This document shows, one piece after another, positions 1-64,000 of a stretch of DNA of 64,000 bases; position 1 is the stretch's first letter, and each line of letters opens with the position of its first letter. The stretch is from Erysipelothrix rhusiopathiae. GTDB taxonomy: Bacteria > Bacillota_I > Bacilli_A > Erysipelotrichales > Erysipelotrichaceae. The notes under the pieces were generated by a model. It had not been told where the DNA came from and ran no database searches. It saw only the letters and a list, made by a program, of their open reading frames with translations. A program made the translations under genes and the position numbers. The stretch is from positions 1,178,001 to 1,242,000 of the forward strand of contig NZ_LR134439.1 in the NCBI RefSeq assembly GCF_900637845.1, in the 5' to 3' direction.

Positions 1-458
1 GAAACAAATTTATAAGCGTCTTTACTTCCACCTGGCATAATAGCAGGTCCAAAACGAGCACCTTCTTCACCACCAGAAATACCTACACCTAAATAACGGA
101 ATCCAAGGGCTTCAATTTCTTGTGTACGACGAATGGTATCTTTAAAATTAGAATTACCACCATCCATAATGATGTCACCCTTGTTAAGGAGTGGAATTAA
201 ATTTTCAATTACTTTATCGACAGCAGGTCCCGCTTTAACCATAAGGATGATCTTACGAGGTGCTTCGAGTGAAGTCACAAAATCTTCTAAGCTTTCGAAA
301 AGACTTAAATTTTCGTGTGGGTTTTCTTGAATTACTTTTTGACCAACAGCATATGTACGATTATAAATCGATACATTATACCCGTGATCAGCCATATTAA
401 GGGCTAGGTTTGACCCCATGACTGCAAGTCCAATAACACCTATATCATTTTTTTTCAT
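1..458 (-). CDS. gnd: 6-phosphogluconate dehydrogenase, decarboxylating (3' end outside window)
   Basis: Partial gene: the N-terminal 152 residues read leftward off the window edge. The product oxidatively decarboxylates 6-phosphogluconate to ribulose 5-phosphate with NADP+ in the cytosolic pentose phosphate pathway. Visible signatures are the Rossmann motif GVIGLAVMG at residues 7-15, the family motif MDGGNSNFKDT near residue 100, and GISGGEEGARFGPAIMPGG near 125-145, which is diagnostic for Gnd. The ATG at 456-458 is preceded on the minus strand by GGAGGT (463-468) with 4-bp spacing to the start. The catalytic Lys and the C-terminal helical domain lie beyond the edge. It is followed upstream (to the right) by gpmA, also on the minus strand, but a terminator separates them. 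Confidence 0.93.
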   Translation of the reverse strand, partial: MKKNDIGVIGLAVMGSNLALNMADHGYNVSIYNRTYAVGQKVIQENPHENLSLFESLEDFVTSLEAPRKIILMVKAGPAVDKVIENLIPLLNKGDIIMDGGNSNFKDTIRRTQEIEALGFRYLGVGISGGEEGARFGPAIMPGGSKDAYKFV

Positions 459-535
459 AATTACCTCCAAAGTCTATAACTATTGTACAAAAATCTAAGC
501 TAATAAACTAGCCTTATAACTTAGACCAACAAGAA

Positions 536-560
536 AAAAAACGAGTGAGACTCGTTTTTT
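536..560 (-). terminator. Rho-independent terminator of gpmA
   Basis: Arms ACGAGT (541-546) and ACTCGT (550-555) around GAG, extended by A/T pairs. Read on the minus strand, the hairpin ends in a run of eight T. It lies directly after the gpmA stop. Confidence 0.85.
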
Positions 561-564
561 AAAT

Positions 565-1314
565 TTATTTAGCTTTTCCTTGGTTTGCGACTGCTTCCAT
601 TTTAGCTTTAAGTGCTTCTTGGTCACCGAGGTAGTATTTGTTTACAACATTAAAGTCGTTATCAAATTCATAAACCAAAGGAACTCCTGTAGGGATGTTT
701 ACCTTCATGATTTCTTCATCACTCATATTGTCAAAATATTTAACAAGTGAACGTAATGAGTTACCATGAGCAACAATAAGAACACGTTTTCCATCTAACA
801 TTTGAGGTTTAATTGTTTCTTCAAAATAAGGAACAGCACGTTCAATTGTTTCTTTTAAGGATTCGTGTAATGGTAAGATATCTTTATCTTCTACATTACG
901 GTATGCTTCCATGTTACGTGGAGCACGTTCGTCAGTAGGATCTAATTCTGGAGGTTTAACGTCAAATGAACGTCTCCAAATAAGAACTTGGTCTTCACCA
1001 TATTTCGCAGCTGTTTCAGCTTTATCTAAACCTTGTAACGCACCGTAGTGACGTTCGTTAAGTCTCCAATCTTTAACGATTGGTAACCATGTACGTTCCA
1101 TTTCATTTAAAATATTGTCCATAGTGTGGATTGCACGTTTTAAGTATGAAGTATAAACGATATCGAAATCGTAACCTTCTTCTTTAAGCATACGTCCACC
1201 AAGTTTAGCTTCTTCTACACCTTTTTCTGAAAGTTCTACATCAGCCCATCCAGTAAAGAGGTTCTTTTCGTTCCATTCACTTTCACCGTGACGAACTACA
1301 ACTAATTTCATCAT
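565..1314 (-). CDS. gpmA: 2,3-bisphosphoglycerate-dependent phosphoglycerate mutase
   Basis: Glycolytic enzyme interconverting 3- and 2-phosphoglycerate through a phosphohistidine. The N-terminus carries the RHGESEWN motif (catalytic His9 in the chosen frame), then [14 protein letters not shown], the ERHYGALQG segment, and a second histidine motif [10 protein letters not shown] near residue 185. All are typical of the cofactor-dependent dPGM family, and the length of 249 residues fits. I chose the ATG at 1312-1314 because GGAGG (1324-1328 on the complementary strand) sits 8-9 bases upstream; a TTG at 1318-1320 would be only 2-3 bases from it. The gene appears to be a single transcription unit ending in the hairpin at 536-560. 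Confidence 0.95.
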
Positions 1315-1428
1315 AATCAATTCCTCCTAGTTCTTTAATCATTTTACACCATTCCTTTTCTAAAATCTACATTATCCAGACTAGTTCACAAACTTGAAAA
1401 TTACACAATCATCTTTAGAGCATATGGT

Positions 1429-1458
1429 TTGAATTAACATAGTCAGCAACTATATAAT
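1429..1458 (+). promoter_or_regulatory. Promoter of the nitroreductase gene
   Basis: -35 TTGAAT (1429-1434) and -10 TATAAT (1453-1458) are separated by 18 bp, about 30 bp before the GGAGG and start codon. Confidence 0.6.
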
Positions 1459-1496
1459 ATAATTCGTAAAACATAGTGACTCAGGAGGTAAATGTC

Positions 1497-2093
1497 ATGA
1501 CTAAGATTTTTGAAGATTTAGAACTTAGACGTTCTCGATATGGATTATCAAAGGAAGCAGTTTTAACCGAAGAGGAAGTAATTGAATTGGTAGAAGCATC
1601 AGTTCAACATACACCATCAGCATTTAATGCTCAAACACAACGCGCAGTCGTTTTATTTGGAAAACACAGTGATACATTTTGGGACTTAACACGTGAAGCA
1701 TTACGTAAAGTAGCGCCTGAAGAAGGCTTTGAAAATACAGTTACGAAATTGGAAAGCTTCAAACAAGGTCAAGGAACAATTCTTTATTATATTGACACTG
1801 ATGTTGTGAAAGGCTTACAAGATCAATTTGCACTTTATGCAGATAATTTCCCAATTTGGGCAGAACAAGAAAATGGAATGATGCAATTGGTAACATGGAC
1901 CGCTTTAGCAGGTGCGGGAATCGGAGCTTCCGTACAACATTACAATCCCCTTGTGGATGCAAGTGCAGCTGAGGCTTTTGAAATTCCATCAAGTTGGAAA
2001 TTAGTTGCGCAAATGCCATTTGGTAAAGCAATTGATGAAGTACAACCTAAAACACTTCAAGATGTAAAGGGTAAAGTAAAAGTTTTTAAATAA
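1497..2093 (+). CDS. Nitroreductase family protein (Frm2/HBN1/CinD-like)
   Basis: A 198-residue FMN-dependent oxidoreductase of the small nitroreductase group that includes yeast Frm2/Hbn1 and lactococcal CinD, likely reducing nitroaromatics or quinones with NAD(P)H. Signs: the FMN-binding RRSRYGLS near the N-terminus, VQHTPSAFNAQTQRAVVLFG (residues about 40-60), and the C-terminal GAGIGASVQHYNP...LVAQMPFGKA typical of this clade. The ATG at 1497 is chosen: GGAGG at 1483-1487 suits it, while the upstream ATG at 1492 runs straight into a stop. It has its own promoter and a terminator, so it is monocistronic. The physiological substrate cannot be read from the sequence. A role in oxidative or metal stress is only by analogy with CinD. 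Confidence 0.85.
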   Translation: MTKIFEDLELRRSRYGLSKEAVLTEEEVIELVEASVQHTPSAFNAQTQRAVVLFGKHSDTFWDLTREALRKVAPEEGFENTVTKLESFKQGQGTILYYIDTDVVKGLQDQFALYADNFPIWAEQENGMMQLVTWTALAGAGIGASVQHYNPLVDASAAEAFEIPSSWKLVAQMPFGKAIDEVQPKTLQDVKGKVKVFK

Positions 2094-2100
2094 GTAAAAA

Positions 2101-2133
2101 AAAAACAATCAGATTGAGCTGATTGTTTTTTTT
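2101..2133. terminator. Bidirectional terminator
   Basis: CAATCAG (2106-2112) and CTGATTG (2119-2125) flanked by A8 on the left and T10 on the right. It serves the nitroreductase gene and the convergent hydrolase gene. Confidence 0.9.
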
Positions 2134-2908
2134 ATTCTACTTTATAGATTTGAATCGTGTCATCGTCATCGAAGAAATGATAGGCTAAATCGGAAAACGA
2201 TTCAGGATGGGCAAGTACGGCGGGGTACTTACCATTTTTAAATAAATAAATCGAGGTATGTCGAACCTTTTTAAGGAGACAATTATAGATATGGATGTAA
2301 TGACATTTACGAATGCGTTGATCATCACGACATCCCGTTAAAAGAAGGGGAGCACGTAGGTTACTCAAATCATCGAAGTAGGGTGTATTCCCAAACTCTA
2401 AGATTGCATTGGTTTCATTAACCACTGTTGTATGCCATTTTTTTCCATGAATTCTTCGGAGGTTAAATTTTCCCGGTATACTGGAAAGTAACTTTCGACG
2501 TTCAAGCGCGAGAGATTCAAGAAATTGAGGGCTTGATGATTCACCTTGAAAGTTATCGGCAATGATTTTGTGGATGCGTCCAGGTTCTTTAAGAGCGATA
2601 TTTACTGCAACAATCGCACCACCACTCATTCCCACTAACTTCACATCCCGATAATCTTTGATATGAATCAGTTCTAAGACTTGAGCAGCCTCATAAGCCC
2701 AAATATCAAGTGGGAATGTATCAATCTGCTCGGATTTCCCATAGCCTAAAAAATCAATCAGAACGACTTTAAAGTCATCTTTATATAAATCAATAATCGG
2801 TTTAAAAACATCAGATGATGATGCATTACCATGTAGGAAAATCAAGGGGTCTCCCATACCGAATTCTTCATAAAAGATCTCATGCCCCATAAACTTAAAA
2901 TAAGACAT
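2132..2908 (-). CDS. Alpha/beta hydrolase fold protein
   Basis: 258-residue cytosolic alpha/beta hydrolase. The oxyanion-side motif is LIFLHGNASSSDVF (residues 22-35), followed by IDFLGYGKS, and the nucleophile elbow is GMSGG with Ser95. An acidic residue candidate lies in LTGCRDDQR. Unusually, the C-terminal GHxxPxxxxPE signature that supplies the catalytic His reads GKYPAVLAHPE, with Lys227 in the His position. The only nearby histidine is His234. It may therefore use another His or have lost classical hydrolase activity. The start at 2908 has GGAGGTT upstream on the minus strand. A TATAAT at 2938-2943 (complement) with TG one base upstream is its probable promoter. Substrate unknown. Confidence 0.8.
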   Translation of the reverse strand: MSYFKFMGHEIFYEEFGMGDPLIFLHGNASSSDVFKPIIDLYKDDFKVVLIDFLGYGKSEQIDTFPLDIWAYEAAQVLELIHIKDYRDVKLVGMSGGAIVAVNIALKEPGRIHKIIADNFQGESSSPQFLESLALERRKLLSSIPGKFNLRRIHGKKWHTTVVNETNAILEFGNTPYFDDLSNLRAPLLLTGCRDDQRIRKCHYIHIYNCLLKKVRHTSIYLFKNGKYPAVLAHPESFSDLAYHFFDDDDTIQIYKVE

Positions 2909-2936
2909 TGTGTAACCTCCAAAATTACAATATGCA

Positions 2937-2946
2937 CATTATAGCA
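2937..2946 (-). promoter_or_regulatory. Extended -10 promoter of the alpha/beta hydrolase gene
   Basis: On the minus strand TGcTATAAT, with -10 complementary to 2938-2943, about 30 bp before the start. No good -35. Confidence 0.5.
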
Positions 2947-3074
2947 AACTCTTATGAATAAAACACAAAGAATGATTAAGTTCTAATTTTTACTCCAAAT
3001 AGATGTTTAAGAAAAAAGATAATAAGGATAAAAAAGACTGTGATAAAATAGAAAATGAAAGGAGGATTTTTAGG

Positions 3075-3206
3075 AATTTAAGCGCCTGGCTCATATAGAG
3101 CGACGAGGAAAGAGGAGAATCGAGACTTCGGCGGATGCCTCTTCGGTTATATGGAATCGTAAGATAAGGACAAATTGAACAAATCCCTTATCACCCATAA
3201 TCTTAA
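3075..3206 (+). ncRNA. glmS ribozyme (glucosamine-6-phosphate-activated)
   Basis: The 5' UTR of glmS contains the conserved glmS ribozyme core. AAGCGCC (3080-3086) gives a predicted cleavage site between 3081 and 3082. GACGAGGA (3102-3109) and a TCGAGAC...TTCGGCGGATGCC segment (about 3120-3139) follow, with the AGAGG/CCTCT pseudoknot pairing. P3/P4 hairpins run to about 3206, where TAAGAT (near 3163) pairs with ATCTTA. In this family GlcN6P acts as a coenzyme for self-cleavage, which destabilises the mRNA and lowers GlmS. It ends about 9 bp before the glmS ribosome-binding site, as usual. Boundaries are by eye. Confidence 0.93.
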
Positions 3207-3227
3207 ATATAATAGGAGATATATAAT

Positions 3228-5039
3228 ATGTGTGGAATTGTAGGATATGTTGGCACGCGCAATGCTGTCGACGTTTTAACTGTGGGATTATCCCACTTGG
3301 AGTACCGAGGGTATGACTCGGTTGGTTTAGCGATTCAAGAAGGCAAAAAATTAATAACGTATAAAGAAAAAGGGAAAATAAAGAATCTGGAAAAGCAACT
3401 TGAAGCAGCTCGTGAAGGGGAGCCATCCTGTGGTATTGGCCACACGCGTTGGGCAACGCATGGTCGCGCCTCTAAAAATAACGCTCATCCACATGGCACG
3501 GAAAACGTTGTGTTGGTACATAATGGCATCATTGAGAATTATTTAGAAATAAAAGAAGAACTCTTGGCACTTGGTTACAGTTTTGAATCTGAAACAGATT
3601 CTGAAGTTGCCGCAAAGTATTTGGATTACCTTACAAAGCAATCAATTTCAAACCAAAAAGCCATTGAATTACTCTGTGACCGGATTCATGGTAGTTATGC
3701 TTTTGCGATTATGTTTTCAAACGAACACGATGTTCTTTATGGTATTCGTTACGGAAGTCCCTTGTGTCTAGGGATCGGAAAAGATGAAATGTTTCTTGGT
3801 TCGGATATGTCACCAATTTTGAGTTATACCAATGAGTATATACTTCTTGATGATCGTGAAATTGTCCGTCTTGAATCGGATTCGTTTGTGGTGTATCGAT
3901 CTGATGGTATCGAAGTTAAAGATAAAGTAATTCATTTTGCGAATTGGAATCAAGAATCATCAGATCGCCAATTGTTTGAACATTTTATGTTGAAGGAAAT
4001 TCATGAACAACCAGATGTTCTTGATCGAACATTAAGAACTTATACACAAGCTGATGATGAGGGTTCGTTAAACGTATCCTTACCCATCCCCTGTGATTTT
4101 TTTACAAACATTAAAACCATCCACATTATTGCATGTGGTACTGCACTTTATGCAGGATTATGCGCAAAGTATTGGATTGAAGCCGAAACGAATTACCGGG
4201 TCATGGTTCATACAGCGAGCGAGTTTCGCTATTATCCTTTAAAGCTCGATGACGATGACTGTGCATGGTTTATTTCGCAAAGTGGGGAAACCGCAGACAG
4301 TCTTGCGTGTTTACGTATGGTGTCGGAGCAAGGTATCAAAACACTTGGAATTGTGAACACGCAAGGATCTTCAATTGCCCGTGAAGTCGATGTGTGTGTA
4401 TATACTTGTGCGGGATTTGAGAAGTCTGTAGCAAGTACTAAAGCATATACGGCACAGTTAGCCTTGCTTTATCTCATCACCTTAGTGTTGCAAGACACGA
4501 GTCATCCACATCAAGCACTTGTAAAGTTTCAAGAATGTGTCACCGCTCAACAAGCGCTCCTTGAACAAACCGATGCGATTGAGACATTAGCACGCAAGTT
4601 TATGGATGTCTCGGCTGTGTTTTTCTTAGGAAGAGGGCTTGACTATGCGACATCCGTTGAAGCTTCCCTCAAACTTAAAGAAGTTTCCTATGTTATGAGT
4701 GATGCTTATCCAGCAGGAGAGTTAAAACATGGTACGCTTGCCTTGATTGATCCGGATGTTCTTTCTGTTTTTACTTTAACGCAAATGAACACCAAAGAAA
4801 AAACACTCAGCAATGTGCAAGAAGTACAAGCAAGAGCGGGTAAGGTTCTCATCATAAGCAGTGACGCCGCCTTGTCAAACGCATATGACGAAGTACTTTT
4901 GATACCGAAGGTGGATGATGCCTTAATGCCTTTTATCAGTGTGATTGCACATCAGTTATTTGCATATTATAGTGCGAATATTAGAGATTGTGATATTGAT
5001 TGCCCGCGAAATCTTGCGAAATCGGTTACGGTAGAATAA
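3228..5039 (+). CDS. glmS: Glutamine--fructose-6-phosphate aminotransferase (isomerizing)
   Basis: Makes glucosamine-6-phosphate from fructose-6-phosphate and glutamine, the entry step to UDP-GlcNAc for peptidoglycan and teichoic acids. The N-terminal class II glutaminase domain starts MCGIVGYVG, with Cys2 as nucleophile after Met removal, then HTRWATHG and NGIIENY. Two SIS sugar-isomerase domains follow (about residues 285-415 and 455-590) with the SQSGETADS and STKAYTAQ motifs. The C-terminus PRNLAKSVTVE is the conserved GlmS tail. The length of 603 residues is normal. GGAG at 3215-3218 sits 9 bp from the ATG. The preceding ribozyme indicates product feedback at the RNA level. The gene is monocistronic, bounded by a strong terminator. 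Confidence 0.98.
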   Translation: MCGIVGYVGTRNAVDVLTVGLSHLEYRGYDSVGLAIQEGKKLITYKEKGKIKNLEKQLEAAREGEPSCGIGHTRWATHGRASKNNAHPHGTENVVLVHNGIIENYLEIKEELLALGYSFESETDSEVAAKYLDYLTKQSISNQKAIELLCDRIHGSYAFAIMFSNEHDVLYGIRYGSPLCLGIGKDEMFLGSDMSPILSYTNEYILLDDREIVRLESDSFVVYRSDGIEVKDKVIHFANWNQESSDRQLFEHFMLKEIHEQPDVLDRTLRTYTQADDEGSLNVSLPIPCDFFTNIKTIHIIACGTALYAGLCAKYWIEAETNYRVMVHTASEFRYYPLKLDDDDCAWFISQSGETADSLACLRMVSEQGIKTLGIVNTQGSSIAREVDVCVYTCAGFEKSVASTKAYTAQLALLYLITLVLQDTSHPHQALVKFQECVTAQQALLEQTDAIETLARKFMDVSAVFFLGRGLDYATSVEASLKLKEVSYVMSDAYPAGELKHGTLALIDPDVLSVFTLTQMNTKEKTLSNVQEVQARAGKVLIISSDAALSNAYDEVLLIPKVDDALMPFISVIAHQLFAYYSANIRDCDIDCPRNLAKSVTVE

Positions 5040-5068
5040 AAAAACGTATCTTCGGATACGTTTTTTTT
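5040..5068. terminator. Bidirectional terminator with UUCG loop
   Basis: AACGTATC / GATACGTT around a TTCG tetraloop (5051-5054), with A-run before and T8 after. Shared by glmS and the convergent pepC. Confidence 0.93.
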
Positions 5069-5100
5069 ATTTATCGTTTAATTAGAAATACACTCAGTTT

Positions 5101-6420
5101 TTATTTCACAAGCGCAAGGGCACCCATTGGATCCCATGGTTCAAGTTCAATGACTTGATCACTTTCTAGCGCTTCAAGATAATCTTTAGGTACATATTTC
5201 TTATCCACCATAACTTGGTAGTTGTATTCATCAAACCATTCATCCGTCATGGTGTAATAGCCTTTACGTGCATTACGATCAGTTCCCCAACTGTTTTCAA
5301 CGTTCCAACGTGTTGGTTTTCCATTCTCATCTAAATTAACGCCCACAAATACCATTGCATGCGTCATCAAACTATCACCATAATCAAGACGACCGGCTTT
5401 ATCAAGATTTAATTCAGTGTTTAAAACACCTTTGAAATCAAAGGCATCTTTAGCCATAATACCGTTATCGCGATCATGCATTTGTCCAACATCACATCCA
5501 AACCATACAGGTTTTCCATCTTGAAGTTGGGCAATCGCAGCTTCTTTTAAGATATGGCTGGGAGCATTCACATATTTAATTGGATCGGCTTCTTTTACCG
5601 TACCTAAATATTTAACGGTAAATGCTTTTCCATAAGGCTTATCTTTAGTAGGGGCATTAATGATACTTACTTTATCCTTAAGGTTCCAACCTACATACTG
5701 ATTCATAAAATCAACCGGTGTAATGGTATCGATTTTTTTGTAATTACCATCTTTATCATGGTATTCATAACTGAATGATTCAGGTGGTGTTCCAAGACAT
5801 AAACATAGAATATGATAAATTTCATATAACATTTCATCTTTACTACGTGGGTTTTCGGATTCGCGTAGTTCATAAGCAAATTCGCGAAGTTTTGATGTGA
5901 TGATCTTGTTCATAAATGCGGAATTTGAACTGTGGAAAGTTTCAGGCATTGCTTCTTTAGGCACAACACCGTATTTTTCTAAGATTCCTTTAAACATATC
6001 CCATTGACCACCATCTTGAATGGGGCCGGATAGAAGGTGTTGAATCAAACGTCCATCGGTTGGTTCTTCTTTTGTCTCAAGAATACTTTCGAGGAAGTAA
6101 TTTGCTTTTTCAAGTTTATCCCAAAAGAATGGATAGGTTTCTGAAAATTCAAAGGAATCAACATTAAGACATCCAAGGACATCGGCGCGCATTGTGTTAA
6201 GCGATGCGAACATCCAGCAACGTCCACTTGCCTTTTGATTTGTAATTTGACCTGTTTTTGCCTGAACAGAGAAGGCATCAGGATAGCGTGATGATAATGA
6301 ATGATCCACAGCGATGTCGTGAATTCCACTGTGTGTTACTGCGTTTTCGAGCGTACGAGCCGCTTTATTATTTTGATATTCCGATTTAAATTCGGATAAC
6401 AATGATTTTGAAATAGTCAT
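5101..6420 (-). CDS. pepC: Aminopeptidase C (bleomycin hydrolase family C1)
   Basis: Cytosolic papain-like cysteine aminopeptidase of 439 residues. The catalytic Cys68 is in QKASGRCWMFASLN, His354 in MTHAMVFVGV, and Asn376 in NVENSWG. This is the family triad and the length fits (about 440-450). The C-terminal arm ends MGALALVK, consistent with the active-site arm of hexameric PepC enzymes. GGAGGT stands 6 bp before the ATG on the minus strand. A perfect consensus promoter (6466-6494) and two DtxR-like inverted repeats precede it, so metal-responsive control is suggested but not shown. It is transcribed alone and divergently from the small heat-shock gene. Confidence 0.95.
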   Translation of the reverse strand: MTISKSLLSEFKSEYQNNKAARTLENAVTHSGIHDIAVDHSLSSRYPDAFSVQAKTGQITNQKASGRCWMFASLNTMRADVLGCLNVDSFEFSETYPFFWDKLEKANYFLESILETKEEPTDGRLIQHLLSGPIQDGGQWDMFKGILEKYGVVPKEAMPETFHSSNSAFMNKIITSKLREFAYELRESENPRSKDEMLYEIYHILCLCLGTPPESFSYEYHDKDGNYKKIDTITPVDFMNQYVGWNLKDKVSIINAPTKDKPYGKAFTVKYLGTVKEADPIKYVNAPSHILKEAAIAQLQDGKPVWFGCDVGQMHDRDNGIMAKDAFDFKGVLNTELNLDKAGRLDYGDSLMTHAMVFVGVNLDENGKPTRWNVENSWGTDRNARKGYYTMTDEWFDEYNYQVMVDKKYVPKDYLEALESDQVIELEPWDPMGALALVK

Positions 6421-6439
6421 TATAGGACCTCCTGTATTT

Positions 6440-6457
6440 AATTAGGGTCACCTAATT
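6440..6457. promoter_or_regulatory. Inverted-repeat operator in the pepC leader (DtxR/MntR-like)
   Basis: Perfect arms AATTAGG (6440-6446) and CCTAATT (6451-6457) around GTCA. It starts at about +2 relative to the predicted pepC transcription start, where a bound repressor would block transcription. Confidence 0.55.
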
Positions 6458-6465
6458 TAATTGGT

Positions 6466-6494
6466 ATTATACGCCTGTATAATAAGGGTGTCAA
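6466..6494 (-). promoter_or_regulatory. pepC promoter
   Basis: On the minus strand a perfect TTGACA (complement of 6489-6494) and a perfect TATAAT (complement of 6466-6471) with 17 bp between. It is the best sigma-A consensus in the first 10 kb. Confidence 0.85.
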
Positions 6495-6498
6495 GAAA

Positions 6499-6511
6499 GG
6501 TTAGCCTAATT
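6499..6511. promoter_or_regulatory. Second DtxR-like box upstream of the pepC -35
   Basis: The plus strand carries AGGTTAGCCTAA (6498-6509). This matches the core and one flank of the classic DtxR/IdeR box, with TTAG and CTAA arms around a central C. It lies next to the pepC -35 and 10 bp from the first CIRCE. Confidence 0.5.
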
Positions 6512-6519
6512 GTCATTCA

Positions 6520-6546
6520 TTAGCACTCTTGTATTGACAGTGCTAA
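6520..6546 (+). promoter_or_regulatory. CIRCE element 1 (HrcA operator)
   Basis: TTAGCACTC (6520-6528), 9-bp spacer, CAGTGCTAA (6538-6546). It differs from the consensus inverted repeat by one base and overlaps the -35 of the hsp20 promoter. Confidence 0.9.
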
Positions 6547-6561
6547 TTAATGTGATATACT
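6534..6561 (+). promoter_or_regulatory. hsp20 promoter
   Basis: TTGACA (6534-6539), 16 bp, TATACT (6556-6561), with TG at 6553-6554 giving an extended -10. The -35 lies inside CIRCE 1. Confidence 0.85.
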
Positions 6562-6570
6562 AAAGGTGTA

Positions 6571-6597
6571 ATAGCACTCTATGTGGGCGAGTGCTAA
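6571..6597 (+). promoter_or_regulatory. CIRCE element 2 (HrcA operator)
   Basis: ATAGCACTC (6571-6579), 9-bp spacer, GAGTGCTAA (6589-6597), one mismatch from consensus. It is located in the 5' UTR immediately before the AGGAGGT ribosome-binding site of hsp20. Confidence 0.9.
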
Positions 6598-6613
6598 AAT
6601 AGGAGGTAATTAT

Positions 6614-7006
6614 ATGAAACAAACAGTAAGACCGACAACACTTTTAGAAAGCTTGTTTGGTGATGATTTTATGAATAACGCAGGTTATGGAACCGGTGTT
6701 GATATCTATCGTGAAGAAGGAAGTTATTTCGTAGAAATTGAAATGCCAGGATTTGAAAAGGAAGATATTGATATTGAATTTAGTGGTGATATCTTATCCA
6801 TTCAAGCAACGCGTCGCGAATCAGAAGAAAAAGACGAAAAAAATTACTTCTATCGATCACGCAATCAAAAAAACATTAAACGTCAAATTCGCTTTGCGGA
6901 AGTTGATGCGAACGCAATTGATGCAAGCTACCAACAAGGTGTACTCCAAATTACACTTCCAACAAAAGTTGAAGAACACAACTCCAGTAAGATTCGTGTT
7001 CAGTAG
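6614..7006 (+). CDS. Small heat-shock protein, Hsp20/alpha-crystallin family
   Basis: 130-residue ATP-independent holdase chaperone. The alpha-crystallin domain covers about residues 28-120: VDIYREEGSYFVEIEMPGF, DIEFSGDILSIQA, and the conserved YQQGVLQITLP near the end. The C-terminal I-x-V (IRV) anchors oligomers. The start is ATG 6614, 7 bp after AGGAGGT; an in-frame ATG at 6581 lies inside CIRCE 2 and would have no ribosome-binding site. Two CIRCE elements flank the promoter, predicting HrcA repression and heat or misfolding induction. A GAAA-loop terminator follows, so it is monocistronic. No groES, groEL or dnaK is nearby. Confidence 0.93.
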   Translation: MKQTVRPTTLLESLFGDDFMNNAGYGTGVDIYREEGSYFVEIEMPGFEKEDIDIEFSGDILSIQATRRESEEKDEKNYFYRSRNQKNIKRQIRFAEVDANAIDASYQQGVLQITLPTKVEEHNSSKIRVQ

Positions 7007-7030
7007 AAAAGAGGAGAAATCCTCTTTTTT
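7007..7030 (+). terminator. Terminator of hsp20
   Basis: AAAAGAGGA (7007-7015), GAAA loop, TCCTCTTTT then T's. Confidence 0.9.
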
Positions 7031-7076
7031 TGATTTGTTAATTTTTGGTGAACAATGCTCACCTTTGAACGAAGGG

Positions 7077-7085
7077 TGTTATAAT
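7077..7085 (+). promoter_or_regulatory. Extended -10 promoter of cca operon
   Basis: TGtTATAAT (7077-7085), 19 bp before the cca start; no convincing -35. Confidence 0.55.
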
Positions 7086-7104
7086 TTAAGTGGAGTTGAT
7101 GCAA

Positions 7105-8430
7105 ATGATCGAATTATCAAAAAATATTGAAATTGTTATGATGGAGCTTACCAACCGTGGATTTGAAGTTTTTGTTGTTGGTGGTTTTGTTCGTGATGCT
7201 TTAATGGGACATCGATCCTTTGATATAGACTTATGTACCAATGCCTTACCGGAACAACTTTTAAAAATTTATAAAAAATATTCAATTGAATCAAATGGAC
7301 ATGATTACGGCATTAAGTTTATGTCGGGTGAAGAACATTTTGAAATTTCAACAATGCGGCTTGAAGGGGATTATGAGGATGGAAGACGTCCATCACGCGT
7401 AGAATTTATTAATCATCTTTTCGATGATTCAAAGCGTCGTGATTTCACGGTTAACGCTCTTTATTATCATCCACGTCATGGACTCATAGATTACTATGAT
7501 GGCGTTAAGGATTTACAAAACCACACACTCCGTGTTATTGGGGATCCTAAAGTTCGTTTTAAAGAGGATGTTTTACGTATTGCGCGTCTTTATCGCTTTA
7601 AATCGGAGCTCGGTTTTGACATTGATGCGGAAACACTCTATGTGGTGCAAACACAGATAGAGTCACTCCAACGTTTAAAACTAGTACAAATATATCCAGA
7701 ACTTTCACGTTATTTGCTGGGTCCATATTTTTTAGAGACAAGCCTTCTTTGTCCTGAATTTTTAATGACACTCTTTCCACCGCTCAAGGAAACACTTGGG
7801 TTTGATCAGCATAATCCATTCCATGAATACTCGCTTTACGAGCATACCATTCGTACAATGCAAGGAATTCCAAATCGTGTTGATTTGAAATTGGTTGCGT
7901 TGTTTCATGATTTAGGCAAAAGTAACGTGCAAACTGTAGATGATCAAGGTATTGCACACTATCCGGGTCATGCGCAAGCAAGCTGTATTATAGCGCGTCC
8001 TTTTTTTGAAGCATTGCAATTCTCAATAAAGAAGATCGCGTACTTAGAGAAATTGATTCTTGAACATGATTTAAAATTACAACCGGTATCCGCGCAACTC
8101 CAACAACTCATCCGAGTTCATGGAATTGAGTGGGTTGAGGACTTAATGGCAGTAAAGCGTGCTGATAACTTAGCTAAAGGTTCGCGAGCACAGTATCAGC
8201 TACAACGATGTACGCATATAAGTCAAATTATCCAAGAAATTAGAGATCAAAAACGTCCTACATCCATTCGTGATCTTGTGATCACGGCGTCGGACTTAAA
8301 AAAATTAGGTATTGAAGGAAAAACAATTAATAAGTATTTAAATATGTGCTTGGATCGTGTTATTGAAGGAACGCTTCCAAATACGCATGAATCACTGTTG
8401 AATTGTATTAAGGAGGTAAATGAAGAATGA
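7105..8430 (+). CDS. cca: CCA tRNA nucleotidyltransferase
   Basis: Adds or repairs the 3' CCA of tRNAs (class II nucleotidyltransferase). The head domain has GGFVRD (residues 26-31) and the catalytic DxD at Asp40/Asp42 in SFDIDLCTN. A body domain follows (VLRIARLYRFKSELGF, RLKLVQIYPELSRYL) and then an HD-like domain (EHTIRT, LVALFHDLGK). The 441 residues starting at ATG 7105 are chosen because GGAG (7092-7095) is 9 bp upstream; other in-frame starts at 7090 and 7099 are too close to it. The stop overlaps the next ATG (ATGA at 8427-8430), so it is translationally coupled to the ABC transporter genes. Confidence 0.93.
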   Translation: MIELSKNIEIVMMELTNRGFEVFVVGGFVRDALMGHRSFDIDLCTNALPEQLLKIYKKYSIESNGHDYGIKFMSGEEHFEISTMRLEGDYEDGRRPSRVEFINHLFDDSKRRDFTVNALYYHPRHGLIDYYDGVKDLQNHTLRVIGDPKVRFKEDVLRIARLYRFKSELGFDIDAETLYVVQTQIESLQRLKLVQIYPELSRYLLGPYFLETSLLCPEFLMTLFPPLKETLGFDQHNPFHEYSLYEHTIRTMQGIPNRVDLKLVALFHDLGKSNVQTVDDQGIAHYPGHAQASCIIARPFFEALQFSIKKIAYLEKLILEHDLKLQPVSAQLQQLIRVHGIEWVEDLMAVKRADNLAKGSRAQYQLQRCTHISQIIQEIRDQKRPTSIRDLVITASDLKKLGIEGKTINKYLNMCLDRVIEGTLPNTHESLLNCIKEVNEE

Positions 8431-9128
8431 GTTATATTGAAGTTAAAGATATTACAAAAGTATACAAAGTTGGAAACGTTGAAATCTCAGCATGTGCAGG
8501 GGTGGATTTTTCAATTAATAAAGGTGAGTTCATCGTCATTGTTGGACCATCGGGAGCAGGTAAAACAACTGTAATGAATATTATTGGTGGTATGGATACC
8601 CCCACTTCTGGAAGTGTTACCATCGATGGTAAGGCAATTACGGGTATGAGTGATTGCGAAATGACGGCTTATCGACGTGATGATGTCGGTTTTGTTTTCC
8701 AATCGTATAACTTAATTCCAAATCTTACCGCTTTGGAGAATGTGGAACTAGCGACCCAAATATGTAAAGATGCTAAGAATCCTCAAATAATTTTAGAACA
8801 AGTGGGTCTTGATAAACGTATGGGGAATTTTCCAGCGCAAATGTCAGGTGGCGAACAACAACGTGTCGCGATTGCACGGGCAATAGCCAAGAATCCAAAG
8901 TTATTACTTTGTGATGAACCTACAGGAGCATTGGATACTGAAACCGGTCAACAAGTACTTCGTGTGCTTCGTGATTGCTCCGATATCTATAATATGACGG
9001 TTGTGATTATTACCCATAATCAAACCATTACACAAATTGCAGACCGTGTTATTGAAATTAAAAACGGTAAAGTTGAACGAAATTGGGCTAATGACCATGT
9101 GAAGTCGGTGGATGACATCTCATGGTAA
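8427..9128 (+). CDS. ABC transporter ATP-binding protein (MacB/LolD-type)
   Basis: 233-residue ATPase of the LolD/MacB-type ABC family. Walker [10 protein letters not shown] (residues 39-47), Q-loop [20 protein letters not shown], signature MSGGEQQR, Walker [13 protein letters not shown], and the H-loop at ITHN. It pairs with the FtsX-type permease that starts 7 bp before its stop. Such systems are mechanotransmission exporters or envelope-regulating complexes acting on peptides, lipids or antibiotics. The substrate is not evident. Its AGGAGGT ribosome-binding site lies inside the 3' end of cca. Confidence 0.92.
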
Positions 9129-12100
9129 AAGATATCCTACGCGAAATTAAGGCCAAATGGTTTCAGTTTGTTGCGATCCTTATAATTACCGCGTTGGGGG
9201 TTGGTTTTTTTGTTGGGATTCGTGTAACGGGATATGACATGCGTGCTACAGGGGATCGATACATGAAAGAAAGCGAAGTGATGGATTTAGAATACCGTCA
9301 CAGTCTTGGTATTGATCAAGCGATGTTGGAACAGCTCAGTGATATTGTGGATGGGGATGCAGTCGGTGTTTATGATGGTGATGCATTCATTGGACTGCGT
9401 GATGTTGATGGTGTCATGAAGGTTATTGAAATTAATCAACAAACCGAAAAAGATATTACCCTTGTGGATGGACGCATGCCAACTCAAAAAAATGAAGTAG
9501 TGGTTGATAAGGTGCTCCATGAACATCGAGGTTTTGAACTTGGGGATACTTTAAAGTTAAAGAAAAATGATGTATTTAAGCCAGCAAATCTAAAAATAGT
9601 AGGGTTTGCGGAATCCAGTTTGTATATGAACCTTGAACGGGGTCAAAGTAAGATAGGATCCGGAAACGTACTCGGGTTTATGTATGGTCTTGATTTGGAT
9701 AAAGAAATTGACGTGTTCACCAGTGCACGCTTTGTCTTTGGTGAAGATGTTGATATTGAAGCACAAAAAGACCGTATCAAAGAGCAAGAAGCAGCAATCT
9801 CATCACAACGTTTTGATCGTGCTTCAAAGCCGGACGCGGAAAAACTTCAAGATGCACAGAAAGAATTAGATCAAAAACGTCTTGAAGCAGATCAAGAATT
9901 TGCGAAAGGTGCTCAAACACTAACGCAAACAAGACTGCAACTTCAAGATGCACATGAAGAACTTGAAAACGGCATTCTTGAACTATCATCTCAACCGGGG
10001 CCGGGAGATTTACAAACCAAACTTGATAGCGCAGTGCGTCGTTTTGCTCAAACTGTAGGTGAACGTGAAAACATTCTAAAAGGCTATGAAGCAGAACTGA
10101 CCAAAGGACAAGAACAATATAACTCAGGACTCGCTGCTCTTGAGGCTAAACGCGCAGAAATCGATGCGTTAAAGGAAAATGTCGACACCCTTCCAGAACC
10201 TCAAAAAACAGAGGCATTAAAAGCGATAGCAACTTTTGAAAAAACAGAAGCGACTCTTATTGATTCAAAAGCAGAACTTGATAAAAATGAGGCAGAGATT
10301 AAGGCTGGATTTGAAAGTTTAGAGCAAGGGAAGGCGAAATTTAAAGAAGGACAAACGCGGATTCAAAAAGGAATCCAAGAATATAATCTAGGACTAAAAA
10401 GTTTAACCGAAGCAGAACGGGACTTTGATCTGAAAAAGTCGGATGTATATGGTCAAATTGAATCCGGTCAAAAAACAATCGATGAAGGTTTAAAAGAACT
10501 TGAAGAAGCAGATCATGGAAAACTCTACTTGCTTGATCGAGAAGATGTACTTATCGGATATCGCGAGTTTTACCAAGACAGTGATCGTATTGAAGCGATT
10601 GGTCAAGTTTTCCCACTCATCTTCTTTGGTGTTGCGATTCTTGTGACACTTAGTACTGTGACGCGTATGGTCGATGAATCACGTATGCAGATGGGGGTTT
10701 ATAAGGCTCTTGGGTATTCCTGGCTAGCATCAGCAATGAAGTTTGTTGGATTTACAGGACTTGCATGGGTTTTAGGCTCGATCCTTGGCTTAATCATGGG
10801 ATTCTATATGATTCCAACCCTTATTTATAATGCATATCGCATTATGTATTTAACACCGGAACTTGAAAGTGGCTTTGTATGGAGTTATGCAGCAGTTCCA
10901 CTTCTCATTAGTTTTGTATCCAGTGTTGGTGTTGCAATGGTTAAATCAATGTCTGTGAGCCGGGAAAAGGCTGCCAACTTGCTTCGTCCACCACTTCCCA
11001 AAAGTGGTCAACGCATTCTTCTTGAACGGATACCCATGTTTTGGGATCGACTCAATTTTCTATATAAAGTAAGTCTACGAAATCTATTTAGAAACAAAAC
11101 ACGATTTGCGATGACTGTTGTTGGAATTGGCGGATGTTGTGGTCTTCTTATTACAGGATTTGGTATTAAGCATTCAATCTACTCAATTGTCGATAAACAA
11201 TTTGATGAAGTTGTTCAATATGACGGAATGGTTCTCTATGATCAAGATATTTCTACTGAGAATATAACTGTTACTGAGTCAATTCATATTGCAACAGAAG
11301 CAGCAAAAGTCGATGATTTAGATGTAACACTTTATGTTGCGGAAGATTTTAAAGCTTTACCGAATTTTATACAGTTAAAAGATCGTCATACAAAAGAACC
11401 AATTTCTGTAGAAAAAGATCCGATCGTGATTACTGAAAAACTATCAATCTTAAAAAATGTGGATGTTGGCGATGTTCTCACATTCAAAGTGAATGAACAC
11501 GAATATGAATTTGAAATTGGTGGGATATCAGAGAACTATGTTGCCCATTATATCTTTATGAGTGAAGCGCAACATCAAGCCATAACCGGAAAAAAATTAC
11601 CTGAAAACATGTATCTCTTTAATACACCGGATGATCATGATCACGTAGCAGAACAATTACTCAGTCAAGATTCTGTATTTAACGTAAGTTTCTTAGGGGA
11701 TATGCGCGAATCGTACCAAGACATGATGGGGAATTTTGATATTGTTATTTATGTGATTGTCGGTGCTGCATTTGCATTGGAAGTGATTGTACTTCTTAAC
11801 CTTATTACCATGAACATTAGTGAACGGTATAAAGAGCTTGCGACGTTAAAAGTTCTTGGTTTCTATCCTAAAGAACTTGCTACATATATCCTACGTGAAA
11901 ATATAATTCTTACCTTAATCAGTCTTATATTTGGCGTTGGTTTTGGATATTTCCTCCATCAATTTGTTGTGGTACAAGCAGAACTGGATGCAATCATGTT
12001 TAATCGAGAGTTGTTACCGATGAGTATTGTAATGGCAATTGTCTTAACATTTGCACTTTCAATTGTGATCAATGTTCTCATGGCCCGCCGTGCTAACAAT

Positions 12101-12139
12101 GTTAATATGAGCGAAGCATTGAAGACATTTGATGATTAA
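9122..12139 (+). CDS. Large FtsX-domain ABC transporter permease with extracytoplasmic coiled coil
   Basis: 1005-residue membrane protein with two FtsX-like modules. TM1 is at residues 13-33, followed by a MacB-like periplasmic region. Residues about 220-465 form a highly charged, Gln/Glu/Lys-rich segment with many AE/KA/LEE heptads, a predicted long coiled coil. TMs at about 495-517, 537-557 and 590-612 close the first module. A second module starts with a TM at about 657-680, has a second extracytoplasmic domain, and ends with TMs at about 871-895, 926-948 and 964-987. It is preceded by its ATPase with a 7-bp overlap. The outward coiled coil resembles those in wall-spanning exporters of Firmicutes. 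Function is unassigned; a role in envelope homeostasis is inference. Confidence 0.88.
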   Translation: MVKDILREIKAKWFQFVAILIITALGVGFFVGIRVTGYDMRATGDRYMKESEVMDLEYRHSLGIDQAMLEQLSDIVDGDAVGVYDGDAFIGLRDVDGVMKVIEINQQTEKDITLVDGRMPTQKNEVVVDKVLHEHRGFELGDTLKLKKNDVFKPANLKIVGFAESSLYMNLERGQSKIGSGNVLGFMYGLDLDKEIDVFTSARFVFGEDVDIEAQKDRIKEQEAAISSQRFDRASKPDAEKLQDAQKELDQKRLEADQEFAKGAQTLTQTRLQLQDAHEELENGILELSSQPGPGDLQTKLDSAVRRFAQTVGERENILKGYEAELTKGQEQYNSGLAALEAKRAEIDALKENVDTLPEPQKTEALKAIATFEKTEATLIDSKAELDKNEAEIKAGFESLEQGKAKFKEGQTRIQKGIQEYNLGLKSLTEAERDFDLKKSDVYGQIESGQKTIDEGLKELEEADHGKLYLLDREDVLIGYREFYQDSDRIEAIGQVFPLIFFGVAILVTLSTVTRMVDESRMQMGVYKALGYSWLASAMKFVGFTGLAWVLGSILGLIMGFYMIPTLIYNAYRIMYLTPELESGFVWSYAAVPLLISFVSSVGVAMVKSMSVSREKAANLLRPPLPKSGQRILLERIPMFWDRLNFLYKVSLRNLFRNKTRFAMTVVGIGGCCGLLITGFGIKHSIYSIVDKQFDEVVQYDGMVLYDQDISTENITVTESIHIATEAAKVDDLDVTLYVAEDFKALPNFIQLKDRHTKEPISVEKDPIVITEKLSILKNVDVGDVLTFKVNEHEYEFEIGGISENYVAHYIFMSEAQHQAITGKKLPENMYLFNTPDDHDHVAEQLLSQDSVFNVSFLGDMRESYQDMMGNFDIVIYVIVGAAFALEVIVLLNLITMNISERYKELATLKVLGFYPKELATYILRENIILTLISLIFGVGFGYFLHQFVVVQAELDAIMFNRELLPMSIVMAIVLTFALSIVINVLMARRANNVNMSEALKTFDD

Positions 12140-12144
12140 AATTC

Positions 12145-12168
12145 AAAAAGAGGCGTATGCCTCTTTTC
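12145..12168 (+). terminator. Terminator of the cca-ABC operon
   Basis: AAAAGAGGC (12146-12154), loop GTAT, GCCTCTTTT (12159-12167); short T run. Confidence 0.75.
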
Positions 12169-12196
12169 CATAGTTTGTCGTTTCACTTTAAAATTA

Positions 12197-12205
12197 TGAT
12201 ATAAT
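12197..12205 (+). promoter_or_regulatory. Extended -10 promoter upstream of CorC-like gene
   Basis: TGaTATAAT (12197-12205). The leader to the CorC-like ATG is about 160 nt and holds a CCTCA/TGAGG hairpin near 12233-12253 and the coupled mini-ORF at 12301. Confidence 0.55.
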
Positions 12206-12300
12206 AATAAATAATATCGTTTGATCGATAATGCCTCAGTATTGACAATTGAGGAGGTAGTTTGTAGAATTACTGTTATAGAAAATTTGGAGGATTGTTT

Positions 12301-12375
12301 GTGGAAAACAGTGACCAGGATAGTTATCCTAAAAGGAATCAAAAATACAGTGTAATTATAGGGGGGGTTCAATAA
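12301..12375 (+). CDS. Putative 24-residue leader peptide coupled to the CorC-like gene
   Basis: Short ORF starting GTG at 12301 with a good ribosome-binding site (TTTGGAGGA, 12286-12294) six bases upstream. It ends TAA at 12373-12375, overlapping the next ATG by one base (TAATG). The residues begin MENSDQDSYPKRNQ; no family is recognised. The position suggests either a translated leader that couples or attenuates CorC-like expression, or chance. The stem AGGAT...ATCCT (12317-12331) lies inside it. Confidence is limited because the ORF is so short. Confidence 0.4.
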   Translation: MENSDQDSYPKRNQKYSVIIGGVQ

Positions 12376-13703
12376 TGTTTGTACAAGTCATAACCCTATT
12401 GTTTTTAGTACTCTTAAATGCCTTTTTTGCCGGAAGTGAATTAGCGTTTGTTTCAATTAATAATAACAAACTTAAAAGTATGGCAGAAGAAGGACACAAG
12501 AAAGCGCAACGTGTATTGGAATTAAAAGCTGTTCCGAACCGTTTCTTGTCAACCATTCAAATTGGTGTATCATTGGCAAGTATTTTATCGGGGGCATTTG
12601 CTTCGGAAGCGTTTGCGCAAGTTCTTACAGATTGGGTCGTACAAAATGGTTGGATGGCAGCTTCAGTTATGAAGCCAATTTCGATGATTTTGATTACACT
12701 GTTGACGTCATATTTAATGCTTGTTTTTGGGGAACTTGTTCCAAAGCGCATTGCGATGACCAGTCCAGAAAAATTTGCTTTTTTTGTAGTTTATCCAATT
12801 TCAGCCTTAGCAGTGTTTACGAAACCCTTAGTCAAAGTATTGTCGGTATCGACGAATCTTGTACTGAGAATTATTGGAATTGATCCCGATAAAGCTGAAG
12901 ATGAAGTGACAGAAGAGGAAATCCGAATCATGGTTGATGCGGGTGAAATTGATGTCACAGAAAAAGAAATGATTAATAATATATTTGAATTTGATAATCT
13001 TGATGTAGCGGATATCATGACCCACCGTACAGAAGTTGTCGGTATTGATGTATCCAGTTCTTTTGCGGACATTATGGAACTTGTTGATGAAGAACGTTAT
13101 ACACGTTATCCAGTTTATGAAGATAGTATTGATAACATTATCGGTTTAATTCATCTGCGTGATTTATTGCGTTATGTTAAAGATCATCGTGATGATGAAG
13201 TGTTTGAGATTAAAAAAATCATTCGCGAACCGTATTATGTTCCTGATTCAAAACGTACGGATGAACTATTTAGAGAATTACAAAATAGTAAGATGCACTT
13301 TGCAGTCGTGATTGATGAGTACGGTGGTACCGCTGGTATTGTAACAATGGAAGATCTTATTGAAGAAATTATGGGAAACATTATGGATGAGTACGATGAA
13401 GAAGAGGAGCAAGAGATTGTTGCTGTGAATTTGGATGAGTATTTAGTTGATGGTGCTTGTGATATTGAAGATCTAGAAGATGTTATCAATATAAACCTTC
13501 CGGTTGAAGATTATGATACCGTCAGTGGTTTTGTCGTCGGTCAAATTGGACGTCTACCTACTGAAGAGGATGTACGTGAAGATTTATCAGATGTCATTTA
13601 CCATGGGTATCGTTTCTCTATTATGGAACTTGATGAAAAAGTTATCGCACGAGTTCGTGTAACAAAAGAAAAGGAAGTCGATCTCGACTCCCTTGAAGAT
13701 TAG
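12375..13703 (+). CDS. CNNM/CorC-HlyC family membrane protein (DUF21, two CBS domains)
   Basis: 442-residue membrane protein of the hemolysin-C/CorC family, related to CNNM magnesium exporters such as B. subtilis YhdP/MpfA. The DUF21 domain with about four hydrophobic segments covers residues 1-175 (FFAGSELAFVSIN near the start, LVFGELVPKRIAM). A CBS pair runs about 205-325 (DIMTHRTEVVGID, YPVYEDSIDNIIGLIHLRDLL, FAVVIDEYGGTAGIVTMEDLIEEI). The acidic CorC_HlyC domain follows to the C-terminus. The start at ATG 12375 follows a G-run ribosome-binding site and overlaps a mini-ORF. I looked for an Mg-sensing M-box in the leader and saw none. It converges with the rrf2 gene with a 4-bp overlap of 3' ends and no hairpin between them. 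Confidence 0.9.
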   Translation: MFVQVITLLFLVLLNAFFAGSELAFVSINNNKLKSMAEEGHKKAQRVLELKAVPNRFLSTIQIGVSLASILSGAFASEAFAQVLTDWVVQNGWMAASVMKPISMILITLLTSYLMLVFGELVPKRIAMTSPEKFAFFVVYPISALAVFTKPLVKVLSVSTNLVLRIIGIDPDKAEDEVTEEEIRIMVDAGEIDVTEKEMINNIFEFDNLDVADIMTHRTEVVGIDVSSSFADIMELVDEERYTRYPVYEDSIDNIIGLIHLRDLLRYVKDHRDDEVFEIKKIIREPYYVPDSKRTDELFRELQNSKMHFAVVIDEYGGTAGIVTMEDLIEEIMGNIMDEYDEEEEQEIVAVNLDEYLVDGACDIEDLEDVININLPVEDYDTVSGFVVGQIGRLPTEEDVREDLSDVIYHGYRFSIMELDEKVIARVRVTKEKEVDLDSLED

Positions 13704-14125
13704 ATATAATACATATTACCGTCGCCGGATTCATTTTTAATGAGTTCGGCGATTTCTTTTAATTTAATACCTTTTAAAGTTTCTCGAAGTGCTGCATCAA
13801 TCGGCGTATATAAATGAGTACACAATGCAGCATTAATGATAGAGTCATCCGTAGATGCTGGTGTTTTTTCAAAAAGTGATGGCTCTAAAGCGTTCAGTAT
13901 GTTAAACATATTACATTCTTTGGATTTTAAATAATAGCCTCCCGCAGGACCTTTAACTGCGTCAACGAGATTGGCTTGTTTTAAGCTGGAAAAAACTTGT
14001 TCAAGATAAATTTTAGAAATATTTAGATGCTCAGCGATGTTCACAAGTGTTGTAAGTTCTTGATCGTTGATGTGCATATAAGTCATCGCGGCGATGCCGT
14101 AACGTGTTCGTGCGGATAATTTCAT
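13700..14125 (-). CDS. Rrf2 family transcriptional regulator, CymR-like
   Basis: 141-residue winged-helix regulator: MKLSARTRYGIAAMTYM start, recognition helix around NISKIYLEQVFSSLK, and wing KGPAGGYYLKS. It has only two cysteines (in KECNMF and ALCTHLY), not the three-Cys cluster loop of IscR, so Fe-S binding is unlikely. This fits CymR, the cysteine-metabolism repressor, which in B. subtilis acts in a complex with CysK. Its location divergent to cysK, with mirrored operator-like sites over both promoters, supports that role and autoregulation. A function in cysteine and sulfur control is inference from family and context. Confidence 0.85.
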   Translation of the reverse strand: MKLSARTRYGIAAMTYMHINDQELTTLVNIAEHLNISKIYLEQVFSSLKQANLVDAVKGPAGGYYLKSKECNMFNILNALEPSLFEKTPASTDDSIINAALCTHLYTPIDAALRETLKGIKLKEIAELIKNESGDGNMYYI

Positions 14126-14139
14126 GTCATCACTCCTTA

Positions 14140-14155
14140 TTACCTATAATGTTAT
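14140..14155. promoter_or_regulatory. Operator-like site over the rrf2 -10
   Basis: TTACCTATAATGTTAT, covering the rrf2 -10 (complement of 14149-14154). Its near-reverse complement occurs at 14233-14248 just after the cysK -10. Confidence 0.55.
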
Positions 14156-14177
14156 GTCTTTTAGTATGTAATGTCAA
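14149..14177 (-). promoter_or_regulatory. rrf2 (cymR-like) promoter
   Basis: Minus strand TTGACA (complement of 14172-14177), 17 bp, TAACAT (complement of 14149-14154). Confidence 0.7.
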
Positions 14178-14199
14178 TGAAACTCAAAGAGTGTTTGAA

Positions 14200-14227
14200 T
14201 TGACACGAGTACAATTCGTTGTATAAT
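14200..14227 (+). promoter_or_regulatory. cysK promoter
   Basis: TTGACA (14200-14205), 16 bp, TATAAT (14222-14227). Confidence 0.8.
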
Positions 14228-14232
14228 ACATA

Positions 14233-14248
14233 TATAACATATAGGTAA
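14233..14248. promoter_or_regulatory. Operator-like site at the cysK transcription start
   Basis: TATAACATATAGGTAA, mirror image of the site at 14140-14155, positioned at about -1 to +15 of cysK. Confidence 0.55.
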
Positions 14249-14258
14249 AGGTGATAAT

Positions 14259-15188
14259 ATGAAAACATATAAAAATATAACAGAATTAATCGGTCGTACT
14301 CCCCTTGTGGAATTGAATAATATCTCAAAAGAAGCGGGACTTAAAAATCCGATTCTTGCGAAAGTAGAGTTTTTTAATCCAGGTGGTAGTGTTAAAGATC
14401 GTATTGCATTCGCAATGTTAACTGAAGCACGCAAGCAAGGTCTAGTTAATGATGATACAGTCATTATCGAACCTACAAGTGGTAACACTGGGATTGGTCT
14501 TGCATCAATTGGTGCATCAATGGGACTTAAAGTAATCTTAACAATGCCTGAAACGATGAGTGTTGAACGTCGTAATTTATTAAAAGCTTATGGTGCCGAA
14601 TTGATTCTTACAGATGGTGCTTCTGGCATGAAGGGAGCCATTGCTAAGGCTGAGGAACTTGCGAAAGAATATGAGAATTCATTTATTCCATCACAATTTG
14701 ATAACAACGCTAATGTTCAAGCACATTACACAACTACAGGTCCAGAAATTTATGCAGATACAGATGGCCAAGTTGATATCTTTATTGCTGGTATTGGTAC
14801 CGGTGGAACCATTACAGGTACCGGTATGTATTTAAAAGAAAAAAATCCAAATGTTCAAGTTATTACAGTTGAACCTGAAAACTCAGCAGTTCTTTCGGGA
14901 GAAAAACCTGGACCACATAAACTTCAAGGTTTAGGTGCTGGTTTTGTTCCTTCAATTCTTCAAACGGATATCTATGAGGAAATTGTTCGAATTACGGACT
15001 CAGAAGCATTTGTTGTCGGTCGTCAGTTAGCTCAAGAAGAAGGTTTACTTGTTGGTGTATCTTCAGGCGCTGCGGTTGCAGCTGCGGTTAAGGTCGCAAA
15101 ACGTCCTGAAAATGAAGGGAAGACGATTGTTGTTGTTCTTCCAGATACTGGTGAACGTTACTTATCAACACCAATGTTTAACGAGTAA
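14259..15188 (+). CDS. cysK: Cysteine synthase A (O-acetylserine sulfhydrylase)
   Basis: 309-residue PLP enzyme forming cysteine from O-acetylserine and sulfide. PLP-Lys46 is in [11 protein letters not shown], the substrate loop is [11 protein letters not shown], the glycine-rich phosphate loop is [12 protein letters not shown], and [11 protein letters not shown] is near the C-terminus. Length and motifs fit CysK rather than cystathionine beta-synthase, which carries extra domains. It has its own promoter opposite the Rrf2 regulator gene and a terminator at 15249-15287. The C-terminus ends in ...MFNE, not the DYI-type tail of CysE in other bacteria, and no cysE is visible in the window. Confidence 0.96.
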
Positions 15189-15248
15189 GCGAAGTCTTAA
15201 ACTGAAATTATAAATTCAATGCATTATGATATAGAGTGAACTTTAAAT

Positions 15249-15287
15249 CAAAAGGTATTCCCTTACGCAAAGGAAATACCTTTTTTA
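15249..15287 (+). terminator. Terminator of cysK
   Basis: AAAAGGTATT...AAATACCTTTTTT hairpin with an inner CCCTT/AAGG stem and T6. Confidence 0.85.
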
Positions 15288-15325
15288 GTTATAGTGTAAG
15301 GTTAAGGTAGTGTTTTTTATTTAAA

Positions 15326-15340
15326 CATAGAGAATCTATG
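15326..15340. promoter_or_regulatory. Small inverted repeat ahead of the BusR-like gene
   Basis: CATAGA (15326-15331), GAA, TCTATG (15335-15340), about 38 bp before the start; possible autoregulatory operator. Confidence 0.3.
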
Positions 15341-15377
15341 GTAATATTTAAGATATAGGGTGAATGCGAGGTTAGAG

Positions 15378-15998
15378 ATGATGACAAAGAAAAAACAAGC
15401 ACGATATCAACAAATAGCACTTGATATTGCGGCGCGAATTGCACGTAATGATTTAAGAGAAGGTGAACGAATTTCAGGTCGTTCTATTTTATCCAGCGAA
15501 TACGGTGTTTCTCCAGAAACAATTCGTAGAGCGATGAGTCTTCTTGAAGAGGTTGAAGTGGTGCATGTCGCAAATAATTATGGTGTTATCATTGGATCAA
15601 AAGAAGCAGCGATTGCTTATTTAGATTCATTTTCCTCGGTTACAGATGTTACTCAACTTAAGCACAGGCTTAATGCATTGATGGATAAACGTCATGAAAT
15701 TGATGAAGAAATCAGAACGATCATCAGTCAAATTGTGGATTTATCAGGTCGATTCTCATTTTCTGACCCGTTAAAACGCTTTGAGTTTACATTGCACTCG
15801 GGCTCGAAATTAATTGGTCAAACAATTGGAAGTTCTGCGTTTTACCAGACTACTAAGATGACAATTATTGCATTGAACCGTCAAGGTACGATGATTTTAT
15901 CTCCAGGACCGGATGCAATTTTTGAAGAAAATGATGTTCTGGTGGTAGTAGGGCATGTAGCGGATGTTGTTAAGGTAGAAATGTTAGTTCAAGGCTAG
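15378..15998 (+). CDS. GntR-type regulator with RCK_C (TrkA-C) domain, BusR-like
   Basis: 206-residue protein with an N-terminal GntR winged helix (YQQIALDIAARIARNDL...SGRSILSSEYGVSPETIRRAMSLLEE). A coiled-coil linker follows (LKHRLNALMDKRHEIDEEIRTIISQIVDL). The C-terminal RCK_C domain spans about residues 130-206 (SGSKLIGQTIGSSAFYQTTKMTI and FEENDVLVVVGHVADV). This exact architecture is that of BusR, a c-di-AMP-responsive repressor of osmolyte uptake in streptococci and lactococci, and relatives. No transporter gene adjoins it here. Start at ATG 15378 or 15381; a weak GAGG is at 15368-15371. Ligand and target are inferred from architecture only. Confidence 0.85.
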   Translation: MMTKKKQARYQQIALDIAARIARNDLREGERISGRSILSSEYGVSPETIRRAMSLLEEVEVVHVANNYGVIIGSKEAAIAYLDSFSSVTDVTQLKHRLNALMDKRHEIDEEIRTIISQIVDLSGRFSFSDPLKRFEFTLHSGSKLIGQTIGSSAFYQTTKMTIIALNRQGTMILSPGPDAIFEENDVLVVVGHVADVVKVEMLVQG

Positions 15999-16059
15999 TC
16001 AAATAAAGTGTGATGTGGTAAGATTATCTTGAAAAATCGTACTAAAGATATATTGATTT

Positions 16060-16237
16060 TGATGGAACTTTTAGAGACAAGTTGGTTGGTGAAAAACTTG
16101 AGTTACACGAAATCGATGCTCCTTTAGAAGATGAGGAAACTCCGTATTGTTTGCGTTAAAAACAGGAGAGATGTATACACTTGTATAAATCAGGATGGTA
16201 CCGCGTGAAAACGTTCCTGGATGGAATGTTTTTTTTA
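16060..16237 (+). ncRNA. T-box riboswitch of alaS (tRNA-Ala sensing)
   Basis: The leader holds an AGAGA-box (near 16072), a Stem I region, and a specifier-loop candidate GATGCTCC with Ala codon GCT at 16118-16120. The T-box bulge TGGTACCGCG (16196-16205) is preceded by AGGA. The terminator is AAACGTTCC / GGAATGTTT (16209-16217 and 16223-16231) followed by a T run. Uncharged tRNA-Ala should stabilise the antiterminator and allow alaS transcription. The 5' boundary is approximate. Confidence 0.93.
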
Positions 16238-16238
16238 T
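16209..16238 (+). terminator. T-box attenuator hairpin before alaS
   Basis: Nine-base arms with one G-U pair around TGGAT, followed by T8; the regulated terminator of the alaS T-box. Confidence 0.9.
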
Positions 16239-16253
16239 GTTTAGGAGGAAGTT

Positions 16254-18863
16254 ATGAAGCAACTTACAAGTAGTGAAATAAGAACAATGTTCTTGGATTA
16301 TTTTAAAGCACAAGATCATATGATTGAACCGGGTGCGCCCCTTGTTCCAATTGATGATGATACCCTTTTATGGATAAATTCGGGTGTTGCAGCGTTAAAG
16401 AAATATTTTGATGGGCGCGTTAAACCGAAGAAACCACGTATTGCGAATGTTCAAAAATCATTACGTACAAATGATATCGATAATGTTGGAAAGACTGCAC
16501 GTCACCATACATTTTTTGAAATGCTCGGAAATTTCTCAATTGGAGATTATTTTAAAGAGGAAGCCATTGGTTTTGCATATGAGTTTTTATTTTCAAGTGA
16601 ATGGCTTGATTTGGATGTAAATAAAGCATATTTTAGCGTTCATACGGATGACCAAGAAGCCTTTGATATTTGGGTTAATAAATATAATGTCAGCCCATCA
16701 CGTATTTTACGTACTGATGATAACTTCTGGCAAATTGGTGATGGACCTTGTGGTCCAAACTCAGAAATTTTTTATGACCGTGGTGAGAAGTATGATCCAG
16801 AGCATATTGGAGAACGTCTATTCTTTGAAGATCTTGAAAATGACCGTTATGTTGAAGTATGGAATATCGTCTTTTCTCAATTTGATGGTGTTGAAGGTGG
16901 CGACATTCATACGTTTAAAGAGCTTCCACAAAAAAATATTGATACGGGAATGGGTTTTGAACGTTTAGTAAGTATTGTTCAAGATGGTGATACAAACTTT
17001 GATACTGATTTATTCATTCCAATCATTCAAGCAATTGAGGCTTTAACACCTATGAAATATCAAGACAATGTTATGGCATATCGTGTTATTTCAGATCATA
17101 TTCGTTCACTTGTCTTTACACTAGCGGATGGAGCTGTGTTCTCAAATGAAGGTCGTGGTTATGTTTTACGTCGTATTCTACGTCGTGCTGTACGTTTTGG
17201 TAAGGTTCTTGAAATTGAAGGAACATTCCTACATGGATTGGTAGATGATGTGATTGCGGTAATGGGTGATTCATATCCAAACCTTGCTGAACATCGCGAT
17301 ATGATTGTGAAATTGATTTTGAGTGAAGAAGAACGTTTTGCGAAGACTTTAGCAGGTGGAGAAAAGTTACTCCTTGATACAATCGAAGCAAATCAAGAAG
17401 CGGTGATTACAGGGGATGTGGCCTTTAAACTTTATGATACATATGGTTTCCCTATTGAATTAACACAAGAAATCGCTGAAGAACATCATGTTACGGTTGA
17501 TCTTGATGGCTTTAAAGCATCACTTGAAGAACAAAAAGAACGAGCACGTAGCAGTCGCCAAAAAGTAGAATCAATGGGTTCACAACAAGAAGACCTCTTA
17601 AATTTCAAAGAAAACAGTGAATTTATTTACGACGTTTTTGAAACACAAGGCCGTGTTGTCGGATTGTTTGTTGATGGAAAACGTGTAGACTCGTTTACAG
17701 GTAAAGGTCACGTTGTATTTGATAAGACATGTTTCTATGCTGAAAGTGGTGGACAAGTAGCCGATACGGGTACAATTGAGTCTGATAGTGCTAAAGGTAA
17801 GGTCTTGGATGTCAAGAAAGCGAATGGTGGTCAACCACTTCATTTTGTTGATGTTGATGGAACGATTACGATGGGACAAGTTTTTGATTTGAAAATAGAT
17901 GCGAAACGTCGTATTTTAATTCGAAAAAATCACTCATGCGTTCACTTGTTACATTCTGCTTTAAAATCGGTAGTAGGGGATCATGTATCTCAAGCAGGTT
18001 CTTATGTTGACGATAACTATTTCCGTTTTGACTTCTCACATTTCGAAAAAGTAACGGATGAACAACTTGAAAAAGTTGAACTTATGATAAATCAATGGAT
18101 TGCAGAATCGCTTCCAATTACTGTTGTTGAGAAACCACTTGAAGAAGCCAAAGCAATGGGAGCAATGGCGTTGTTTTCAGAAAACTACGGATCAGTTGTT
18201 CGTGTTGTAACGATGGGTGATGCATCCATGGAATTATGTGGTGGTACTCACGCTCATGGTACAGGAGAAATTGGTGTCTTTAAATTAGTTTCTGAGGAAA
18301 GTGTTGGTTCAGGAGTGCGTCGTATTCTTGGGAAAACAAGTTTTGGTGCATACACATCCTACAAAGAAACAGAATTCGAAGTTGACGCGATTCGCACGCA
18401 ACTTAAGTTATCACCGCAAAAGTCAATCAAAACTAAGATTGAAGAAATGGAAGCAGAAATGAAGCTATTAGAAGGTAAATATAAACTTATGATGGCGGAT
18501 GTTCTTAAAGCTAAAACTCAAGAATATATTCAAATGGCGGAAGTTGTTGGAAATGACTTAAGTTTTGTATGGATTGACATGGATGATCAAGAAATGAATG
18601 TTGTGAAAGAACTTGTTGAGCGAATTCGTGATCATGTGGATATCGTGTTTGTTGCAAATCATAAAGCATCATCAGTGAATTTCGTTGTAGGATGTAGTGA
18701 TAAGGCAATTAAAGCAGGCGTTAAGGCAGGGGATTTAGCCAAAGAAGCTGCAGTAACAACAGGGGGTAATGGTGGTGGAAAACCTAATTTTGCTCAAGCA
18801 GGTGGTAAAGATATCACTAAAATCGAAGATGCCAAATTAGTGATTTCTAACAAAATTGCTTAA
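16254..18863 (+). CDS. alaS: Alanine--tRNA ligase
   Basis: 869-residue class II synthetase with editing function. The catalytic core shows RHHTFFEMLGNFSIGDYF, DDNFWQIGDGPCGPNSEIFYD and GMGFERLVSI. The editing/zinc domain carries HSCVHLLHSALK and CGGTHAHGTGEIG. A C-terminal C-Ala domain ends with GGNGGGKPNFAQAGG. Full length for bacterial AlaS. AGGAGGA sits 6 bp before the ATG and just after the T-box terminator. In many Firmicutes alaS leads the ireB-yqgF-DUF1292 cluster, exactly as here; a 55-bp gap without a hairpin suggests read-through into those genes. Confidence 0.98.
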   Translation: MKQLTSSEIRTMFLDYFKAQDHMIEPGAPLVPIDDDTLLWINSGVAALKKYFDGRVKPKKPRIANVQKSLRTNDIDNVGKTARHHTFFEMLGNFSIGDYFKEEAIGFAYEFLFSSEWLDLDVNKAYFSVHTDDQEAFDIWVNKYNVSPSRILRTDDNFWQIGDGPCGPNSEIFYDRGEKYDPEHIGERLFFEDLENDRYVEVWNIVFSQFDGVEGGDIHTFKELPQKNIDTGMGFERLVSIVQDGDTNFDTDLFIPIIQAIEALTPMKYQDNVMAYRVISDHIRSLVFTLADGAVFSNEGRGYVLRRILRRAVRFGKVLEIEGTFLHGLVDDVIAVMGDSYPNLAEHRDMIVKLILSEEERFAKTLAGGEKLLLDTIEANQEAVITGDVAFKLYDTYGFPIELTQEIAEEHHVTVDLDGFKASLEEQKERARSSRQKVESMGSQQEDLLNFKENSEFIYDVFETQGRVVGLFVDGKRVDSFTGKGHVVFDKTCFYAESGGQVADTGTIESDSAKGKVLDVKKANGGQPLHFVDVDGTITMGQVFDLKIDAKRRILIRKNHSCVHLLHSALKSVVGDHVSQAGSYVDDNYFRFDFSHFEKVTDEQLEKVELMINQWIAESLPITVVEKPLEEAKAMGAMALFSENYGSVVRVVTMGDASMELCGGTHAHGTGEIGVFKLVSEESVGSGVRRILGKTSFGAYTSYKETEFEVDAIRTQLKLSPQKSIKTKIEEMEAEMKLLEGKYKLMMADVLKAKTQEYIQMAEVVGNDLSFVWIDMDDQEMNVVKELVERIRDHVDIVFVANHKASSVNFVVGCSDKAIKAGVKAGDLAKEAAVTTGGNGGGKPNFAQAGGKDITKIEDAKLVISNKIA

Positions 18864-18918
18864 TAACTTTATCTTTTAGGGTTTATACGATAAAATAAGA
18901 ATAAAGGATGTGATATAA

Positions 18919-19179
18919 ATGTCGAAACATAATGTGACAGAAACAATGGCTTTCAATTCAGATGAAGTTCGTCGTGATCGAATTAAAGAAATCCTTGCTG
19001 AAGTAGAATCAGCACTTGAGGATCGCGGCTATCAATCAGTGAGTCAGATTTCTGGGTATTTGATTTCAAATGACCCAGCATATATTTCTTCACACAATAA
19101 CGCGCGTGTGAAGATTCAGGAAGTTGAACGTTACGAAATTATTGAAGAGTTAGTGCGTTTTTATCTTAGTGAAAAGTAA
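18919..19179 (+). CDS. ireB: IreB family regulatory phosphoprotein (UPF0297/YrzL)
   Basis: 86-residue protein with the family sequence TMAFN at the start and GYLISNDPAYISSHNNAR near the middle, which mark the IreB/UPF0297 family. In Enterococcus faecalis IreB is a substrate of the Ser/Thr kinase IreK and affects cephalosporin tolerance; the N-terminal Thr residues (VTETMAF) are retained here. The next gene starts right after its stop (TAAATG), so the two are translated together. A role in kinase signalling is by homology. Confidence 0.92.
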   Translation: MSKHNVTETMAFNSDEVRRDRIKEILAEVESALEDRGYQSVSQISGYLISNDPAYISSHNNARVKIQEVERYEIIEELVRFYLSEK

Positions 19180-19614
19180 ATGATTGGTAAGATAATTGGT
19201 CTCGATTTAGGGTCGAAAACATGCGGTGTAGCACTATCGGATGGGCTTGGAATGTATGCTCATCCAGTTGAAACATTGTATTATAAAGTCTCAATAGACG
19301 AATTAAAGGAACCGTTGGATTCTTTAATAAAAAAAGAGCGCGTTAAAGTTATTGCACTGGGTTTTCCTAAGATGATGAATAATGATGTTGGGGAACGTGC
19401 ACAAATTTCTGAAGAGTTTAAAAAGACATTGGAGTCTTGGTTTAATTGTGAAGTCGTTCTCATCGATGAACGACTTACAAGTGTGGTTGCAAATCGCCAA
19501 CTCATTGATCAAGATGTATCACGAAAAAAAAGAAAGAAAGTTGTCGATCAACTTGCGGCTGTTCACATACTACAAACGTACTTGGATAAACGCCGTTTTA
19601 TGGAGGGAAATTAA
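19180..19614 (+). CDS. yqgF: Putative pre-16S rRNA nuclease / Holliday junction resolvase-like YqgF
   Basis: 144 residues with an RNase H-like fold. GLDLGSKTCGVALSD gives the first catalytic Asp, Glu is in KVIALGFPKM context, and DERLTS and VDQLAAVHIL are near the C-terminus. YqgF (RuvX) matures the 5' end of 16S rRNA in E. coli. The start codon abuts the ireB stop and the DUF1292 gene starts two bases after its stop, so three genes form one tight unit. Confidence 0.92.
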   Translation: MIGKIIGLDLGSKTCGVALSDGLGMYAHPVETLYYKVSIDELKEPLDSLIKKERVKVIALGFPKMMNNDVGERAQISEEFKKTLESWFNCEVVLIDERLTSVVANRQLIDQDVSRKKRKKVVDQLAAVHILQTYLDKRRFMEGN

Positions 19615-19615
19615 A

Positions 19616-19957
19616 ATGGAAGAAAAATCACTTATTGTCATCAATGATGACGGAACTGAACAAGAAATGGATATCTTATTTACATTTGATGACGATACAT
19701 TTAATAAAAAATATGTCTTATATGTAAGTCCGGAAGATACAACAGGTGAAGTATTTGTTTCAAGTTATGTTGAAGACGGAACTTTGAACGCTGTTACAGA
19801 TCCTAAAGAATGGGCAATGATTGAAGAAGTATTTAATGCTTTTGTAATCCAACACGATGAATCAAATGAAGAAGGCGCATGTGCTTGTGGTAAAGATCAC
19901 GAATCGTCTGAAGATCATGAGTGCAGTTGTGGATGTGGGCATGACCACTCACACTAA
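19616..19957 (+). CDS. DUF1292 protein with Cys/His-rich C-terminal tail (YrzB family)
   Basis: 113 residues. The DUF1292 core is LIVINDDGTEQEMDILFTFDDDTFNKKYVLYV... ending in DPKEWAMIEEVFNAF. The last 26 residues hold five cysteines and five histidines in CACG, CSCGCGHDHSH-like clusters, a likely metal-binding tail. Start ATG 19616 has GGAGGG at 19602-19607. The 3' end overlaps the mltG start by 17 bp. The ireB-yqgF-DUF1292 order is the usual Firmicutes arrangement. Function of the domain is unknown. Confidence 0.88.
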   Translation: MEEKSLIVINDDGTEQEMDILFTFDDDTFNKKYVLYVSPEDTTGEVFVSSYVEDGTLNAVTDPKEWAMIEEVFNAFVIQHDESNEEGACACGKDHESSEDHECSCGCGHDHSH

Positions 19958-21023
19958 GAAAATTCTTGGTGGCCTCTTGCTTGTGTGTGTGATTGTTGTT
20001 ATAGGATTTATGCTTCTATTCAATATCAACACACAAAGCATTAAAAAGGACAGTCAAACTGTTCTTTTTAATGTGAATGAAGGTGACACGATGTCGACGG
20101 TTATCGATCGTTTAGCGGATGATGGTATTGTTCGTTCTGCTTTTTTCACTAAAATCAAAGCAAAATTAGGACATCACGATCAACTCTATGAAGGTCAATT
20201 TAATCTTGATAAAAGTTGGGATGTCGATCGAATCTTGGAGTATCTCGAAAAACCTTCTTATGAGCATGATAAGACGGGTTCAGTAACCATTACACTTATT
20301 GAGGGCAGTTGGGCTAAGGATATCGCAAAGAAAATTGCTTCTGAAACGAATACTACAGCTGAGCGTTTTTTAGAACTATGGAATGATCCCAAATATATTG
20401 AATCATTAATGTCTCAATATGAGGTTCTATCAAAAGATTTACTCAAAAATAAAGATGCAAAAGTATTGTTAGAAGGATATCTCTATCCAGATACATATGA
20501 GTTTAATGCTAATAATTCTGAGGAAGAAATTACAGAACGACTTATTGCTAACGGTAACGACAAGTATCAAAACTATAAAGATCAAATTGATTCTTTAGGG
20601 ATGACGCCATATCAACTTTTCAGCTTGGCGTCGATTGTTGAGTATGAAGCACCGGGATATGAAAACATGCAAGATGTTGCAGGTGTATTTATGAATCGAT
20701 TAAAACAAGGGATGAAACTTGAATCCAGTGTAACGATCTGTTACGCACTTTATGAATTTCAAGATTGGGATGATTGTGAGTCAATGACCAATAATCAAAT
20801 TGATTCCCCTTATAATACCTATCGTTATGAAGGCATTACTCCAGGACCGATTCTTAATCCTTCACAGTCTGCGATTGAAGCGGTGATTAACTATTCACAT
20901 CATGACTATTTATTCTTTGTTGCGAATGTTAAGGCAGATAAAAACGATCCAGATTATGGAAAAATATATTATTCAAAAACATTTGAAGAACATGACCAAC
21001 GTGTCAAAGAGATACTCAATTAA
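19941..21023 (+). CDS. mltG: Endolytic murein transglycosylase
   Basis: About 360 residues. A cytoplasmic Met-Thr-rich start is followed by one TM helix (about residues 8-28), a LysM-like region (VNEGDTMSTVIDRLADDGIV) and the YceG catalytic domain. Catalytic Glu234 is in LASIVEYEAPG, followed by VAGVFMNRLKQGM, with SPYNTYRYEGITPGPI and NPSQSAIEAV as family motifs. MltG cuts nascent glycan strands at the membrane and sets chain length. Start 19941 is preferred because the upstream frame contains shadow coding of DUF1292; a GTG six bases earlier is possible. A gap of 16 bp separates it from udk. Confidence 0.93.
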   Translation: MTTHTKKILGGLLLVCVIVVIGFMLLFNINTQSIKKDSQTVLFNVNEGDTMSTVIDRLADDGIVRSAFFTKIKAKLGHHDQLYEGQFNLDKSWDVDRILEYLEKPSYEHDKTGSVTITLIEGSWAKDIAKKIASETNTTAERFLELWNDPKYIESLMSQYEVLSKDLLKNKDAKVLLEGYLYPDTYEFNANNSEEEITERLIANGNDKYQNYKDQIDSLGMTPYQLFSLASIVEYEAPGYENMQDVAGVFMNRLKQGMKLESSVTICYALYEFQDWDDCESMTNNQIDSPYNTYRYEGITPGPILNPSQSAIEAVINYSHHDYLFFVANVKADKNDPDYGKIYYSKTFEEHDQRVKEILN

Positions 21024-21039
21024 GTATTAGGAGGCTATA

Positions 21040-21669
21040 ATGAGTCCAATTGTTATTGGGATTGCTGGTGGAAGTGCATCCGGTAAATCAAGTATTGCGA
21101 AAAAGTTAAAAAAACATTTTGATGAAACACAGAAAGTCGTCATTATTAAAATGGATGACTATTATAAAGATCAAAGCCACTTACCAATGGAAGAACGATT
21201 GGCTACCAATTACGATCATCCATTTGCATTTGATATGGATTTACTCGTTTCCGATATGGAGTCTTTAAAATCAGGTGTATCAATTCAAAAGCCTGTATAT
21301 GATTTTATGAATCATACCCGAAGTCAATATTCGGAAGAAATTCAATGCAATGATGTTATTGTGTTGGAAGGTTTGATGACGTTAGACGACGCTCGTTTAC
21401 GTGATCTTCTCGATATTAAAGTTTTTGTGGATGCACCGGCAGATATTCGTTTTATTCGACGTCTTGTACGTGATGTCAATAAACGCGGACGTACGTTGGA
21501 ACACGTTATTGAGCAATATATGTCTACAGTTCGTATTATGCATGAACAGTTCGTAGAACCCTCAAAACGTTATGCTGATATTATTATCCCCGAAGGGGCT
21601 CATAACACAGTTGCTATTGATTTACTTACAACTAAAATAAGTAGTATCATTGGTACGAGTGTGTTATAA
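21040..21669 (+). CDS. udk: Uridine kinase
   Basis: 209 residues. P-loop GIAGGSASGKSS at residues 6-17, then KMDDYYKDQSHLPMEER and NYDHPFAFDMDLL (substrate site), GLMTLDDARLRDLLDIKVFVDAPADIRFIRRLVRD, and REY-like RTLEHVIEQY. It phosphorylates uridine and cytidine in pyrimidine salvage. AGGAGG lies 5 bp before the ATG. In many Firmicutes mltG-udk-greA are consecutive, as here. Confidence 0.95.
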   Translation: MSPIVIGIAGGSASGKSSIAKKLKKHFDETQKVVIIKMDDYYKDQSHLPMEERLATNYDHPFAFDMDLLVSDMESLKSGVSIQKPVYDFMNHTRSQYSEEIQCNDVIVLEGLMTLDDARLRDLLDIKVFVDAPADIRFIRRLVRDVNKRGRTLEHVIEQYMSTVRIMHEQFVEPSKRYADIIIPEGAHNTVAIDLLTTKISSIIGTSVL

Positions 21670-21670
21670 T
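21662..21670 (+). promoter_or_regulatory. Extended -10 promoter for greA
   Basis: TGtTATAAT (21662-21670) overlapping the udk stop, 23 bp before the greA ATG; weak -35. Confidence 0.45.
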
Positions 21671-21692
21671 TTTTATTCAAGGAGTGATGAAC

Positions 21693-22163
21693 ATGACAGA
21701 AAGAATTCCTGTAACACAGGCTGGTTTAGATGAATTAAATCGTGAACTTCGTCAATTAATCGAAGTAGAACGTCCAGAAGTTATTGAAGATTTAAAAGCA
21801 GCACGCGCACAAGGTGACTTGTCTGAAAATGCTGATTACGATGCAGCTCGTGATCGTCAAGCACGTGTCGAAGCTCGTATCCGTGAAATTGAAGCGACTT
21901 TAACTAAAGTTGAAATTATTGATGGAGACAAAGCAAAAAAACATAAGACAGTTGGTCTTGGTGCAACGGTTACAATTTATGATATGGAAATGGAAATTGA
22001 AGAAACATTTTCAATCGTTGGTTCTGTTGAGGCAGATCCAGAAAATGGTAAACTTTCAAACGTTTCACCACTTGCTCAAGCTATGAACGAAGCTAAAGAA
22101 GGCGACGTTGTTGAAGTTCAAGTCGATGAACCTTATGAAGTTAAAGTTCTAAAAATTAACTAA
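21693..22163 (+). CDS. greA: Transcription elongation factor GreA
   Basis: 156 residues. The N-terminal coiled coil ends with the acidic tip (ARAQGDLSENADYDAARDRQ) that enters the RNA polymerase secondary channel and rescues backtracked complexes. The C-terminal FKBP-like domain includes GLGATVTIYDME and SPLAQAMNEAKEGDVVEV. ATG 21693 has AAGGAG at 21679-21684; an in-frame GTG/ATG slightly upstream overlaps that site and is rejected. A GAAA-loop terminator follows. Confidence 0.96.
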   Translation: MTERIPVTQAGLDELNRELRQLIEVERPEVIEDLKAARAQGDLSENADYDAARDRQARVEARIREIEATLTKVEIIDGDKAKKHKTVGLGATVTIYDMEMEIEETFSIVGSVEADPENGKLSNVSPLAQAMNEAKEGDVVEVQVDEPYEVKVLKIN

Positions 22164-22186
22164 GAAGCGAAAGCTTCTTTTTTTTA
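22162..22186 (+). terminator. Terminator of greA
   Basis: GAAGC (22164-22168), GAAA, GCTTC (22173-22177), then T8. Confidence 0.88.
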
Positions 22187-22228
22187 TGGTTCTAAACTTT
22201 GATTGCATAATTAACTAAGGGGTGGTTG

Positions 22229-22672
22229 ATGAAGTTAATTGTGCTGTGTTTCTTCCTTGTAGGTTTTGTTTCCTTAGGATTTATTGGAAGATTAGAATAT
22301 AAAAAAAAGACAGAAATTACCGTGGAAGTCGATTCGAAATCATATCACGTGTCTGTTGAACATGACGATACGATTCAGAAAATTCTTACACGTGTTGGAA
22401 TTCAAGTTTCAAGTTTAAAAGAAATACCTGATATAAATTCCTTTTATGAAGGACAAGTGATTCACCTTGAATCAAGAAAACAGTGTATCTCACTTAATAC
22501 CTCATCGGCCCAAGACCTCACTCAAATCAAAGGGATTGGTCCTCGCAAAGCGGATGCGATTCTAAAATATCGCATTGAACATGAAAAGTTTATAAGCGTT
22601 GAAGAACTCTTAAATATTAAAGGCATTGGTCCAAAACTTTTAGATCGGATTAAAGATTTTGTATGTATCTAG
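22229..22672 (+). CDS. comEA: Competence protein ComEA, helix-hairpin-helix DNA receptor
   Basis: 147 residues. N-terminal membrane anchor (residues 1-20), a short beta-rich extracytoplasmic segment (about 25-80) in the position of the SLBB domain, and a C-terminal tandem HhH (LNTSSAQDLTQIKGIGPRKADAIL... and VEELLNIKGIGPKLLDRI) that binds dsDNA during uptake. ATG 22229 is preceded by AAGGGGTGG. It overlaps comEC by 10 bp. It is followed by comEC and holA, the classic Firmicutes order comEA-comEC-holA; ComEB is absent. Confidence 0.92.
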   Translation: MKLIVLCFFLVGFVSLGFIGRLEYKKKTEITVEVDSKSYHVSVEHDDTIQKILTRVGIQVSSLKEIPDINSFYEGQVIHLESRKQCISLNTSSAQDLTQIKGIGPRKADAILKYRIEHEKFISVEELLNIKGIGPKLLDRIKDFVCI

Positions 22673-24390
22673 TTTACGGAATGCTTTTGGGTACTTTAGT
22701 AGAGGCTTTCTACTTAAAAGTGTTGGTGTGTTTTGCCTGGACTGGTTTTCTATTTTACCGTAAGCATTGTTTTCGATATCTGTTTCCATTCTTATTTCTC
22801 ATTATGATTATGATTCATCAATGTATCATACCAATTGGTGTTGTTGTTTCGATGGACGAGGGTATTTTGTGTCTTAATGCTCTTAATCGAAAATATCGAA
22901 TTCCTGTAAAATATAAGGGCAGTATTGGTGATGTCCTCTGGGTGTCCGATGAACAGTTACAATCAGGTCATTTCACTAAATTTGGAACACTTCCACTGAT
23001 GGGTACAATCTATCATGCTATGAGTATAAATCCAAGCATCCAATCCTATTTCTTTAGTCGAAATGAATCTTATTTATCTTTAATTTCTTTTCAGATTCGA
23101 TCGCTTTCTGAATTTGTCGTAATCATAAAGAAACGGTTTGGTATTCCAATGAAGACGAAGACGATACGAGTTTGTGTGACACTTTGGTATCAATATCTGT
23201 TTGGTGTAAATGCTTCAAATCTTAGTATTTTGTTGCGGCAAGTATGTTCTCAGAGAATCACGATGATCCTTTTGATTTTATTATTTCCACAACCACTTAA
23301 GAACCCATCATTTGTCATTGTCTATGGACCTCTGTTACTGAGAAATCTGTCCCGCATATTTCAAAACATACCAGAGTGGTTTCTTCGGTCTGTTTTGGTT
23401 TTTTATTCCTGTAAACGTTTGGATGTCATAAGTATGGTCTTGACCAAAATTGTAAAACCGATTTTAGGGTTTGTATTGTTTACAATGTATGTACTGATTC
23501 TAATTGGTTCACCGTTAGGTCTATATGATTGGTTTTTTTTAATTTGGATGAATGTGAATGCTATATTACAAGACCGATTTACAGTATATGGTCTGCCTCC
23601 ATTGGTATGTTTATTGTTTTTGTTTCGGGCTAATTCTCACGTTAAATCCGTTGTTAGACTCGTTTTGATTGCGTTTATAACGGTCTATAATCCCTGTTAT
23701 ACCGTAACGTTTATTAATGTAGGTCAAGGGGATAGTATTTTGATACGAACACCGTTTTCGTTCCATACAACATTGATCGACACGGGAAGACCTTCAGCGT
23801 ATTTTGAGGTGCGACGCGTCTTATCTAATTATGGTATCCGAAACATTGATCAGTTAATTATTACTCATGCAGATCAAGATCATGATGGATTAAGGAATAG
23901 AATTCTTGAAGACTATAAGGTCGGTACGGTCATCGACAAAAAGGGAACTCCTCTCAAGGTAGTCTATGAGTTTTTAGAAGATAAGGCCTATGCCTCAAAA
24001 AACGATAACAGTATCATATTGGGTTTGAAGATTAAGCATTATGTTTTTTTGTTTATGGGTGATGCATCAAAAGCTCAAGAAAGAGATTTGACGCGATTAT
24101 ATCAATTTGAAGACCCAATATTTCTCATCAAATTGGGTCATCATGGTTCAAAGACTTCGACAGACCCCAGGTTTATTCATGACTTAAAACCAAAGTTTGG
24201 GCTTGTAAGTTCAGATCCATCTAAATATGGTCATCCTCATAGAGAAGTAATCGATACCTTAGAGAAATATGAGGTTGAAGTATTAGAGACTTCAAAACTT
24301 GGAACCATAGATTTTGTGTTCACACCATTCTTTGATTACTTTGTGTCAAATCGCGGTCACTTTGGTATAATAGGTATGGTGATAAGATGA
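22663..24390 (+). CDS. comEC: ComEC/Rec2-related DNA uptake channel (short form)
   Basis: 575 residues, clearly shorter than B. subtilis ComEC (776). N-terminal hydrophobic segments (residues 1-70) and a small OB-like region come first. A compact competence domain with several TMs covers about 165-330. A metallo-beta-lactamase-like domain starts at about 345: FINVGQGDSILIRT, THADQDHDGLRN (HxDxDH equivalent), FMGDASKAQERDL, GHHGSKTST, SSDPSKYGHPH. All key MBL motifs are present, so the nuclease-like domain looks intact while the channel domain is reduced. Overlaps comEA (10 bp) and holA (4 bp ATGA). No frameshift is visible. Confidence 0.88.
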   Translation: MYLVYGMLLGTLVEAFYLKVLVCFAWTGFLFYRKHCFRYLFPFLFLIMIMIHQCIIPIGVVVSMDEGILCLNALNRKYRIPVKYKGSIGDVLWVSDEQLQSGHFTKFGTLPLMGTIYHAMSINPSIQSYFFSRNESYLSLISFQIRSLSEFVVIIKKRFGIPMKTKTIRVCVTLWYQYLFGVNASNLSILLRQVCSQRITMILLILLFPQPLKNPSFVIVYGPLLLRNLSRIFQNIPEWFLRSVLVFYSCKRLDVISMVLTKIVKPILGFVLFTMYVLILIGSPLGLYDWFFLIWMNVNAILQDRFTVYGLPPLVCLLFLFRANSHVKSVVRLVLIAFITVYNPCYTVTFINVGQGDSILIRTPFSFHTTLIDTGRPSAYFEVRRVLSNYGIRNIDQLIITHADQDHDGLRNRILEDYKVGTVIDKKGTPLKVVYEFLEDKAYASKNDNSIILGLKIKHYVFLFMGDASKAQERDLTRLYQFEDPIFLIKLGHHGSKTSTDPRFIHDLKPKFGLVSSDPSKYGHPHREVIDTLEKYEVEVLETSKLGTIDFVFTPFFDYFVSNRGHFGIIGMVIR

Positions 24391-25322
24391 TAGACGTAAT
24401 CGTAGGAAAAGAACCTTCTCTTGTTAAGAGTAAGGTCGAGAGTATCATAAAAGAATATGAAAATCAGTATGGTGTTTTTGATGTGTCGCATTTTGACACG
24501 CGTGATAAAGGATTCGTTTTCGATCACGTTCTTGAAAGTGCTATGACTGTATCGCTTTTTGGTGATAAAAAGGCGGTTGTTTTAAACACACATGACGAAT
24601 TAATTAAAGAAGTCGAAGCAGCATTAGGTGAGTTGATGTCACAATCAATGTTTGATGTAAGTCTTATTGTAATCTTCGAAAAGAAACCACTGGTCAAATC
24701 CGTTATCGGGAAAGCGATTGCGAAGCATGCACGTGTTCATCAAATTAAAGATATGGATGTTGGTCAACTCAGTCTCTTGATGAAGCAAGAAATTGATCGC
24801 CTTGATTTCAAAATGTCCAACCCCGCAATGGTCGAACTCTTAGATCGTGTTGGTAATGATGTAGCACGCCTATATCAAGAGTTAAATAAATTGAGTTTAG
24901 TGGGTGAAGCAATAGAACAAGAACATGTTCGTAAACTTGTATCTAAAAATATCGATGAAGATATTTTTGCGATTTCAAATGCACTCTTAGAGAAAAATAT
25001 TAGCAAGGCTTTTTCAGTTTATCAAAATTTGCTTGCGCAAAAAGTAGATCCTCTTGCACTCTTAGGTTTGATTGGAAGCAGCATTCGTAAAATCTACCAA
25101 ATTAGTGCCCTGTATGAACAAGGGGTTTCAAATAAAGGAATTGCGGATCGTTTGTCACTTTCAGAAAAGCAGGTTTATTATTTGGTTAAACATCAAATGA
25201 GACCTTCCTTTGGATTGTTGAGTTTATTAAATCAGCTTGCGCAAATTGATCAAGATGTTAAACAAGGGAAAATTGATCGCTTTGTGGCTTTTGAATTATT
25301 TATGTTGGAAGCGATGATATAA
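24387..25322 (+). CDS. holA: DNA polymerase III subunit delta
   Basis: 311 residues matching the HolA clamp-loader subunit: MIDVIVGKEPSLVKSKVESIIKEY, DVSHFDTRD, FGDKKAVVLN, then AAA-like lid and C-terminal collar (NEL-type DVARLYQELNKLSL, EDIFAISNALLEKNISKAFSVYQNLL, DPLALLGLIGSSIRKIYQI). It opens the beta clamp in the replisome. Coupled to comEC by ATGA and followed by a terminator and convergent rpsT, a gene order (comEC-holA-rpsT) shared by many Firmicutes. Confidence 0.93.
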   Translation: MIDVIVGKEPSLVKSKVESIIKEYENQYGVFDVSHFDTRDKGFVFDHVLESAMTVSLFGDKKAVVLNTHDELIKEVEAALGELMSQSMFDVSLIVIFEKKPLVKSVIGKAIAKHARVHQIKDMDVGQLSLLMKQEIDRLDFKMSNPAMVELLDRVGNDVARLYQELNKLSLVGEAIEQEHVRKLVSKNIDEDIFAISNALLEKNISKAFSVYQNLLAQKVDPLALLGLIGSSIRKIYQISALYEQGVSNKGIADRLSLSEKQVYYLVKHQMRPSFGLLSLLNQLAQIDQDVKQGKIDRFVAFELFMLEAMI

Positions 25323-25354
25323 AAAAAATAACCTTCGTATGAAGGTTATTTTAA
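25322..25354. terminator. Bidirectional terminator between holA and rpsT
   Basis: AAAATAACCTTC (25325-25336), GTAT, GAAGGTTATTTT (25341-25352). Confidence 0.88.
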
Positions 25355-25609
25355 TGAATTAAGTTTTAATGATAAATCTGATTTTTTACGTGCAACGTAG
25401 TTTTTGTGATGAATATTACTTGTAATCGATTTATCCAACAATGAATTGGATTGATTGAATAGGATTTCTGCCTTTTCTTTGTCGCCCGATTCGATTGCGG
25501 AATTAAAGCTGCGTAGTGATGTTTTCAAACTTGAACGTTGGCTCTTGTTTGCAGCTTCCGATTTGCGATTCGTTTTAGTACGTTTTGCATTACTTGCGAT
25601 AATTGCCAT
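25346..25609 (-). CDS. rpsT: 30S ribosomal protein S20
   Basis: 87-residue basic protein. The N-terminus MAIIASNAKRTKTNRKSEAA and Lys/Arg/Ser-rich helices ending in NYVARKKSDLSLKLNSL fit bacterial S20, which binds 16S rRNA early in 30S assembly. GGAGG stands 11 bp before the ATG on the minus strand, and TGtTACAAT further upstream is a plausible extended -10. It ends in the shared hairpin with holA. Confidence 0.94.
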   Translation of the reverse strand: MAIIASNAKRTKTNRKSEAANKSQRSSLKTSLRSFNSAIESGDKEKAEILFNQSNSLLDKSITSNIHHKNYVARKKSDLSLKLNSLK

Positions 25610-25750
25610 AAATTGCCACCTCCCAGTATAGACTTATTGTAACACGTTTGAAGTTTCTGCTATGTGTAAGTTCAGTGATATAAATTTCACATTGGAACGA
25701 ATAATGTTTTTTGTAAATTTAGAATGAACGATGCACTTGTTTCAAGCACG

Positions 25751-25759
25751 TGTTATAAT
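25751..25759 (+). promoter_or_regulatory. Extended -10 promoter of fmt
   Basis: TGtTATAAT (25751-25759), 21 bp before the fmt ATG, flanked by AGCAC (25746-25750) and GTGCT (25761-25765), a small inverted repeat around the -10. Confidence 0.5.
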
Positions 25760-25779
25760 ATGTGCTAGGATGTGATAAT

Positions 25780-26706
25780 ATGCGTGTTATGTTTATGGGA
25801 ACAACACATTTTTCATGTGTTGTGTTACAACAATTATTAGATGATGGTTATGATGTCGTTGCAGTGGTAACGCAACCGGATCGACCTTTTGGTCGTAAAA
25901 AGGTACTAAAAGCACCACCGGTTAAGGAATTAGCAATCGAACATCAAATTACGGTTATTCAACCAATTAAAATTAAAGAATCAATTGAAGATGTTTTAGC
26001 GTTTGAACCTGATTTAGTGGTTACGTGTGCTTATGGTCAAATTGTACCTAAAGCAATACTCGACTATCCAAAATTTCTTTGCTTGAATGTTCATGCTTCA
26101 TTGCTTCCAAAATTTAGAGGCGGTGCACCGATTCATTGGTCAATTATTCGTGGTGAAAAAGAGACCGGTGTAACGTTGATGCGAATGGATGTTGGTATGG
26201 ACAGTGGAGATATGCTTTCATCTCGCAGTGTGTCAATTGAAGATCAAGATATGATGGGTGATGTAGAGGCTAAGTTAATGGAAGCTTCCAAAGTCCTTAT
26301 TCATGAGGATTTAAAATCCTATTTAGAAGGTAAGTTGTCATTTATTCCACAAGATAAAGATCTCGTTACACTTGCTTATACAATCCAACGTGATGATGAG
26401 TTCGTTACATTTAAGAGACCCGTCGTGGATGTTTACAATCATATTCGTGGTCTGATTCCATGGCCCGTAGGTTATGGTGTTGTGGAAGGGATGAATGTTA
26501 AGTTTCATGGCGTCATGATGTCCAATTCAGAGCATTCTTCTGACCCAGGGGAAGTTGTTTCCGTCGATGAGAATGGACTTACAATTGCTTGTATCGGAGG
26601 AACCGTTACAATTACTCAAATACAACCTGCAGGAAAACCAGTTACGTCTGCGCATGATTTCGCAAATGGGCTTGGTCGAAATTGGAAGGGGAAACGATTT
26701 GAATGA
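25780..26706 (+). CDS. fmt: Methionyl-tRNA formyltransferase
   Basis: 308 residues. Formylates Met-tRNAi using 10-formyl-THF. Motifs: VMFMGTTHFSC, VVTQPDRPFGRKK, and the active-site NVHASLLPKFRGGAPIHWSI with Asn103 and His105; MDVGMDSGDM carries the catalytic Asp. The C-terminal domain has IRGLIPWPVGY and GNGLGR-like FANGLGRNWKGKRF. ATG 25780 is chosen, preceded by AGGATG; an in-frame GTG at 25762 falls in the promoter. It is normally linked to def/priA, which are absent here; instead it overlaps (ATGA) an ECF S component. The folate supply link is mirrored by the 5-formyl-THF ligase gene at 43.2 kb. Confidence 0.95.
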   Translation: MRVMFMGTTHFSCVVLQQLLDDGYDVVAVVTQPDRPFGRKKVLKAPPVKELAIEHQITVIQPIKIKESIEDVLAFEPDLVVTCAYGQIVPKAILDYPKFLCLNVHASLLPKFRGGAPIHWSIIRGEKETGVTLMRMDVGMDSGDMLSSRSVSIEDQDMMGDVEAKLMEASKVLIHEDLKSYLEGKLSFIPQDKDLVTLAYTIQRDDEFVTFKRPVVDVYNHIRGLIPWPVGYGVVEGMNVKFHGVMMSNSEHSSDPGEVVSVDENGLTIACIGGTVTITQIQPAGKPVTSAHDFANGLGRNWKGKRFE

Positions 26707-27215
26707 GAGAAAACTATGAAATAAAACGTACCCAAACTTTAGTCATGATTGGTATTGTTACTGGGCTTATTGCGACCGTAACATTAATCATTAAAATTCC
26801 TTCCGCAACTGGAGGGTATCTTAACCTGAGTGATTTTGTCATAATGGTTTCTCCCATTATGCTTCCACTTGGTGGCGCTATTTTCGCAGCAGGAGTGGGT
26901 TGTGCGCTTGCAGATATTGCAGGAGGCTATGCAGTCTACGCAATTTTCTCACTTTTTATAAAAGCAGGAGAAGTTATAATTATTAAGCTTTTAGAACGCT
27001 ACCTTGACACTCGTCAGCGTTGGATTCCATTTTCACTTGCTGCACTGTGGATGATGACGATGTATGGGTTTGTTGCGGTTTTCTTAACAAAGAGCTGGCC
27101 GGCATTTTTTGTGACATTAAAAGGCGATTTGTTCCAAGGCGTTTTCGCAGTCATATTGGCGACAATTTTTTATCCAAGATTACAAAAACTAATGAAATAT
27201 TTAAGAGGTAACTAA
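26703..27215 (+). CDS. ECF transporter S component, substrate unknown
   Basis: 170-residue membrane protein with about five to six hydrophobic segments. The loop IPSATGGYLNLSDFVIMVSPIMLPLGGAIFAAGVGCALADIAGGYAVYA matches the S-component signature (GGYxNLxD, then ADxxxGY). S components capture vitamins and recruit the EcfAA'T energising module, which is not in this window. The substrate cannot be fixed from sequence. The 4-bp overlap with fmt and 1-bp junction to lepA mean it is co-translated with translation genes. The N-terminus is short and charged. Confidence 0.8.
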   Translation: MRENYEIKRTQTLVMIGIVTGLIATVTLIIKIPSATGGYLNLSDFVIMVSPIMLPLGGAIFAAGVGCALADIAGGYAVYAIFSLFIKAGEVIIIKLLERYLDTRQRWIPFSLAALWMMTMYGFVAVFLTKSWPAFFVTLKGDLFQGVFAVILATIFYPRLQKLMKYLRGN

Positions 27216-29018
27216 ATGAATCAAAAAAATATTCGAAATTTTTCAATTATCGCTCATATTGACCATGGAAAATCAACATTAGCGGATCGTATTTTAGAAC
27301 AAACACATACGGTAGCTCATCGAGACATGCAAGCACAACTTCTCGATCAATTAGATCTTGAACGTGAACGTGGCATTACAATTAAGTTAAATGCTGTACA
27401 ACTTGCCTACAAAGCTGATGATGGCCAAGAGTATATTTTCCATTTAATTGATACTCCAGGTCATGTTGACTTTACGTATGAAGTATCGCGATCATTGGCA
27501 GCATGTGAAGGTGCAATTTTAATTGTAGATGCAACACAGGGAATTCAAGCACAAACGCTTGCGAATGCATATCTTGCAATCGAGAATGACCTTGAAATTA
27601 TGGTAGTTATTAATAAAGTTGATTTACCATCTGCCGATCCTGAACGTGTTAAACGTGAAATTGAAGATGTACTCGGAATTGATGCGAGCAATGCACCATT
27701 AATCAGTGCGAAGACCGGTTTAAATATTGATCAAGTGCTTGAAGGTATTGTTGCGCAAATTCCTGCACCGCAAGGCGATGTCGAAGCACCGCTTAAAGCT
27801 TTGGTCTTTGACTCTATTTATGACTCTTATCGAGGCGTTATTGCTTTTGTTAATATAAAACAAGGGCAAGTTAAAGTTGGCGACGAGATTAAGTTTATGG
27901 CTTCAGGGGCTGTCTTTGAGGTTACGGAGTTAGGTGTGCGTACACCGACTGAAATTAAAAAAGATAAACTTGTAACAGGAGAAGTTGGTTGGATTAGCGC
28001 AAGCATCAAATCAATTAAAGAAATTGGGGTCGGTGACACAATTACCTTGGCTGATAATCCTGCATCCGATGCATTACCGGGTTATCGTAAATTAAATCCT
28101 ATGGTTTATTGTGGACTGTATCCAATTGACAGTAAACGTTATACTGATTTAAGAGAAGCATTGGAAAAAATGCAACTCAATGATTCTTCACTTGTTTTTG
28201 AACCCGAAACATCACAAGCACTTGGTTTTGGATTCCGTTGTGGATTCCTCGGTTTGCTTCACATGGATGTAATTCAAGAACGTTTGGAACGAGAATATCA
28301 ATTCGATTTAATTGCGACGGCACCATCGGTAGAATTCCATGTCTATCTTACTAATGGAGAAATGCTTCAATTAGATAACCCATCAAAAATGCCGATTTCA
28401 AATGTTATTGATCATGTTGAAGAACCATTTGTCGAAGCGCAAATTATGGTGCCATCTGACTATGTAGGTGCTGTTATGGAACTTTGTCAAAACAAACGTG
28501 GTATCTACGTTGATATGCAAACCATTGATGGTACACGTATGAATATTGTTTACCATCTACCACTTGTGGAAATCGTTTTTGATTTCTTTGATCGACTTAA
28601 ATCCACAACACGAGGCTATGCGTCTTTTGATTATGATTTTATTGGATACCAACAATCTAATCTTGTGAAGATGGATATACTTCTTAATGGAGAAATTGTC
28701 GATGCCCTTTCCACAATCGTGCATCGTGACTTCGCATTTAATCGCGGTAAAGCAATTACTGAAAAGCTTAGAACCTTAATTCCAAGACAACAATTTGAAG
28801 TTCCAATTCAAGCTGCAATTAACCAAAAAGTGATTGCTCGTTCTACCATTAAAGCACTTCGTAAAAACGTTATTGCGAAATGTTATGGTGGTGATATTTC
28901 TCGTAAGAAGAAACTTCTAGAGAAACAAAAAGAAGGTAAAAAACGCATGAAGCAAGTAGGTTCTGTGGAAATACCTCAAGAAGCATTTATGTCTGTTCTC
29001 TCAATGGATGATGAATAG
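27216..29018 (+). CDS. lepA: Elongation factor 4 (back-translocating GTPase)
   Basis: 600 residues with all G-motifs: [14 protein letters not shown] (G1), RGIT (G2), DTPGHVDF (G3), NKVD (G4), SAKTG (G5). EF-G-like domains follow and then the unique C-terminal domain, ending [20 protein letters not shown]. It acts on ribosomes, biogenesis and stalled elongation. The start follows the S-component gene's stop directly, with AGAGG upstream. It overlaps the MazG-like gene by 11 bp. Confidence 0.97.
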
Positions 29019-29271
29019 TCGCGTTTATGATCGCATCCAAACGATGCGCAAACATTTTGGATGGGATAAAACAGACACCATCGAATTTATGACTGCGTGT
29101 GTCGTGGAAGAAGCACATGAACTCAAAGAGAGTTTCGACGATGAAGAAAATTTTAAGAAAGAGCTTGCGGATGTTTTAATGTATACGATTTCCATTTGTT
29201 TGGATCGAGACTATGATATTGAAGCGATTATCAACGATAAAATTGATGAGGTGATGAAGCGTGAATACTAA
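29008..29271 (+). CDS. MazG-like nucleotide pyrophosphohydrolase domain protein
   Basis: 87 residues. [10 protein letters not shown] followed by [16 protein letters not shown] gives the MazG EExxE...ExxD metal-binding pattern. Single-domain all-alpha NTP pyrophosphatases of this size clear noncanonical NTPs. ATG 29008 and ATG 29011 are both possible, and both lie inside the lepA 3' end. Its last codons overlap hemW by 11 bp. The specific nucleotide is unknown. Confidence 0.85.
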
Positions 29272-30361
29272 AGCACTGTATGTCCATATCCCGTTTTGTG
29301 ATCATATTTGTGGGTATTGTGATTTTACTCGGTTTCATTATGCGCGACAAATTTCTGATCAATTTATGATTCGCTTGATCCAACAAATCAATGTTTTACC
29401 AGGAGATTTGAAGACCATCTATGTTGGTGGTGGTACACCAACATCTCTAGAAAATGATCAATTAGAGGCATTACTCAAAGCCTTGAAACCCAAATTAGCG
29501 GATGAGTACGAATGGACCTTTGAAGGGAACCCAGAAAACCTTACCGAGGAAAATGTACAAATGCTTCATAATTACGGTGTAAACCGGATGAGTTTGGGTG
29601 TTCAAACAACTCATGATGACTTACTCGAAAAAATCGGAAGACATCATAAATTCTATGATGTTGAAGTAGGCGTGAAGCTTTTACGAAAGATTGGTATTGA
29701 AAACATATCTCTAGACTTAATGTACGGATTACCAGGACAATCCTTGGAGAGTTTTGAATCTTCAATGCGTGATGTTATCGCACTCAAACCTGATCACGTA
29801 TCCATTTATGCATTGACCGTTGAACCCAATTCGTTATTTGGAAGACGTGGTATTCAGCCGGTACCTATTGAACTTGAAACTGAAATGTTTCTTTCTTGCA
29901 TTCAATTAATGGAAGGTGCGGGCTACGAACAGTACGAAATTTCAAACTTCGCTTTACCGGGATCAAGAAGTCAACACAACCAAGTCTATTGGCGCTATGA
30001 AGATTTTTATGCGCTTGGACCTGGATCAAGTTTGAAACATAATCATCAACGTAAAACATGGACGACCAAGCTTGGGATGTACTTAAAAGAAGATGCCTAT
30101 CATGAAGTCATTGACTTAACACTTGAAGATGAAATGTTTGAGTTTATGATGATGGGACTTCGTCTTAAAGATGGCGTTGCCTATTCAAGATTTCAAGAAC
30201 GTTTTGGAGTGGCACTTGAAGATGTTTTCTCAGATGCTATTGCAGAAGGTATTTCTCGAAAACTTCTTTATAAATCGGATGATGTCTTAAAGACAACATT
30301 TGAAGGATTTGTAATGTTGGATGATACACTACTGCCTTTCATGTCAATATTAAATGATTAA
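29261..30361 (+). CDS. hemW: Radical SAM heme chaperone HemW (coproporphyrinogen oxidase-like)
   Basis: 366 residues. The radical SAM cluster C13xxxC17xxC20 is in HIPFCDHICGYCDF; GGGTPTSLE and FEGNPENLTEEN follow, then RMSLGVQT and ISLDLMYGLPGQ. The absence of the extra Cys found in true HemN, plus operon location near lepA, fits HemW, which delivers heme. GTG start at 29261 with GAGGTGAT upstream. Family members are often misannotated as oxygen-independent coproporphyrinogen III oxidase; no other heme gene is present here. Confidence 0.92.
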   Translation: MNTKALYVHIPFCDHICGYCDFTRFHYARQISDQFMIRLIQQINVLPGDLKTIYVGGGTPTSLENDQLEALLKALKPKLADEYEWTFEGNPENLTEENVQMLHNYGVNRMSLGVQTTHDDLLEKIGRHHKFYDVEVGVKLLRKIGIENISLDLMYGLPGQSLESFESSMRDVIALKPDHVSIYALTVEPNSLFGRRGIQPVPIELETEMFLSCIQLMEGAGYEQYEISNFALPGSRSQHNQVYWRYEDFYALGPGSSLKHNHQRKTWTTKLGMYLKEDAYHEVIDLTLEDEMFEFMMMGLRLKDGVAYSRFQERFGVALEDVFSDAIAEGISRKLLYKSDDVLKTTFEGFVMLDDTLLPFMSILND

Positions 30362-30413
30362 TAAAAACCCTGTACGATTCCACCAATTTGGAAATTCATA
30401 CAGGGTTTTTTTA
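30362..30413. terminator. Long bidirectional terminator
   Basis: AAAAACCCTGTA (30363-30374) and TACAGGGTTTTT (30399-30410), with an inner ATTCCA/TGGAAT stem. It separates hemW from the convergent membrane protein gene. Confidence 0.88.
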
Positions 30414-30704
30414 TAGAGAAACCAACACCAATACAACCGCAACAGAAATAAGTATAAGACACATGCTAAGTCCAATCCATATAAGTTTCAGAAATTTTAG
30501 TTCCAGTGCGCCTGCACGTTTTGATAGGCGTTTGTAAAGCCCAAATAACAATGCATTGAGTGCGCAAACCAAAAGAACAACAAGTAAACTGATACCCATT
30601 GGCGTGAATTGTTCGTGTTTTAGATAAACATAAACAAAAGCAATGAAAGATAAAATTGCGGCTGAGATTGATACTAAAGTATTTCGATTAACTTTAAACT
30701 TCAT
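30411..30704 (-). CDS. Small hypothetical membrane protein
   Basis: 97 residues with three predicted TM helices (about residues 10-27, 34-56 and 72-95), with basic loops between. No family is recognised. The start codon overlaps the stop of the upstream dehydrogenase gene by one base (TAATG), so the two are translationally coupled. Shares a terminator with hemW. Confidence 0.7.
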   Translation of the reverse strand: MKFKVNRNTLVSISAAILSFIAFVYVYLKHEQFTPMGISLLVVLLVCALNALLFGLYKRLSKRAGALELKFLKLIWIGLSMCLILISVAVVLVLVSL

Positions 30705-31555
30705 TATAACTGTTTAATATAATAATCGATAATGGCTTGTGTACCCATCTCGTCATACCCATTTTCGCTAAGGGTTTCGTAAATCTTACATACACTCTCT
30801 ACGACTGGAAGGTATAGATCTTCTTTTTCATCCATTACAAGTTTTAAATCTTTGAGGAAATGCTTCAGAAAAAATCCTGGTTTAAAGTCTTTTGAGATCA
30901 TTTTTGGACCGTTATTTGCAGCTTGCCATGAGGATGCAGAACCTCCAGTTATAACATTAAGCATGGTTGTCATGTCGATCTGATGATGGTGAGCATAATG
31001 TAATGCTTCCGCAGTTCCGGCAAGTGCTCCCGCTATTGCAGTTTGGTTCGCAAGTTTCGCATGTTGTCCATTACCATGTGTACCCATATAATTAATCGTT
31101 TTACCCATTACATTTAGAAGAGGAAGAATGGCATCAAAATCAGACGAATCGCCACCCACCATGATCGAAAGTGTTGCATTTATTGCCCCTAAGTCACCAC
31201 CGGTAACGGGCGCATCAAGCATTCTAAATCCGTGTGCTTTTGCATCACGTGCCAATGATTTCGCAAGCGATGGGGATGATGTTGTCATATCCACCAAAAG
31301 ACAACCCGGTTTCGCATGCTTCATGACCTCTTCAAAAACATCCTTCACATCACTTGGATACCCAACAATCGCAAAAACAACATCCGCATCTTGCACTACT
31401 TCTTCAATTGTTTGACATGCAGTTACGGATGGTTCCATCGCTTTTGCTTTTGAGAATGTACGATTGTACGCTGAAACTGTATAACCCGCTTCAGCCAAAT
31501 GATTCGCCATGGGTTTTCCCATGACACCCGTACCAATCCACGCTATTTTTTTCAT
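30704..31555 (-). CDS. NAD(P)-dependent 3-hydroxyisobutyrate/tartronate semialdehyde reductase family protein
   Basis: 283 residues of the beta-hydroxyacid dehydrogenase family (GarR/MmsB/YkwC). N-terminal Rossmann motif WIGTGVMGKPMANHLAEAGY, then DMTTSSPSLAKSLA, DAPVTGGDLGAINATLSIMVGG, and the catalytic Lys in GQHAKLANQTAIAG. The substrate could be tartronate semialdehyde, 3-hydroxyisobutyrate or a related acid; nothing in the context decides. ATG at 31555 with AAGGAGGGT upstream on the minus strand; the longer frame adds eight residues from inside the leader. Co-transcribed with the small membrane protein gene. Confidence 0.85.
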   Translation of the reverse strand: MKKIAWIGTGVMGKPMANHLAEAGYTVSAYNRTFSKAKAMEPSVTACQTIEEVVQDADVVFAIVGYPSDVKDVFEEVMKHAKPGCLLVDMTTSSPSLAKSLARDAKAHGFRMLDAPVTGGDLGAINATLSIMVGGDSSDFDAILPLLNVMGKTINYMGTHGNGQHAKLANQTAIAGALAGTAEALHYAHHHQIDMTTMLNVITGGSASSWQAANNGPKMISKDFKPGFFLKHFLKDLKLVMDEKEDLYLPVVESVCKIYETLSENGYDEMGTQAIIDYYIKQL

Positions 31556-31581
31556 ATTAATACCCTCCTTAAGTAACAATA

Positions 31582-31605
31582 ATTATACCATGCCTGTGTT
31601 ATAAT
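31582..31605. promoter_or_regulatory. Overlapping divergent promoters
   Basis: Minus strand TGgTATAAT (-10 complement of 31582-31587) drives the dehydrogenase. Plus strand TGtTATAAT (31597-31605) drives the hypothetical gene at 31625. The -10 elements are 12 bp apart back to back, so RNA polymerase can occupy only one at a time. Confidence 0.6.
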
Positions 31606-31624
31606 AATAAAAAAAGGGGTATAT

Positions 31625-32155
31625 ATGAAATATAAAACGATGTTTTTGGGTCTTGTGGTTGTGGTTGCTTTCGGAATCATGATTCAAGTGACGAATCCAA
31701 GTGCTGATCTTGTGCTTACAGAACACAATACCCTCGCTCTTTCAAAACGGCTTCAAACACAAGACTTTCAATTGAATCGTGTTTTAATTCGTCAGGGTGC
31801 AATTGTTGAAAATAAAGTATTATTGAATCAAAATCGGCTTCAAGAAAAAAGTGGAAGCGATATACGACTCAAAGTGATTCAGTTTGAGTTGTTGCCAGAT
31901 AAGATTGTTTTAGCGCTTGAGATGGCAAATAAGCAGGTTGTAACTGTTGAAGAACAAATCGACATGTCTTTAGCACCAAACTTATTTCTATTGAATGACA
32001 GCCTTGAAACACTTGAATTTGGAGAGACGTATCTTCTTGCCTATGCTTCAAACACTATCTATTCTGATAGTGTGACCTTAAGTGATCTTTATACACATAT
32101 CACAACCGATTCAAATTCAGATGAATTTATTGTTTTAACACTTCAATTTATTTAG
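31625..32155 (+). CDS. Hypothetical exported or membrane-anchored protein
   Basis: 176 residues. N-terminal Lys-Tyr-Lys followed by a hydrophobic stretch (residues 5-22) looks like a signal anchor; the rest is a soluble, beta-rich domain (LKVIQFELLPDKIVLALEMANKQVV, FGETYLLAYASNTIYSD). No family recognised. AAGGGG lies 7 bp before the ATG. It sits alone between the divergent promoter and the rpsO leader; there is no strong terminator after it. Confidence 0.65.
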   Translation: MKYKTMFLGLVVVVAFGIMIQVTNPSADLVLTEHNTLALSKRLQTQDFQLNRVLIRQGAIVENKVLLNQNRLQEKSGSDIRLKVIQFELLPDKIVLALEMANKQVVTVEEQIDMSLAPNLFLLNDSLETLEFGETYLLAYASNTIYSDSVTLSDLYTHITTDSNSDEFIVLTLQFI

Positions 32156-32233
32156 AAGTGAGATGTCTGATACAAAATCAAGAAGCACAAGATGACGCTT
32201 TAAAATTATGAATGTAACGGCGAAGGAATTAAC

Positions 32234-32262
32234 TTGCCTATTAAGCATCGGTATGTTATTAT
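32234..32262 (+). promoter_or_regulatory. rpsO promoter
   Basis: TTGCCT (32234-32239), 17 bp, TATTAT (32257-32262) with TG at 32254-32255. Confidence 0.55.
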
Positions 32263-32268
32263 TTATAG

Positions 32269-32343
32269 GCTTTATGACTGGGATATCCGTTTCCTCGACG
32301 ATACTCTCGGTGATGAAGGTCTGAAAAACAGGAGGATACATAC
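32269..32343 (+). ncRNA. rpsO 5' leader, possible S15 autoregulatory RNA
   Basis: A 75-nt leader with GC-richer paired segments (GGATATCC, CTCG/CGGTG region at 32295-32318) ending in AGGAGG. S15 represses its own mRNA in many bacteria through unrelated leader folds. The fold here is not proven. Confidence 0.35.
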
Positions 32344-32610
32344 ATGTTATCAAAATCAGAAAAACAAGCAATCATGACTCAATATGCACGTCATGAAGGC
32401 GATACAGGTTCAGCAGAAGTTCAAGTAGCTGTTCTTACAGCAGAAATTAACTTGCTTACAGAACACATGAAAGAACACAAAAAAGACTTCCACTCAAACC
32501 GTGGACTTCTTAAAAAAGTTGGACGTCGTCGTAATTTATTAACTTACCTACGTAACGAAGACATTAACCGTTACCGTGAATTAATCACAAGCCTAGGATT
32601 AAGAAAATAA
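32344..32610 (+). CDS. rpsO: 30S ribosomal protein S15
   Basis: 88 residues. [54 protein letters not shown] is the S15 core that binds the 16S three-way junction. AGGAGG lies 9 bp before the ATG. A strong hairpin separates it from pnp, which follows as in most bacteria. Confidence 0.97.
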
Positions 32611-32621
32611 TAAAAAACATG

Positions 32622-32645
32622 AAAAGGAGCAGTTGCTCCTTTTTT
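32622..32645 (+). terminator. Terminator between rpsO and pnp
   Basis: AAAAGGAGCA / TGCTCCTTTT, T6. Confidence 0.88.
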
Positions 32646-32702
32646 GTTATATCAAATACGTATAGAATGTGTTAAAATTGAATAAGATATTGAGGTGAAT
32701 CT

Positions 32703-34841
32703 ATGAACAAGAGAGTATTTGAACTGGATTTTTGTGGAAAAAATCTAAAAGTTGAAACGGGAGAATTAGCGAAACAGGCTGGTGGATCTGTTTTAGTGCG
32801 TTATGAAGATACTGTAGTATTATCAGCTGCAACTGCAAGTAAGAAAGCGAAAGATATCGATTTCTTCCCACTTACAGTTACATATGAAGAAAAATTATAT
32901 TCAGTTGGTAAGATTCCAGGTGGATTTTTACGTCGTGAAGGACGTCCAAGTGAACATGCAACACTAACATCACGTTTAATTGATCGTACAATTCGTCCAT
33001 TGTTTGCGGAAGGATTCCGTAATGAAGTACAAGTTGTAAATACAGTATTATCTGTTGATCAAGACAGCGCACCTGATATGGCTGCAATGTTTGGGGCATC
33101 TTTATCATTAATGGTATCGGATATTCCTTTTGAAGGTCCTATTGCTGGAGTTACAGTAGGGTATATTGATGAAACATTTGTAATTAATCCAACACTTGAA
33201 GAACAAGAAAAATCAAAAATGCATTTGATTGTTGCGGGTACTAAAGATGCTATTAATATGGTTGAAGCGGGTGCAGAAGAAGTTTCAGAAGAACTTATGC
33301 TTGAAGCGATGTTATTTGGTCATGAATGGATCAAACGTCTATGTGCATTCCAAATTGAAATTGCACAAGAAGTAGCGAAAGAAAAAATGGAAGTTACCCT
33401 ATACGAAGTGCCTTCTGAAATCGTAGAAGAAGTAGAAGCGCTTGTAGGTAAAGACTTACGTGAAGCAGTCGCAATCCATGAAAAATTAAAACGTTATGGC
33501 ATGATTGATGAACTCGAGGAAAAAGCTGTATTGCATTTCGAAGCGAAATCATACGAAACGGAATCTGAAAAGCATAAAACAGTGAAGTACGTTAAAGAAG
33601 TCACACACGGCATGGTTGCGGATGAAGTTCGTCGACTCATTTCGATTGAAAAAATTCGTCCTGATGGTCGTGGTGTTGATGAAGTACGTCCTTTAAACGT
33701 TCAAATTGATTTGTTAAGTCGTGTACACGGTAGTGGACTCTTTACACGTGGTGAAACTCAAGTACTCTCTGTTTGTACATTAGGTGCAATGGCAGATACT
33801 CAAATTATTGATGACTTATCCGATGTGGATTCAAAACGTTTCCTACATCATTATAATTTCCCACCATACAGTGTTGGTGAAACAGGCCGTATGGGTGCAC
33901 CAGGACGTCGTGAAATTGGACATGGTGCTTTAGGTGAGCGTGCTTTATCCTATGTTATTCCTTCTGAAGAGGAATTCCCATATACAATTCGTTTAGTAGC
34001 GGAAGTTCTTGAATCAAACGGTTCTTCTTCACAAGCAAGTATTTGTGCAGGTTCATTAGCACTTATGGCAGCGGGTGTTCCCGTTAAAGCCGCAGTGAGT
34101 GGTATTGCAATGGGTCTTGTTCAATATGGTGATGATTATACAATCCTTACAGATATTCAAGGAATGGAAGATCATTTTGGAGATATGGACTTTAAGGTTG
34201 CTGGAACTAAAAAAGGGATTACCGCCCTTCAAATGGATATTAAGATTAAAGGCTTATCCGAAGACATTTTACGTGAAGCATTAGCACAAGCGAAAACAGG
34301 TCGTGCGGAAATGATGGCTGCGATGGATGAAGTTATTTCAGAACCTCGTAACTTTGTTGGTGAATATGCTCCTAAGATCGCTCAAATGAACATCAAACCG
34401 GACAAAATCCGTGATGTTATTGGTGCGGGTGGAAAAATCATTAACCAAATCATTGAAGACTGTAATGATGTTAAGATTGACATTGAAGATGATGGTCGTG
34501 TTGTAATTTATCATACTGATCAAGCTTCAATTGATAAAGCGAAAGCAATGATTGAAAATATCGTTCGTGTAGCTGCTGTTGGAGAAATTTACGATGCGAA
34601 AGTTGTACGTATTGAAAAATTCGGAGCATTCGTAAATCTATTCCAAGGTACGGATGCACTCTTACATGTTTCTAAGATGGATCATAACCGTGTTGAAAAA
34701 CCAGAAGATATCGTGAAATTGGGCGATATTGTTAAAGTTAAGGTTATGGAAATTGACGAAAAAGGACGTGTAAATGTATCTCGTAAAGCATTATTACCAA
34801 AACCAGAAGTTAAAAAAGAAGACGAAAAGTCTGCTGAATAA
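32703..34841 (+). CDS. pnp: Polyribonucleotide nucleotidyltransferase (PNPase)
   Basis: 712 residues; phosphorolytic 3'-5' exoribonuclease of the degradosome. Two RNase PH domains ([60 protein letters not shown]) flank an alpha-helical domain. A KH domain ([18 protein letters not shown]) and an S1 domain ([21 protein letters not shown]...LLHVSKM) are C-terminal. The ATG has a GAGGTG at 32691-32696. A bidirectional hairpin follows. Confidence 0.98.
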
Positions 34842-34852
34842 TAAATGAACTT

Positions 34853-34888
34853 AAAAAACATCAATCTTTATGATTGATGTTTTTTTTG
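34853..34888. terminator. Bidirectional terminator of pnp and the LLM oxidoreductase
   Basis: ACATCAATC (34858-34866), TTTAT, GATTGATGT (34872-34880), A6 before and T8 after. Confidence 0.9.
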
Positions 34889-35938
34889 TTATTTATCTTT
34901 AAAGTATTCGCGAACCGCAGGAGCTACTTGTGTTCCAAACAATTCAATTGCATGAAGAACGTCTTGATGTTCCATAGAACCAATAGGTAAATGGAGCATA
35001 AATCTGCTTAAACCGAGATCTTCAATCATCTTGATGAGTTTTGGAGTAACTTCTTCAGGACTTCCTACAAACATTGCACCTCCAGGACCTGTCGCAATAT
35101 CAAAATCTTGACGGCGGTAAGTTTGAACCCAATTTGAGCGGTCTTTCGCAATTTCTTCAATCAAGAGTTTGGTTGGATAGAAGTATTTGTCTTTTGCTTC
35201 TTGTGATGTATCCGCTATAAATCCCCAAGAGTGTGCTGCAACTTGCATTTGGTCTTTAGGGTATCCCATTTGTTTACCAATTGCGTGGTAGGCTTCGATG
35301 AGTGATTTAAAACGTAAGGGGTTTCCACCTATGATTGCATAGGTAATCGGTAATCCTTGGCGTGCAATGTTTACGGTTGATTCCACATTTCCCCCTGTTG
35401 CGACCCAAATTGGGAGCTTTTCTTGTACAGAACGGGGGTAGATACCTGTATTATCAAGGGATTGGGTATGATGACCATCCCAAGTAACTGTTTCATTTTC
35501 AACGATAGTACGAAGCATCTGTAGTTTTTCCGTAAACAAAGCTTCATAGTTCTTTAAATCATAGCCAAATAGAGGAAAGGACTCTGTAAAGGAACCACGT
35601 CCTACCATCATCTCCGCACGACCGTTTGATAAAGCATCGATCGTTGCGTATTGTTGGTACGCACGTACTGGGTCAATAGATGAAAGGACCGTAACTGCAG
35701 AACTTAAACGAATGTGTTTCGTATTCACCGCTCCAGCAGCAAGAACAATTTCAGGTGCGGAAACCGCAAAATCGGATCGGTGGTGTTCTCCAATTCCGTA
35801 AATATCGAGACCAACACGATCTGCAAGTTCGATTTCTTTTACGAGTTGGCGAATGCGCTCCGGATGAGAAGGGGCAATGCCAGTATTCTCAAGAGGTGTT
35901 GTTTCGCCAAACGTACTGATACCTAATTCTATTTTCAT
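34889..35938 (-). CDS. LLM class flavin-dependent oxidoreductase
   Basis: 349-residue luciferase-like monooxygenase family protein. TIM-barrel signatures: GLDIYGIGEHHRSDFAVSAPEIVLAAGAVNTKHIRLSSAVTVLSS, then DALSNGRAEMMVGRGSF, IWVATGG, and GSPEEVTPKLIKMIEDLG. It probably uses reduced flavin; the substrate is unknown, and the closest group by pattern is the YhbW/Nocardia LLM type. Ribosome-binding site AAGGAG on the minus strand, 6-8 bp before the ATG. It is monocistronic, with an AT-rich 190-bp upstream region. Confidence 0.88.
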   Translation of the reverse strand: MKIELGISTFGETTPLENTGIAPSHPERIRQLVKEIELADRVGLDIYGIGEHHRSDFAVSAPEIVLAAGAVNTKHIRLSSAVTVLSSIDPVRAYQQYATIDALSNGRAEMMVGRGSFTESFPLFGYDLKNYEALFTEKLQMLRTIVENETVTWDGHHTQSLDNTGIYPRSVQEKLPIWVATGGNVESTVNIARQGLPITYAIIGGNPLRFKSLIEAYHAIGKQMGYPKDQMQVAAHSWGFIADTSQEAKDKYFYPTKLLIEEIAKDRSNWVQTYRRQDFDIATGPGGAMFVGSPEEVTPKLIKMIEDLGLSRFMLHLPIGSMEHQDVLHAIELFGTQVAPAVREYFKDK

Positions 35939-36090
35939 GATAATTACTCCTTTTCTAAATATTGGAAGTCATAGAAAGTATATAATTTTGAAATATGAAT
36001 CGAAAAAACTACCTCATATGATCTAATTTGATTATATACTAAGTAAATTATTTTTTTCAATGACGATGACTTAGCGGTGCTTGTTTAAGT

Positions 36091-36126
36091 AAAAAAGTAT
36101 TGAAGCGTGTACATCAATACTTTGTT
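36091..36126 (-). terminator. Terminator of the HIT gene
   Basis: AAAGTATTGA (36094-36103) and TCAATACTTT (36114-36123); read on the minus strand it ends in T6. Confidence 0.8.
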
Positions 36127-36131
36127 TATTT

Positions 36132-36536
36132 TTAAAATGTAAGATTTTTTTCTTGATAGGTTTTATAAACTGCATCGAGATCATGGTCTTTTTGAAGCGG
36201 TACAAATTTTAATTCATCGGTATCGTAGCGTGGAATGACATGCACGTGATAATGAGGAACGGTTTGGCCACTTACTTCATTAGCATTAGTTAAGATGTTA
36301 ACTCCGGTAGCACCAAAAGTTTCCATGAGTTTTAGTGAAAGCATTTGAGCGGTACAATTTACTTTGGAGACGACCTCAGGTGTGGCTGTAAGGACAGATT
36401 CTGTTGCAAGCTTGGGTACAACGAGGGTGTGTCCTTGAGTGGCTTGTGATATGTCTAAGAATGCAATGACATCCTCATCTTCCCATATTATTTTTGCGGG
36501 GATTTCTCGGTTAATAATTTTTTCAAACAGTGTCAT
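36132..36536 (-). CDS. HIT family protein (Hint-like nucleotide hydrolase)
   Basis: 134 residues. The C-terminal histidine triad HYHVHVIPR gives His95, His97 and His99, preceded by NILTNANEVSGQTVPH. The N-terminus FEKIINREIPAKIIWEDEDVIAFLDI is typical of bacterial Hint proteins, which hydrolyse purine phosphoramidates and aminoacyl-AMPs. GGAGGT is 5 bp before the ATG on the minus strand. The prsA terminator separates it from the PrsA-like genes upstream, though Firmicutes often pair hit with prsA. Confidence 0.92.
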   Translation of the reverse strand: MTLFEKIINREIPAKIIWEDEDVIAFLDISQATQGHTLVVPKLATESVLTATPEVVSKVNCTAQMLSLKLMETFGATGVNILTNANEVSGQTVPHYHVHVIPRYDTDELKFVPLQKDHDLDAVYKTYQEKNLTF

Positions 36537-36569
36537 AATAGACCTCCTTTACGTTATTATAGCATAAAG

Positions 36570-36594
36570 AAAAGACGCTTATTTAGCGTCTTTT
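36570..36594 (-). terminator. Terminator of the PrsA pair, embedding the stop codon
   Basis: AAAAGACGCT / AGCGTCTTTT around TATTT. The last codons and the TAA (complement of 36579-36581) lie inside the stem. Confidence 0.85.
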
Positions 36595-37454
36595 TCCTTT
36601 TGAATATTTAAGTATTGTGGGAATTTCTCGGCAACGGCGTCATAAACGTCTTTGTCGTAAATTTTAAAACCATTGTCAACAAAAAGTTGTGCAAGGTATT
36701 TATTTACGATGTCCTTTGATCCTACAAATGCTTCAATGGTTTCATCTTGATATCGACTTGCATCGATTTCAATAATTTGAACAATATATTTACTATCATC
36801 ACTTGCATCACTGAGGACACCGGATAATGTTGGTTCAGTTGCATTTTTGAGTGCATCCGCAACTTCTTGAGGATATTGAACCGATTTCAATAAGTGTACT
36901 TTAGCACTTCCATCATATGGAGAGCCTGTAACTTTGTAATCTTTTGCGATATCATCGAAGTTTTCACCTGCTTTAATTTTTTCAAGTGCTTCGTCTGCTT
37001 TCTCTTGATTCTCTAATTGAAGAATGCGTGCTTTACGCGGTGCATTTTCTGTAGTTAATGCTTCAAAATCTGTAACCATTTTTTCTTTAAGAAGATGTGT
37101 CATTTTGAGTTCTGGATAAACTGTTTGTGACATGAATGCATCAACACTATCGTAGCCACTTTGTTTTAAACGTTCTTCAAGTTGATCACCGAAGACTTCT
37201 TTAATTTCTTCAAGACGTTTGTCAGCTTCCGCTTTAACATCTTCGTCCGCAACATTTTCAGTAATTTTGTTTTGAGCTGACTTAACAACCGTCATTCCAC
37301 CATCACTGAGCTTCATAACATCAAAAAGACGTTTAGAAGTAACTTTTTCATTACCAACAGAGAATATTTCTTCATCTGTGGAAATCATTGCGCGTGCATC
37401 ACTGCATCCCGCAAGCATCAGCAATGCGAGGAGTGAAACTAGAAGTTTTTTCAT
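36579..37454 (-). CDS. PrsA-like lipoprotein with degenerate parvulin region
   Basis: 291 residues. Signal peptide with lipobox LAGC (Cys17). A SurA/PrsA-type N-terminal helical domain follows (KRLFDVMKLSD...KADKRLEEIKEVFGDQLEERLKQSGYDSVDAFMSQTVYPELKMTHLLKEKM), then a region at about 155-235 in the place of the PPIase domain (RKARILQLENQEKADEALEKIKAGENFDDIAKDYKVTG). It lacks the parvulin LGxF/FxxxPF and H/D signatures. It is probably an extracytoplasmic folding chaperone, possibly without isomerase activity. Its start overlaps the upstream gene's stop by one base. Confidence 0.82.
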   Translation of the reverse strand: MKKLLVSLLALLMLAGCSDARAMISTDEEIFSVGNEKVTSKRLFDVMKLSDGGMTVVKSAQNKITENVADEDVKAEADKRLEEIKEVFGDQLEERLKQSGYDSVDAFMSQTVYPELKMTHLLKEKMVTDFEALTTENAPRKARILQLENQEKADEALEKIKAGENFDDIAKDYKVTGSPYDGSAKVHLLKSVQYPQEVADALKNATEPTLSGVLSDASDDSKYIVQIIEIDASRYQDETIEAFVGSKDIVNKYLAQLFVDNGFKIYDKDVYDAVAEKFPQYLNIQKEKDAK

Positions 37455-38422
37455 TATTGATTACCTCCTAGACCCATAAATGCCATTAAATCTGCTTTAA
37501 CGGATTCGTCTGCAAATTTAATATCTAAGCCTTCTGCTTTTTCCCAGATTGCTTGATATTGGATTTTAGGATTATTTGTTGATATTGCTTTTAAGAAATC
37601 TTTATCATATTTGATTTCTTCGAAAGAGTCTTGTTGAACTGTAATGCGATGACGACCGTATTGTGAAGTAACCCACCCAGTTGTTTCACCCTTCTTGATA
37701 CTTGTAGCTCCTTCAATAAATTCAGGAACTAAACTTGATGTTTTATCCATATATCCGAGTAAACCACCATTTTGGGCAGTTCCATCATCGGAAAATTCCA
37801 TAGCAACATCACTAAAAGCTTTACCCTCTTTTAAAGCTGCATCAATTTTCTCCATCTTAGCTGTTTCTTCAGCTGTAGGATTTTTTGAATCGTCCATCTT
37901 GACAAGGATGTGACTTACAACACGAGGTTGTTTTTCTTCGACAAATGCTTTCGCATATTGATCGTAATTTGCTTCAAGGTAATCTCCTAAAATGACATCA
38001 AGTTTATTTGAATTTTCATAAAACTTGTTCATTTCATCAACACCTTTATAACCCAATGAAACAAGTGCTTTATTCAATTGTTCTAACCCTGCTGCACCAT
38101 TTTGTGCAGAAACATTAGTTTTAACTGTCTCAGCTTCTTCTTTAGATTTCTTAACGATATCTTCAGTTGTTTCCATTGAATCAAGAACAGCACGTTCGAA
38201 TAACTTATAAATCTCTGCCGTTCCCTTCGATTCTAAGAGTTCATCATAGTATGCATCTGCAGTATAATCACTCCCAGCAACCTCATATATTACATCTTTA
38301 CCGTCTACTTTTTTACCGCTCAAAACAGCGTTCATCTGTTCTTTAGTAAAATACCCGATACCGACAATCAGTACCAAACCTATAACGACGACAAACCAAT
38401 ATTTTTTTAAATTGTCAATCAT
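37454..38422 (-). CDS. Membrane-anchored PrsA-type peptidylprolyl isomerase
   Basis: 322 residues. An N-terminal TM anchor (YWFVVVIGLVLIVGIGYF, about 8-25) replaces the usual lipobox. A SurA-like helical region runs to about 160, then a parvulin domain (about 165-270): RVVSHILVKMDD, FSDVAMEFSDDGTAQNGGLLGYMDKTSSLVPEF, GWVTSQYGRHRI. The parvulin core is well kept, so isomerase activity is likely. It is the first gene of a two-gene unit with the PrsA-like lipoprotein. It would assist secreted protein folding at the membrane-wall interface. Confidence 0.88.
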   Translation of the reverse strand: MIDNLKKYWFVVVIGLVLIVGIGYFTKEQMNAVLSGKKVDGKDVIYEVAGSDYTADAYYDELLESKGTAEIYKLFERAVLDSMETTEDIVKKSKEEAETVKTNVSAQNGAAGLEQLNKALVSLGYKGVDEMNKFYENSNKLDVILGDYLEANYDQYAKAFVEEKQPRVVSHILVKMDDSKNPTAEETAKMEKIDAALKEGKAFSDVAMEFSDDGTAQNGGLLGYMDKTSSLVPEFIEGATSIKKGETTGWVTSQYGRHRITVQQDSFEEIKYDKDFLKAISTNNPKIQYQAIWEKAEGLDIKFADESVKADLMAFMGLGGNQ

Positions 38423-38475
38423 TACAATCCTCCTTTTGTCTCATTAATTATAGGTTATTTAAGGGGTCAATGCAA

Positions 38476-38497
38476 CACGTTACGAATACGTTTCGTG
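38476..38497. promoter_or_regulatory. Palindromic operator candidate upstream of suf
   Basis: 22-bp imperfect palindrome with CACG and CGTG ends and inner ACG/CGT (16 of 22 positions symmetric), about 32 bp before the sufC extended -10. Confidence 0.35.
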
Positions 38498-38528
38498 AGC
38501 GATGGTCGCCTTATTCGGATTAATCTTG

Positions 38529-38537
38529 TGCTATAAT
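38529..38537 (+). promoter_or_regulatory. Extended -10 promoter of the suf operon
   Basis: TGcTATAAT (38529-38537), 36 bp before sufC; weak -35. Confidence 0.6.
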
Positions 38538-38573
38538 ATATAAATTAAGATATAAGTAGAGGAAAGTGATAAT

Positions 38574-39389
38574 ATGGCACAATTAAGAATTGAAAATTTA
38601 CATGTAGCAATTGAAGGAAAAGAAATACTCAAGGGTGTCAATCTTGTAGTTAATGAGAATGAAATCCACGCAATCATGGGACCCAATGGGAATGGGAAAT
38701 CAACACTTCTTTCTGCTATCATGGGTCATCCCCGATATGAAATTACAGAAGGCTCTGTTTTTGTAGATGATATCAATGTACTTGAACTCGAAGTTGATGA
38801 ACGCAGTAAACTTGGCTTGTTTTTAGGGATGCAATATCCGCAAGAAGTCTCCGGCGTAACGAACTCTGATTTTTTAAAGTCCGCATTAAATGCACGTCGT
38901 GATACACCGATTGGTTTATTTGAGTTTGTAAAGTCAATGGAAGGGAGCATTGACCGCCTTAAAATGAAGGAAGATCTTGCTCACCGATTCCTTAATGAAG
39001 GATTTAGTGGTGGTGAAAAGAAACGTAATGAAATCTTACAGATGATTATGTTGGAACCTCGATTCGCAATGTTGGATGAAATTGATTCCGGACTTGATAT
39101 TGATGCGCTTGCACTTGTTGCGAGAGTATTAAAAGAAGAACAAGATAAACAAAAAATGGGTCTTATTATTGTAAGTCACTACGAACGTTTCTTTGAACTG
39201 ATTCAACCAACCCATACTCACATTATGATTGATGGTCGAATTGTTTTAAGTTCTGATGAAACCTTAGTACGTAAAATTGACCGTGAAGGATACGATTGGA
39301 TTGAAGCCGATATTCAAAAAGAGAAAGATCCCAAGCGTCCAACTGTTCTTGGAACATGTGCGGTGCGTGAAGCAATAGGTGATAAATAA
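38574..39389 (+). CDS. sufC: Fe-S cluster assembly ATPase SufC
   Basis: 271 residues, slightly longer than usual (about 250-260). Walker A GPNGNGKST (residues 36-44), signature FSGGEKKRNEILQM, Walker B FAMLDEIDSGLDIDAL, H-loop IVSHYERF. SufC drives conformational change of SufB-SufD during cluster assembly on SufU-delivered sulfur. It opens the operon sufC-D-S-U-B and overlaps sufD by one base (TAATG). Confidence 0.97.
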   Translation: MAQLRIENLHVAIEGKEILKGVNLVVNENEIHAIMGPNGNGKSTLLSAIMGHPRYEITEGSVFVDDINVLELEVDERSKLGLFLGMQYPQEVSGVTNSDFLKSALNARRDTPIGLFEFVKSMEGSIDRLKMKEDLAHRFLNEGFSGGEKKRNEILQMIMLEPRFAMLDEIDSGLDIDALALVARVLKEEQDKQKMGLIIVSHYERFFELIQPTHTHIMIDGRIVLSSDETLVRKIDREGYDWIEADIQKEKDPKRPTVLGTCAVREAIGDK

Positions 39390-40183
39390 TGGCGACATTT
39401 ACCTTGATGGAACCGATGAATTCAATCGTACTTGATATTAAAGGTGAAGAAAGCGTGTCAATTACCATTCCGAAACAATCAAAAGGAACGCTCTATATTA
39501 TTGCGAAAGGTAAGGGAACGTTAGATCTAACGATCGATGTTTTAGAATATGCTAACTTTAAATATCTGTGGATTAATCAAAGTGATGAAGCATTGGTTGT
39601 TAATGAGCATATTAAGTTGCATGAACACGCACAATTTGTTGCGAATTATGGTGAAATGAGCAAAGGAAACCATCAAAAACACACACATATTGAGTACCTC
39701 GGCATTGGAAGTCATTGTGAATTTAAAGGTGCTGTGATTGCTTTTAATAAACTTAAGTGGACCATAAAAGCAGATCATCAAGCTCGAAAAAGTTATGCAA
39801 TGGTTGAATGTAATGCTATCGTCCTTAATAAAGGAAGTTTAAATTTAGAAGTCATTGGTAGTATCTCGAAAGGGAATTCCGGTTCCGAAACGCATCAAAT
39901 GAGTCGCATAATGAATCTTGGCGAAGAAGTTCATGGTGTTGTCTACCCGATGTTACTAATTGATGAAAACGATGTTGCTGCATCCCATGCTGCATCCGTG
40001 GGCCAACCCAATGAAGAACACATCTATTACCTGCAATCACGTGGACTGACACGTGAAGATGCATTACGTCTTATTATAATGGGATACCTCATGCCAATTG
40101 TGGATGCAATTGATGATGAGACGATTAAAGCACAACTAAAAGAAGAAATTACGGAGAAGGTGAATACGCAATGGATTCAATAA
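39389..40183 (+). CDS. sufD: Fe-S cluster assembly protein SufD (short form)
   Basis: 264 residues versus about 400-440 in B. subtilis. It keeps the beta-helix core and the C-terminal signature (VVYPMLLIDENDVAASHAASVGQPNEEHIYYLQSRGLTREDALRLIIMGYL). The usual SH-Gly motif with Cys before it reads AASHAAS here. The N-terminal helical domain appears missing. Scaffold partner of SufB and SufC. Overlaps sufS by 13 bp. Confidence 0.9.
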   Translation: MATFTLMEPMNSIVLDIKGEESVSITIPKQSKGTLYIIAKGKGTLDLTIDVLEYANFKYLWINQSDEALVVNEHIKLHEHAQFVANYGEMSKGNHQKHTHIEYLGIGSHCEFKGAVIAFNKLKWTIKADHQARKSYAMVECNAIVLNKGSLNLEVIGSISKGNSGSETHQMSRIMNLGEEVHGVVYPMLLIDENDVAASHAASVGQPNEEHIYYLQSRGLTREDALRLIIMGYLMPIVDAIDDETIKAQLKEEITEKVNTQWIQ

Positions 40184-41382
40184 AAAAAGATTTCCCTTTT
40201 TTTAAACATCATCCAGATGTAAGTTATCTTGATAATGCTGCGACTGCATTAAAACCTCAAACTGTGATCGATGCGGTCGTTGATTATTATGAACGCCTTA
40301 GTTCCAACATTCATCGAGGCGATTATAATACATCACTTGAAACCAGTGATCTCTATGAAGCAGTTCGAAAGAAAACAGCTCAGTTTATTAAAACAACACC
40401 CGATTCGATTATTTTCACATCTGGTGCGAGTGAATCCTTAAACCTTGTTGCAAGTGGATACGCAAAGTATTACCTAAAAAAAGGTGATGTCGTTCTCTTA
40501 AACCAAGCAGAACATGCTTCAAATATTTTACCTTGGTATGCTTTGGCTGAGGAAGTTGGTTTTAGTGTTGAATTTATACCTTTAGATGATTCAGGTCATA
40601 TTACACTTGAAATGCTAGCAAGTGCATTCCATGAAAACGTTAAAGTGGTATCAATGGCTCATGTTTCAAATGTTTTGGGATATGTTAATGATATTAAATC
40701 TTTCGCAAAGTATGCCCATGATCATGGCGCATTATTTTGTCTTGACGCCGCTCAATCGATTGGACATATGTCAATTGATGTCGTGGATTTAGATGTTGAC
40801 TTTATGGCCTTTTCAGCTCATAAAATGCTAGGACCTACCGGTGTAGGGGTACTTTATGCAAAACCTGAAATTCAAAAGAAAATGTATCCCATTTCTCATG
40901 GTGGTGGCAGTAATATTCGTTTTGATGCATGTGGCATGGTCGAACTTAAGTCAGGTCCCGCGAAGTTTGAGGCAGGAACCCCAAATATTGAAGGTGTCTT
41001 AGGCTTTGGTGCTGCAATTGATTACTTAAATCAATTTGGTATGGATCGTATCCATGAGATTATTCTACCGCTCCATAAGCGTGCTTTGGATGCGTTAAAT
41101 GCAATGGATCACATTACGGTTTACAATCAACACGCCGATATGGGACTGATCACATTTAGTGTTAAAGGGATTTTTGCTCAGGATGTTGCAGCTTATCTAA
41201 ACCGCGAAGGCGTAAGTGTCCGTTCAGGTGAACATTGCGCTAAACTGATCAATGGAGCATTGAATATGGAAAAAAGTGTTCGCATCTCATTTTATTTTTA
41301 TAATAATGATGCGGATGTAACTAAACTGATTAAAGCTTTAGAAACGATTACTTTAGAAAAGTGTATCGACCTTTATTTATAG
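40171..41382 (+). CDS. sufS: Cysteine desulfurase SufS (group II)
   Basis: 403 residues. PLP-Lys218 in FMAFSAHKMLGPTGVG, the active-site Cys356 in VSVRSGEHCAKL, and SSNIHRGDYN and FTSGASESLNLVA motifs. Removes sulfur from cysteine and passes the persulfide to SufU, encoded 15 bp downstream. The RSGEHC context marks group II desulfurases, unlike the second desulfurase at 51 kb. Confidence 0.97.
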   Translation: MDSIKKDFPFFKHHPDVSYLDNAATALKPQTVIDAVVDYYERLSSNIHRGDYNTSLETSDLYEAVRKKTAQFIKTTPDSIIFTSGASESLNLVASGYAKYYLKKGDVVLLNQAEHASNILPWYALAEEVGFSVEFIPLDDSGHITLEMLASAFHENVKVVSMAHVSNVLGYVNDIKSFAKYAHDHGALFCLDAAQSIGHMSIDVVDLDVDFMAFSAHKMLGPTGVGVLYAKPEIQKKMYPISHGGGSNIRFDACGMVELKSGPAKFEAGTPNIEGVLGFGAAIDYLNQFGMDRIHEIILPLHKRALDALNAMDHITVYNQHADMGLITFSVKGIFAQDVAAYLNREGVSVRSGEHCAKLINGALNMEKSVRISFYFYNNDADVTKLIKALETITLEKCIDLYL

Positions 41383-41397
41383 ATTTGGAGTGATAAA

Positions 41398-41838
41398 ATG
41401 AATTATTTTGAAGATCCCCGTTTTCTTCGTCAATTAATTATGGACCATTATGAAAATCCTCGGAATAAACGTACAGACGAAACGTATCCGAAAAAGCGTG
41501 TAAGTACTGATTCATGCATTGATGATTTAACCATTCAAGCATTCATTAAAAATGGTGTCATTGAAGATGTTTGTTTCGATGGTCAAGCCTGTACGATTGC
41601 GACTTCCGCCGCTTCCATTATGACGGAACTTGTGAAAGGGAAGACTGTCGCGGAGGCAGATCAGATTATTGCAGAATACAATCGTATGATTCACTTGGAA
41701 AACTTTGATGAACAACTGCTTCAAGAAGCTGTTGCATTTAAAAATGTTGGTCGCCAAGCGAATCGTATTACATGTGCAACTTTAGGATGGCGTGGTTTAA
41801 CGGATATTATTGAAGAAAGTAGGGATAATGATGAGTGA
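41398..41838 (+). CDS. sufU: SufU, zinc-dependent sulfurtransferase partner of SufS
   Basis: 146 residues, IscU-like fold. Zn ligands Cys40-x-Asp42, Cys65 in [15 protein letters not shown], and Cys126 in RITCATLGW follow the Firmicutes SufU pattern. The insertion between ligands typical of SufU is present. Overlaps sufB by 8 bp. Confidence 0.95.
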
Positions 41839-43246
41839 AGAAAAAATGGATGATCGCGATCGATTACCTAATGAAGAGTACCAATACGGATTTCATGATG
41901 ATGTTGAAGGTGTTGTAGCGTTTGATAAGGGATTGAGTGAATCGGTTGTACGTGAGATTTCACGACTTAAAAATGAACCTGAGTGGATGCTTGAAATCCG
42001 TTTGAAAGCATATCAATCGTTTATGGATCAAAAGATGCCTTCGTGGGGTGCTGATCTTTCCAAGGTGGATTTTGATGAGTATATCTATTTCTTAAGAGCT
42101 AGTGACCAAGTGGAACGCAGTTGGGATGATGTTCCTCAAGAAATTCGTAATACATTTGATCGATTAGGAATTCCTGAAGCAGAAGCGAAATATTTATCCG
42201 GAGTTGCAACACAATATGATTCTGAAGTTGTTTACGCAAGTATGCTTCAAGAAGTAGAATCCAAAGGGGTATTGTTTTTTGATATGGATACAGGATTGCG
42301 AGACTATCCAGAGATTGTAAAGCAATATTTTGGAAAACTTGTACCTTATAATGATAATAAGTTTGCAGCACTCAATACTTCCGTATGGTCCGGTGGGTCG
42401 TTTATATACATCCCTAAAGGTGTAACACTCGATAAACCACTTCAGTCCTACTTTAGAATTAATGCAGAGCAAATGGGACAGTTTGAACGTACCATGATTA
42501 TTGTGGATGAAGGTGCAGATGTGCATTATGTTGAAGGATGTACGGCACCCATTTACAAAAAAGATGCGATGCATGCTGCAGTGGTGGAAATTTTTGTACA
42601 TAAAAATGCTAAGTGTCGTTATACGACAATTCAAAACTGGTCATCGAATGTTTATAATTTAGTTACTAAACGTGCTCAGGTGGAAGCGCATGGAATGATG
42701 GAATGGATTGATGGTAATATCGGTGCCTATATTACTATGAAATATCCGTCATGTGTTTTAATTGGAGAATATGCGAAGGGCATGACAATTTCAATCGCAG
42801 TGGCAGGTGCTAATCAGTGGCAAGATGCTGGCGCTAAAATGATCCATAAAGCACCAAATACTCAGAGTACAATTATCTCAAAATCTGTATCACGCAATGG
42901 TGGTACGGTGAATTACCGTGGGATTGTGCATCATGATAAAAATGCAATTAATGCGAAAACAAAAATAGAATGTGACACCTTAATTCTTGATCAACTTTCG
43001 ATGAGCGACACGATGCCCGTGAATGTGGTGGATACGAATGCATCAATTATTGAACACGAAGCGCGTGTCTCTAAGATTTCAGAAGAGGAACTCTTCTATC
43101 TTATGAGCCGTGGTTTAAGTGAAGAACAAGCATCTGAAACCATTATTATGGGATTTTTAGAACCATTTACTCGAGAACTTTCTATGGAATATGCGGTAGA
43201 ATTAAATCAATTGATGAAAATGGAGATGGAAGGTTCTGTTGGATAA
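41831..43246 (+). CDS. sufB: Fe-S cluster assembly scaffold SufB
   Basis: 471 residues. Contains [91 protein letters not shown], and the C-terminal [18 protein letters not shown]. SufB builds Fe-S clusters on the SufBCD complex. AGGG (41821-41824) favours ATG 41831 over the adjacent ATG 41828. It is the last suf gene and overlaps the folate gene by 8 bp. Confidence 0.96.
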
Positions 43247-43793
43247 GAAAAAGATTGCTCAAGGTGTCTTAGAAAAGCGCAAGCAATACGATGTGCTCAT
43301 GCGTGCTCCTTGGGATAAGGCAATTCATAATGCTGTTATTGATCGTTTAGAGGGTCACCAAACCATTGCACTTTATGCCGCATTTAATCATGAAGTAGAT
43401 ACGTATGGTATTATGGAAACGTTATTTTGGGATAAGCACTATACAATTTGTTTACCTAAAATTAAAGGTGATACCATGGAATTTTACGTCATAACAGGCT
43501 TTGATCAACTACAACCTGGAGTGATGGGGATTTTGGAACCTACAGGTAATCAGAAAATTTCAGCGGATGAAATCGACGTTGTTATCATACCGATGCTAGT
43601 ATTTAATCAAAACGGTTATAGAATCGGTTATGGTGGCGGATATTACGATCGATTTTTAGCGAAAGTGAGCCCCGTAAAAATCGGAATTGCGTACTCATTT
43701 CAGGAAACGGATGTTCTTTTTCAAGAAGATCATGATATCCCTTGTGATGTCATTATTACCGAAAATGCAATTTTTAACCCTAATCAAGATTAG
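43239..43793 (+). CDS. 5-formyltetrahydrofolate cyclo-ligase
   Basis: 184 residues. TTG start (VLDK in the sufB frame; TTG GAT AAG) preceded by GGAAGG. It has the family motifs [50 protein letters not shown], and the ITE ending. It converts 5-formyl-THF to 5,10-methenyl-THF, salvaging folate. Overlap with sufB makes it part of the suf transcript, ending in a hairpin that includes its last codons. Confidence 0.93.
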
Positions 43794-43803
43794 GGTTTTT
43801 TTA
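43776..43803 (+). terminator. Terminator of the suf operon
   Basis: AACCCTAATC (43776-43785), loop AA, GATTAGGGTT, then T7. Confidence 0.9.
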
Positions 43804-43836
43804 TAACTTAATTGGTGTAAACTTTAGGAAATTAAA

Positions 43837-43845
43837 TGCTATAAT
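43837..43845 (+). promoter_or_regulatory. Extended -10 promoter of MFS gene
   Basis: TGcTATAAT (43837-43845), 28 bp before the ATG; -35 not clear. Confidence 0.5.
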
Positions 43846-43872
43846 GATGTTTAGAGTATATGAGGTATAAAA

Positions 43873-45036
43873 ATGTCTAATAAAACAAAAGTTTTTAATT
43901 TTAGTGCTGTCATGTTTTTGATGTATGCTTCACATGGATTGTTGTTTCCACAGGTTGTGCCATTTTTAACGCATCTTGGTTATTCGGCATCACAGCGGGG
44001 ACTCATTCTTTCTTTTCTTGCTATTATTGCGATGGTAGGACAAATTCTATCGGGATATTTGTGTGATCGATATGGGACGATTAAACGTTTCTTTATTTAT
44101 GGAACTTTTATCCTTGCGGCAACAGGAATGCTTTCCTACTGTGTTAATATTCATAATTTTTATTATCACTTCTTTTTAGTAGGGACGATGGCAGGTACTG
44201 TCCGAATTCTCTCTAATTTATTTGAAACATGGGTTCTAGAGGTTGATGGGATTTATCATCAGTTTAGTTTTATTCGAAGCTTTGGTTCACTTGGGTGGGC
44301 CTTAGCCTCTCTTGTATCAGGTTTTTTTATTCATCGCTATGGTTATCCATCACTGGGTTATCTTTCAGGGATTATGAGCTTTGTTGTCATTTTCTATTCC
44401 TTCAAACTTGAAGATGCCACAAAACAAAAAAATGATAATGTTGCGACTGCCTTAAGATTAAAAGATTTGAAAGTTCTTCTTACGAATAAACGTTACATGT
44501 ATTTGGTTGTTGTGTTTACATTGACATATTTTGTTATGAATGTAGACTCGATTACGATTACAGACTATATCTTTCATCTTGGTGGGAATGCGCAAGATGT
44601 TGGTGTCAAATGGTTTGTGGAAGCATTAAGTGAAATTCCACTTATGTTAGTAGGGGGAACGCTCCTAAAGAAATATGGTGGAAAGAACCTGATGGTTTTC
44701 TCCAGTATTGTTATGATTATACGTATGGTAACGTATGGGATGGCAACTTCGGTGTTTCAAATTATCGTACTTTCAACACTTCAAGCGATTACGTTCCCAT
44801 TAATACTTGTTGCACAGAAAGATTTAATTTTTAGAGAATCACCAAGTCACTTACGATCGACTGCACAAATGTTTTCAATCTCAATGAGTATTGGATTCTC
44901 TGCGATTATTACACCGCTTGTATCTGGAATACTTGTCGAACGCATGCCTATACAAATCGTTATCTTTATTTTTGGAGTAATCATGATCATTCCAACTATC
45001 ATGATTTCAATCTTTAAACCAGCTCACACAAATTAA
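43873..45036 (+). CDS. MFS transporter
   Basis: 387 residues, about 12 predicted TM helices. The first half carries GYLCDRYGTIKRFF, the MFS loop 2-3 motif, near residue 65. The fold resembles LacY/nucleoside-type transporters (PF12832-like MFS). Substrate is unknown. It is flanked by hairpins on both sides, so it is monocistronic. The two halves have similar lengths and a cytoplasmic loop near residues 185-200. Confidence 0.85.
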   Translation: MSNKTKVFNFSAVMFLMYASHGLLFPQVVPFLTHLGYSASQRGLILSFLAIIAMVGQILSGYLCDRYGTIKRFFIYGTFILAATGMLSYCVNIHNFYYHFFLVGTMAGTVRILSNLFETWVLEVDGIYHQFSFIRSFGSLGWALASLVSGFFIHRYGYPSLGYLSGIMSFVVIFYSFKLEDATKQKNDNVATALRLKDLKVLLTNKRYMYLVVVFTLTYFVMNVDSITITDYIFHLGGNAQDVGVKWFVEALSEIPLMLVGGTLLKKYGGKNLMVFSSIVMIIRMVTYGMATSVFQIIVLSTLQAITFPLILVAQKDLIFRESPSHLRSTAQMFSISMSIGFSAIITPLVSGILVERMPIQIVIFIFGVIMIIPTIMISIFKPAHTN

Positions 45037-45272
45037 CACAGTTTCTGCGAATTCTTACCACAATTTTTTTGTATTCTATATACGTAAACAAATTGTTTAC
45101 AATGACTATATTTTCTTCTCCTTAAAAATAAATATGGTTACAGATTTCCCTTGTTAAATAATATTTTTCCGAAAAAAAGGCGTATTGCCTTTTTTTTATG
45201 GCTCTTTGAGTTTTACATTACCTTAAACGATGATTTCATGGTAGAATATTATATGTTGAAAGAGGTATTATT
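45037..45272. other. Intergenic region with perfect palindrome
   Basis: 236-bp AT-rich gap. It contains GTAAACA-AAT-TGTTTAC (45084-45100), a perfect 7+3+7 palindrome, and the terminator at 45172-45198. TGgTAGAAT near 45239-45247 is a plausible extended -10 for the downstream gene. No gene seen. Confidence 0.6.
45172..45198 (+). terminator. Terminator after MFS gene
   Basis: AAAAAAAGGC (45172-45181), GTATT, GCCTTTTTTTTT. Confidence 0.75.
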
Positions 45273-46520
45273 ATGAATATTGTTCAATTAACATCTGAAT
45301 CAATTCGTGAGTTACGCGAGAAGCGTAATGGTATCATGAAAAGTATGATTGAAGGGCAGGATGGTTCCCTCCTTGTTTTAGGTGGGTCTTTTGCGGGGGA
45401 AGAACGCCAACGTAACATTGTGTCTTATGCAGTATTCACCATCTTTTTTGAGCTTTGGGAACGATTTAATATGGAGTCTTGGTCGTATACGTTTGATGAA
45501 GAAGGTCTTATGTTCTACATTAAACTTGATGAAAGCGCAAAAACGGTCAAAGATATTTTGGTTCACTACGAAGATCACCATCCATTAGGTTTTGCAATTG
45601 ATAGTGATGTATTCGATTGTGATCAAAAGTGGACCCGTGAGGCGCTGGGTTATAAAAATAGACTTGATGACTATTATAAGTCCTCGCTTGAAGAACTGAT
45701 GAATGATATTGTAGAAGATCCAAAGTACATTGATAATTATACAAAACGAGTTGAAGGTTATATTGTAAAAGGTGATAAGCAGACGATTCTGTCAAACATC
45801 TTAGTTTATGGTTATGTGAGTTCCTTTACCAAAACAATGGGATTTGGTATGTATGGCCCGAATTATCGTGGCAGTAATGAGCAAATGAATTTTGAAAAAT
45901 TTATTCATCTTGTTCGTACTTACAAAGATGAAATGCAACGTATTTTTTCTGTTAATAGCACAAGTACGGTTGATATTGCCCGATTCCAAAATGAGGTTGA
46001 AACAAAAATTCAACGTGCCGTTTTAAATCAGCAATCCTACCACTATACCGTATTCATTACTAGCACAGTAATGTTTGCATTTATAAATTCACGTGGCTAT
46101 GCGGATATAACAAAACAAATTAAAAAAATCAGTGAGGGGTTCACTCAAAATAATATGTTTACTGAGGAACCGAAGCGATATGAGATTTTAAACAATGGTA
46201 TGCGTGAGGTGTTTAATCAATACGTACCATTCTTACAAAAAAACAAATCGATTACATCAACACTTCTCTATATTATGAGTCGTCATGATGATCAAGCCGT
46301 TTTAATGCATAATGGAGAGCAAGCATTATTAAAAACACAGTTTTTGGCTAAAAACTTGATTTTTAAAGAAGATAAGTGGGCTGAGCTCGATAAGTTTTGT
46401 GCATCAGGATATATCTATCCACATGATGCAACGACACTTTTAGCGGTCACATGTATGTTGGATATTATGCAACGTTATTATTTGAAAATTAAAATGTTAT
46501 TTGATACACAAGAAAAATAA
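45273..46520 (+). CDS. Diverged CitX-CitG-like fusion protein, probably not enzymatic
   Basis: 415 residues. Residues 1-140 resemble CitX (apo-citrate lyase phosphoribosyl-dephospho-CoA transferase): REKRN near 15-19 and EDHHPLGFAIDSDV at 100-113, close to EHSHPLGRLWDIDV in E. coli CitX. Residues 150-410 align with CitG: KTMGFGMYGPNYRGSNEQM (187-205, SPKPGLVDRxNxGAHKDM position), SYHYTVF (255-261, NTHKG position), TLLYIMSRHDDQAVLMHNG (330-348, DTNVLHRGG position), and HDATTLLAVT (384-393, SPGGSADLLxLT position). All these catalytic blocks are replaced, and no citrate lyase gene is near. The CitXG-type fusion architecture is known; this one seems an eroded homologue. It ends 14 bp before the tyrS start. 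Confidence 0.65.
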   Translation: MNIVQLTSESIRELREKRNGIMKSMIEGQDGSLLVLGGSFAGEERQRNIVSYAVFTIFFELWERFNMESWSYTFDEEGLMFYIKLDESAKTVKDILVHYEDHHPLGFAIDSDVFDCDQKWTREALGYKNRLDDYYKSSLEELMNDIVEDPKYIDNYTKRVEGYIVKGDKQTILSNILVYGYVSSFTKTMGFGMYGPNYRGSNEQMNFEKFIHLVRTYKDEMQRIFSVNSTSTVDIARFQNEVETKIQRAVLNQQSYHYTVFITSTVMFAFINSRGYADITKQIKKISEGFTQNNMFTEEPKRYEILNNGMREVFNQYVPFLQKNKSITSTLLYIMSRHDDQAVLMHNGEQALLKTQFLAKNLIFKEDKWAELDKFCASGYIYPHDATTLLAVTCMLDIMQRYYLKIKMLFDTQEK

Positions 46521-46534
46521 AGGTGGAAAAGAAA

Positions 46535-47785
46535 ATGAATTTTTTAGAAGAATTAAACTGGCGTGGTCTTGTTAAGGACGTTACCAACTATGAAGCATTG
46601 GAAAAACGATTAGAACAACCGATTACGCTTTATTGCGGGTTTGATCCAACTGCGGATTCACTCCATGTCGGTCATCTTCAACAATTAATTTTATTAAAAC
46701 GTTACCAAATGCAAGGTCATAAGCCTATTGCTTTAGTTGGTGGTGCTACAGGTATGATTGGTGATCCACGTCCTACTACAGAACGTTCAATGCTTAATGA
46801 TGCGGATTTACAAAAAAACGTAGATGGAATTGGAGCGCAAATTGAACGTATTCTATCAAGTGATAATAACCCAGTAACAATCGTAAATAATCGCGACTGG
46901 TTGGGAGGTCTAACAGTTTTAGACTTCTTACGTGATTATGGTAAATTCTTCAGCGTAAGTAACATGTTAGCCAAAGATACCATTGCGAAGCGTTTAAGTA
47001 CTGGAATTTCTTTTACGGAATTCTCATACACAATCTTACAATCGATTGATTTCTTACATTTATACAAAAACTATGGTATTGAGCTTCAAATTGGTGGTTC
47101 GGATCAATGGGGTAACCTTGTAAGTGGTGCGGACTTAATTCGTAAGGTTGAAGGACCGGAAGCAGAAGTGTTTGGTATTACATCGCACTTAATTATGAAG
47201 TCTGATGGTACAAAATTCGGTAAGAGTGAAGGTCAAAATATCTGGTTGGATGAAAACCGTACGGATGCTTATAGTTTCTACCAATTCTTTATTAATACAA
47301 GTGATGATGACGTTATTGATTTCTTAAAACGTCTTTCATTCAAGAGTGTGGAAGAAATTCAAGCAATTGAAGCTTCATTTATTAAAGAGCCTCATTTAAG
47401 ACTTGCGCAAAAAGAACTTGCGAAAGAATTAACGGAAGTAGTCTTTGGTAAAGAGGGTTTTGCGATGGCAGAACGTGTAACCAATGCACTCTTTTCTGGA
47501 AATGTTCAAGAATTAACTGTTGAACAAATTCGTCAAGTATTTGCAGATAGTGCATCCATTGAAGTTTCAGCAGATGAAAATATTGTTGAATTACTCGTAA
47601 ATACAAAAGTATGTCCAAGTAAGCGTGAAGCACGTCAACTGATCGAAGGCGGTGCAATTCGCGTTAATGGTGAAGTTGTAAATGATACAGATTTTGTCAT
47701 TTCGAAAGACAATGCAATTGGTAAAGAAGTAACAGTGATACGCAGAGGTAAGAAAACGTATCATATCTTTAATCACACAAACTAA
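46535..47785 (+). CDS. tyrS: Tyrosine--tRNA ligase
   Basis: 416 residues, class I synthetase. HIGH-equivalent in CGFDPTADSLHVGHLQQL, KMSKS-equivalent KFGKSEG near residue 230, QIGGSDQWGNLVSG. A C-terminal S4-type RNA-binding domain (about 350-416, NTKVCPSKREARQLIEGGAIRVNGEVV). Start ATG 46535 is chosen over GTG 46523, which overlaps AGGTGG. No T-box precedes it, although many Firmicutes tyrS genes have one; it appears to share transcription with the upstream CitXG-like gene. Confidence 0.96.
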   Translation: MNFLEELNWRGLVKDVTNYEALEKRLEQPITLYCGFDPTADSLHVGHLQQLILLKRYQMQGHKPIALVGGATGMIGDPRPTTERSMLNDADLQKNVDGIGAQIERILSSDNNPVTIVNNRDWLGGLTVLDFLRDYGKFFSVSNMLAKDTIAKRLSTGISFTEFSYTILQSIDFLHLYKNYGIELQIGGSDQWGNLVSGADLIRKVEGPEAEVFGITSHLIMKSDGTKFGKSEGQNIWLDENRTDAYSFYQFFINTSDDDVIDFLKRLSFKSVEEIQAIEASFIKEPHLRLAQKELAKELTEVVFGKEGFAMAERVTNALFSGNVQELTVEQIRQVFADSASIEVSADENIVELLVNTKVCPSKREARQLIEGGAIRVNGEVVNDTDFVISKDNAIGKEVTVIRRGKKTYHIFNHTN

Positions 47786-47802
47786 ATCGTAAGAGGTATA
47801 AT

Positions 47803-48396
47803 ATGAAAAAACTATTTTTGGTACTCTTGAGCATATTTTTATTAACAGGATGTTCAGTGAATGAAAAAAAACTCTATACTGAAAAACTTAAAAGGTATGA
47901 GTCTTATTGGAATGCAATTAATGATAATGACCGCTTCGTAGAGTCATCTCGATTCTTTGATATTTCAGCTACAATCGAAAAACATGAGGATCTTTATGTT
48001 TATGGTGTTGTTGTTGATAAACCGAAGATTGCGATGTATGGCGTTGAAATTGTTGTATTAGAAAACAATGAAGATTACCATGCCGATAAAATGATGCCAA
48101 CTGCGGGTATTTTTGATTCTGAATATAATTTAGTACCAGGTCAAGTACGAAAAGATCGCAACTATATGGGTGGTATCAGTCTCGCAGGGGAAGTTGATGT
48201 CCCTGAGGTAACGCTGAATGTTCTTGTTTCATGGCGTAATAATACAAAACTTGAAACACAACGTGAATTTGTTCAGTTTAAGTTGAAATATGAGGAACCG
48301 AAAAAAGAGGAATCAAAGTCCAATAAAGCTGATTCAAAAAAAGAGGAACCTAAAAAAGAAGAAGTAGTAGATAAAACCGATAAAGACGATGAATAG
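47803..48396 (+). CDS. Hypothetical lipoprotein with charged C-terminal tail
   Basis: 197 residues. Lipobox LLTGC (Cys17), a globular domain with beta pattern (YVYGVVVDKPKIAMYGVEIVVLEN, VTLNVLVSWRNNTK), and a tail rich in Lys and Glu (EEPKKEESKSNKADSKKEE). No named family is recognised. AGAGG precedes the ATG by 8 bp. It follows tyrS by 17 bp and ends with its own hairpin. Confidence 0.75.
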   Translation: MKKLFLVLLSIFLLTGCSVNEKKLYTEKLKRYESYWNAINDNDRFVESSRFFDISATIEKHEDLYVYGVVVDKPKIAMYGVEIVVLENNEDYHADKMMPTAGIFDSEYNLVPGQVRKDRNYMGGISLAGEVDVPEVTLNVLVSWRNNTKLETQREFVQFKLKYEEPKKEESKSNKADSKKEEPKKEEVVDKTDKDDE

Positions 48397-48417
48397 GGTT
48401 ACGATTTAAAGTATTAA

Positions 48418-48451
48418 AAAAACCATTCTTAAAGTGAGAATGGTTTTTTTG
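48418..48451 (+). terminator. Terminator of the tyrS-lipoprotein unit
   Basis: AACCATTCT (48421-48429) and AGAATGGTT (48437-48445), then T7. Confidence 0.88.
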
Positions 48452-48464
48452 ATTTAGAGGGTAA

Positions 48465-48491
48465 AAAAGACTCCCTCATAGAGGAAGTCTT
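48465..48491 (-). terminator. Terminator of rpsD
   Basis: AAGACT...AGTCTT with an inner CCTC/GAGG; on the minus strand followed by T6. Confidence 0.8.
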
Positions 48492-48504
48492 AGGGTTATG
48501 AAGA

Positions 48505-49107
48505 TTAACGGTTGTAGAATTCAACTACTAATGCTTCATTAATTTCTTGGTTTAATTCACTACGTTCTGGTAAACGTTTGTATTCACCTTTGAATTTATC
48601 TTTGTCAAATGTAACATAATCAACCATTGATACGTTAGCTTCTAATGAATCTTTGATTGCTGCCATTGAACGTGAAGATTCTTTAACTTCAATTGTTTGA
48701 CCAGGTTTTACAATGTATGAAGGAATATCAACTTTTTTTCCATCTACTAAGATATGACCGTGATTAACTAATTGACGAGCTCCACGACGTGTGCGTGATA
48801 AGTTCATGCGGTATACAACGTTGTCTAAACGTGATTCTAACATGAATAAGAAGTTGTGACCTGCAACACCTTCAAGTTTTGAAGCTTTTTTGAATGTGTT
48901 ATAGAATTGTTTTTCAGTAACTCCATATGTGTAACGAATACGTTGTTTTTCACGTAATTGTAAACCGTAGTTTGATAATTTTGGACGACGTGCTTTACCG
49001 TGTTGTCCTGGTGCATAATCGCGACGTTGTAGCTCTTCACCTGTTTCAAGGATTGAGAAACTTAAACGACGTGCTTTTTTCCAAACTGGACCTTTAATTC
49101 TTGCCAT
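48505..49107 (-). CDS. rpsD: 30S ribosomal protein S4
   Basis: 200 residues. Starts [23 protein letters not shown], and the S4 domain [27 protein letters not shown] lies at about 105-160. The end [10 protein letters not shown] is conserved. S4 nucleates 30S assembly and represses its own mRNA in Bacillus through a leader pseudoknot. GGAGGT lies 7 bp before the ATG on the minus strand. It is transcribed alone. Confidence 0.97.
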
Positions 49108-49265
49108 AGTAATGACCTCCTAATATGTCATTAGCGAGTTCCGCAAATTATTATTAGTTGAGTTTATCTATAATCGTTTCCCTGTACAGCGTAGGTACTT
49201 TGATTCCTGCCGCGGGATAAACACGTGGCTAATAACTTTGCGTGCTGCACTAAAAATATGACGCT
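49108..49265 (-). ncRNA. rpsD (S4) autoregulatory leader
   Basis: A 160-nt 5' UTR on the minus strand is unusually GC-rich for this genome (about 49180-49250). Segments such as CCCGCGGCAGG and GTGCAGCACGC form paired regions, and TTAGCCACGTG-type pieces are visible. Its position and length fit the known Bacillus S4 leader. Fold not modelled; boundaries approximate. Confidence 0.6.
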
Positions 49266-49270
49266 TATAT

Positions 49271-49299
49271 AATATACCTAAATTGAGGTGAAAAGTCAA
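49271..49299 (-). promoter_or_regulatory. rpsD promoter
   Basis: Minus strand TTGACT (complement of 49294-49299), 17 bp, TATATT (complement of 49271-49276). Confidence 0.7.
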
Positions 49300-49357
49300 C
49301 GAAACGCATTTAAGAACCAAGCTATCTATGGTACAATAAATTCAACGAGGTGAACGT

Positions 49358-51097
49358 ATGAATTTTCAGATGATATTAAAGTTAATGAATGACTACAAAT
49401 ATATAATTGCTGTTGTCCTAGTGCTGTTAATCATTGGTGTTTTTGTCTACATACGTATGGCTAAAAAACGTCGATTAAATAAAGCCTTTGAGACCTTAGA
49501 GGTTCGATACAACGAGCTGATGAGTATTCCTGTGTTGTTTAAAATAAATAAAGCAAACGGATTGGCTAAATTAAATCCAGATGTTGAGAAAAAAGTTTCG
49601 GAGTGTAAGGCAGAATTCAGTGAAATTAATGCACGACAAGAAGAGATTTCAGATGCACTTGCGGATTCGGAGGATGCACTTGCATTTGGAAAACTAAAAG
49701 AAGCATCGAAGCACTTATCGCTTTTGGATGAGTTAATTGCGGAGTCGATGGAACAAACAATTTCCCTTAATGATAATCTCGAAACGTTACTCGAGCAAGA
49801 AACACGTCAACGCATGGAAATCACAGCCTTAAAGGATCGTTTTAGAGAATTGAAGAAAAATGCAATTGAAAACACTTCAGGTTTAGGCGATGCTTTCCCA
49901 ACAATAGAAGATCAAATTAAAGAAATTGAACAAAACTTTTCCATTTTTGAAGAATGGATGTATGCTTCTGATTTTATGAAAGCACAAGAAATCAGTGAAG
50001 AAACAAGGGTTTCAATTGATGATTTAGAGACGAAGATTACTGAAATTCCTAAACTCTACGAACATGCGAAAGGCTTGATTCCTCAATTACTTGATGAGGT
50101 ATCGAAACTGTATCAAGGTGTTCGTCAAAATGGTGTTTTTGTTGAGCATCTTGAAGTTCCAAAGAATATTGGTGTTCTCAGTGAAATTCTAAAAGATGAT
50201 CTCATTAATATTGGACAAGGTGAAATTGAAAAGTCACGTACCAGCCTAAAAGAAAGTCAAAAACGTTTAGAACAACTTGCACTTTCGATTCAAAAAGAAG
50301 ATAAGGCTCAACGTGAAGTCGATTCACTGAGTGAAGAAGTATTTGAGAATTTAGAATTCCTTGTGGATAGCATCGAGAAGATGTGTAAGGATGCACACAA
50401 AGTTGAAACGCGATTTAATTTTGATGGATATACAGAAAATGTGGGTGTATTCTCGCAACGAATTCAAGAGTTTAGCGAATCGGGTGTTAAGGTTTCAAGA
50501 ATGATTGAAGAAGAAAAAATTCCAGCCTCAACAATCCTCATATCGCTTCAAGAACTCGGACAAGATGTTTCGATGCTTAAAGATGAATATCTCGTTATGA
50601 ATGAAAAAGTGGAACGTGCGAATGCAGATGAAGTTCGCGCAACGAAACAACTTCTTAAACTCCATCTTATCATTAACGATGTTCAAGTAAGAATTCAAAA
50701 ACGTTCGTTACCTTCAATATCCGATAAGTATGCTTCGGATTTGGAACGAGCATATAAATATACTGATCAAGTAAAAGAAATGCTAGGTCAAGATGTAATT
50801 GATGTTAAGCTTTTAAACGCTACTGTTGATGAAGCAATCGATTATATCTATAAACTACACAACAACGTCAATAATTTAGTGGGTGTGGTCGACATGTGTG
50901 AAAATGCAATCGTTTATGCAAATAAATTTAGAGCTTTTGTCCCAGATATCGATGCCGAGTTAACCCGTGCAGAGTTATCCTTCAATAGTGGTGATTATAC
51001 ACAGAGTTTGACTACAATCATTAATTCTATTGATCGATACAGACCAAATACGGCTTATGAGGAGATGATTCGTGACAATGCAAAAAGCGCACGATAA
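49358..51097 (+). CDS. ezrA: Septation ring formation regulator EzrA
   Basis: 579 residues. One N-terminal TM (about 14-32, IIAVVLVLLIIGVFVYIRM) followed by a long coiled-coil cytoplasmic part with repeated Glu/Lys/Leu heptads. It has the EzrA-like length (about 560-580), inverted topology and Lys-rich juxtamembrane segment. EzrA restrains FtsZ ring assembly and links division to wall synthesis. Here the neighbours are iscS-thiI-ffh; the 26-bp overlap with iscS suggests the same transcript, a non-canonical neighbour set. Confidence 0.88.
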   Translation: MNFQMILKLMNDYKYIIAVVLVLLIIGVFVYIRMAKKRRLNKAFETLEVRYNELMSIPVLFKINKANGLAKLNPDVEKKVSECKAEFSEINARQEEISDALADSEDALAFGKLKEASKHLSLLDELIAESMEQTISLNDNLETLLEQETRQRMEITALKDRFRELKKNAIENTSGLGDAFPTIEDQIKEIEQNFSIFEEWMYASDFMKAQEISEETRVSIDDLETKITEIPKLYEHAKGLIPQLLDEVSKLYQGVRQNGVFVEHLEVPKNIGVLSEILKDDLINIGQGEIEKSRTSLKESQKRLEQLALSIQKEDKAQREVDSLSEEVFENLEFLVDSIEKMCKDAHKVETRFNFDGYTENVGVFSQRIQEFSESGVKVSRMIEEEKIPASTILISLQELGQDVSMLKDEYLVMNEKVERANADEVRATKQLLKLHLIINDVQVRIQKRSLPSISDKYASDLERAYKYTDQVKEMLGQDVIDVKLLNATVDEAIDYIYKLHNNVNNLVGVVDMCENAIVYANKFRAFVPDIDAELTRAELSFNSGDYTQSLTTIINSIDRYRPNTAYEEMIRDNAKSAR

Positions 51098-52226
51098 ACC
51101 AATATATTTAGATTATTCAAGTACAACACCAACGCGTCCTGAAATTCTCAAGGATGCGTTGGTAATTATGGAAAAGTATTATGAAAACGCAGACTCGCTC
51201 CACTATGGTGGACAACGCGTATCAGATCTTGTAGTGCAATCTCGTGATGCATTAGCAAAAATGCTTGGAGTGCTTCCTCATGAGATTTTTTTCACGTCTG
51301 GAGCCAGTGAGTCAAACAGTACAGCGATCAAGGGAATTGCGCTTGCAAACCGTCATCGTGGTAAACATATCATTACAACATGTGTTGAACACAGCTCAGT
51401 AATGGGTGCGGTACAACAATTAAAAGAAGAATTTGGCTTTGAAGTAGATTATTTGGGTGTTGATACGAAAGGTTGTATTTCACTTGATGAATTAAAACAA
51501 AAACTTCGTAAAGACACTGTATTAGTTACTGTTATGGCAGTAAACAATGAAGTAGGGAGCATGACAGATGTTCAAGAAGTAGCTCGAATAACAAAAAAGT
51601 ATTCGAGTGCTTACGTTCATATTGATGGAGTTCAGGCGCTCGCGCGACATGATTTCCCTATGAAACAAATTGACAGTGTTTCCTATTCTGCGCATAAAAT
51701 TTATGGATTAAAGGGAAGCGGACTTCTTGTGAAAAAAGCAAATGTTAATTGCTTACCACTTGTAAATGGGGGACAGCAAGAAGGCGGCCTACGTGGTGGA
51801 ACATTGGATAATGTCTCTGCGATTTTGTGGGCTAAAACACTCCGTTTAGCAGTTGAAGACCACAAACGTTCAATTAATGATATAATACGCATGAATAAAT
51901 TTTTATACGATACTTTTGATGGAATGGAGAACATCCACATTAACTCAGATATTAACGGTTCGCCGTATATCTTTAATATGTCTGTTTTAAATGTTGGATC
52001 GGAAATAATGATGAATGGATTAAATGCAAAAGGCATTTACGTATCTGCACAAAGTACGTGTAATTCGAAATCGTTGGAACCTTCACATGTATTAAAAGCC
52101 ATGGGTTGTGATGAAACGTGCGCACTGACAAGTGTACGCATTAGTTTATCGCATTTAACAACAATGGAAGAACTCGAAAAAGTTTGTGAAACAATATTGG
52201 AGATTAAAAATTATGTACAACACTAA
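51072..52226 (+). CDS. Cysteine desulfurase, IscS/NifS type, paired with ThiI
   Basis: 384 residues (group I desulfurase). PLP-Lys in SVSYSAHKIYGLKGSG, and the catalytic Cys in YVSAQSTCNSKS in an extended loop. GTG 51072 fits the GGAG at 51061-51064 (7-bp spacing); ATG 51078 is the alternative. Unlike SufS it sits with thiI, whose ATG lies 14 bp before its stop. The B. subtilis NifZ-ThiI pair makes 4-thiouridine in tRNA, so this is most likely the dedicated sulfur donor for that pathway. Confidence 0.9.
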   Translation: MTMQKAHDKPIYLDYSSTTPTRPEILKDALVIMEKYYENADSLHYGGQRVSDLVVQSRDALAKMLGVLPHEIFFTSGASESNSTAIKGIALANRHRGKHIITTCVEHSSVMGAVQQLKEEFGFEVDYLGVDTKGCISLDELKQKLRKDTVLVTVMAVNNEVGSMTDVQEVARITKKYSSAYVHIDGVQALARHDFPMKQIDSVSYSAHKIYGLKGSGLLVKKANVNCLPLVNGGQQEGGLRGGTLDNVSAILWAKTLRLAVEDHKRSINDIIRMNKFLYDTFDGMENIHINSDINGSPYIFNMSVLNVGSEIMMNGLNAKGIYVSAQSTCNSKSLEPSHVLKAMGCDETCALTSVRISLSHLTTMEELEKVCETILEIKNYVQH

Positions 52227-53415
52227 TTATGAATTTATTGTTTGCCGCTATGGTGAACTATCAACAAAAGGGAAAAATCGTCGTAACTTTACAGCGCAAC
52301 TTGTGCGTAATGTACGCTCGCAACTTGTTGCATTCCCAAATCTAACATATCGTGAGACGTATGACCGTCTTTATATCACTTTAAACGGTGAAGATGGCCT
52401 TGCCGTAAGTGGTGAACTTCGTCACGTATTTGGTTTGAGTTCTTTTTCTCTTGCAGTTAAAGTGGAACGAGACCTCGATCTTATTGCTGATGTAGCTGCA
52501 GAAATGATTCAAAAAGAAGAAGGCAAAGCAACTTTTAAAGTTATTGCACGTCGTCATGACAAATCTTACGAACATATTTCAGATGTAATTAACCGCCATG
52601 TTGCAACGAAAATATTACAAACAACAGACTTTAAAGTTGATGTGCGTAAACCAGATGTAGGAATTATCATCGAAGTTCGCAGTGACTCAGCATACATTAT
52701 GATGGGGCGGGTTGACGGTGCTGGTGGATATCCCGTTGGAATCCAAGGTAAAGTTATGGTTATGCTTTCAGGTGGAATCGATTCTCCTGTAGCTGCATAT
52801 CTTATGATGAAGCGCGGCGTACGTATTGAAGCAATTCACTTTGCATCACCACCATATACTTCAGATGAAGCACAAAAGAAAGTTATGGATCTTGCGCAAC
52901 AACTTACAAATTACCAAGACCACATTCGCATTAATGTTGTGCCATTTACCGATGTACAACTTGAAATTTATAAAAAAGTGCCCGAAAGTTATGCGATCAC
53001 TATGATGCGTCGCTTTATGTTGCGTATTGCTGAGCGTCTTGCATTCCGACGTAATTGCTTGGCAATTGCGAATGGTGAAAGCTTAGGTCAAGTTGCATCA
53101 CAAACACTTCACAGTATGAAAGAAATTACGAATATTGGAACCTTGCCAATCTTACGTCCATTAATTACATACGATAAAGTTGAAATCATTGATCTAGCAC
53201 GTAAAATTGATACGTATGAAACGTCAATTTTACCGTTTGAAGATTGTTGTACAATTTTTACACCTAAAAACCCTACAACGAAACCTCATGGGGATAAGAT
53301 TTTACGATTTGAAGAGGGACTCGATATTGACGCGCTTGTTGATGAAGCAATCAAAAATATCGAAGTAGTAGAAGTTACAAAGAAAAAACAAGAAGATACA
53401 CCATCGTTCTTATAG
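52213..53415 (+). CDS. thiI: tRNA 4-thiouridine synthase ThiI
   Basis: 400 residues. N-terminal ferredoxin-like plus THUMP domain (FIVCRYGELSTKGKNRRNFTAQL, THUMP to about 165), then a PP-loop ATPase VMLSGGIDSPVAAYLMMKRG and IGTLPILRPLITYDKVEI, EDCCTIFTPKNPTTKP. The rhodanese domain of E. coli ThiI is absent, which is normal in Firmicutes. ATG 52213 is preceded by GGAG at 52198; the frame upstream overlaps the desulfurase gene. Adjacent to its desulfurase. Confidence 0.95.
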   Translation: MYNTNYEFIVCRYGELSTKGKNRRNFTAQLVRNVRSQLVAFPNLTYRETYDRLYITLNGEDGLAVSGELRHVFGLSSFSLAVKVERDLDLIADVAAEMIQKEEGKATFKVIARRHDKSYEHISDVINRHVATKILQTTDFKVDVRKPDVGIIIEVRSDSAYIMMGRVDGAGGYPVGIQGKVMVMLSGGIDSPVAAYLMMKRGVRIEAIHFASPPYTSDEAQKKVMDLAQQLTNYQDHIRINVVPFTDVQLEIYKKVPESYAITMMRRFMLRIAERLAFRRNCLAIANGESLGQVASQTLHSMKEITNIGTLPILRPLITYDKVEIIDLARKIDTYETSILPFEDCCTIFTPKNPTTKPHGDKILRFEEGLDIDALVDEAIKNIEVVEVTKKKQEDTPSFL

Positions 53416-53424
53416 GAGGAAGTT

Positions 53425-54720
53425 ATGGCATTCGATAATTTAACAAACCGATTACAAGATACATTTAGAAATATGACCGGAAAGGGAAAACTTTCTGAAA
53501 AAAATATAACTGATGCTTTAAGTGAAATTCGAATTTCACTTTTAGAAGCAGACGTAAGTTTAGATGTTATTAATGAACTTTTAGAACATACTCGTAGTGA
53601 AGCACTTGGAATGAAAGTTACACGTGATGTGGAACCTTCACAAATGTTTGTAAAGATTGTTAATGATAAATTAATTGAAATTTTAGGTGAAGAAAAGTCT
53701 GAACTGGATTTCAATCAAAAACCAGGAATTTTAATGATGGTTGGTTTGCAAGGTTCAGGGAAAACAACTACAATTGCTAAAATTGCAAACAAACTCAATA
53801 AAGAAGGAAAAAAAGTATTGTTGGTTGCAGCTGACTTAGCACGTCCAGCAGCGATTGAGCAACTCAAAATACTTGGTACGCAAATCGGTGTTGAAGTATT
53901 TGCACAAGAAAACAGTACACCTGTTGAAGTTGTAAAGAATGCACTTGCACACGGTAAAGATTTTGATCTTATCCTTATCGATACAGCGGGGCGTTTACAA
54001 ATTGATGACGCGTTAATGCAACAACTTGTAGACATTCAAGCACTTACAAAACCTGATGAGATTTTACTCAGTGTTGATGCAATGAGTGGTCAGGATGTAA
54101 TTCATGTCGCTAATGGGTTTAAAGAAAAATTAAATATTACGGGTTTAGTCGCTACAAAATTTGACGGTGATTCCCGTGGTGGTTCAATTCTTTCGGTTCG
54201 TTATATGACCCAAGTCCCTGTAAAATTTGTCGGAGTTGGTGAAGGTATTGATGAGTTGGATGAGTTTTATCCAGATCGTACAGCATCCCGTATTTTAGGT
54301 ATGGGAGATATTGTAAGTCTTGTAGAAAAAGCACAAGAAAAAATGGATATCGAAGCTTCGGAGCGTTCAGCAGAGCGCATGATGAAGGGGCAATTTACGC
54401 TTGATGACATGTTAATTCAATTGCAACAAGTCTCTAAGATGGGACCATTATCAGGGCTTATGAAAATGATGCCAGGTGCTAACCAATTAGCAGGGCAAAT
54501 CGATGATGCAGATGCTTCAAGTACGATGAAGAAAACAGAAGCAATGATTTTAAGTATGACGCCTGAAGAACGCAATGATCCTAAAATTATTCGTTCAACA
54601 CGTAAACGTCGTATTGCTGAGGGTTCTGGTACATCTACAACAGATGTTAACCGTCTGTTAAGCCAATATGAAAAAATGCAAAAACAGATGAAGATGTTAT
54701 CTCGTTTCATGGGTAAATAG
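53425..54720 (+). CDS. ffh: Signal recognition particle protein Ffh
   Basis: 431 residues. N-domain (LRQIRISLLEADVSLDV-like SEIRISLLEADVSLD), G-domain with GLQGSGKTTTIAKIA, DTAGRL, TKFDGDSRGG, and a methionine-rich M-domain (MKGQFTLDDMLIQLQQVSKMGPLSGLMKMMPG) that binds signal peptides and 4.5S/SRP RNA. AGGAGG is 6 bp before the ATG. In most Firmicutes rpsP, rimM and trmD follow; here the next gene is rplS. Confidence 0.97.
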   Translation: MAFDNLTNRLQDTFRNMTGKGKLSEKNITDALSEIRISLLEADVSLDVINELLEHTRSEALGMKVTRDVEPSQMFVKIVNDKLIEILGEEKSELDFNQKPGILMMVGLQGSGKTTTIAKIANKLNKEGKKVLLVAADLARPAAIEQLKILGTQIGVEVFAQENSTPVEVVKNALAHGKDFDLILIDTAGRLQIDDALMQQLVDIQALTKPDEILLSVDAMSGQDVIHVANGFKEKLNITGLVATKFDGDSRGGSILSVRYMTQVPVKFVGVGEGIDELDEFYPDRTASRILGMGDIVSLVEKAQEKMDIEASERSAERMMKGQFTLDDMLIQLQQVSKMGPLSGLMKMMPGANQLAGQIDDADASSTMKKTEAMILSMTPEERNDPKIIRSTRKRRIAEGSGTSTTDVNRLLSQYEKMQKQMKMLSRFMGK

Positions 54721-54857
54721 TCTCATTTTATAATAATAAACAATCAGAAACAGCATGAGGATGCGGTATTTCCACGGTAATACCAATTCTAAATGTTTTG
54801 ATTTAAATCGTGAAAACGCACTTCGTACAGAGTGTTTGTTTCATATTTAAATTTAAC

Positions 54858-54886
54858 TTGATTATTTAAGCCGTTTATGATAAATT
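54858..54886 (+). promoter_or_regulatory. rplS promoter
   Basis: TTGATT (54858-54863), 17 bp, TAAATT (54881-54886), with TG at 54878-54879. Confidence 0.6.
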
Positions 54887-54899
54887 ATATAGGCTTAAA

Positions 54900-54945
54900 G
54901 CACTCTGGTTCCGCTGTTGGAATCATTATGAACCAGTTTTAACAT
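54900..54945 (+). ncRNA. L19 leader (rplS autoregulatory hairpin)
   Basis: Hairpin CTGGTTC (54905-54911) and GAACCAG (54930-54936) around CCGCTGTTGGAATCATTAT, 30-70 nt before the rplS start. This matches the conserved L19-leader of Firmicutes (a stem with a TTCCGCTG-type motif). Confidence 0.8.
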
Positions 54946-54971
54946 ATATAGACAGAAAAAGGAGAATTACT

Positions 54972-55319
54972 ATGTCATTAGCATTAGTACAAGAAATTAC
55001 AAAGTCACAATTACGTAACGACATTCCTGAATTCCGTCCTGGATGTACAGTACGCGTAGACGTTAAGATCCAAGAAGGTGGAAAGACACGTATTCAAGCA
55101 TTTGAAGGTGTTGTTATTAAAACTCAAGGAACTGGAATTTCAGAATCATTTACAGTTCGTAAAATGTCATCAGGAATTGGTGTGGAACGTACATTCCCAA
55201 TCAACTCACCTATTATTGACAGCGTAACTGTATTACGTAAAGGTAAAGTACGTCGTTCAAAACTATACTACTTACGTGACCGTTCAGGTAAATCAGCACG
55301 TATTAAAGAAATTCGTTAG
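54972..55319 (+). CDS. rplS: 50S ribosomal protein L19
   Basis: 115 residues. Motifs: [77 protein letters not shown]19 sits at the 30S-50S interface. AGGAG lies 7 bp before the ATG. Preceded by its leader hairpin and followed by a terminator; transcription of lepB may be partly uncoupled. Confidence 0.97.
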
Positions 55320-55323
55320 TATT

Positions 55324-55347
55324 AGCCGTATTTATACGGCTTTTTCT
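55324..55347 (+). terminator. Terminator after rplS
   Basis: AGCCGTA (55324-55330), TTTA, TACGGCT (55335-55341), T5. Confidence 0.85.
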
Positions 55348-55368
55348 TTATTGTAGGGAGGGTATGAA

Positions 55369-55929
55369 ATGAATAAAGGCGATGATAAGTTTTTAATCGC
55401 GGTTAAAGACTTTATTAAAAGTATGGTAATTAGTCTTGTTTTAGTTATTTTAGTAACGCAATTTATTGCGCGTCCTGTTCGGGTAGAAGGTTTATCCATG
55501 TACCCGAGTCTTAACGATAAAGAATTAGGCTTTTCAAATATTTTAAGCATGAAAATGAAAGATCCAGAGCGCTTTGATGTTCTTGTGCTCTATCTTGATT
55601 CGCAAAAGAAACATATTGTGAAACGTGTTATTGGTTTGCCTGGTGAAGTTGTGGAAATTCGCGATGAGAAGTTGTACATCGATGGAAAAGAAGTTGAACA
55701 ACCGTTCTTAGATACGGATTACGTTCGAGAAATGACTTCAACGGGAAAAGAGTTTTCACGTGATTTTGGTCCGATTAAAGTTCCTGAGGGTGAGTATTTT
55801 ATGCTCGGGGACAATCGTATTCGTTCCAGTGATTCACGTGATTATGGAACTTTTAAACGTGATGCAATTAAGAGCAAAGACGTATTTGTCTTTGTTCCAT
55901 TTAATAAAATAAGAACAGTAGGAAAATAG
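55369..55929 (+). CDS. lepB: Signal peptidase I
   Basis: 186 residues. One N-terminal TM (about 15-33), catalytic Ser43 in GLSMYPSL, general base Lys85 in HIVKRVIGLPGE, and GDNRIRSSDSRDYG box E. Typical P-type signal peptidase of Gram-positives, cleaving secretory preproteins at the outer membrane face. GGAGGG lies 5-6 bp before the ATG. Ten bp before rbgA; ffh and lepB in one region group the Sec export components. Confidence 0.95.
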   Translation: MNKGDDKFLIAVKDFIKSMVISLVLVILVTQFIARPVRVEGLSMYPSLNDKELGFSNILSMKMKDPERFDVLVLYLDSQKKHIVKRVIGLPGEVVEIRDEKLYIDGKEVEQPFLDTDYVREMTSTGKEFSRDFGPIKVPEGEYFMLGDNRIRSSDSRDYGTFKRDAIKSKDVFVFVPFNKIRTVGK

Positions 55930-55941
55930 GAGCGTGATTTG

Positions 55942-56775
55942 ATGTCACAGGTACATTGGTTTCCGGGTCATATGGCAAAAGCGATTCGATTGATTGAAGA
56001 GCAAATCAAAGTCGTTGATTTTGTCATCGAATGTCGTGATGCACGTGCACCGATGTCGACTCGAAATCCTGTTTTGTCACGGTCAATTGGACAAAAGAAA
56101 CGTCTTATTGTTTTGACAAAGAAAGATTTAGCGGACCCAAAGCAAAGTGAAAAATGGGTAGAAAAGCTCGAATCTGAAGGGAATGTCGTACTTTTGGTGG
56201 ACGTTATTAACGATCCCGTACGTAAAATGATTATTGAAAAGACGGATATCGTCTTAAAAGAGAAACGTGAACGCGATAAACGTCGTGGGATTCGTCCTCG
56301 AACTGCACGTGCATTAATTGTAGGTGTTCCTAATGTTGGGAAATCCAGCGTTATAAATAAAATATCTGCACGTAAAGCTGCAGGTGTTGAAAATAGACCG
56401 GGTGTTACACAATCACTAAAACTGATTCGCGTAACACAAGATCTTGAATTGGTTGATACACCAGGTGTATTATGGCCGAAATTTGAAAGTGAAGAGATGG
56501 GTATTATTTGTGCTGTTATTGGATCGGTTAAAGATACTGGGTATCCAATGGCGCTTGTCACGGATTATGCACGTGACTATTACATTCAATATAAACCTGA
56601 AGAATTAAAACGACGTTATGAACTCGAATCGTTTGATGATTTTTATGATCAAGTGGGTCGTTATCGCGGACTTCTCGGAGAAGGCGGAACGGTGAATGAT
56701 GATAAAACGCGCGTTGCATTTTTAAGTGATATTCAAAATGGACGGATTGGACGCATTACATGGGATCACTTATAG
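55942..56775 (+). CDS. rbgA: Ribosome biogenesis GTPase RbgA (YlqF)
   Basis: 277 residues with circularly permuted GTPase motifs: TKKDL (G4) before GVPNVGKSSVINK (G1) and DTPGVLWPK (G3). VHWFPGHMAKA is the RbgA N-terminus. It promotes 50S maturation including uL16 incorporation. ATG 55942 with GGAG 9 bp upstream; the preceding TTG is less likely. Overlaps rnhB by 16 bp, the usual Firmicutes order rplS-lepB-rbgA-rnhB. Confidence 0.95.
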   Translation: MSQVHWFPGHMAKAIRLIEEQIKVVDFVIECRDARAPMSTRNPVLSRSIGQKKRLIVLTKKDLADPKQSEKWVEKLESEGNVVLLVDVINDPVRKMIIEKTDIVLKEKRERDKRRGIRPRTARALIVGVPNVGKSSVINKISARKAAGVENRPGVTQSLKLIRVTQDLELVDTPGVLWPKFESEEMGIICAVIGSVKDTGYPMALVTDYARDYYIQYKPEELKRRYELESFDDFYDQVGRYRGLLGEGGTVNDDKTRVAFLSDIQNGRIGRITWDHL

Positions 56776-57374
56776 ATGAATTTGAAGTCAATTATTGGGA
56801 ACAAGGGAAACTTGTTGTCGGGATTGACGAAGCGGGTCGTGGCCCGATGGCAGGTCCTTGTGTCGTATCAGGTGTTATTTTCCCAAAAGGGTATTATGAT
56901 GCTCGTATTAACGATTCGAAGCAGTTAAGCGAAAAGCAACGTGATGAATTGGTATCGAATATCGAATCGAATGCATTATGGACGTTTACGGAAATAATTC
57001 CAGTTGATATTATCGATCGTGATAATATCTATCGTGCAACTCAAAATGCCATGAAAAAAATAGCCATCGAAAGTAAGGCTGATATTGTATTAACGGATGC
57101 GATGCCATTAGATGATATCGCGATTCCTGTTGAGGCAATTGTTAAGGGAGATGCGCGTTCGCTTTCTATAGCAGCTGCAAGCATTCTTGCTAAAACAGTT
57201 CGAGATGGTCTGATGAAAGTTTACGATCTTGAGTTTCCAGAGTATGGTTTTGCCAAACATAAAGGATACGGCACGAAACAACATAAAGAAGCAATTCTTA
57301 AATTTGGTCGTTGCCCCATTCATCGTAAATCTTTTCGATTTAAAGACGAGACACAAATATCATTTGATATTTAG
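56760..57374 (+). CDS. rnhB: Ribonuclease HII
   Basis: 204 residues. Catalytic motif GIDEAGRGPMAGP with Asp23/Glu24, VLTDAMPL carrying another Asp, and SIAAASILAKTVRDG. It removes RNA from RNA-DNA hybrids and single ribonucleotides. The only suitable start lies inside the 3' end of rbgA. Its stop is embedded in a terminator hairpin (AAATATC/GATATTT). Confidence 0.95.
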   Translation: MGSLIDEFEVNYWEQGKLVVGIDEAGRGPMAGPCVVSGVIFPKGYYDARINDSKQLSEKQRDELVSNIESNALWTFTEIIPVDIIDRDNIYRATQNAMKKIAIESKADIVLTDAMPLDDIAIPVEAIVKGDARSLSIAAASILAKTVRDGLMKVYDLEFPEYGFAKHKGYGTKQHKEAILKFGRCPIHRKSFRFKDETQISFDI

Positions 57375-57392
57375 GTCTTGTTTTTTTTATTG
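57350..57392 (+). terminator. Terminator of rnhB overlapping its stop codon
   Basis: AAATATC / GATATTT with an outer AGAC/GTCT pair and T8. Confidence 0.7.
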
Positions 57393-57414
57393 CTTAACTA
57401 TTATTGGTGATAAT

Positions 57415-58143
57415 GTGAGAAATTACTTAAAAAATCTTGCAATACATTTACGAGGGGATTATCCTAGTATATGTCGTTTCATTCATGAGGGTCGTAATGT
57501 TCCCTCCTATGACTATCAAGGGAATTATATTTGTTATGGTGATCGCGCTTATCCAAGTAGTTTTTATGAATTGGATTGTCCGCCATTTGTAATTTTTTAT
57601 GAGGGGAATCTTTCATTTTTAAATGAACAATGTATTGCTGTAATTGGTTCAAGAACTCCCAGCGAATATGCTCTAAGAATGACTGAGGATTTTGTTGGAA
57701 ATGTAAGGGAGCATTATACAATTGTTTCAGGTCTTGCATATGGTATTGATATCACAGCACATCGAGCAGCACTTGATTTTCAATCGATAGCTGTGGTAGG
57801 GTGTGGTTTAGATATATGTTACCCATCAAAGCATCGGGTTGAGTTTGAATTTATGAAAAAAAATCATTTAGTCATTTCGGAGTATCCAAAGGGTGTGCAT
57901 CCGCATAAGCATTATTTTCCTTTTCGAAATCGATTGATTGCCGCTTTGTCTCAAAGTGTGTATGTCATGAGTGCATTTGTTCGCAGTGGAACTATGCACA
58001 CGGTTAATGAAGCATTAAAGTTGAACCGAAGAGTTATATGTCTTCCTCATAATCTTGATGATATCACAGGTGCTGGATGCAACCTTTTGATTCAAGAGGG
58101 AGCCGAGGTGTTGACAAACCTCGAAGATTTATCCAATATATAA
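57415..58143 (+). CDS. dprA: DNA processing protein DprA (core-only form)
   Basis: 242 residues from GTG 57415 (GGTGAT upstream). Rossmann-fold core: CIAVIGSRTPSEYALRM, TIVSGLAYGIDITAHRAALD, VVGCGLDICYPSKHRVEF, GVHPHKHYFPFRNRLIAALS, SGTMHTVNEALKLNRRV, GAGCNLLIQEGA. B. subtilis DprA is about 297 residues; the N-terminal SAM-like domain looks reduced and the C-terminal winged-helix domain is absent. It loads RecA on incoming ssDNA, so together with comEA and comEC it suggests a transformation capacity. A longer frame upstream runs antiparallel to rnhB coding and is rejected. Confidence 0.9.
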   Translation: MRNYLKNLAIHLRGDYPSICRFIHEGRNVPSYDYQGNYICYGDRAYPSSFYELDCPPFVIFYEGNLSFLNEQCIAVIGSRTPSEYALRMTEDFVGNVREHYTIVSGLAYGIDITAHRAALDFQSIAVVGCGLDICYPSKHRVEFEFMKKNHLVISEYPKGVHPHKHYFPFRNRLIAALSQSVYVMSAFVRSGTMHTVNEALKLNRRVICLPHNLDDITGAGCNLLIQEGAEVLTNLEDLSNI

Positions 58144-58160
58144 ACTAAGGAGTGTTGGCT

Positions 58161-60215
58161 ATGAAAAATTTAGTAATTGTGGAGTCACCTTCAAAATCTA
58201 AAACAATTGAGAAGTATCTTGGTGAGGATTTTGAAGTTGTTTCTTCAAAAGGTCATATTCGAGATTTAGCGACGACTGGTAAAGGTGGTCTCGGTGTAGA
58301 CTTCGATAATGACTTTGAAGCAACATATAAAATAAGTAAAGATAAGAAAGATGTTGTTAAGGAATTAAAAGCAAAAGCAAAAAAAGCAGATGCTGTTTAT
58401 CTTGCAACTGACCCTGACCGTGAAGGAGAGGCGATTTCTTGGCATCTTGCGAATGAATTAGGCGTTGATCTTGATCAGGATAATCGAGTTGTTTTTAATG
58501 AGATTACCAAAGATGCTGTTTTAAGTGCATTCGAATCACCACGTCATATTGATATGAACTTGGTGAAATCACAAGAGACACGTCGTATTCTTGACCGTAT
58601 TATAGGTTTTAAATTGTCTAAGTTATTACAAGCTAAGATTAAAAGTAAAAGTGCAGGGCGTGTTCAATCTGTAGCGCTGAAATTAATCGTAGATCGTGAA
58701 AAAGAAATTGATGCATTTACACCTGAAGAATACTGGTCAGTGCTTGCGTTCTTTGAGAATGAAGGAAATATCATAGAAACTAGTGCAGAACGTTTCAAAG
58801 GTAAAAAGTTAAAGCTCACAAATGAAGCAGAAGCACAAGCTGTGCTCGATGCAGCTCAAGGGTCCTTTAAGATTACAAAACTTGAGAAGAAAAAACGTAA
58901 GAAGGAATCAAAACTTCCTTTCATTACTTCCACACTTCAACAAGAAGCATCAACACGTCTTGGTTTTCCTGCAAAGAAAACAATGCGTGTTGCTCAAAAA
59001 CTCTATGAAGGAATTCAGATGGGTGCGGATACAGAAGGTTTAATTACTTATATGCGTACCGATTCAACGCGACTCAGTAATGTTTTTGTTGAAGATGCAA
59101 AAGCATTTATCGTTGAAGAATACGGAAAAGAATATTTAGGTAAATACCGTCAAGGTAAAAAGACTGAAAATACACAGGATGCTCATGAGGCTATCCGACC
59201 AACAAGTATTTCGCGTCGTCCTGAAGAAGTTAAATCTTACCTAACACCGGATGAATATAAATTATATCGTTTTATTTACTATCGAACACTCGCATCACTT
59301 ATGGCACCTTCCATTTCGGATTCAGTAAGTGTTGTTTTTAGTCAAAATGATTATGATTTTAATGGGAGTGGTTCAATCATGACCTTTGATGGTTACTTAA
59401 AGGTATATGAGTATGAAAAAACTACCGATAAAGTAATGGGTGAGTTGGATGAAACGAAAGCGTATAATGCGCAAAAAATTGAAAAGAACCAACACTTTAC
59501 ACAACCACCAGCACGTTATACGGAAGCACGTTTAATTAAAGAACTCGAAGAATTGGGTATTGGTCGACCAAGTACCTACTCAATGATTTTAGAAACGATT
59601 GTTTATCGTGCCTATGCAACGTTTGGTGCCGTTTCTGAGACATCGAAAACGAAGGTCTTTAAACCTACAGATCAAGGGATTTTAACGAACGAAAAACTTC
59701 AAGAACACTTCTCGGATATTATTAATGTTCACTACACAGCGAATATGGAAGATGAATTAGACCGTATTGCTGAAGGAGAAGAAAATAATGTTGAAGCGTT
59801 ACAGCGTTTTGTAGATAAGTTCTATCCATTGCTTGAAGAAGCAGATGAAAAAATGGAAAAGATTGAAGTTGAAAAAGTTGGTGAAGTTTGTCCCGATTGT
59901 GGCGGCGAGCTTGTTTACCGATTTGGTCGTTATGGAAAATTCATAGCTTGTGGAAACTTCCCGGAGTGTCGTTATAATCGCGCCTTGGATCAAGATAAAC
60001 GTCCCGAGCCTGAAAAGACTGGGGAAGTCTGTCCAGACTGCGGTGAACCCTTAGTAAAACGTAAGAGTCGTTATGGTACATTCTTTGTAGGATGTTCTGG
60101 GTTCCCTAAATGTCGTTATATTCAACCTAATGAAAATGCAAAAAAACCAAAAACAAAAAAACCCGAACAAGTGTCAGCGGAACATGAACCTTTAGGTGAA
60201 GAAATTAAAGATTAA
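58161..60215 (+). CDS. topA: DNA topoisomerase I
   Basis: 684 residues. Toprim domain (IVESPSKSKTIEKYLG, DPDREGEAISWHL), active-site region LITYMRTDSTRLS carrying the catalytic Tyr, and two C-terminal C4 zinc fingers (CPDCGGELVYRFGRYGKFIAC and CPDCGEPLVKRKSRYGTFFVGC). It relaxes negative supercoils. ATG 58161 has AAGGAG 9 bp upstream; TTG 58152 is too near. Follows dprA by 17 bp; a Lys-rich tail is unusual but not rare. Confidence 0.97.
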   Translation: MKNLVIVESPSKSKTIEKYLGEDFEVVSSKGHIRDLATTGKGGLGVDFDNDFEATYKISKDKKDVVKELKAKAKKADAVYLATDPDREGEAISWHLANELGVDLDQDNRVVFNEITKDAVLSAFESPRHIDMNLVKSQETRRILDRIIGFKLSKLLQAKIKSKSAGRVQSVALKLIVDREKEIDAFTPEEYWSVLAFFENEGNIIETSAERFKGKKLKLTNEAEAQAVLDAAQGSFKITKLEKKKRKKESKLPFITSTLQQEASTRLGFPAKKTMRVAQKLYEGIQMGADTEGLITYMRTDSTRLSNVFVEDAKAFIVEEYGKEYLGKYRQGKKTENTQDAHEAIRPTSISRRPEEVKSYLTPDEYKLYRFIYYRTLASLMAPSISDSVSVVFSQNDYDFNGSGSIMTFDGYLKVYEYEKTTDKVMGELDETKAYNAQKIEKNQHFTQPPARYTEARLIKELEELGIGRPSTYSMILETIVYRAYATFGAVSETSKTKVFKPTDQGILTNEKLQEHFSDIINVHYTANMEDELDRIAEGEENNVEALQRFVDKFYPLLEEADEKMEKIEVEKVGEVCPDCGGELVYRFGRYGKFIACGNFPECRYNRALDQDKRPEPEKTGEVCPDCGEPLVKRKSRYGTFFVGCSGFPKCRYIQPNENAKKPKTKKPEQVSAEHEPLGEEIKD

Positions 60216-60280
60216 TTAACGAGCTGACATCCATTATTAAATTATGGTGCATTAAACGCGTTTGTATTTGATGCATCGCG

Positions 60281-60286
60281 TATAAT
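60281..60286 (+). promoter_or_regulatory. -10 element upstream of trmFO
   Basis: TATAAT at 60281-60286, 54 bp before the ATG; -35 not convincing. Confidence 0.4.
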
Positions 60287-60339
60287 TTAAAATGTATGTC
60301 AGTTTTCTTTGGCATAAAATTAAGATAAGGAAGGTAATT

Positions 60340-61629
60340 ATGAAACAACCTCAAGTTAGAGTAATAGGTGCAGGATTGGCAGGGAGCGAAGCTGCTTACC
60401 AACTTGCAAAACGTGGATTTGTCGTAGAACTTGTGGAGATGCGTCCTGTTAAAATGACGCCTGCTCATGTAACGGAGCATTTCGCAGAACTTGTTTGTTC
60501 AAATTCATTTCGTTCTGATGATTTAAATAACGCCGTAGGACTTCTTAAGGAAGAAATGCGTCGCTTTGATAGTATTATTATGAAATCGGCGGATGAACAT
60601 CGTTTGCCTGCGGGAAGTGCGTTAGCTGTAGACCGCGTTGGTTTTAGTGAGAAAGTATCGGAAAAAATTTCAAAGATGGATAACATAATCGTTTCAAATC
60701 GCGAAATGACCGAACTGGATGATTTACCAACAATTGTTGCAACCGGCCCATTAACATCCGATAATTTTTCGAAATACTTGATGAACTATCTTGGACAATC
60801 GGAGATGTATTTTTATGATGCGATTGCACCGATTGTATCGGTAGACGGTATTAATTTTGATATTGCTTATCGTAAATCACGTTACGATAAAGGGGATGGT
60901 CAAGATTATATTAACTGTCCAATGGATCGTGATCAATTTGAAGCATTCCACCGTGCTATTTTAGAGGCGGAAGAAGCTCCAATGCGTGATTTTGAAGACG
61001 TTAAGGTTTTTGAAGGTTGTATGCCTGTTGAGGTAATGGCGCGTCGTGGTATTAAAACAATGTTATTTGGGCCATTAAAACCCGTAGGTTTGGAAAAACC
61101 GGATGGCACGCGTCCATATGCAGTAGTCCAATTACGTCAAGATAACGCAGCAGGATCTCTATATAACTTAGTAGGATTTCAAACGCGTTTAAAATGGGGT
61201 GATCAAAAACGGATTATTCAAATGATTCCTGGTTTGGAAAATGCAGTAATCGTTCGTTATGGTGTGATGCATCGTAATACATTCATCAAATCGCCTTTAC
61301 TTTTAAATCATCACTATCAATCAAAAACTCAGCCATCGCTTTTCTTTGCGGGACAAGTAAGTGGTGTGGAAGGGTATGTTGAATCAGCTGCAAGTGGACT
61401 TGTTGCGGCACTTAACATGGCGCAATTCCTAAAACAAGAACCACTTATTGATCTTCCTCAAGAAACGGTAATGGGTTCAATGGCTTATTATATTTCACAT
61501 GCAAATCCATCACAGTTCCAACCTATGAATGCGAACTTTGGAATTGTATCGAATCGATTAAAAGATCGTGAAGCAATGTCTGTTCGAAGTCTTGCGCACA
61601 TCGATAAATTTGTTTCTCAGTTTGGATAA
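60340..61629 (+). CDS. trmFO: tRNA (uracil-54-C5)-methyltransferase, folate-dependent (TrmFO)
   Basis: 429 residues. FAD-binding N-terminus [45 protein letters not shown], and [17 protein letters not shown]-terminal [24 protein letters not shown]. Makes ribothymidine at T54 using methylene-THF and FADH2. ATG 60340 is preceded by GGAAGG; the longer frame begins within the promoter. trmFO next to topA and xerC is the Bacillus gid arrangement. Confidence 0.96.
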
Positions 61630-61650
61630 GACACTTCGGTGTCTTTTTTT
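61628..61650 (+). terminator. Terminator of trmFO with UUCG loop
   Basis: AAGACAC (61628-61634), TTCG, GTGTCTT (61639-61645), T7. Confidence 0.92.
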
Positions 61651-61688
61651 ATTTAGATTAGCGTATAATAAAAACAAGAGGTGATTGA

Positions 61689-62579
61689 ATGAAAACAGAA
61701 GAACTTGTTATGGATTTTATGCGTCATATTGCGATTACAAACACATCTTCAGAACATACCAATGTTGCCTATGAACGTGACATTCGTCAATTTCTCGACT
61801 TTATTGAAGGGCAAGCAGTTCATGAAGTAGATCGCTTGATGGCATATGATTACTTAAATATGCTTTATGATTCAAATCTTTCCAGTTCAAGTGTAGCGCG
61901 AAAGATTTCCACACTTCGTTCATTCTATAAATTTTTACAAATTAATTACGGACTAACTGATAATCCCTTCCAACAAATTAAAATTAAACGTCAAGGAAGA
62001 CACCTGCCACATTTCTTAATGTATGATGAAATCGAAACTTTATTATTAAGTTGTGATGAGTCTGTTTTAGGTGTTCGTAATCAGGTCATGATTGAATTAA
62101 TGTATGCTTGTGGTTTGCGTGTGAGCGAAGTTGTGGATTTACAAATTCATGATTTAGATCTTACAGAGCGCTCGCTGCGTGTAATTGGAAAAGGCAATAA
62201 AGAGCGTCAGCTTTTCTTTTATGAATCCCTTGTACCTAAACTTTGGTCCTATCTTAATCTCTATCGTCCTCAATTTCCGAATGTTTCGGATACTGAAGCT
62301 GTTTTTTTGAATCAAAGAGGCAAGCCACTTACGCCACGAGGAATACAACACATTCTAGAGCACCAAGGTAAGACCGCAGGACTTCGAATGAAGTTGCACC
62401 CGCATATGTTGCGTCACAGCTTTGCGACGCATTTATTGGACAATGGTGCGAGCTTGCGTGTGGTTCAGACATTGTTAGGTCATGAATCATTAAGTACAAC
62501 TCAAATCTACACGCATGTGAGTATGCAAAAAATTAAAGAAGTATATGATGATGCGATTGAAAAAATACCACTCACATAA
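61689..62579 (+). CDS. xerC: Tyrosine recombinase XerC-like
   Basis: 296 residues. SAM-like N-terminal domain (LVMDFMRHIAITNTSSEHTNVAYERDIRQFLDF), then catalytic Arg in MIELMYACGLRVSEV, LRHSFATHLLDNGASLRVVQTLLGHESLSTTQIYTH (HxxR, His, and Tyr at the end). The topA-trmFO-xerC order is that of Bacillus codV (xerC), so it is called XerC; the pattern alone cannot separate XerC from XerD. Acts at dif in chromosome dimer resolution. GAGGTG 6-8 bp before the ATG. Confidence 0.93.
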   Translation: MKTEELVMDFMRHIAITNTSSEHTNVAYERDIRQFLDFIEGQAVHEVDRLMAYDYLNMLYDSNLSSSSVARKISTLRSFYKFLQINYGLTDNPFQQIKIKRQGRHLPHFLMYDEIETLLLSCDESVLGVRNQVMIELMYACGLRVSEVVDLQIHDLDLTERSLRVIGKGNKERQLFFYESLVPKLWSYLNLYRPQFPNVSDTEAVFLNQRGKPLTPRGIQHILEHQGKTAGLRMKLHPHMLRHSFATHLLDNGASLRVVQTLLGHESLSTTQIYTHVSMQKIKEVYDDAIEKIPLT

Positions 62580-62592
62580 TCTTACATACTTT

Positions 62593-62601
62593 TGGTATAA
62601 T
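62593..62601 (+). promoter_or_regulatory. Extended -10 promoter of candidate sRNA
   Basis: TGgTATAAT (62593-62601), predicted start about 62608. Confidence 0.45.
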
Positions 62602-62638
62602 TCTTACATATTGTTTGTGTATGATTCATATGTAAGAA
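62601..62638. repeat. Inverted repeat at the candidate sRNA start
   Basis: TTCTTACATAT (62601-62611) and ATATGTAAGAA (62628-62638), perfect 11-bp arms with 16-bp spacer. An additional CTTACATA copy is at 62581-62588. Operator-like, overlapping the -10 and the transcription start. Confidence 0.65.
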
Positions 62639-62774
62639 GAAACTCTTACGCGTATGATTCCTCTTCTCCTTTATTCATATCCCCTTATGAATAACCAAAA
62701 ATCATACATAATCTTTCCCCTTATAAATAAATAGTAAAAAAAGAGAAGCAAATAATAGAGCTTTTCTTTTTTTT
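62608..62774 (+). ncRNA. Candidate trans-acting small RNA with C-rich motifs
   Basis: About 167 nt from the extended -10 promoter to an intrinsic terminator. It contains TCTTCTCCTTT (62662-62672), then a perfect 9-bp stem TTATTCATA / TATGAATAA (62671-62679 and 62686-62694) exposing the loop TCCCCT (62680-62685), and a single-stranded TTTCCCCTT (62714-62722). These are the C-rich anti-Shine-Dalgarno motifs seen in Firmicutes sRNAs. No long ORF; expression unproven. Confidence 0.5.
62739..62774 (+). terminator. Terminator of candidate sRNA
   Basis: AAAAGAGAAGC (62739-62749) and GCTTTTCTTTT (62760-62770), one G-U pair, loop of 10, T8. Confidence 0.85.
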
Positions 62775-62810
62775 GCGTAGAATTCGCAAGACCCTTAAAA
62801 TAAATATATC

Positions 62811-62839
62811 TTGACTTGTTGCGCTATTAAGGATATAAA
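62811..62839 (+). promoter_or_regulatory. Distal promoter P1 of yceD-rpmF
   Basis: TTGACT (62811-62816), 17 bp, TATAAA (62834-62839). Confidence 0.6.
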
Positions 62840-62935
62840 GAGTATGTTATTTTAGTTTTACAATTATATAAGTTGTACAAAATTAAGGTTGAATTTACAA
62901 AAAAACGAATCATCGAAAACATGAACGGTTTTTGT

Positions 62936-62964
62936 TTGACATTCCAGTTTGTAATCTATATAAT
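62936..62964 (+). promoter_or_regulatory. Proximal promoter P2 of yceD-rpmF
   Basis: Perfect TTGACA (62936-62941), 17 bp, TATAAT (62959-62964), 29 bp before the yceD ATG. Confidence 0.85.
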
Positions 62965-62993
62965 TAAGTAGCGTTAAAGAGTAGGGTGAGAGT

Positions 62994-63503
62994 ATGAAAT
63001 TTTATAGAGCTGATTTAGATCGGTTAAAATCACCACGTTTAGAAATAGACGAGGAAATAATCATCGATCAAGATCTCTTGAAAGGTTTTTCTCTATGTAC
63101 TGCTTTACGTGAGATCTTCGCAGTAGGTCATGGTTATTATGACGAACACACTTCAAAATTAATTACTGATCTGACAATAGAAGGTATTATGACAGTACCC
63201 TGCGCCATTACATTAGAACCTTTTGATATTGAATTTTCAATACCAGTTGGTGATGTGTTTAGCTTCGAGAAACTCGAAGATGACGAAGTAGGTATTGAAA
63301 TTGAAGGTGAAGAGCTTGATCTTGATCCATATTTATTGGATTCTATCTTAGCTGCAGTTCCCCTAAAGGCAATCCATCCGGATCTTAAGGAATATCCAGA
63401 GGGAGAAGGCTGGCAGGTTATGACTGAAGAAGATTATACAAAAGAGAAGAGTCAAGAGATTGATCCTAGACTTGCAAAACTAAAAGACTTTAAGTTTGAT
63501 TAA
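62994..63503 (+). CDS. yceD: YceD/DUF177 family protein
   Basis: 169 residues. The family is recognised by [18 protein letters not shown] and the acidic C-terminal [21 protein letters not shown], and by its fixed position before rpmF. DUF177 proteins influence 23S rRNA/rpmF expression; exact role unclear. The usual Cys pair in the mid motif is reduced to one (VPCAITL). 14 bp before rpmF. Confidence 0.9.
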
Positions 63504-63517
63504 ATGGAGGTGAGACG

Positions 63518-63664
63518 ATGGCAGTTCCAAAAAGACGCACATCTAAAGCAAGAAAAAACAAACGTCGTACACATTATAAATTACCTAATGTGACATTAGC
63601 TAAAGATCCTCAAACTGGGGAGTGGAAATTACCACACCGTGCAAATCGCGACGAGGTTAAATAA
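63518..63664 (+). CDS. rpmF: 50S ribosomal protein L32
   Basis: 48 residues, [20 protein letters not shown] then [20 protein letters not shown]. No cysteines at all, so this is the zinc-independent (C-minus) form. Starts at ATG 63518 with GGAGGTGA 7 bp upstream, too short for most ORF callers. A hairpin follows; in many Firmicutes plsX/fab genes follow, here a membrane protein does. Confidence 0.93.
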
Positions 63665-63672
63665 TATAATTA

Positions 63673-63697
63673 AGTCTTGGATATCCAAGATTTTTTT
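63673..63697 (+). terminator. Terminator of yceD-rpmF
   Basis: TCTTGG / CCAAGA around ATAT (63675-63690), T7. Confidence 0.88.
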
Positions 63698-63738
63698 ATG
63701 TGAAAATATGGGAAAATTTGGGAAAGTGAGTGTTTATT

Positions 63739-64000
63739 ATGAATCGTAAATCAGTCGTTTTCGGTCCATTGGCAGTAATTTTTTCATTCGCATGCTTAGC
63801 ATGTGTTTTAGTATTTACGAAGTATATGCCGATACGGAATCGTCTTATAATATTAGTAGTGGCGGTTATCGGTGCAATGGTTGTTATGATTGTAACGAAA
63901 CGGCCATTTTGGCGTTATTTAATTGCGATTTGTATTCTCGTAACCAGTGTTTTTGTATTCAGTTCTCAAAAATTTGTGGACCAAATGGCTGATACGAAAG
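63739..64000 (+). CDS. Membrane protein, N-terminal fragment (possible LCP family)
   Basis: First 87 residues of a gene running off the window. Three hydrophobic segments (about 9-27, 34-52, 58-76) are seen, separated by short basic loops. An LCP/LytR-type wall-polymer ligase with N-terminal TM helices is possible but cannot be supported from this part. ATG 63739 has weak AAAGTGAG upstream. Confidence 0.55.
   Translation, partial: MNRKSVVFGPLAVIFSFACLACVLVFTKYMPIRNRLIILVVAVIGAMVVMIVTKRPFWRYLIAICILVTSVFVFSSQKFVDQMADTK

Follow-up and report, generated by a model that had tools for sequence, protein, structure and literature searches.

Why should the promoter of an aminopeptidase C gene in Erysipelothrix rhusiopathiae carry boxes of the type that is read by metal-dependent repressors? 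The window, which is the whole stretch of 64,000 nucleotides that was analysed (G000:C1:1178001-1242000), is taken from a genome of one contig of 1.77 Mb, and the locus in question has the gene order glmS, pepC, divergent hsp20, cca. The pepC product contains the PF03051 domain and has in place the apparent catalytic residues Cys68, His354, and Asn376, for which we assume this role, as is found for peptidases of the C1B type (PepC/bleomycin hydrolase); it matches none of the NCBIfam models. Because PepC is a cysteine (thiol) peptidase, it has no metal requirement. A sequence-only reading of this DNA had described a perfect pepC promoter, an inverted repeat covering its start site, and a second box upstream, and had attributed the pair to a DtxR/MntR-type regulon. 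The promoter is as described, with 12 of 12 consensus letters and a spacer of 17 on the minus strand (6494-6489 and 6471-6466), and the inverted repeat, AATTAGGGTCACCTAATT, is present as well (box 1). It spans about +2 to +19 of the pepC transcript relative to the inferred start site. The coordinates of all features are compiled in Table 1.

Table 1. Features of the pepC-hsp20 region (positions in the window) and of the regulator gene (positions in locus L009).
Feature	Position	Strand	Basis or remark
pepC, aminopeptidase C/bleomycin hydrolase-type cysteine peptidase, 439 aa	5101..6420	-	ORF; PF03051, 582 bits; PDB 4k7c Aminopeptidase C, E 5e-128
Box 1, operator-type AATTAGG-GTCA-CCTAATT	6440..6457	.	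8 bp downstream of pepC -10; halves 14/14 kept
pepC -10 TATAAT	6466..6471	-	6/6 conserved, 4 genomes
pepC -35 TTGACA	6489..6494	-	6/6 conserved, 4 genomes
Box 2, degenerate second operator copy, minus strand AATTAGG-CTAA-CCTTTCT	6494..6511	.	3 mismatches in own genome; contains 6498-6509
CIRCE (HrcA operator) 1, over hsp20 -35	6520..6546	+	1 mismatch
hsp20 promoter-like TTGACA-16-TATACT	6534..6561	+	sequence
CIRCE (HrcA operator) 2 of hsp20	6571..6597	+	1 mismatch
hsp20, small heat-shock protein	6614..7006	+	PF00011; start 6614 chosen, mechanical ORF from 6581
MntR/SloR-type regulator, 217 aa	L009 7901-8554	-	PF01325, PF02742, and PF04023 all above cut-off

The second box had been read correctly in its letters, AGGTTAGCCTAA, but not in its assignment. 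The DtxR/IdeR core to which it had been ascribed is the wrong register, because the 19-bp consensus of these iron repressors, which we take to be TWAGGTTAGSCTAACCTWA, has no match with up to three mismatches in the window. Box 2 happens to match a part of that consensus; however, the gap between TTAGG and CCTAA is 4 bp here and 9 bp in that consensus. In the register of box 1, the letters belong to a degenerate copy of the same operator that meets the pepC -35 region, with base 6494 common to both. When the four pepC promoters of the genus are aligned, the half-sites of box 1 are kept at 14 of 14 positions and its centre at none of four; in box 2, TTAGG..CC is kept at 7 of 7 positions and each 7-base half at 6 of 7, again with none of four in the centre. 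The rest of the alignment has 7 of 17 spacer positions conserved, and the alignment as a whole 122 of 206 columns. Because both boxes follow the same conservation pattern, with kept halves and free centres, both would be operators. Within the window, three matches with at most three mismatches to the operator compare with an average of 5.3 in shuffled sequences, so box 2 taken alone is not significant by count and rests on its conservation. As judged from the sequence, the two boxes at pepC are genuine, and they form a conserved pair of operators of the type read by manganese repressors.

With the base composition of the window, the 14-letter palindrome has an expected count of 0.019 in 1.77 Mb; two copies are found. 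The exact sites of AATTAGGN4CCTAATT in the whole genome are that of pepC and that of an operon for a regulator and a metal importer, the promoter of which carries AATTAGGTTAGCCTAATT, 7 bp after its -10 region. A search for the same boxes at metal transport genes had been proposed along with the original reading, and all 14 half-site letters are indeed found at this promoter. The DtxR/MntR homologue that had been postulated is represented by one PF01325 protein above the Pfam cut-off, next to three weaker partial matches below it. This protein consists of a DtxR N-terminal helix-turn-helix domain, a metal-binding/dimerisation domain, and a C-terminal FeoA domain, and its gene heads the operon, with the importer genes behind it, which encode one lipoprotein that binds metal, one ATPase, and a pair of ABC-3 permeases.

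Among solved structures, SloR (5cvi) is the first and ScaR (3hrs) the third match of the regulator, with residues 1-211 and 2-211 of its 217 residues aligned, respectively. Asp7, Glu99, Glu102, His103, Cys123, and His125, which we take to be the six ligand residues of manganese-type regulators, are all present. The iron repressors DtxR and IdeR belong to the same superfamily, but DtxR presumably has a cysteine at the position equivalent to Glu99. Position 160, which we assume to be an aspartate metal ligand in manganese-type regulators, is a histidine with an aspartate at 159, and the alignment with the SloR structure has a gap nearby. Of the DtxR/MntR-type regulon, the MntR side and the shared operator are thus retained, and the DtxR/IdeR type is given up, the regulator being nearest to the manganese repressors SloR and ScaR. 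It scores below the NCBIfam MntR cut-offs (best 121 versus 350 bits; Bacillus subtilis-type model 62 versus 138). The lipoprotein ranks highest with zinc AztC (191 bits, cut-off 350), followed by manganese EfaA (176) and MntC (173); manganese/iron models give the highest scores for the ATPase, and the SloB model does so for the permeases, all of them below the respective cut-offs. Because these cut-offs are not reached, the names MntR and manganese importer are given by domain content and similarity only. An Nramp importer as an additional regulon member is ruled out, since PF01566 is without a match in 13 of 13 genomes of the genus.

In these 13 genomes, which form the genus set, the shorter pattern TTAGGN4CCTAA has 33 exact sites versus 38 for the reversed control, so that the count alone is uninformative and the places matter. 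Ten sites belong to the regulator gene, six (L154, L156, L159, L160, L163, and L166) to metal-ABC operons similar to the importer described above, and four to pepC; eleven are within genes or frames, among them L164 at the end of a frame and the pair L002 and L210, which represent one gene in two genomes. The remaining two, L153 and L157, have the form AGCTTAGG..CCTAAGCTTT and, as judged by eye, resemble terminators. From the site-by-site sorting it therefore follows that, apart from the terminator-like pair, each extragenic site has one of three kinds of gene or operon behind it: that of the regulator, that of a metal importer, or pepC (22 sites outside genes: 16 before regulator genes and metal-ABC operons taken together, four before pepC, two terminator-like). 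Ten of the 13 genomes have the short box upstream of their regulator gene; an eleventh, G005, has it there with one mismatch, although its pepC box is perfect. The most distant regulators, those of G009 and G010 (41% and 33% identity; L055 and L056), have no exact box within up to 1,500 bases upstream, so that in these two genomes a change of the operator or of its location is possible. In G009, the regulator gene comes after the permease and lipoprotein genes; its promoter may therefore lie further off.

The placement of the operator is constant in 21 promoter sites and its four centre positions vary, the constancy of TTAGG..CCTAA itself being largely by construction, since the sites were chosen by that pattern. 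According to a simple scan, the distance from the -10 region to the box is 8 bp in all four pepC promoters and 6-7 bp in 11 of 11 boxed regulator promoters. For the six ABC promoters, the best -10 region is found 1-9 bp before the box; two of them, L154 and L156, have no credible -35 region, and a promoter is not recognised there. In G007 (L163, 3177-3289), the genes for the regulator and a metal-binding lipoprotein are divergent and have one box each. In G004 (L159, 2378-2391), a boxed metal-ABC operon is divergent from a gene that by eye resembles msrB (methionine sulfoxide reductase) and that might be an additional target.

A loose operator search in the own genome yields 91 sites, which is fewer than the 225 of the reversed control. 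For the 14-letter form, there are no sites with exactly one mismatch and six with two, five of which are within frames; the other one, L024, is located between frames, about 400 bp from the nearest start of a frame of at least 80 aa. Thirteen loci with three mismatches (L027-L039) comprise eight in frames, three that overlap gene starts or ribosome sites (L028, L029, and L031), and two between frames (L038 and L039); L011 and L012 add five more sites of this class, four in frames and one intergenic (1704076). Among the remaining sites of the 91, weaker operator targets may exist.

The DNA letters themselves establish that there is an operator, that its half-sites are exactly those of the importer operon, that it is found at promoter position, and that it is kept across the pepC-bearing genomes of the genus. 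It is highly probable that pepC is a member of an MntR regulon of the SloR/ScaR type in this Erysipelothrix clade. The same degree of confidence applies jointly to three inferred points, namely, that MntR binds the boxes, that manganese is the signal, and that repression results. A manganese-loaded MntR dimer would sit on box 1 at the start site and on box 2 against the -35 region, and the pepC promoter, which is of consensus strength, would be shut, as would that of the regulator-importer operon. When manganese drops, MntR would release its operators, and both import and PepC would rise.

Other explanations of the boxes would have to account for the same observations. It is hardly credible that box 1 is an inverted repeat formed by chance. 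For the short form TTAGGN4CCTAA, about two sites per genome would be expected, and one-third of its sites in the genus (11 of 33) are in genes or frames, but the full 14-letter form has the very low expectation given above, and none of the four pepC genomes has lost box 1, the centre of which is free and which occupies the promoter position usual for the regulon. In the transcript, the same letters could form a hairpin of a 7-bp stem and a 4-nt loop in the pepC leader, which would serve stability or attenuation and would not be a protein operator; a kept stem with a free loop fits this idea. Such a role is nevertheless very improbable, because the stem letters are identical in the four genomes, so there are no compensating changes in the stem, and because the same letters are found at the regulator and metal-ABC promoters as well as at box 2, which is upstream of the -35 region and, for that reason, not transcribed in the pepC mRNA.

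A different matter is which gene and which metal the operators would serve. Unlikely, but deserving mention, is a scenario in which MntR binds and the divergent hsp20 is the target that matters, or the operators serve both genes. The intergenic region is shared, the end of box 2 is 22 bp before the hsp20 -35 region, and the order pepC-hsp20-cca is kept in four genomes. On the other hand, box 1 is downstream of the pepC -10 region at a spacing close to that of the regulator promoters, no exact box occurs near hsp20 in the six pepC-less genomes that have an hsp20 match (G002, G003, G006, G007, G010, and G012), and the hsp20 promoter already has two operators of the HrcA type. For the latter, with the CIRCE consensus presumed to be TTAGCACTC-N9-GAGTGCTAA, two sites are found in the window versus 0.02 expected. 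In one short intergenic region, HrcA-type and MntR-type operators are thus arranged back to back; the hsp20 product itself scores below the cut-off of the NCBIfam model Hsp18. Quite unlikely, too, is that another regulator reads the box, or that the regulator senses zinc or iron and the signal is not manganese. The operator is assigned by association, a zinc model is the best-scoring one for the importer lipoprotein, and Fur-like genes are present in the own genome (L028 and L031, according to visual inspection of the frames). Yet only one DtxR-family protein exceeds the cut-off, and in 10 of 13 genomes it is the product of the gene behind the box; among solved structures, SloR and ScaR come nearest to it, and the six ligand residues of the manganese type are present. 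Control of pepC by MntR in response to manganese is the preferred reading.

According to a protein search, pepC is found in 4 of the 13 genomes of the genus, with box 1 in all four, and in the family a pepC relative is encoded in 124 of 272 genomes. Thirty pepC loci of the family were inspected, namely, the four of the genus and 26 from other genera, 2 of which have less than 200 bases upstream. The exact box is absent from all 26, with 8 of 10 letters as the closest agreement, and among 13 of 80 loci of pepC relatives outside the family (L058-L070), the best agreement is 10 of 14 letters, with none convincing. Because the other pepC loci, as far as examined, are without the box, its link with pepC is confined to one clade, in which it arose or with which it came.

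Aminopeptidases of the families M29 and M42 are metal-dependent. In a search for these two families, the own genome has three full-length M42 members, next to two weak partial matches, and one M29 gene. A single M29 gene is also found in the pepC-bearing genomes G001 and G011, and that of G005 (G005:C1:1010746-1011958) is broken, with stops and two overlapping pieces, the matches in the other 12 genomes being free of stops. Seven of the nine pepC-less genomes have two M29 genes, and G009 and G010 have one. This pattern fits the replacement of one metallo-aminopeptidase, with the qualifications that it effectively amounts to one evolutionary event and that three M42 genes remain. It is conceivable, though it should be taken as tentative, that PepC stands in for the metal-dependent aminopeptidases under manganese starvation and thereby spares manganese; this purpose is less certain than the regulation itself and draws on gene content only, with effectively one evolutionary event. 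In a still more speculative extension, peptide breakdown might shift from metallo-aminopeptidases to PepC when manganese is withheld by the host or the medium, and feeding on peptides might continue. If this was true, a metal sensor would govern a metal-free substitute enzyme at the time when the host withholds metals.

The closest known systems are those of the streptococcal manganese-dependent DtxR-family repressors SloR, ScaR, and PsaR, with near full-length matches of the regulator to two of the solved structures. These repressors are described to use inverted-repeat operators, with more than one per promoter, near the -35 and -10 regions, and repress manganese importers (PMC12096823, PMC3688865). 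At mntH, SloR is described to occupy paired cooperative sites, one of which overlaps the -35 region, and the SloR elements (AATTAA/TTAATT, 6-6-6) given there have the layout of AATTAG-N6-CTAATT found here (PMC12096823). In contrast to SloR, the half-site is AATTAGG and not AATTAA, and the boxes are also found at the gene of a cysteine aminopeptidase. Metal-independent enzymes that serve the cell when manganese is short are represented by GpmA and FdaB of Staphylococcus aureus glycolysis (PMC6684088, PMC9973326). No MntR regulation is predicted for GpmA (PMC6684088), and FdaB is under ArlRS. In Erysipelothrix, by comparison, control would come directly from the manganese-type regulator, and a peptidase takes the place of the glycolytic enzymes. 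A peptidase gene adjoining manganese-repressor operators is known from pepO-fimCBA of Streptococcus parasanguinis (PMC3688865). PepO, however, is a zinc metallopeptidase encoded next to the importer and, according to the title of a work cited there, not coordinately regulated, whereas pepC of Erysipelothrix is located far from the importer and has operators of its own.

The sequence-only reading had held that aminopeptidase C is not normally linked to iron or manganese control. A literature search that did not extend to most subscription journals retrieved no link of MntR or manganese control with pepC or aminopeptidases and no paper on Erysipelothrix together with MntR. In PMC10550928, both sought words occur in the reference list; the examined passages of PMC4105556, a paper retrieved for Erysipelothrix with manganese, have no pepC, aminopeptidase, or DtxR; and the main text of the manganese review PMC9936198 is without the word "peptidase". 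A peptidase tied to manganese-type control would be a new addition to a known kind of control. For Erysipelothrix, to which an animal pathogen belongs, a likely manganese operator can now be given.

Comparing the own genome with G011 (L173), PepC is 95% identical, and its neighbours Hsp20 and Cca are 69% and 73% identical, respectively. The high identity of PepC would reflect either an unusually strong constraint or a later transfer of pepC. The sequence upstream of pepC in G011 (L042 and L057) is the same as that of Erysipelothrix tonsillarum DSM 14972.
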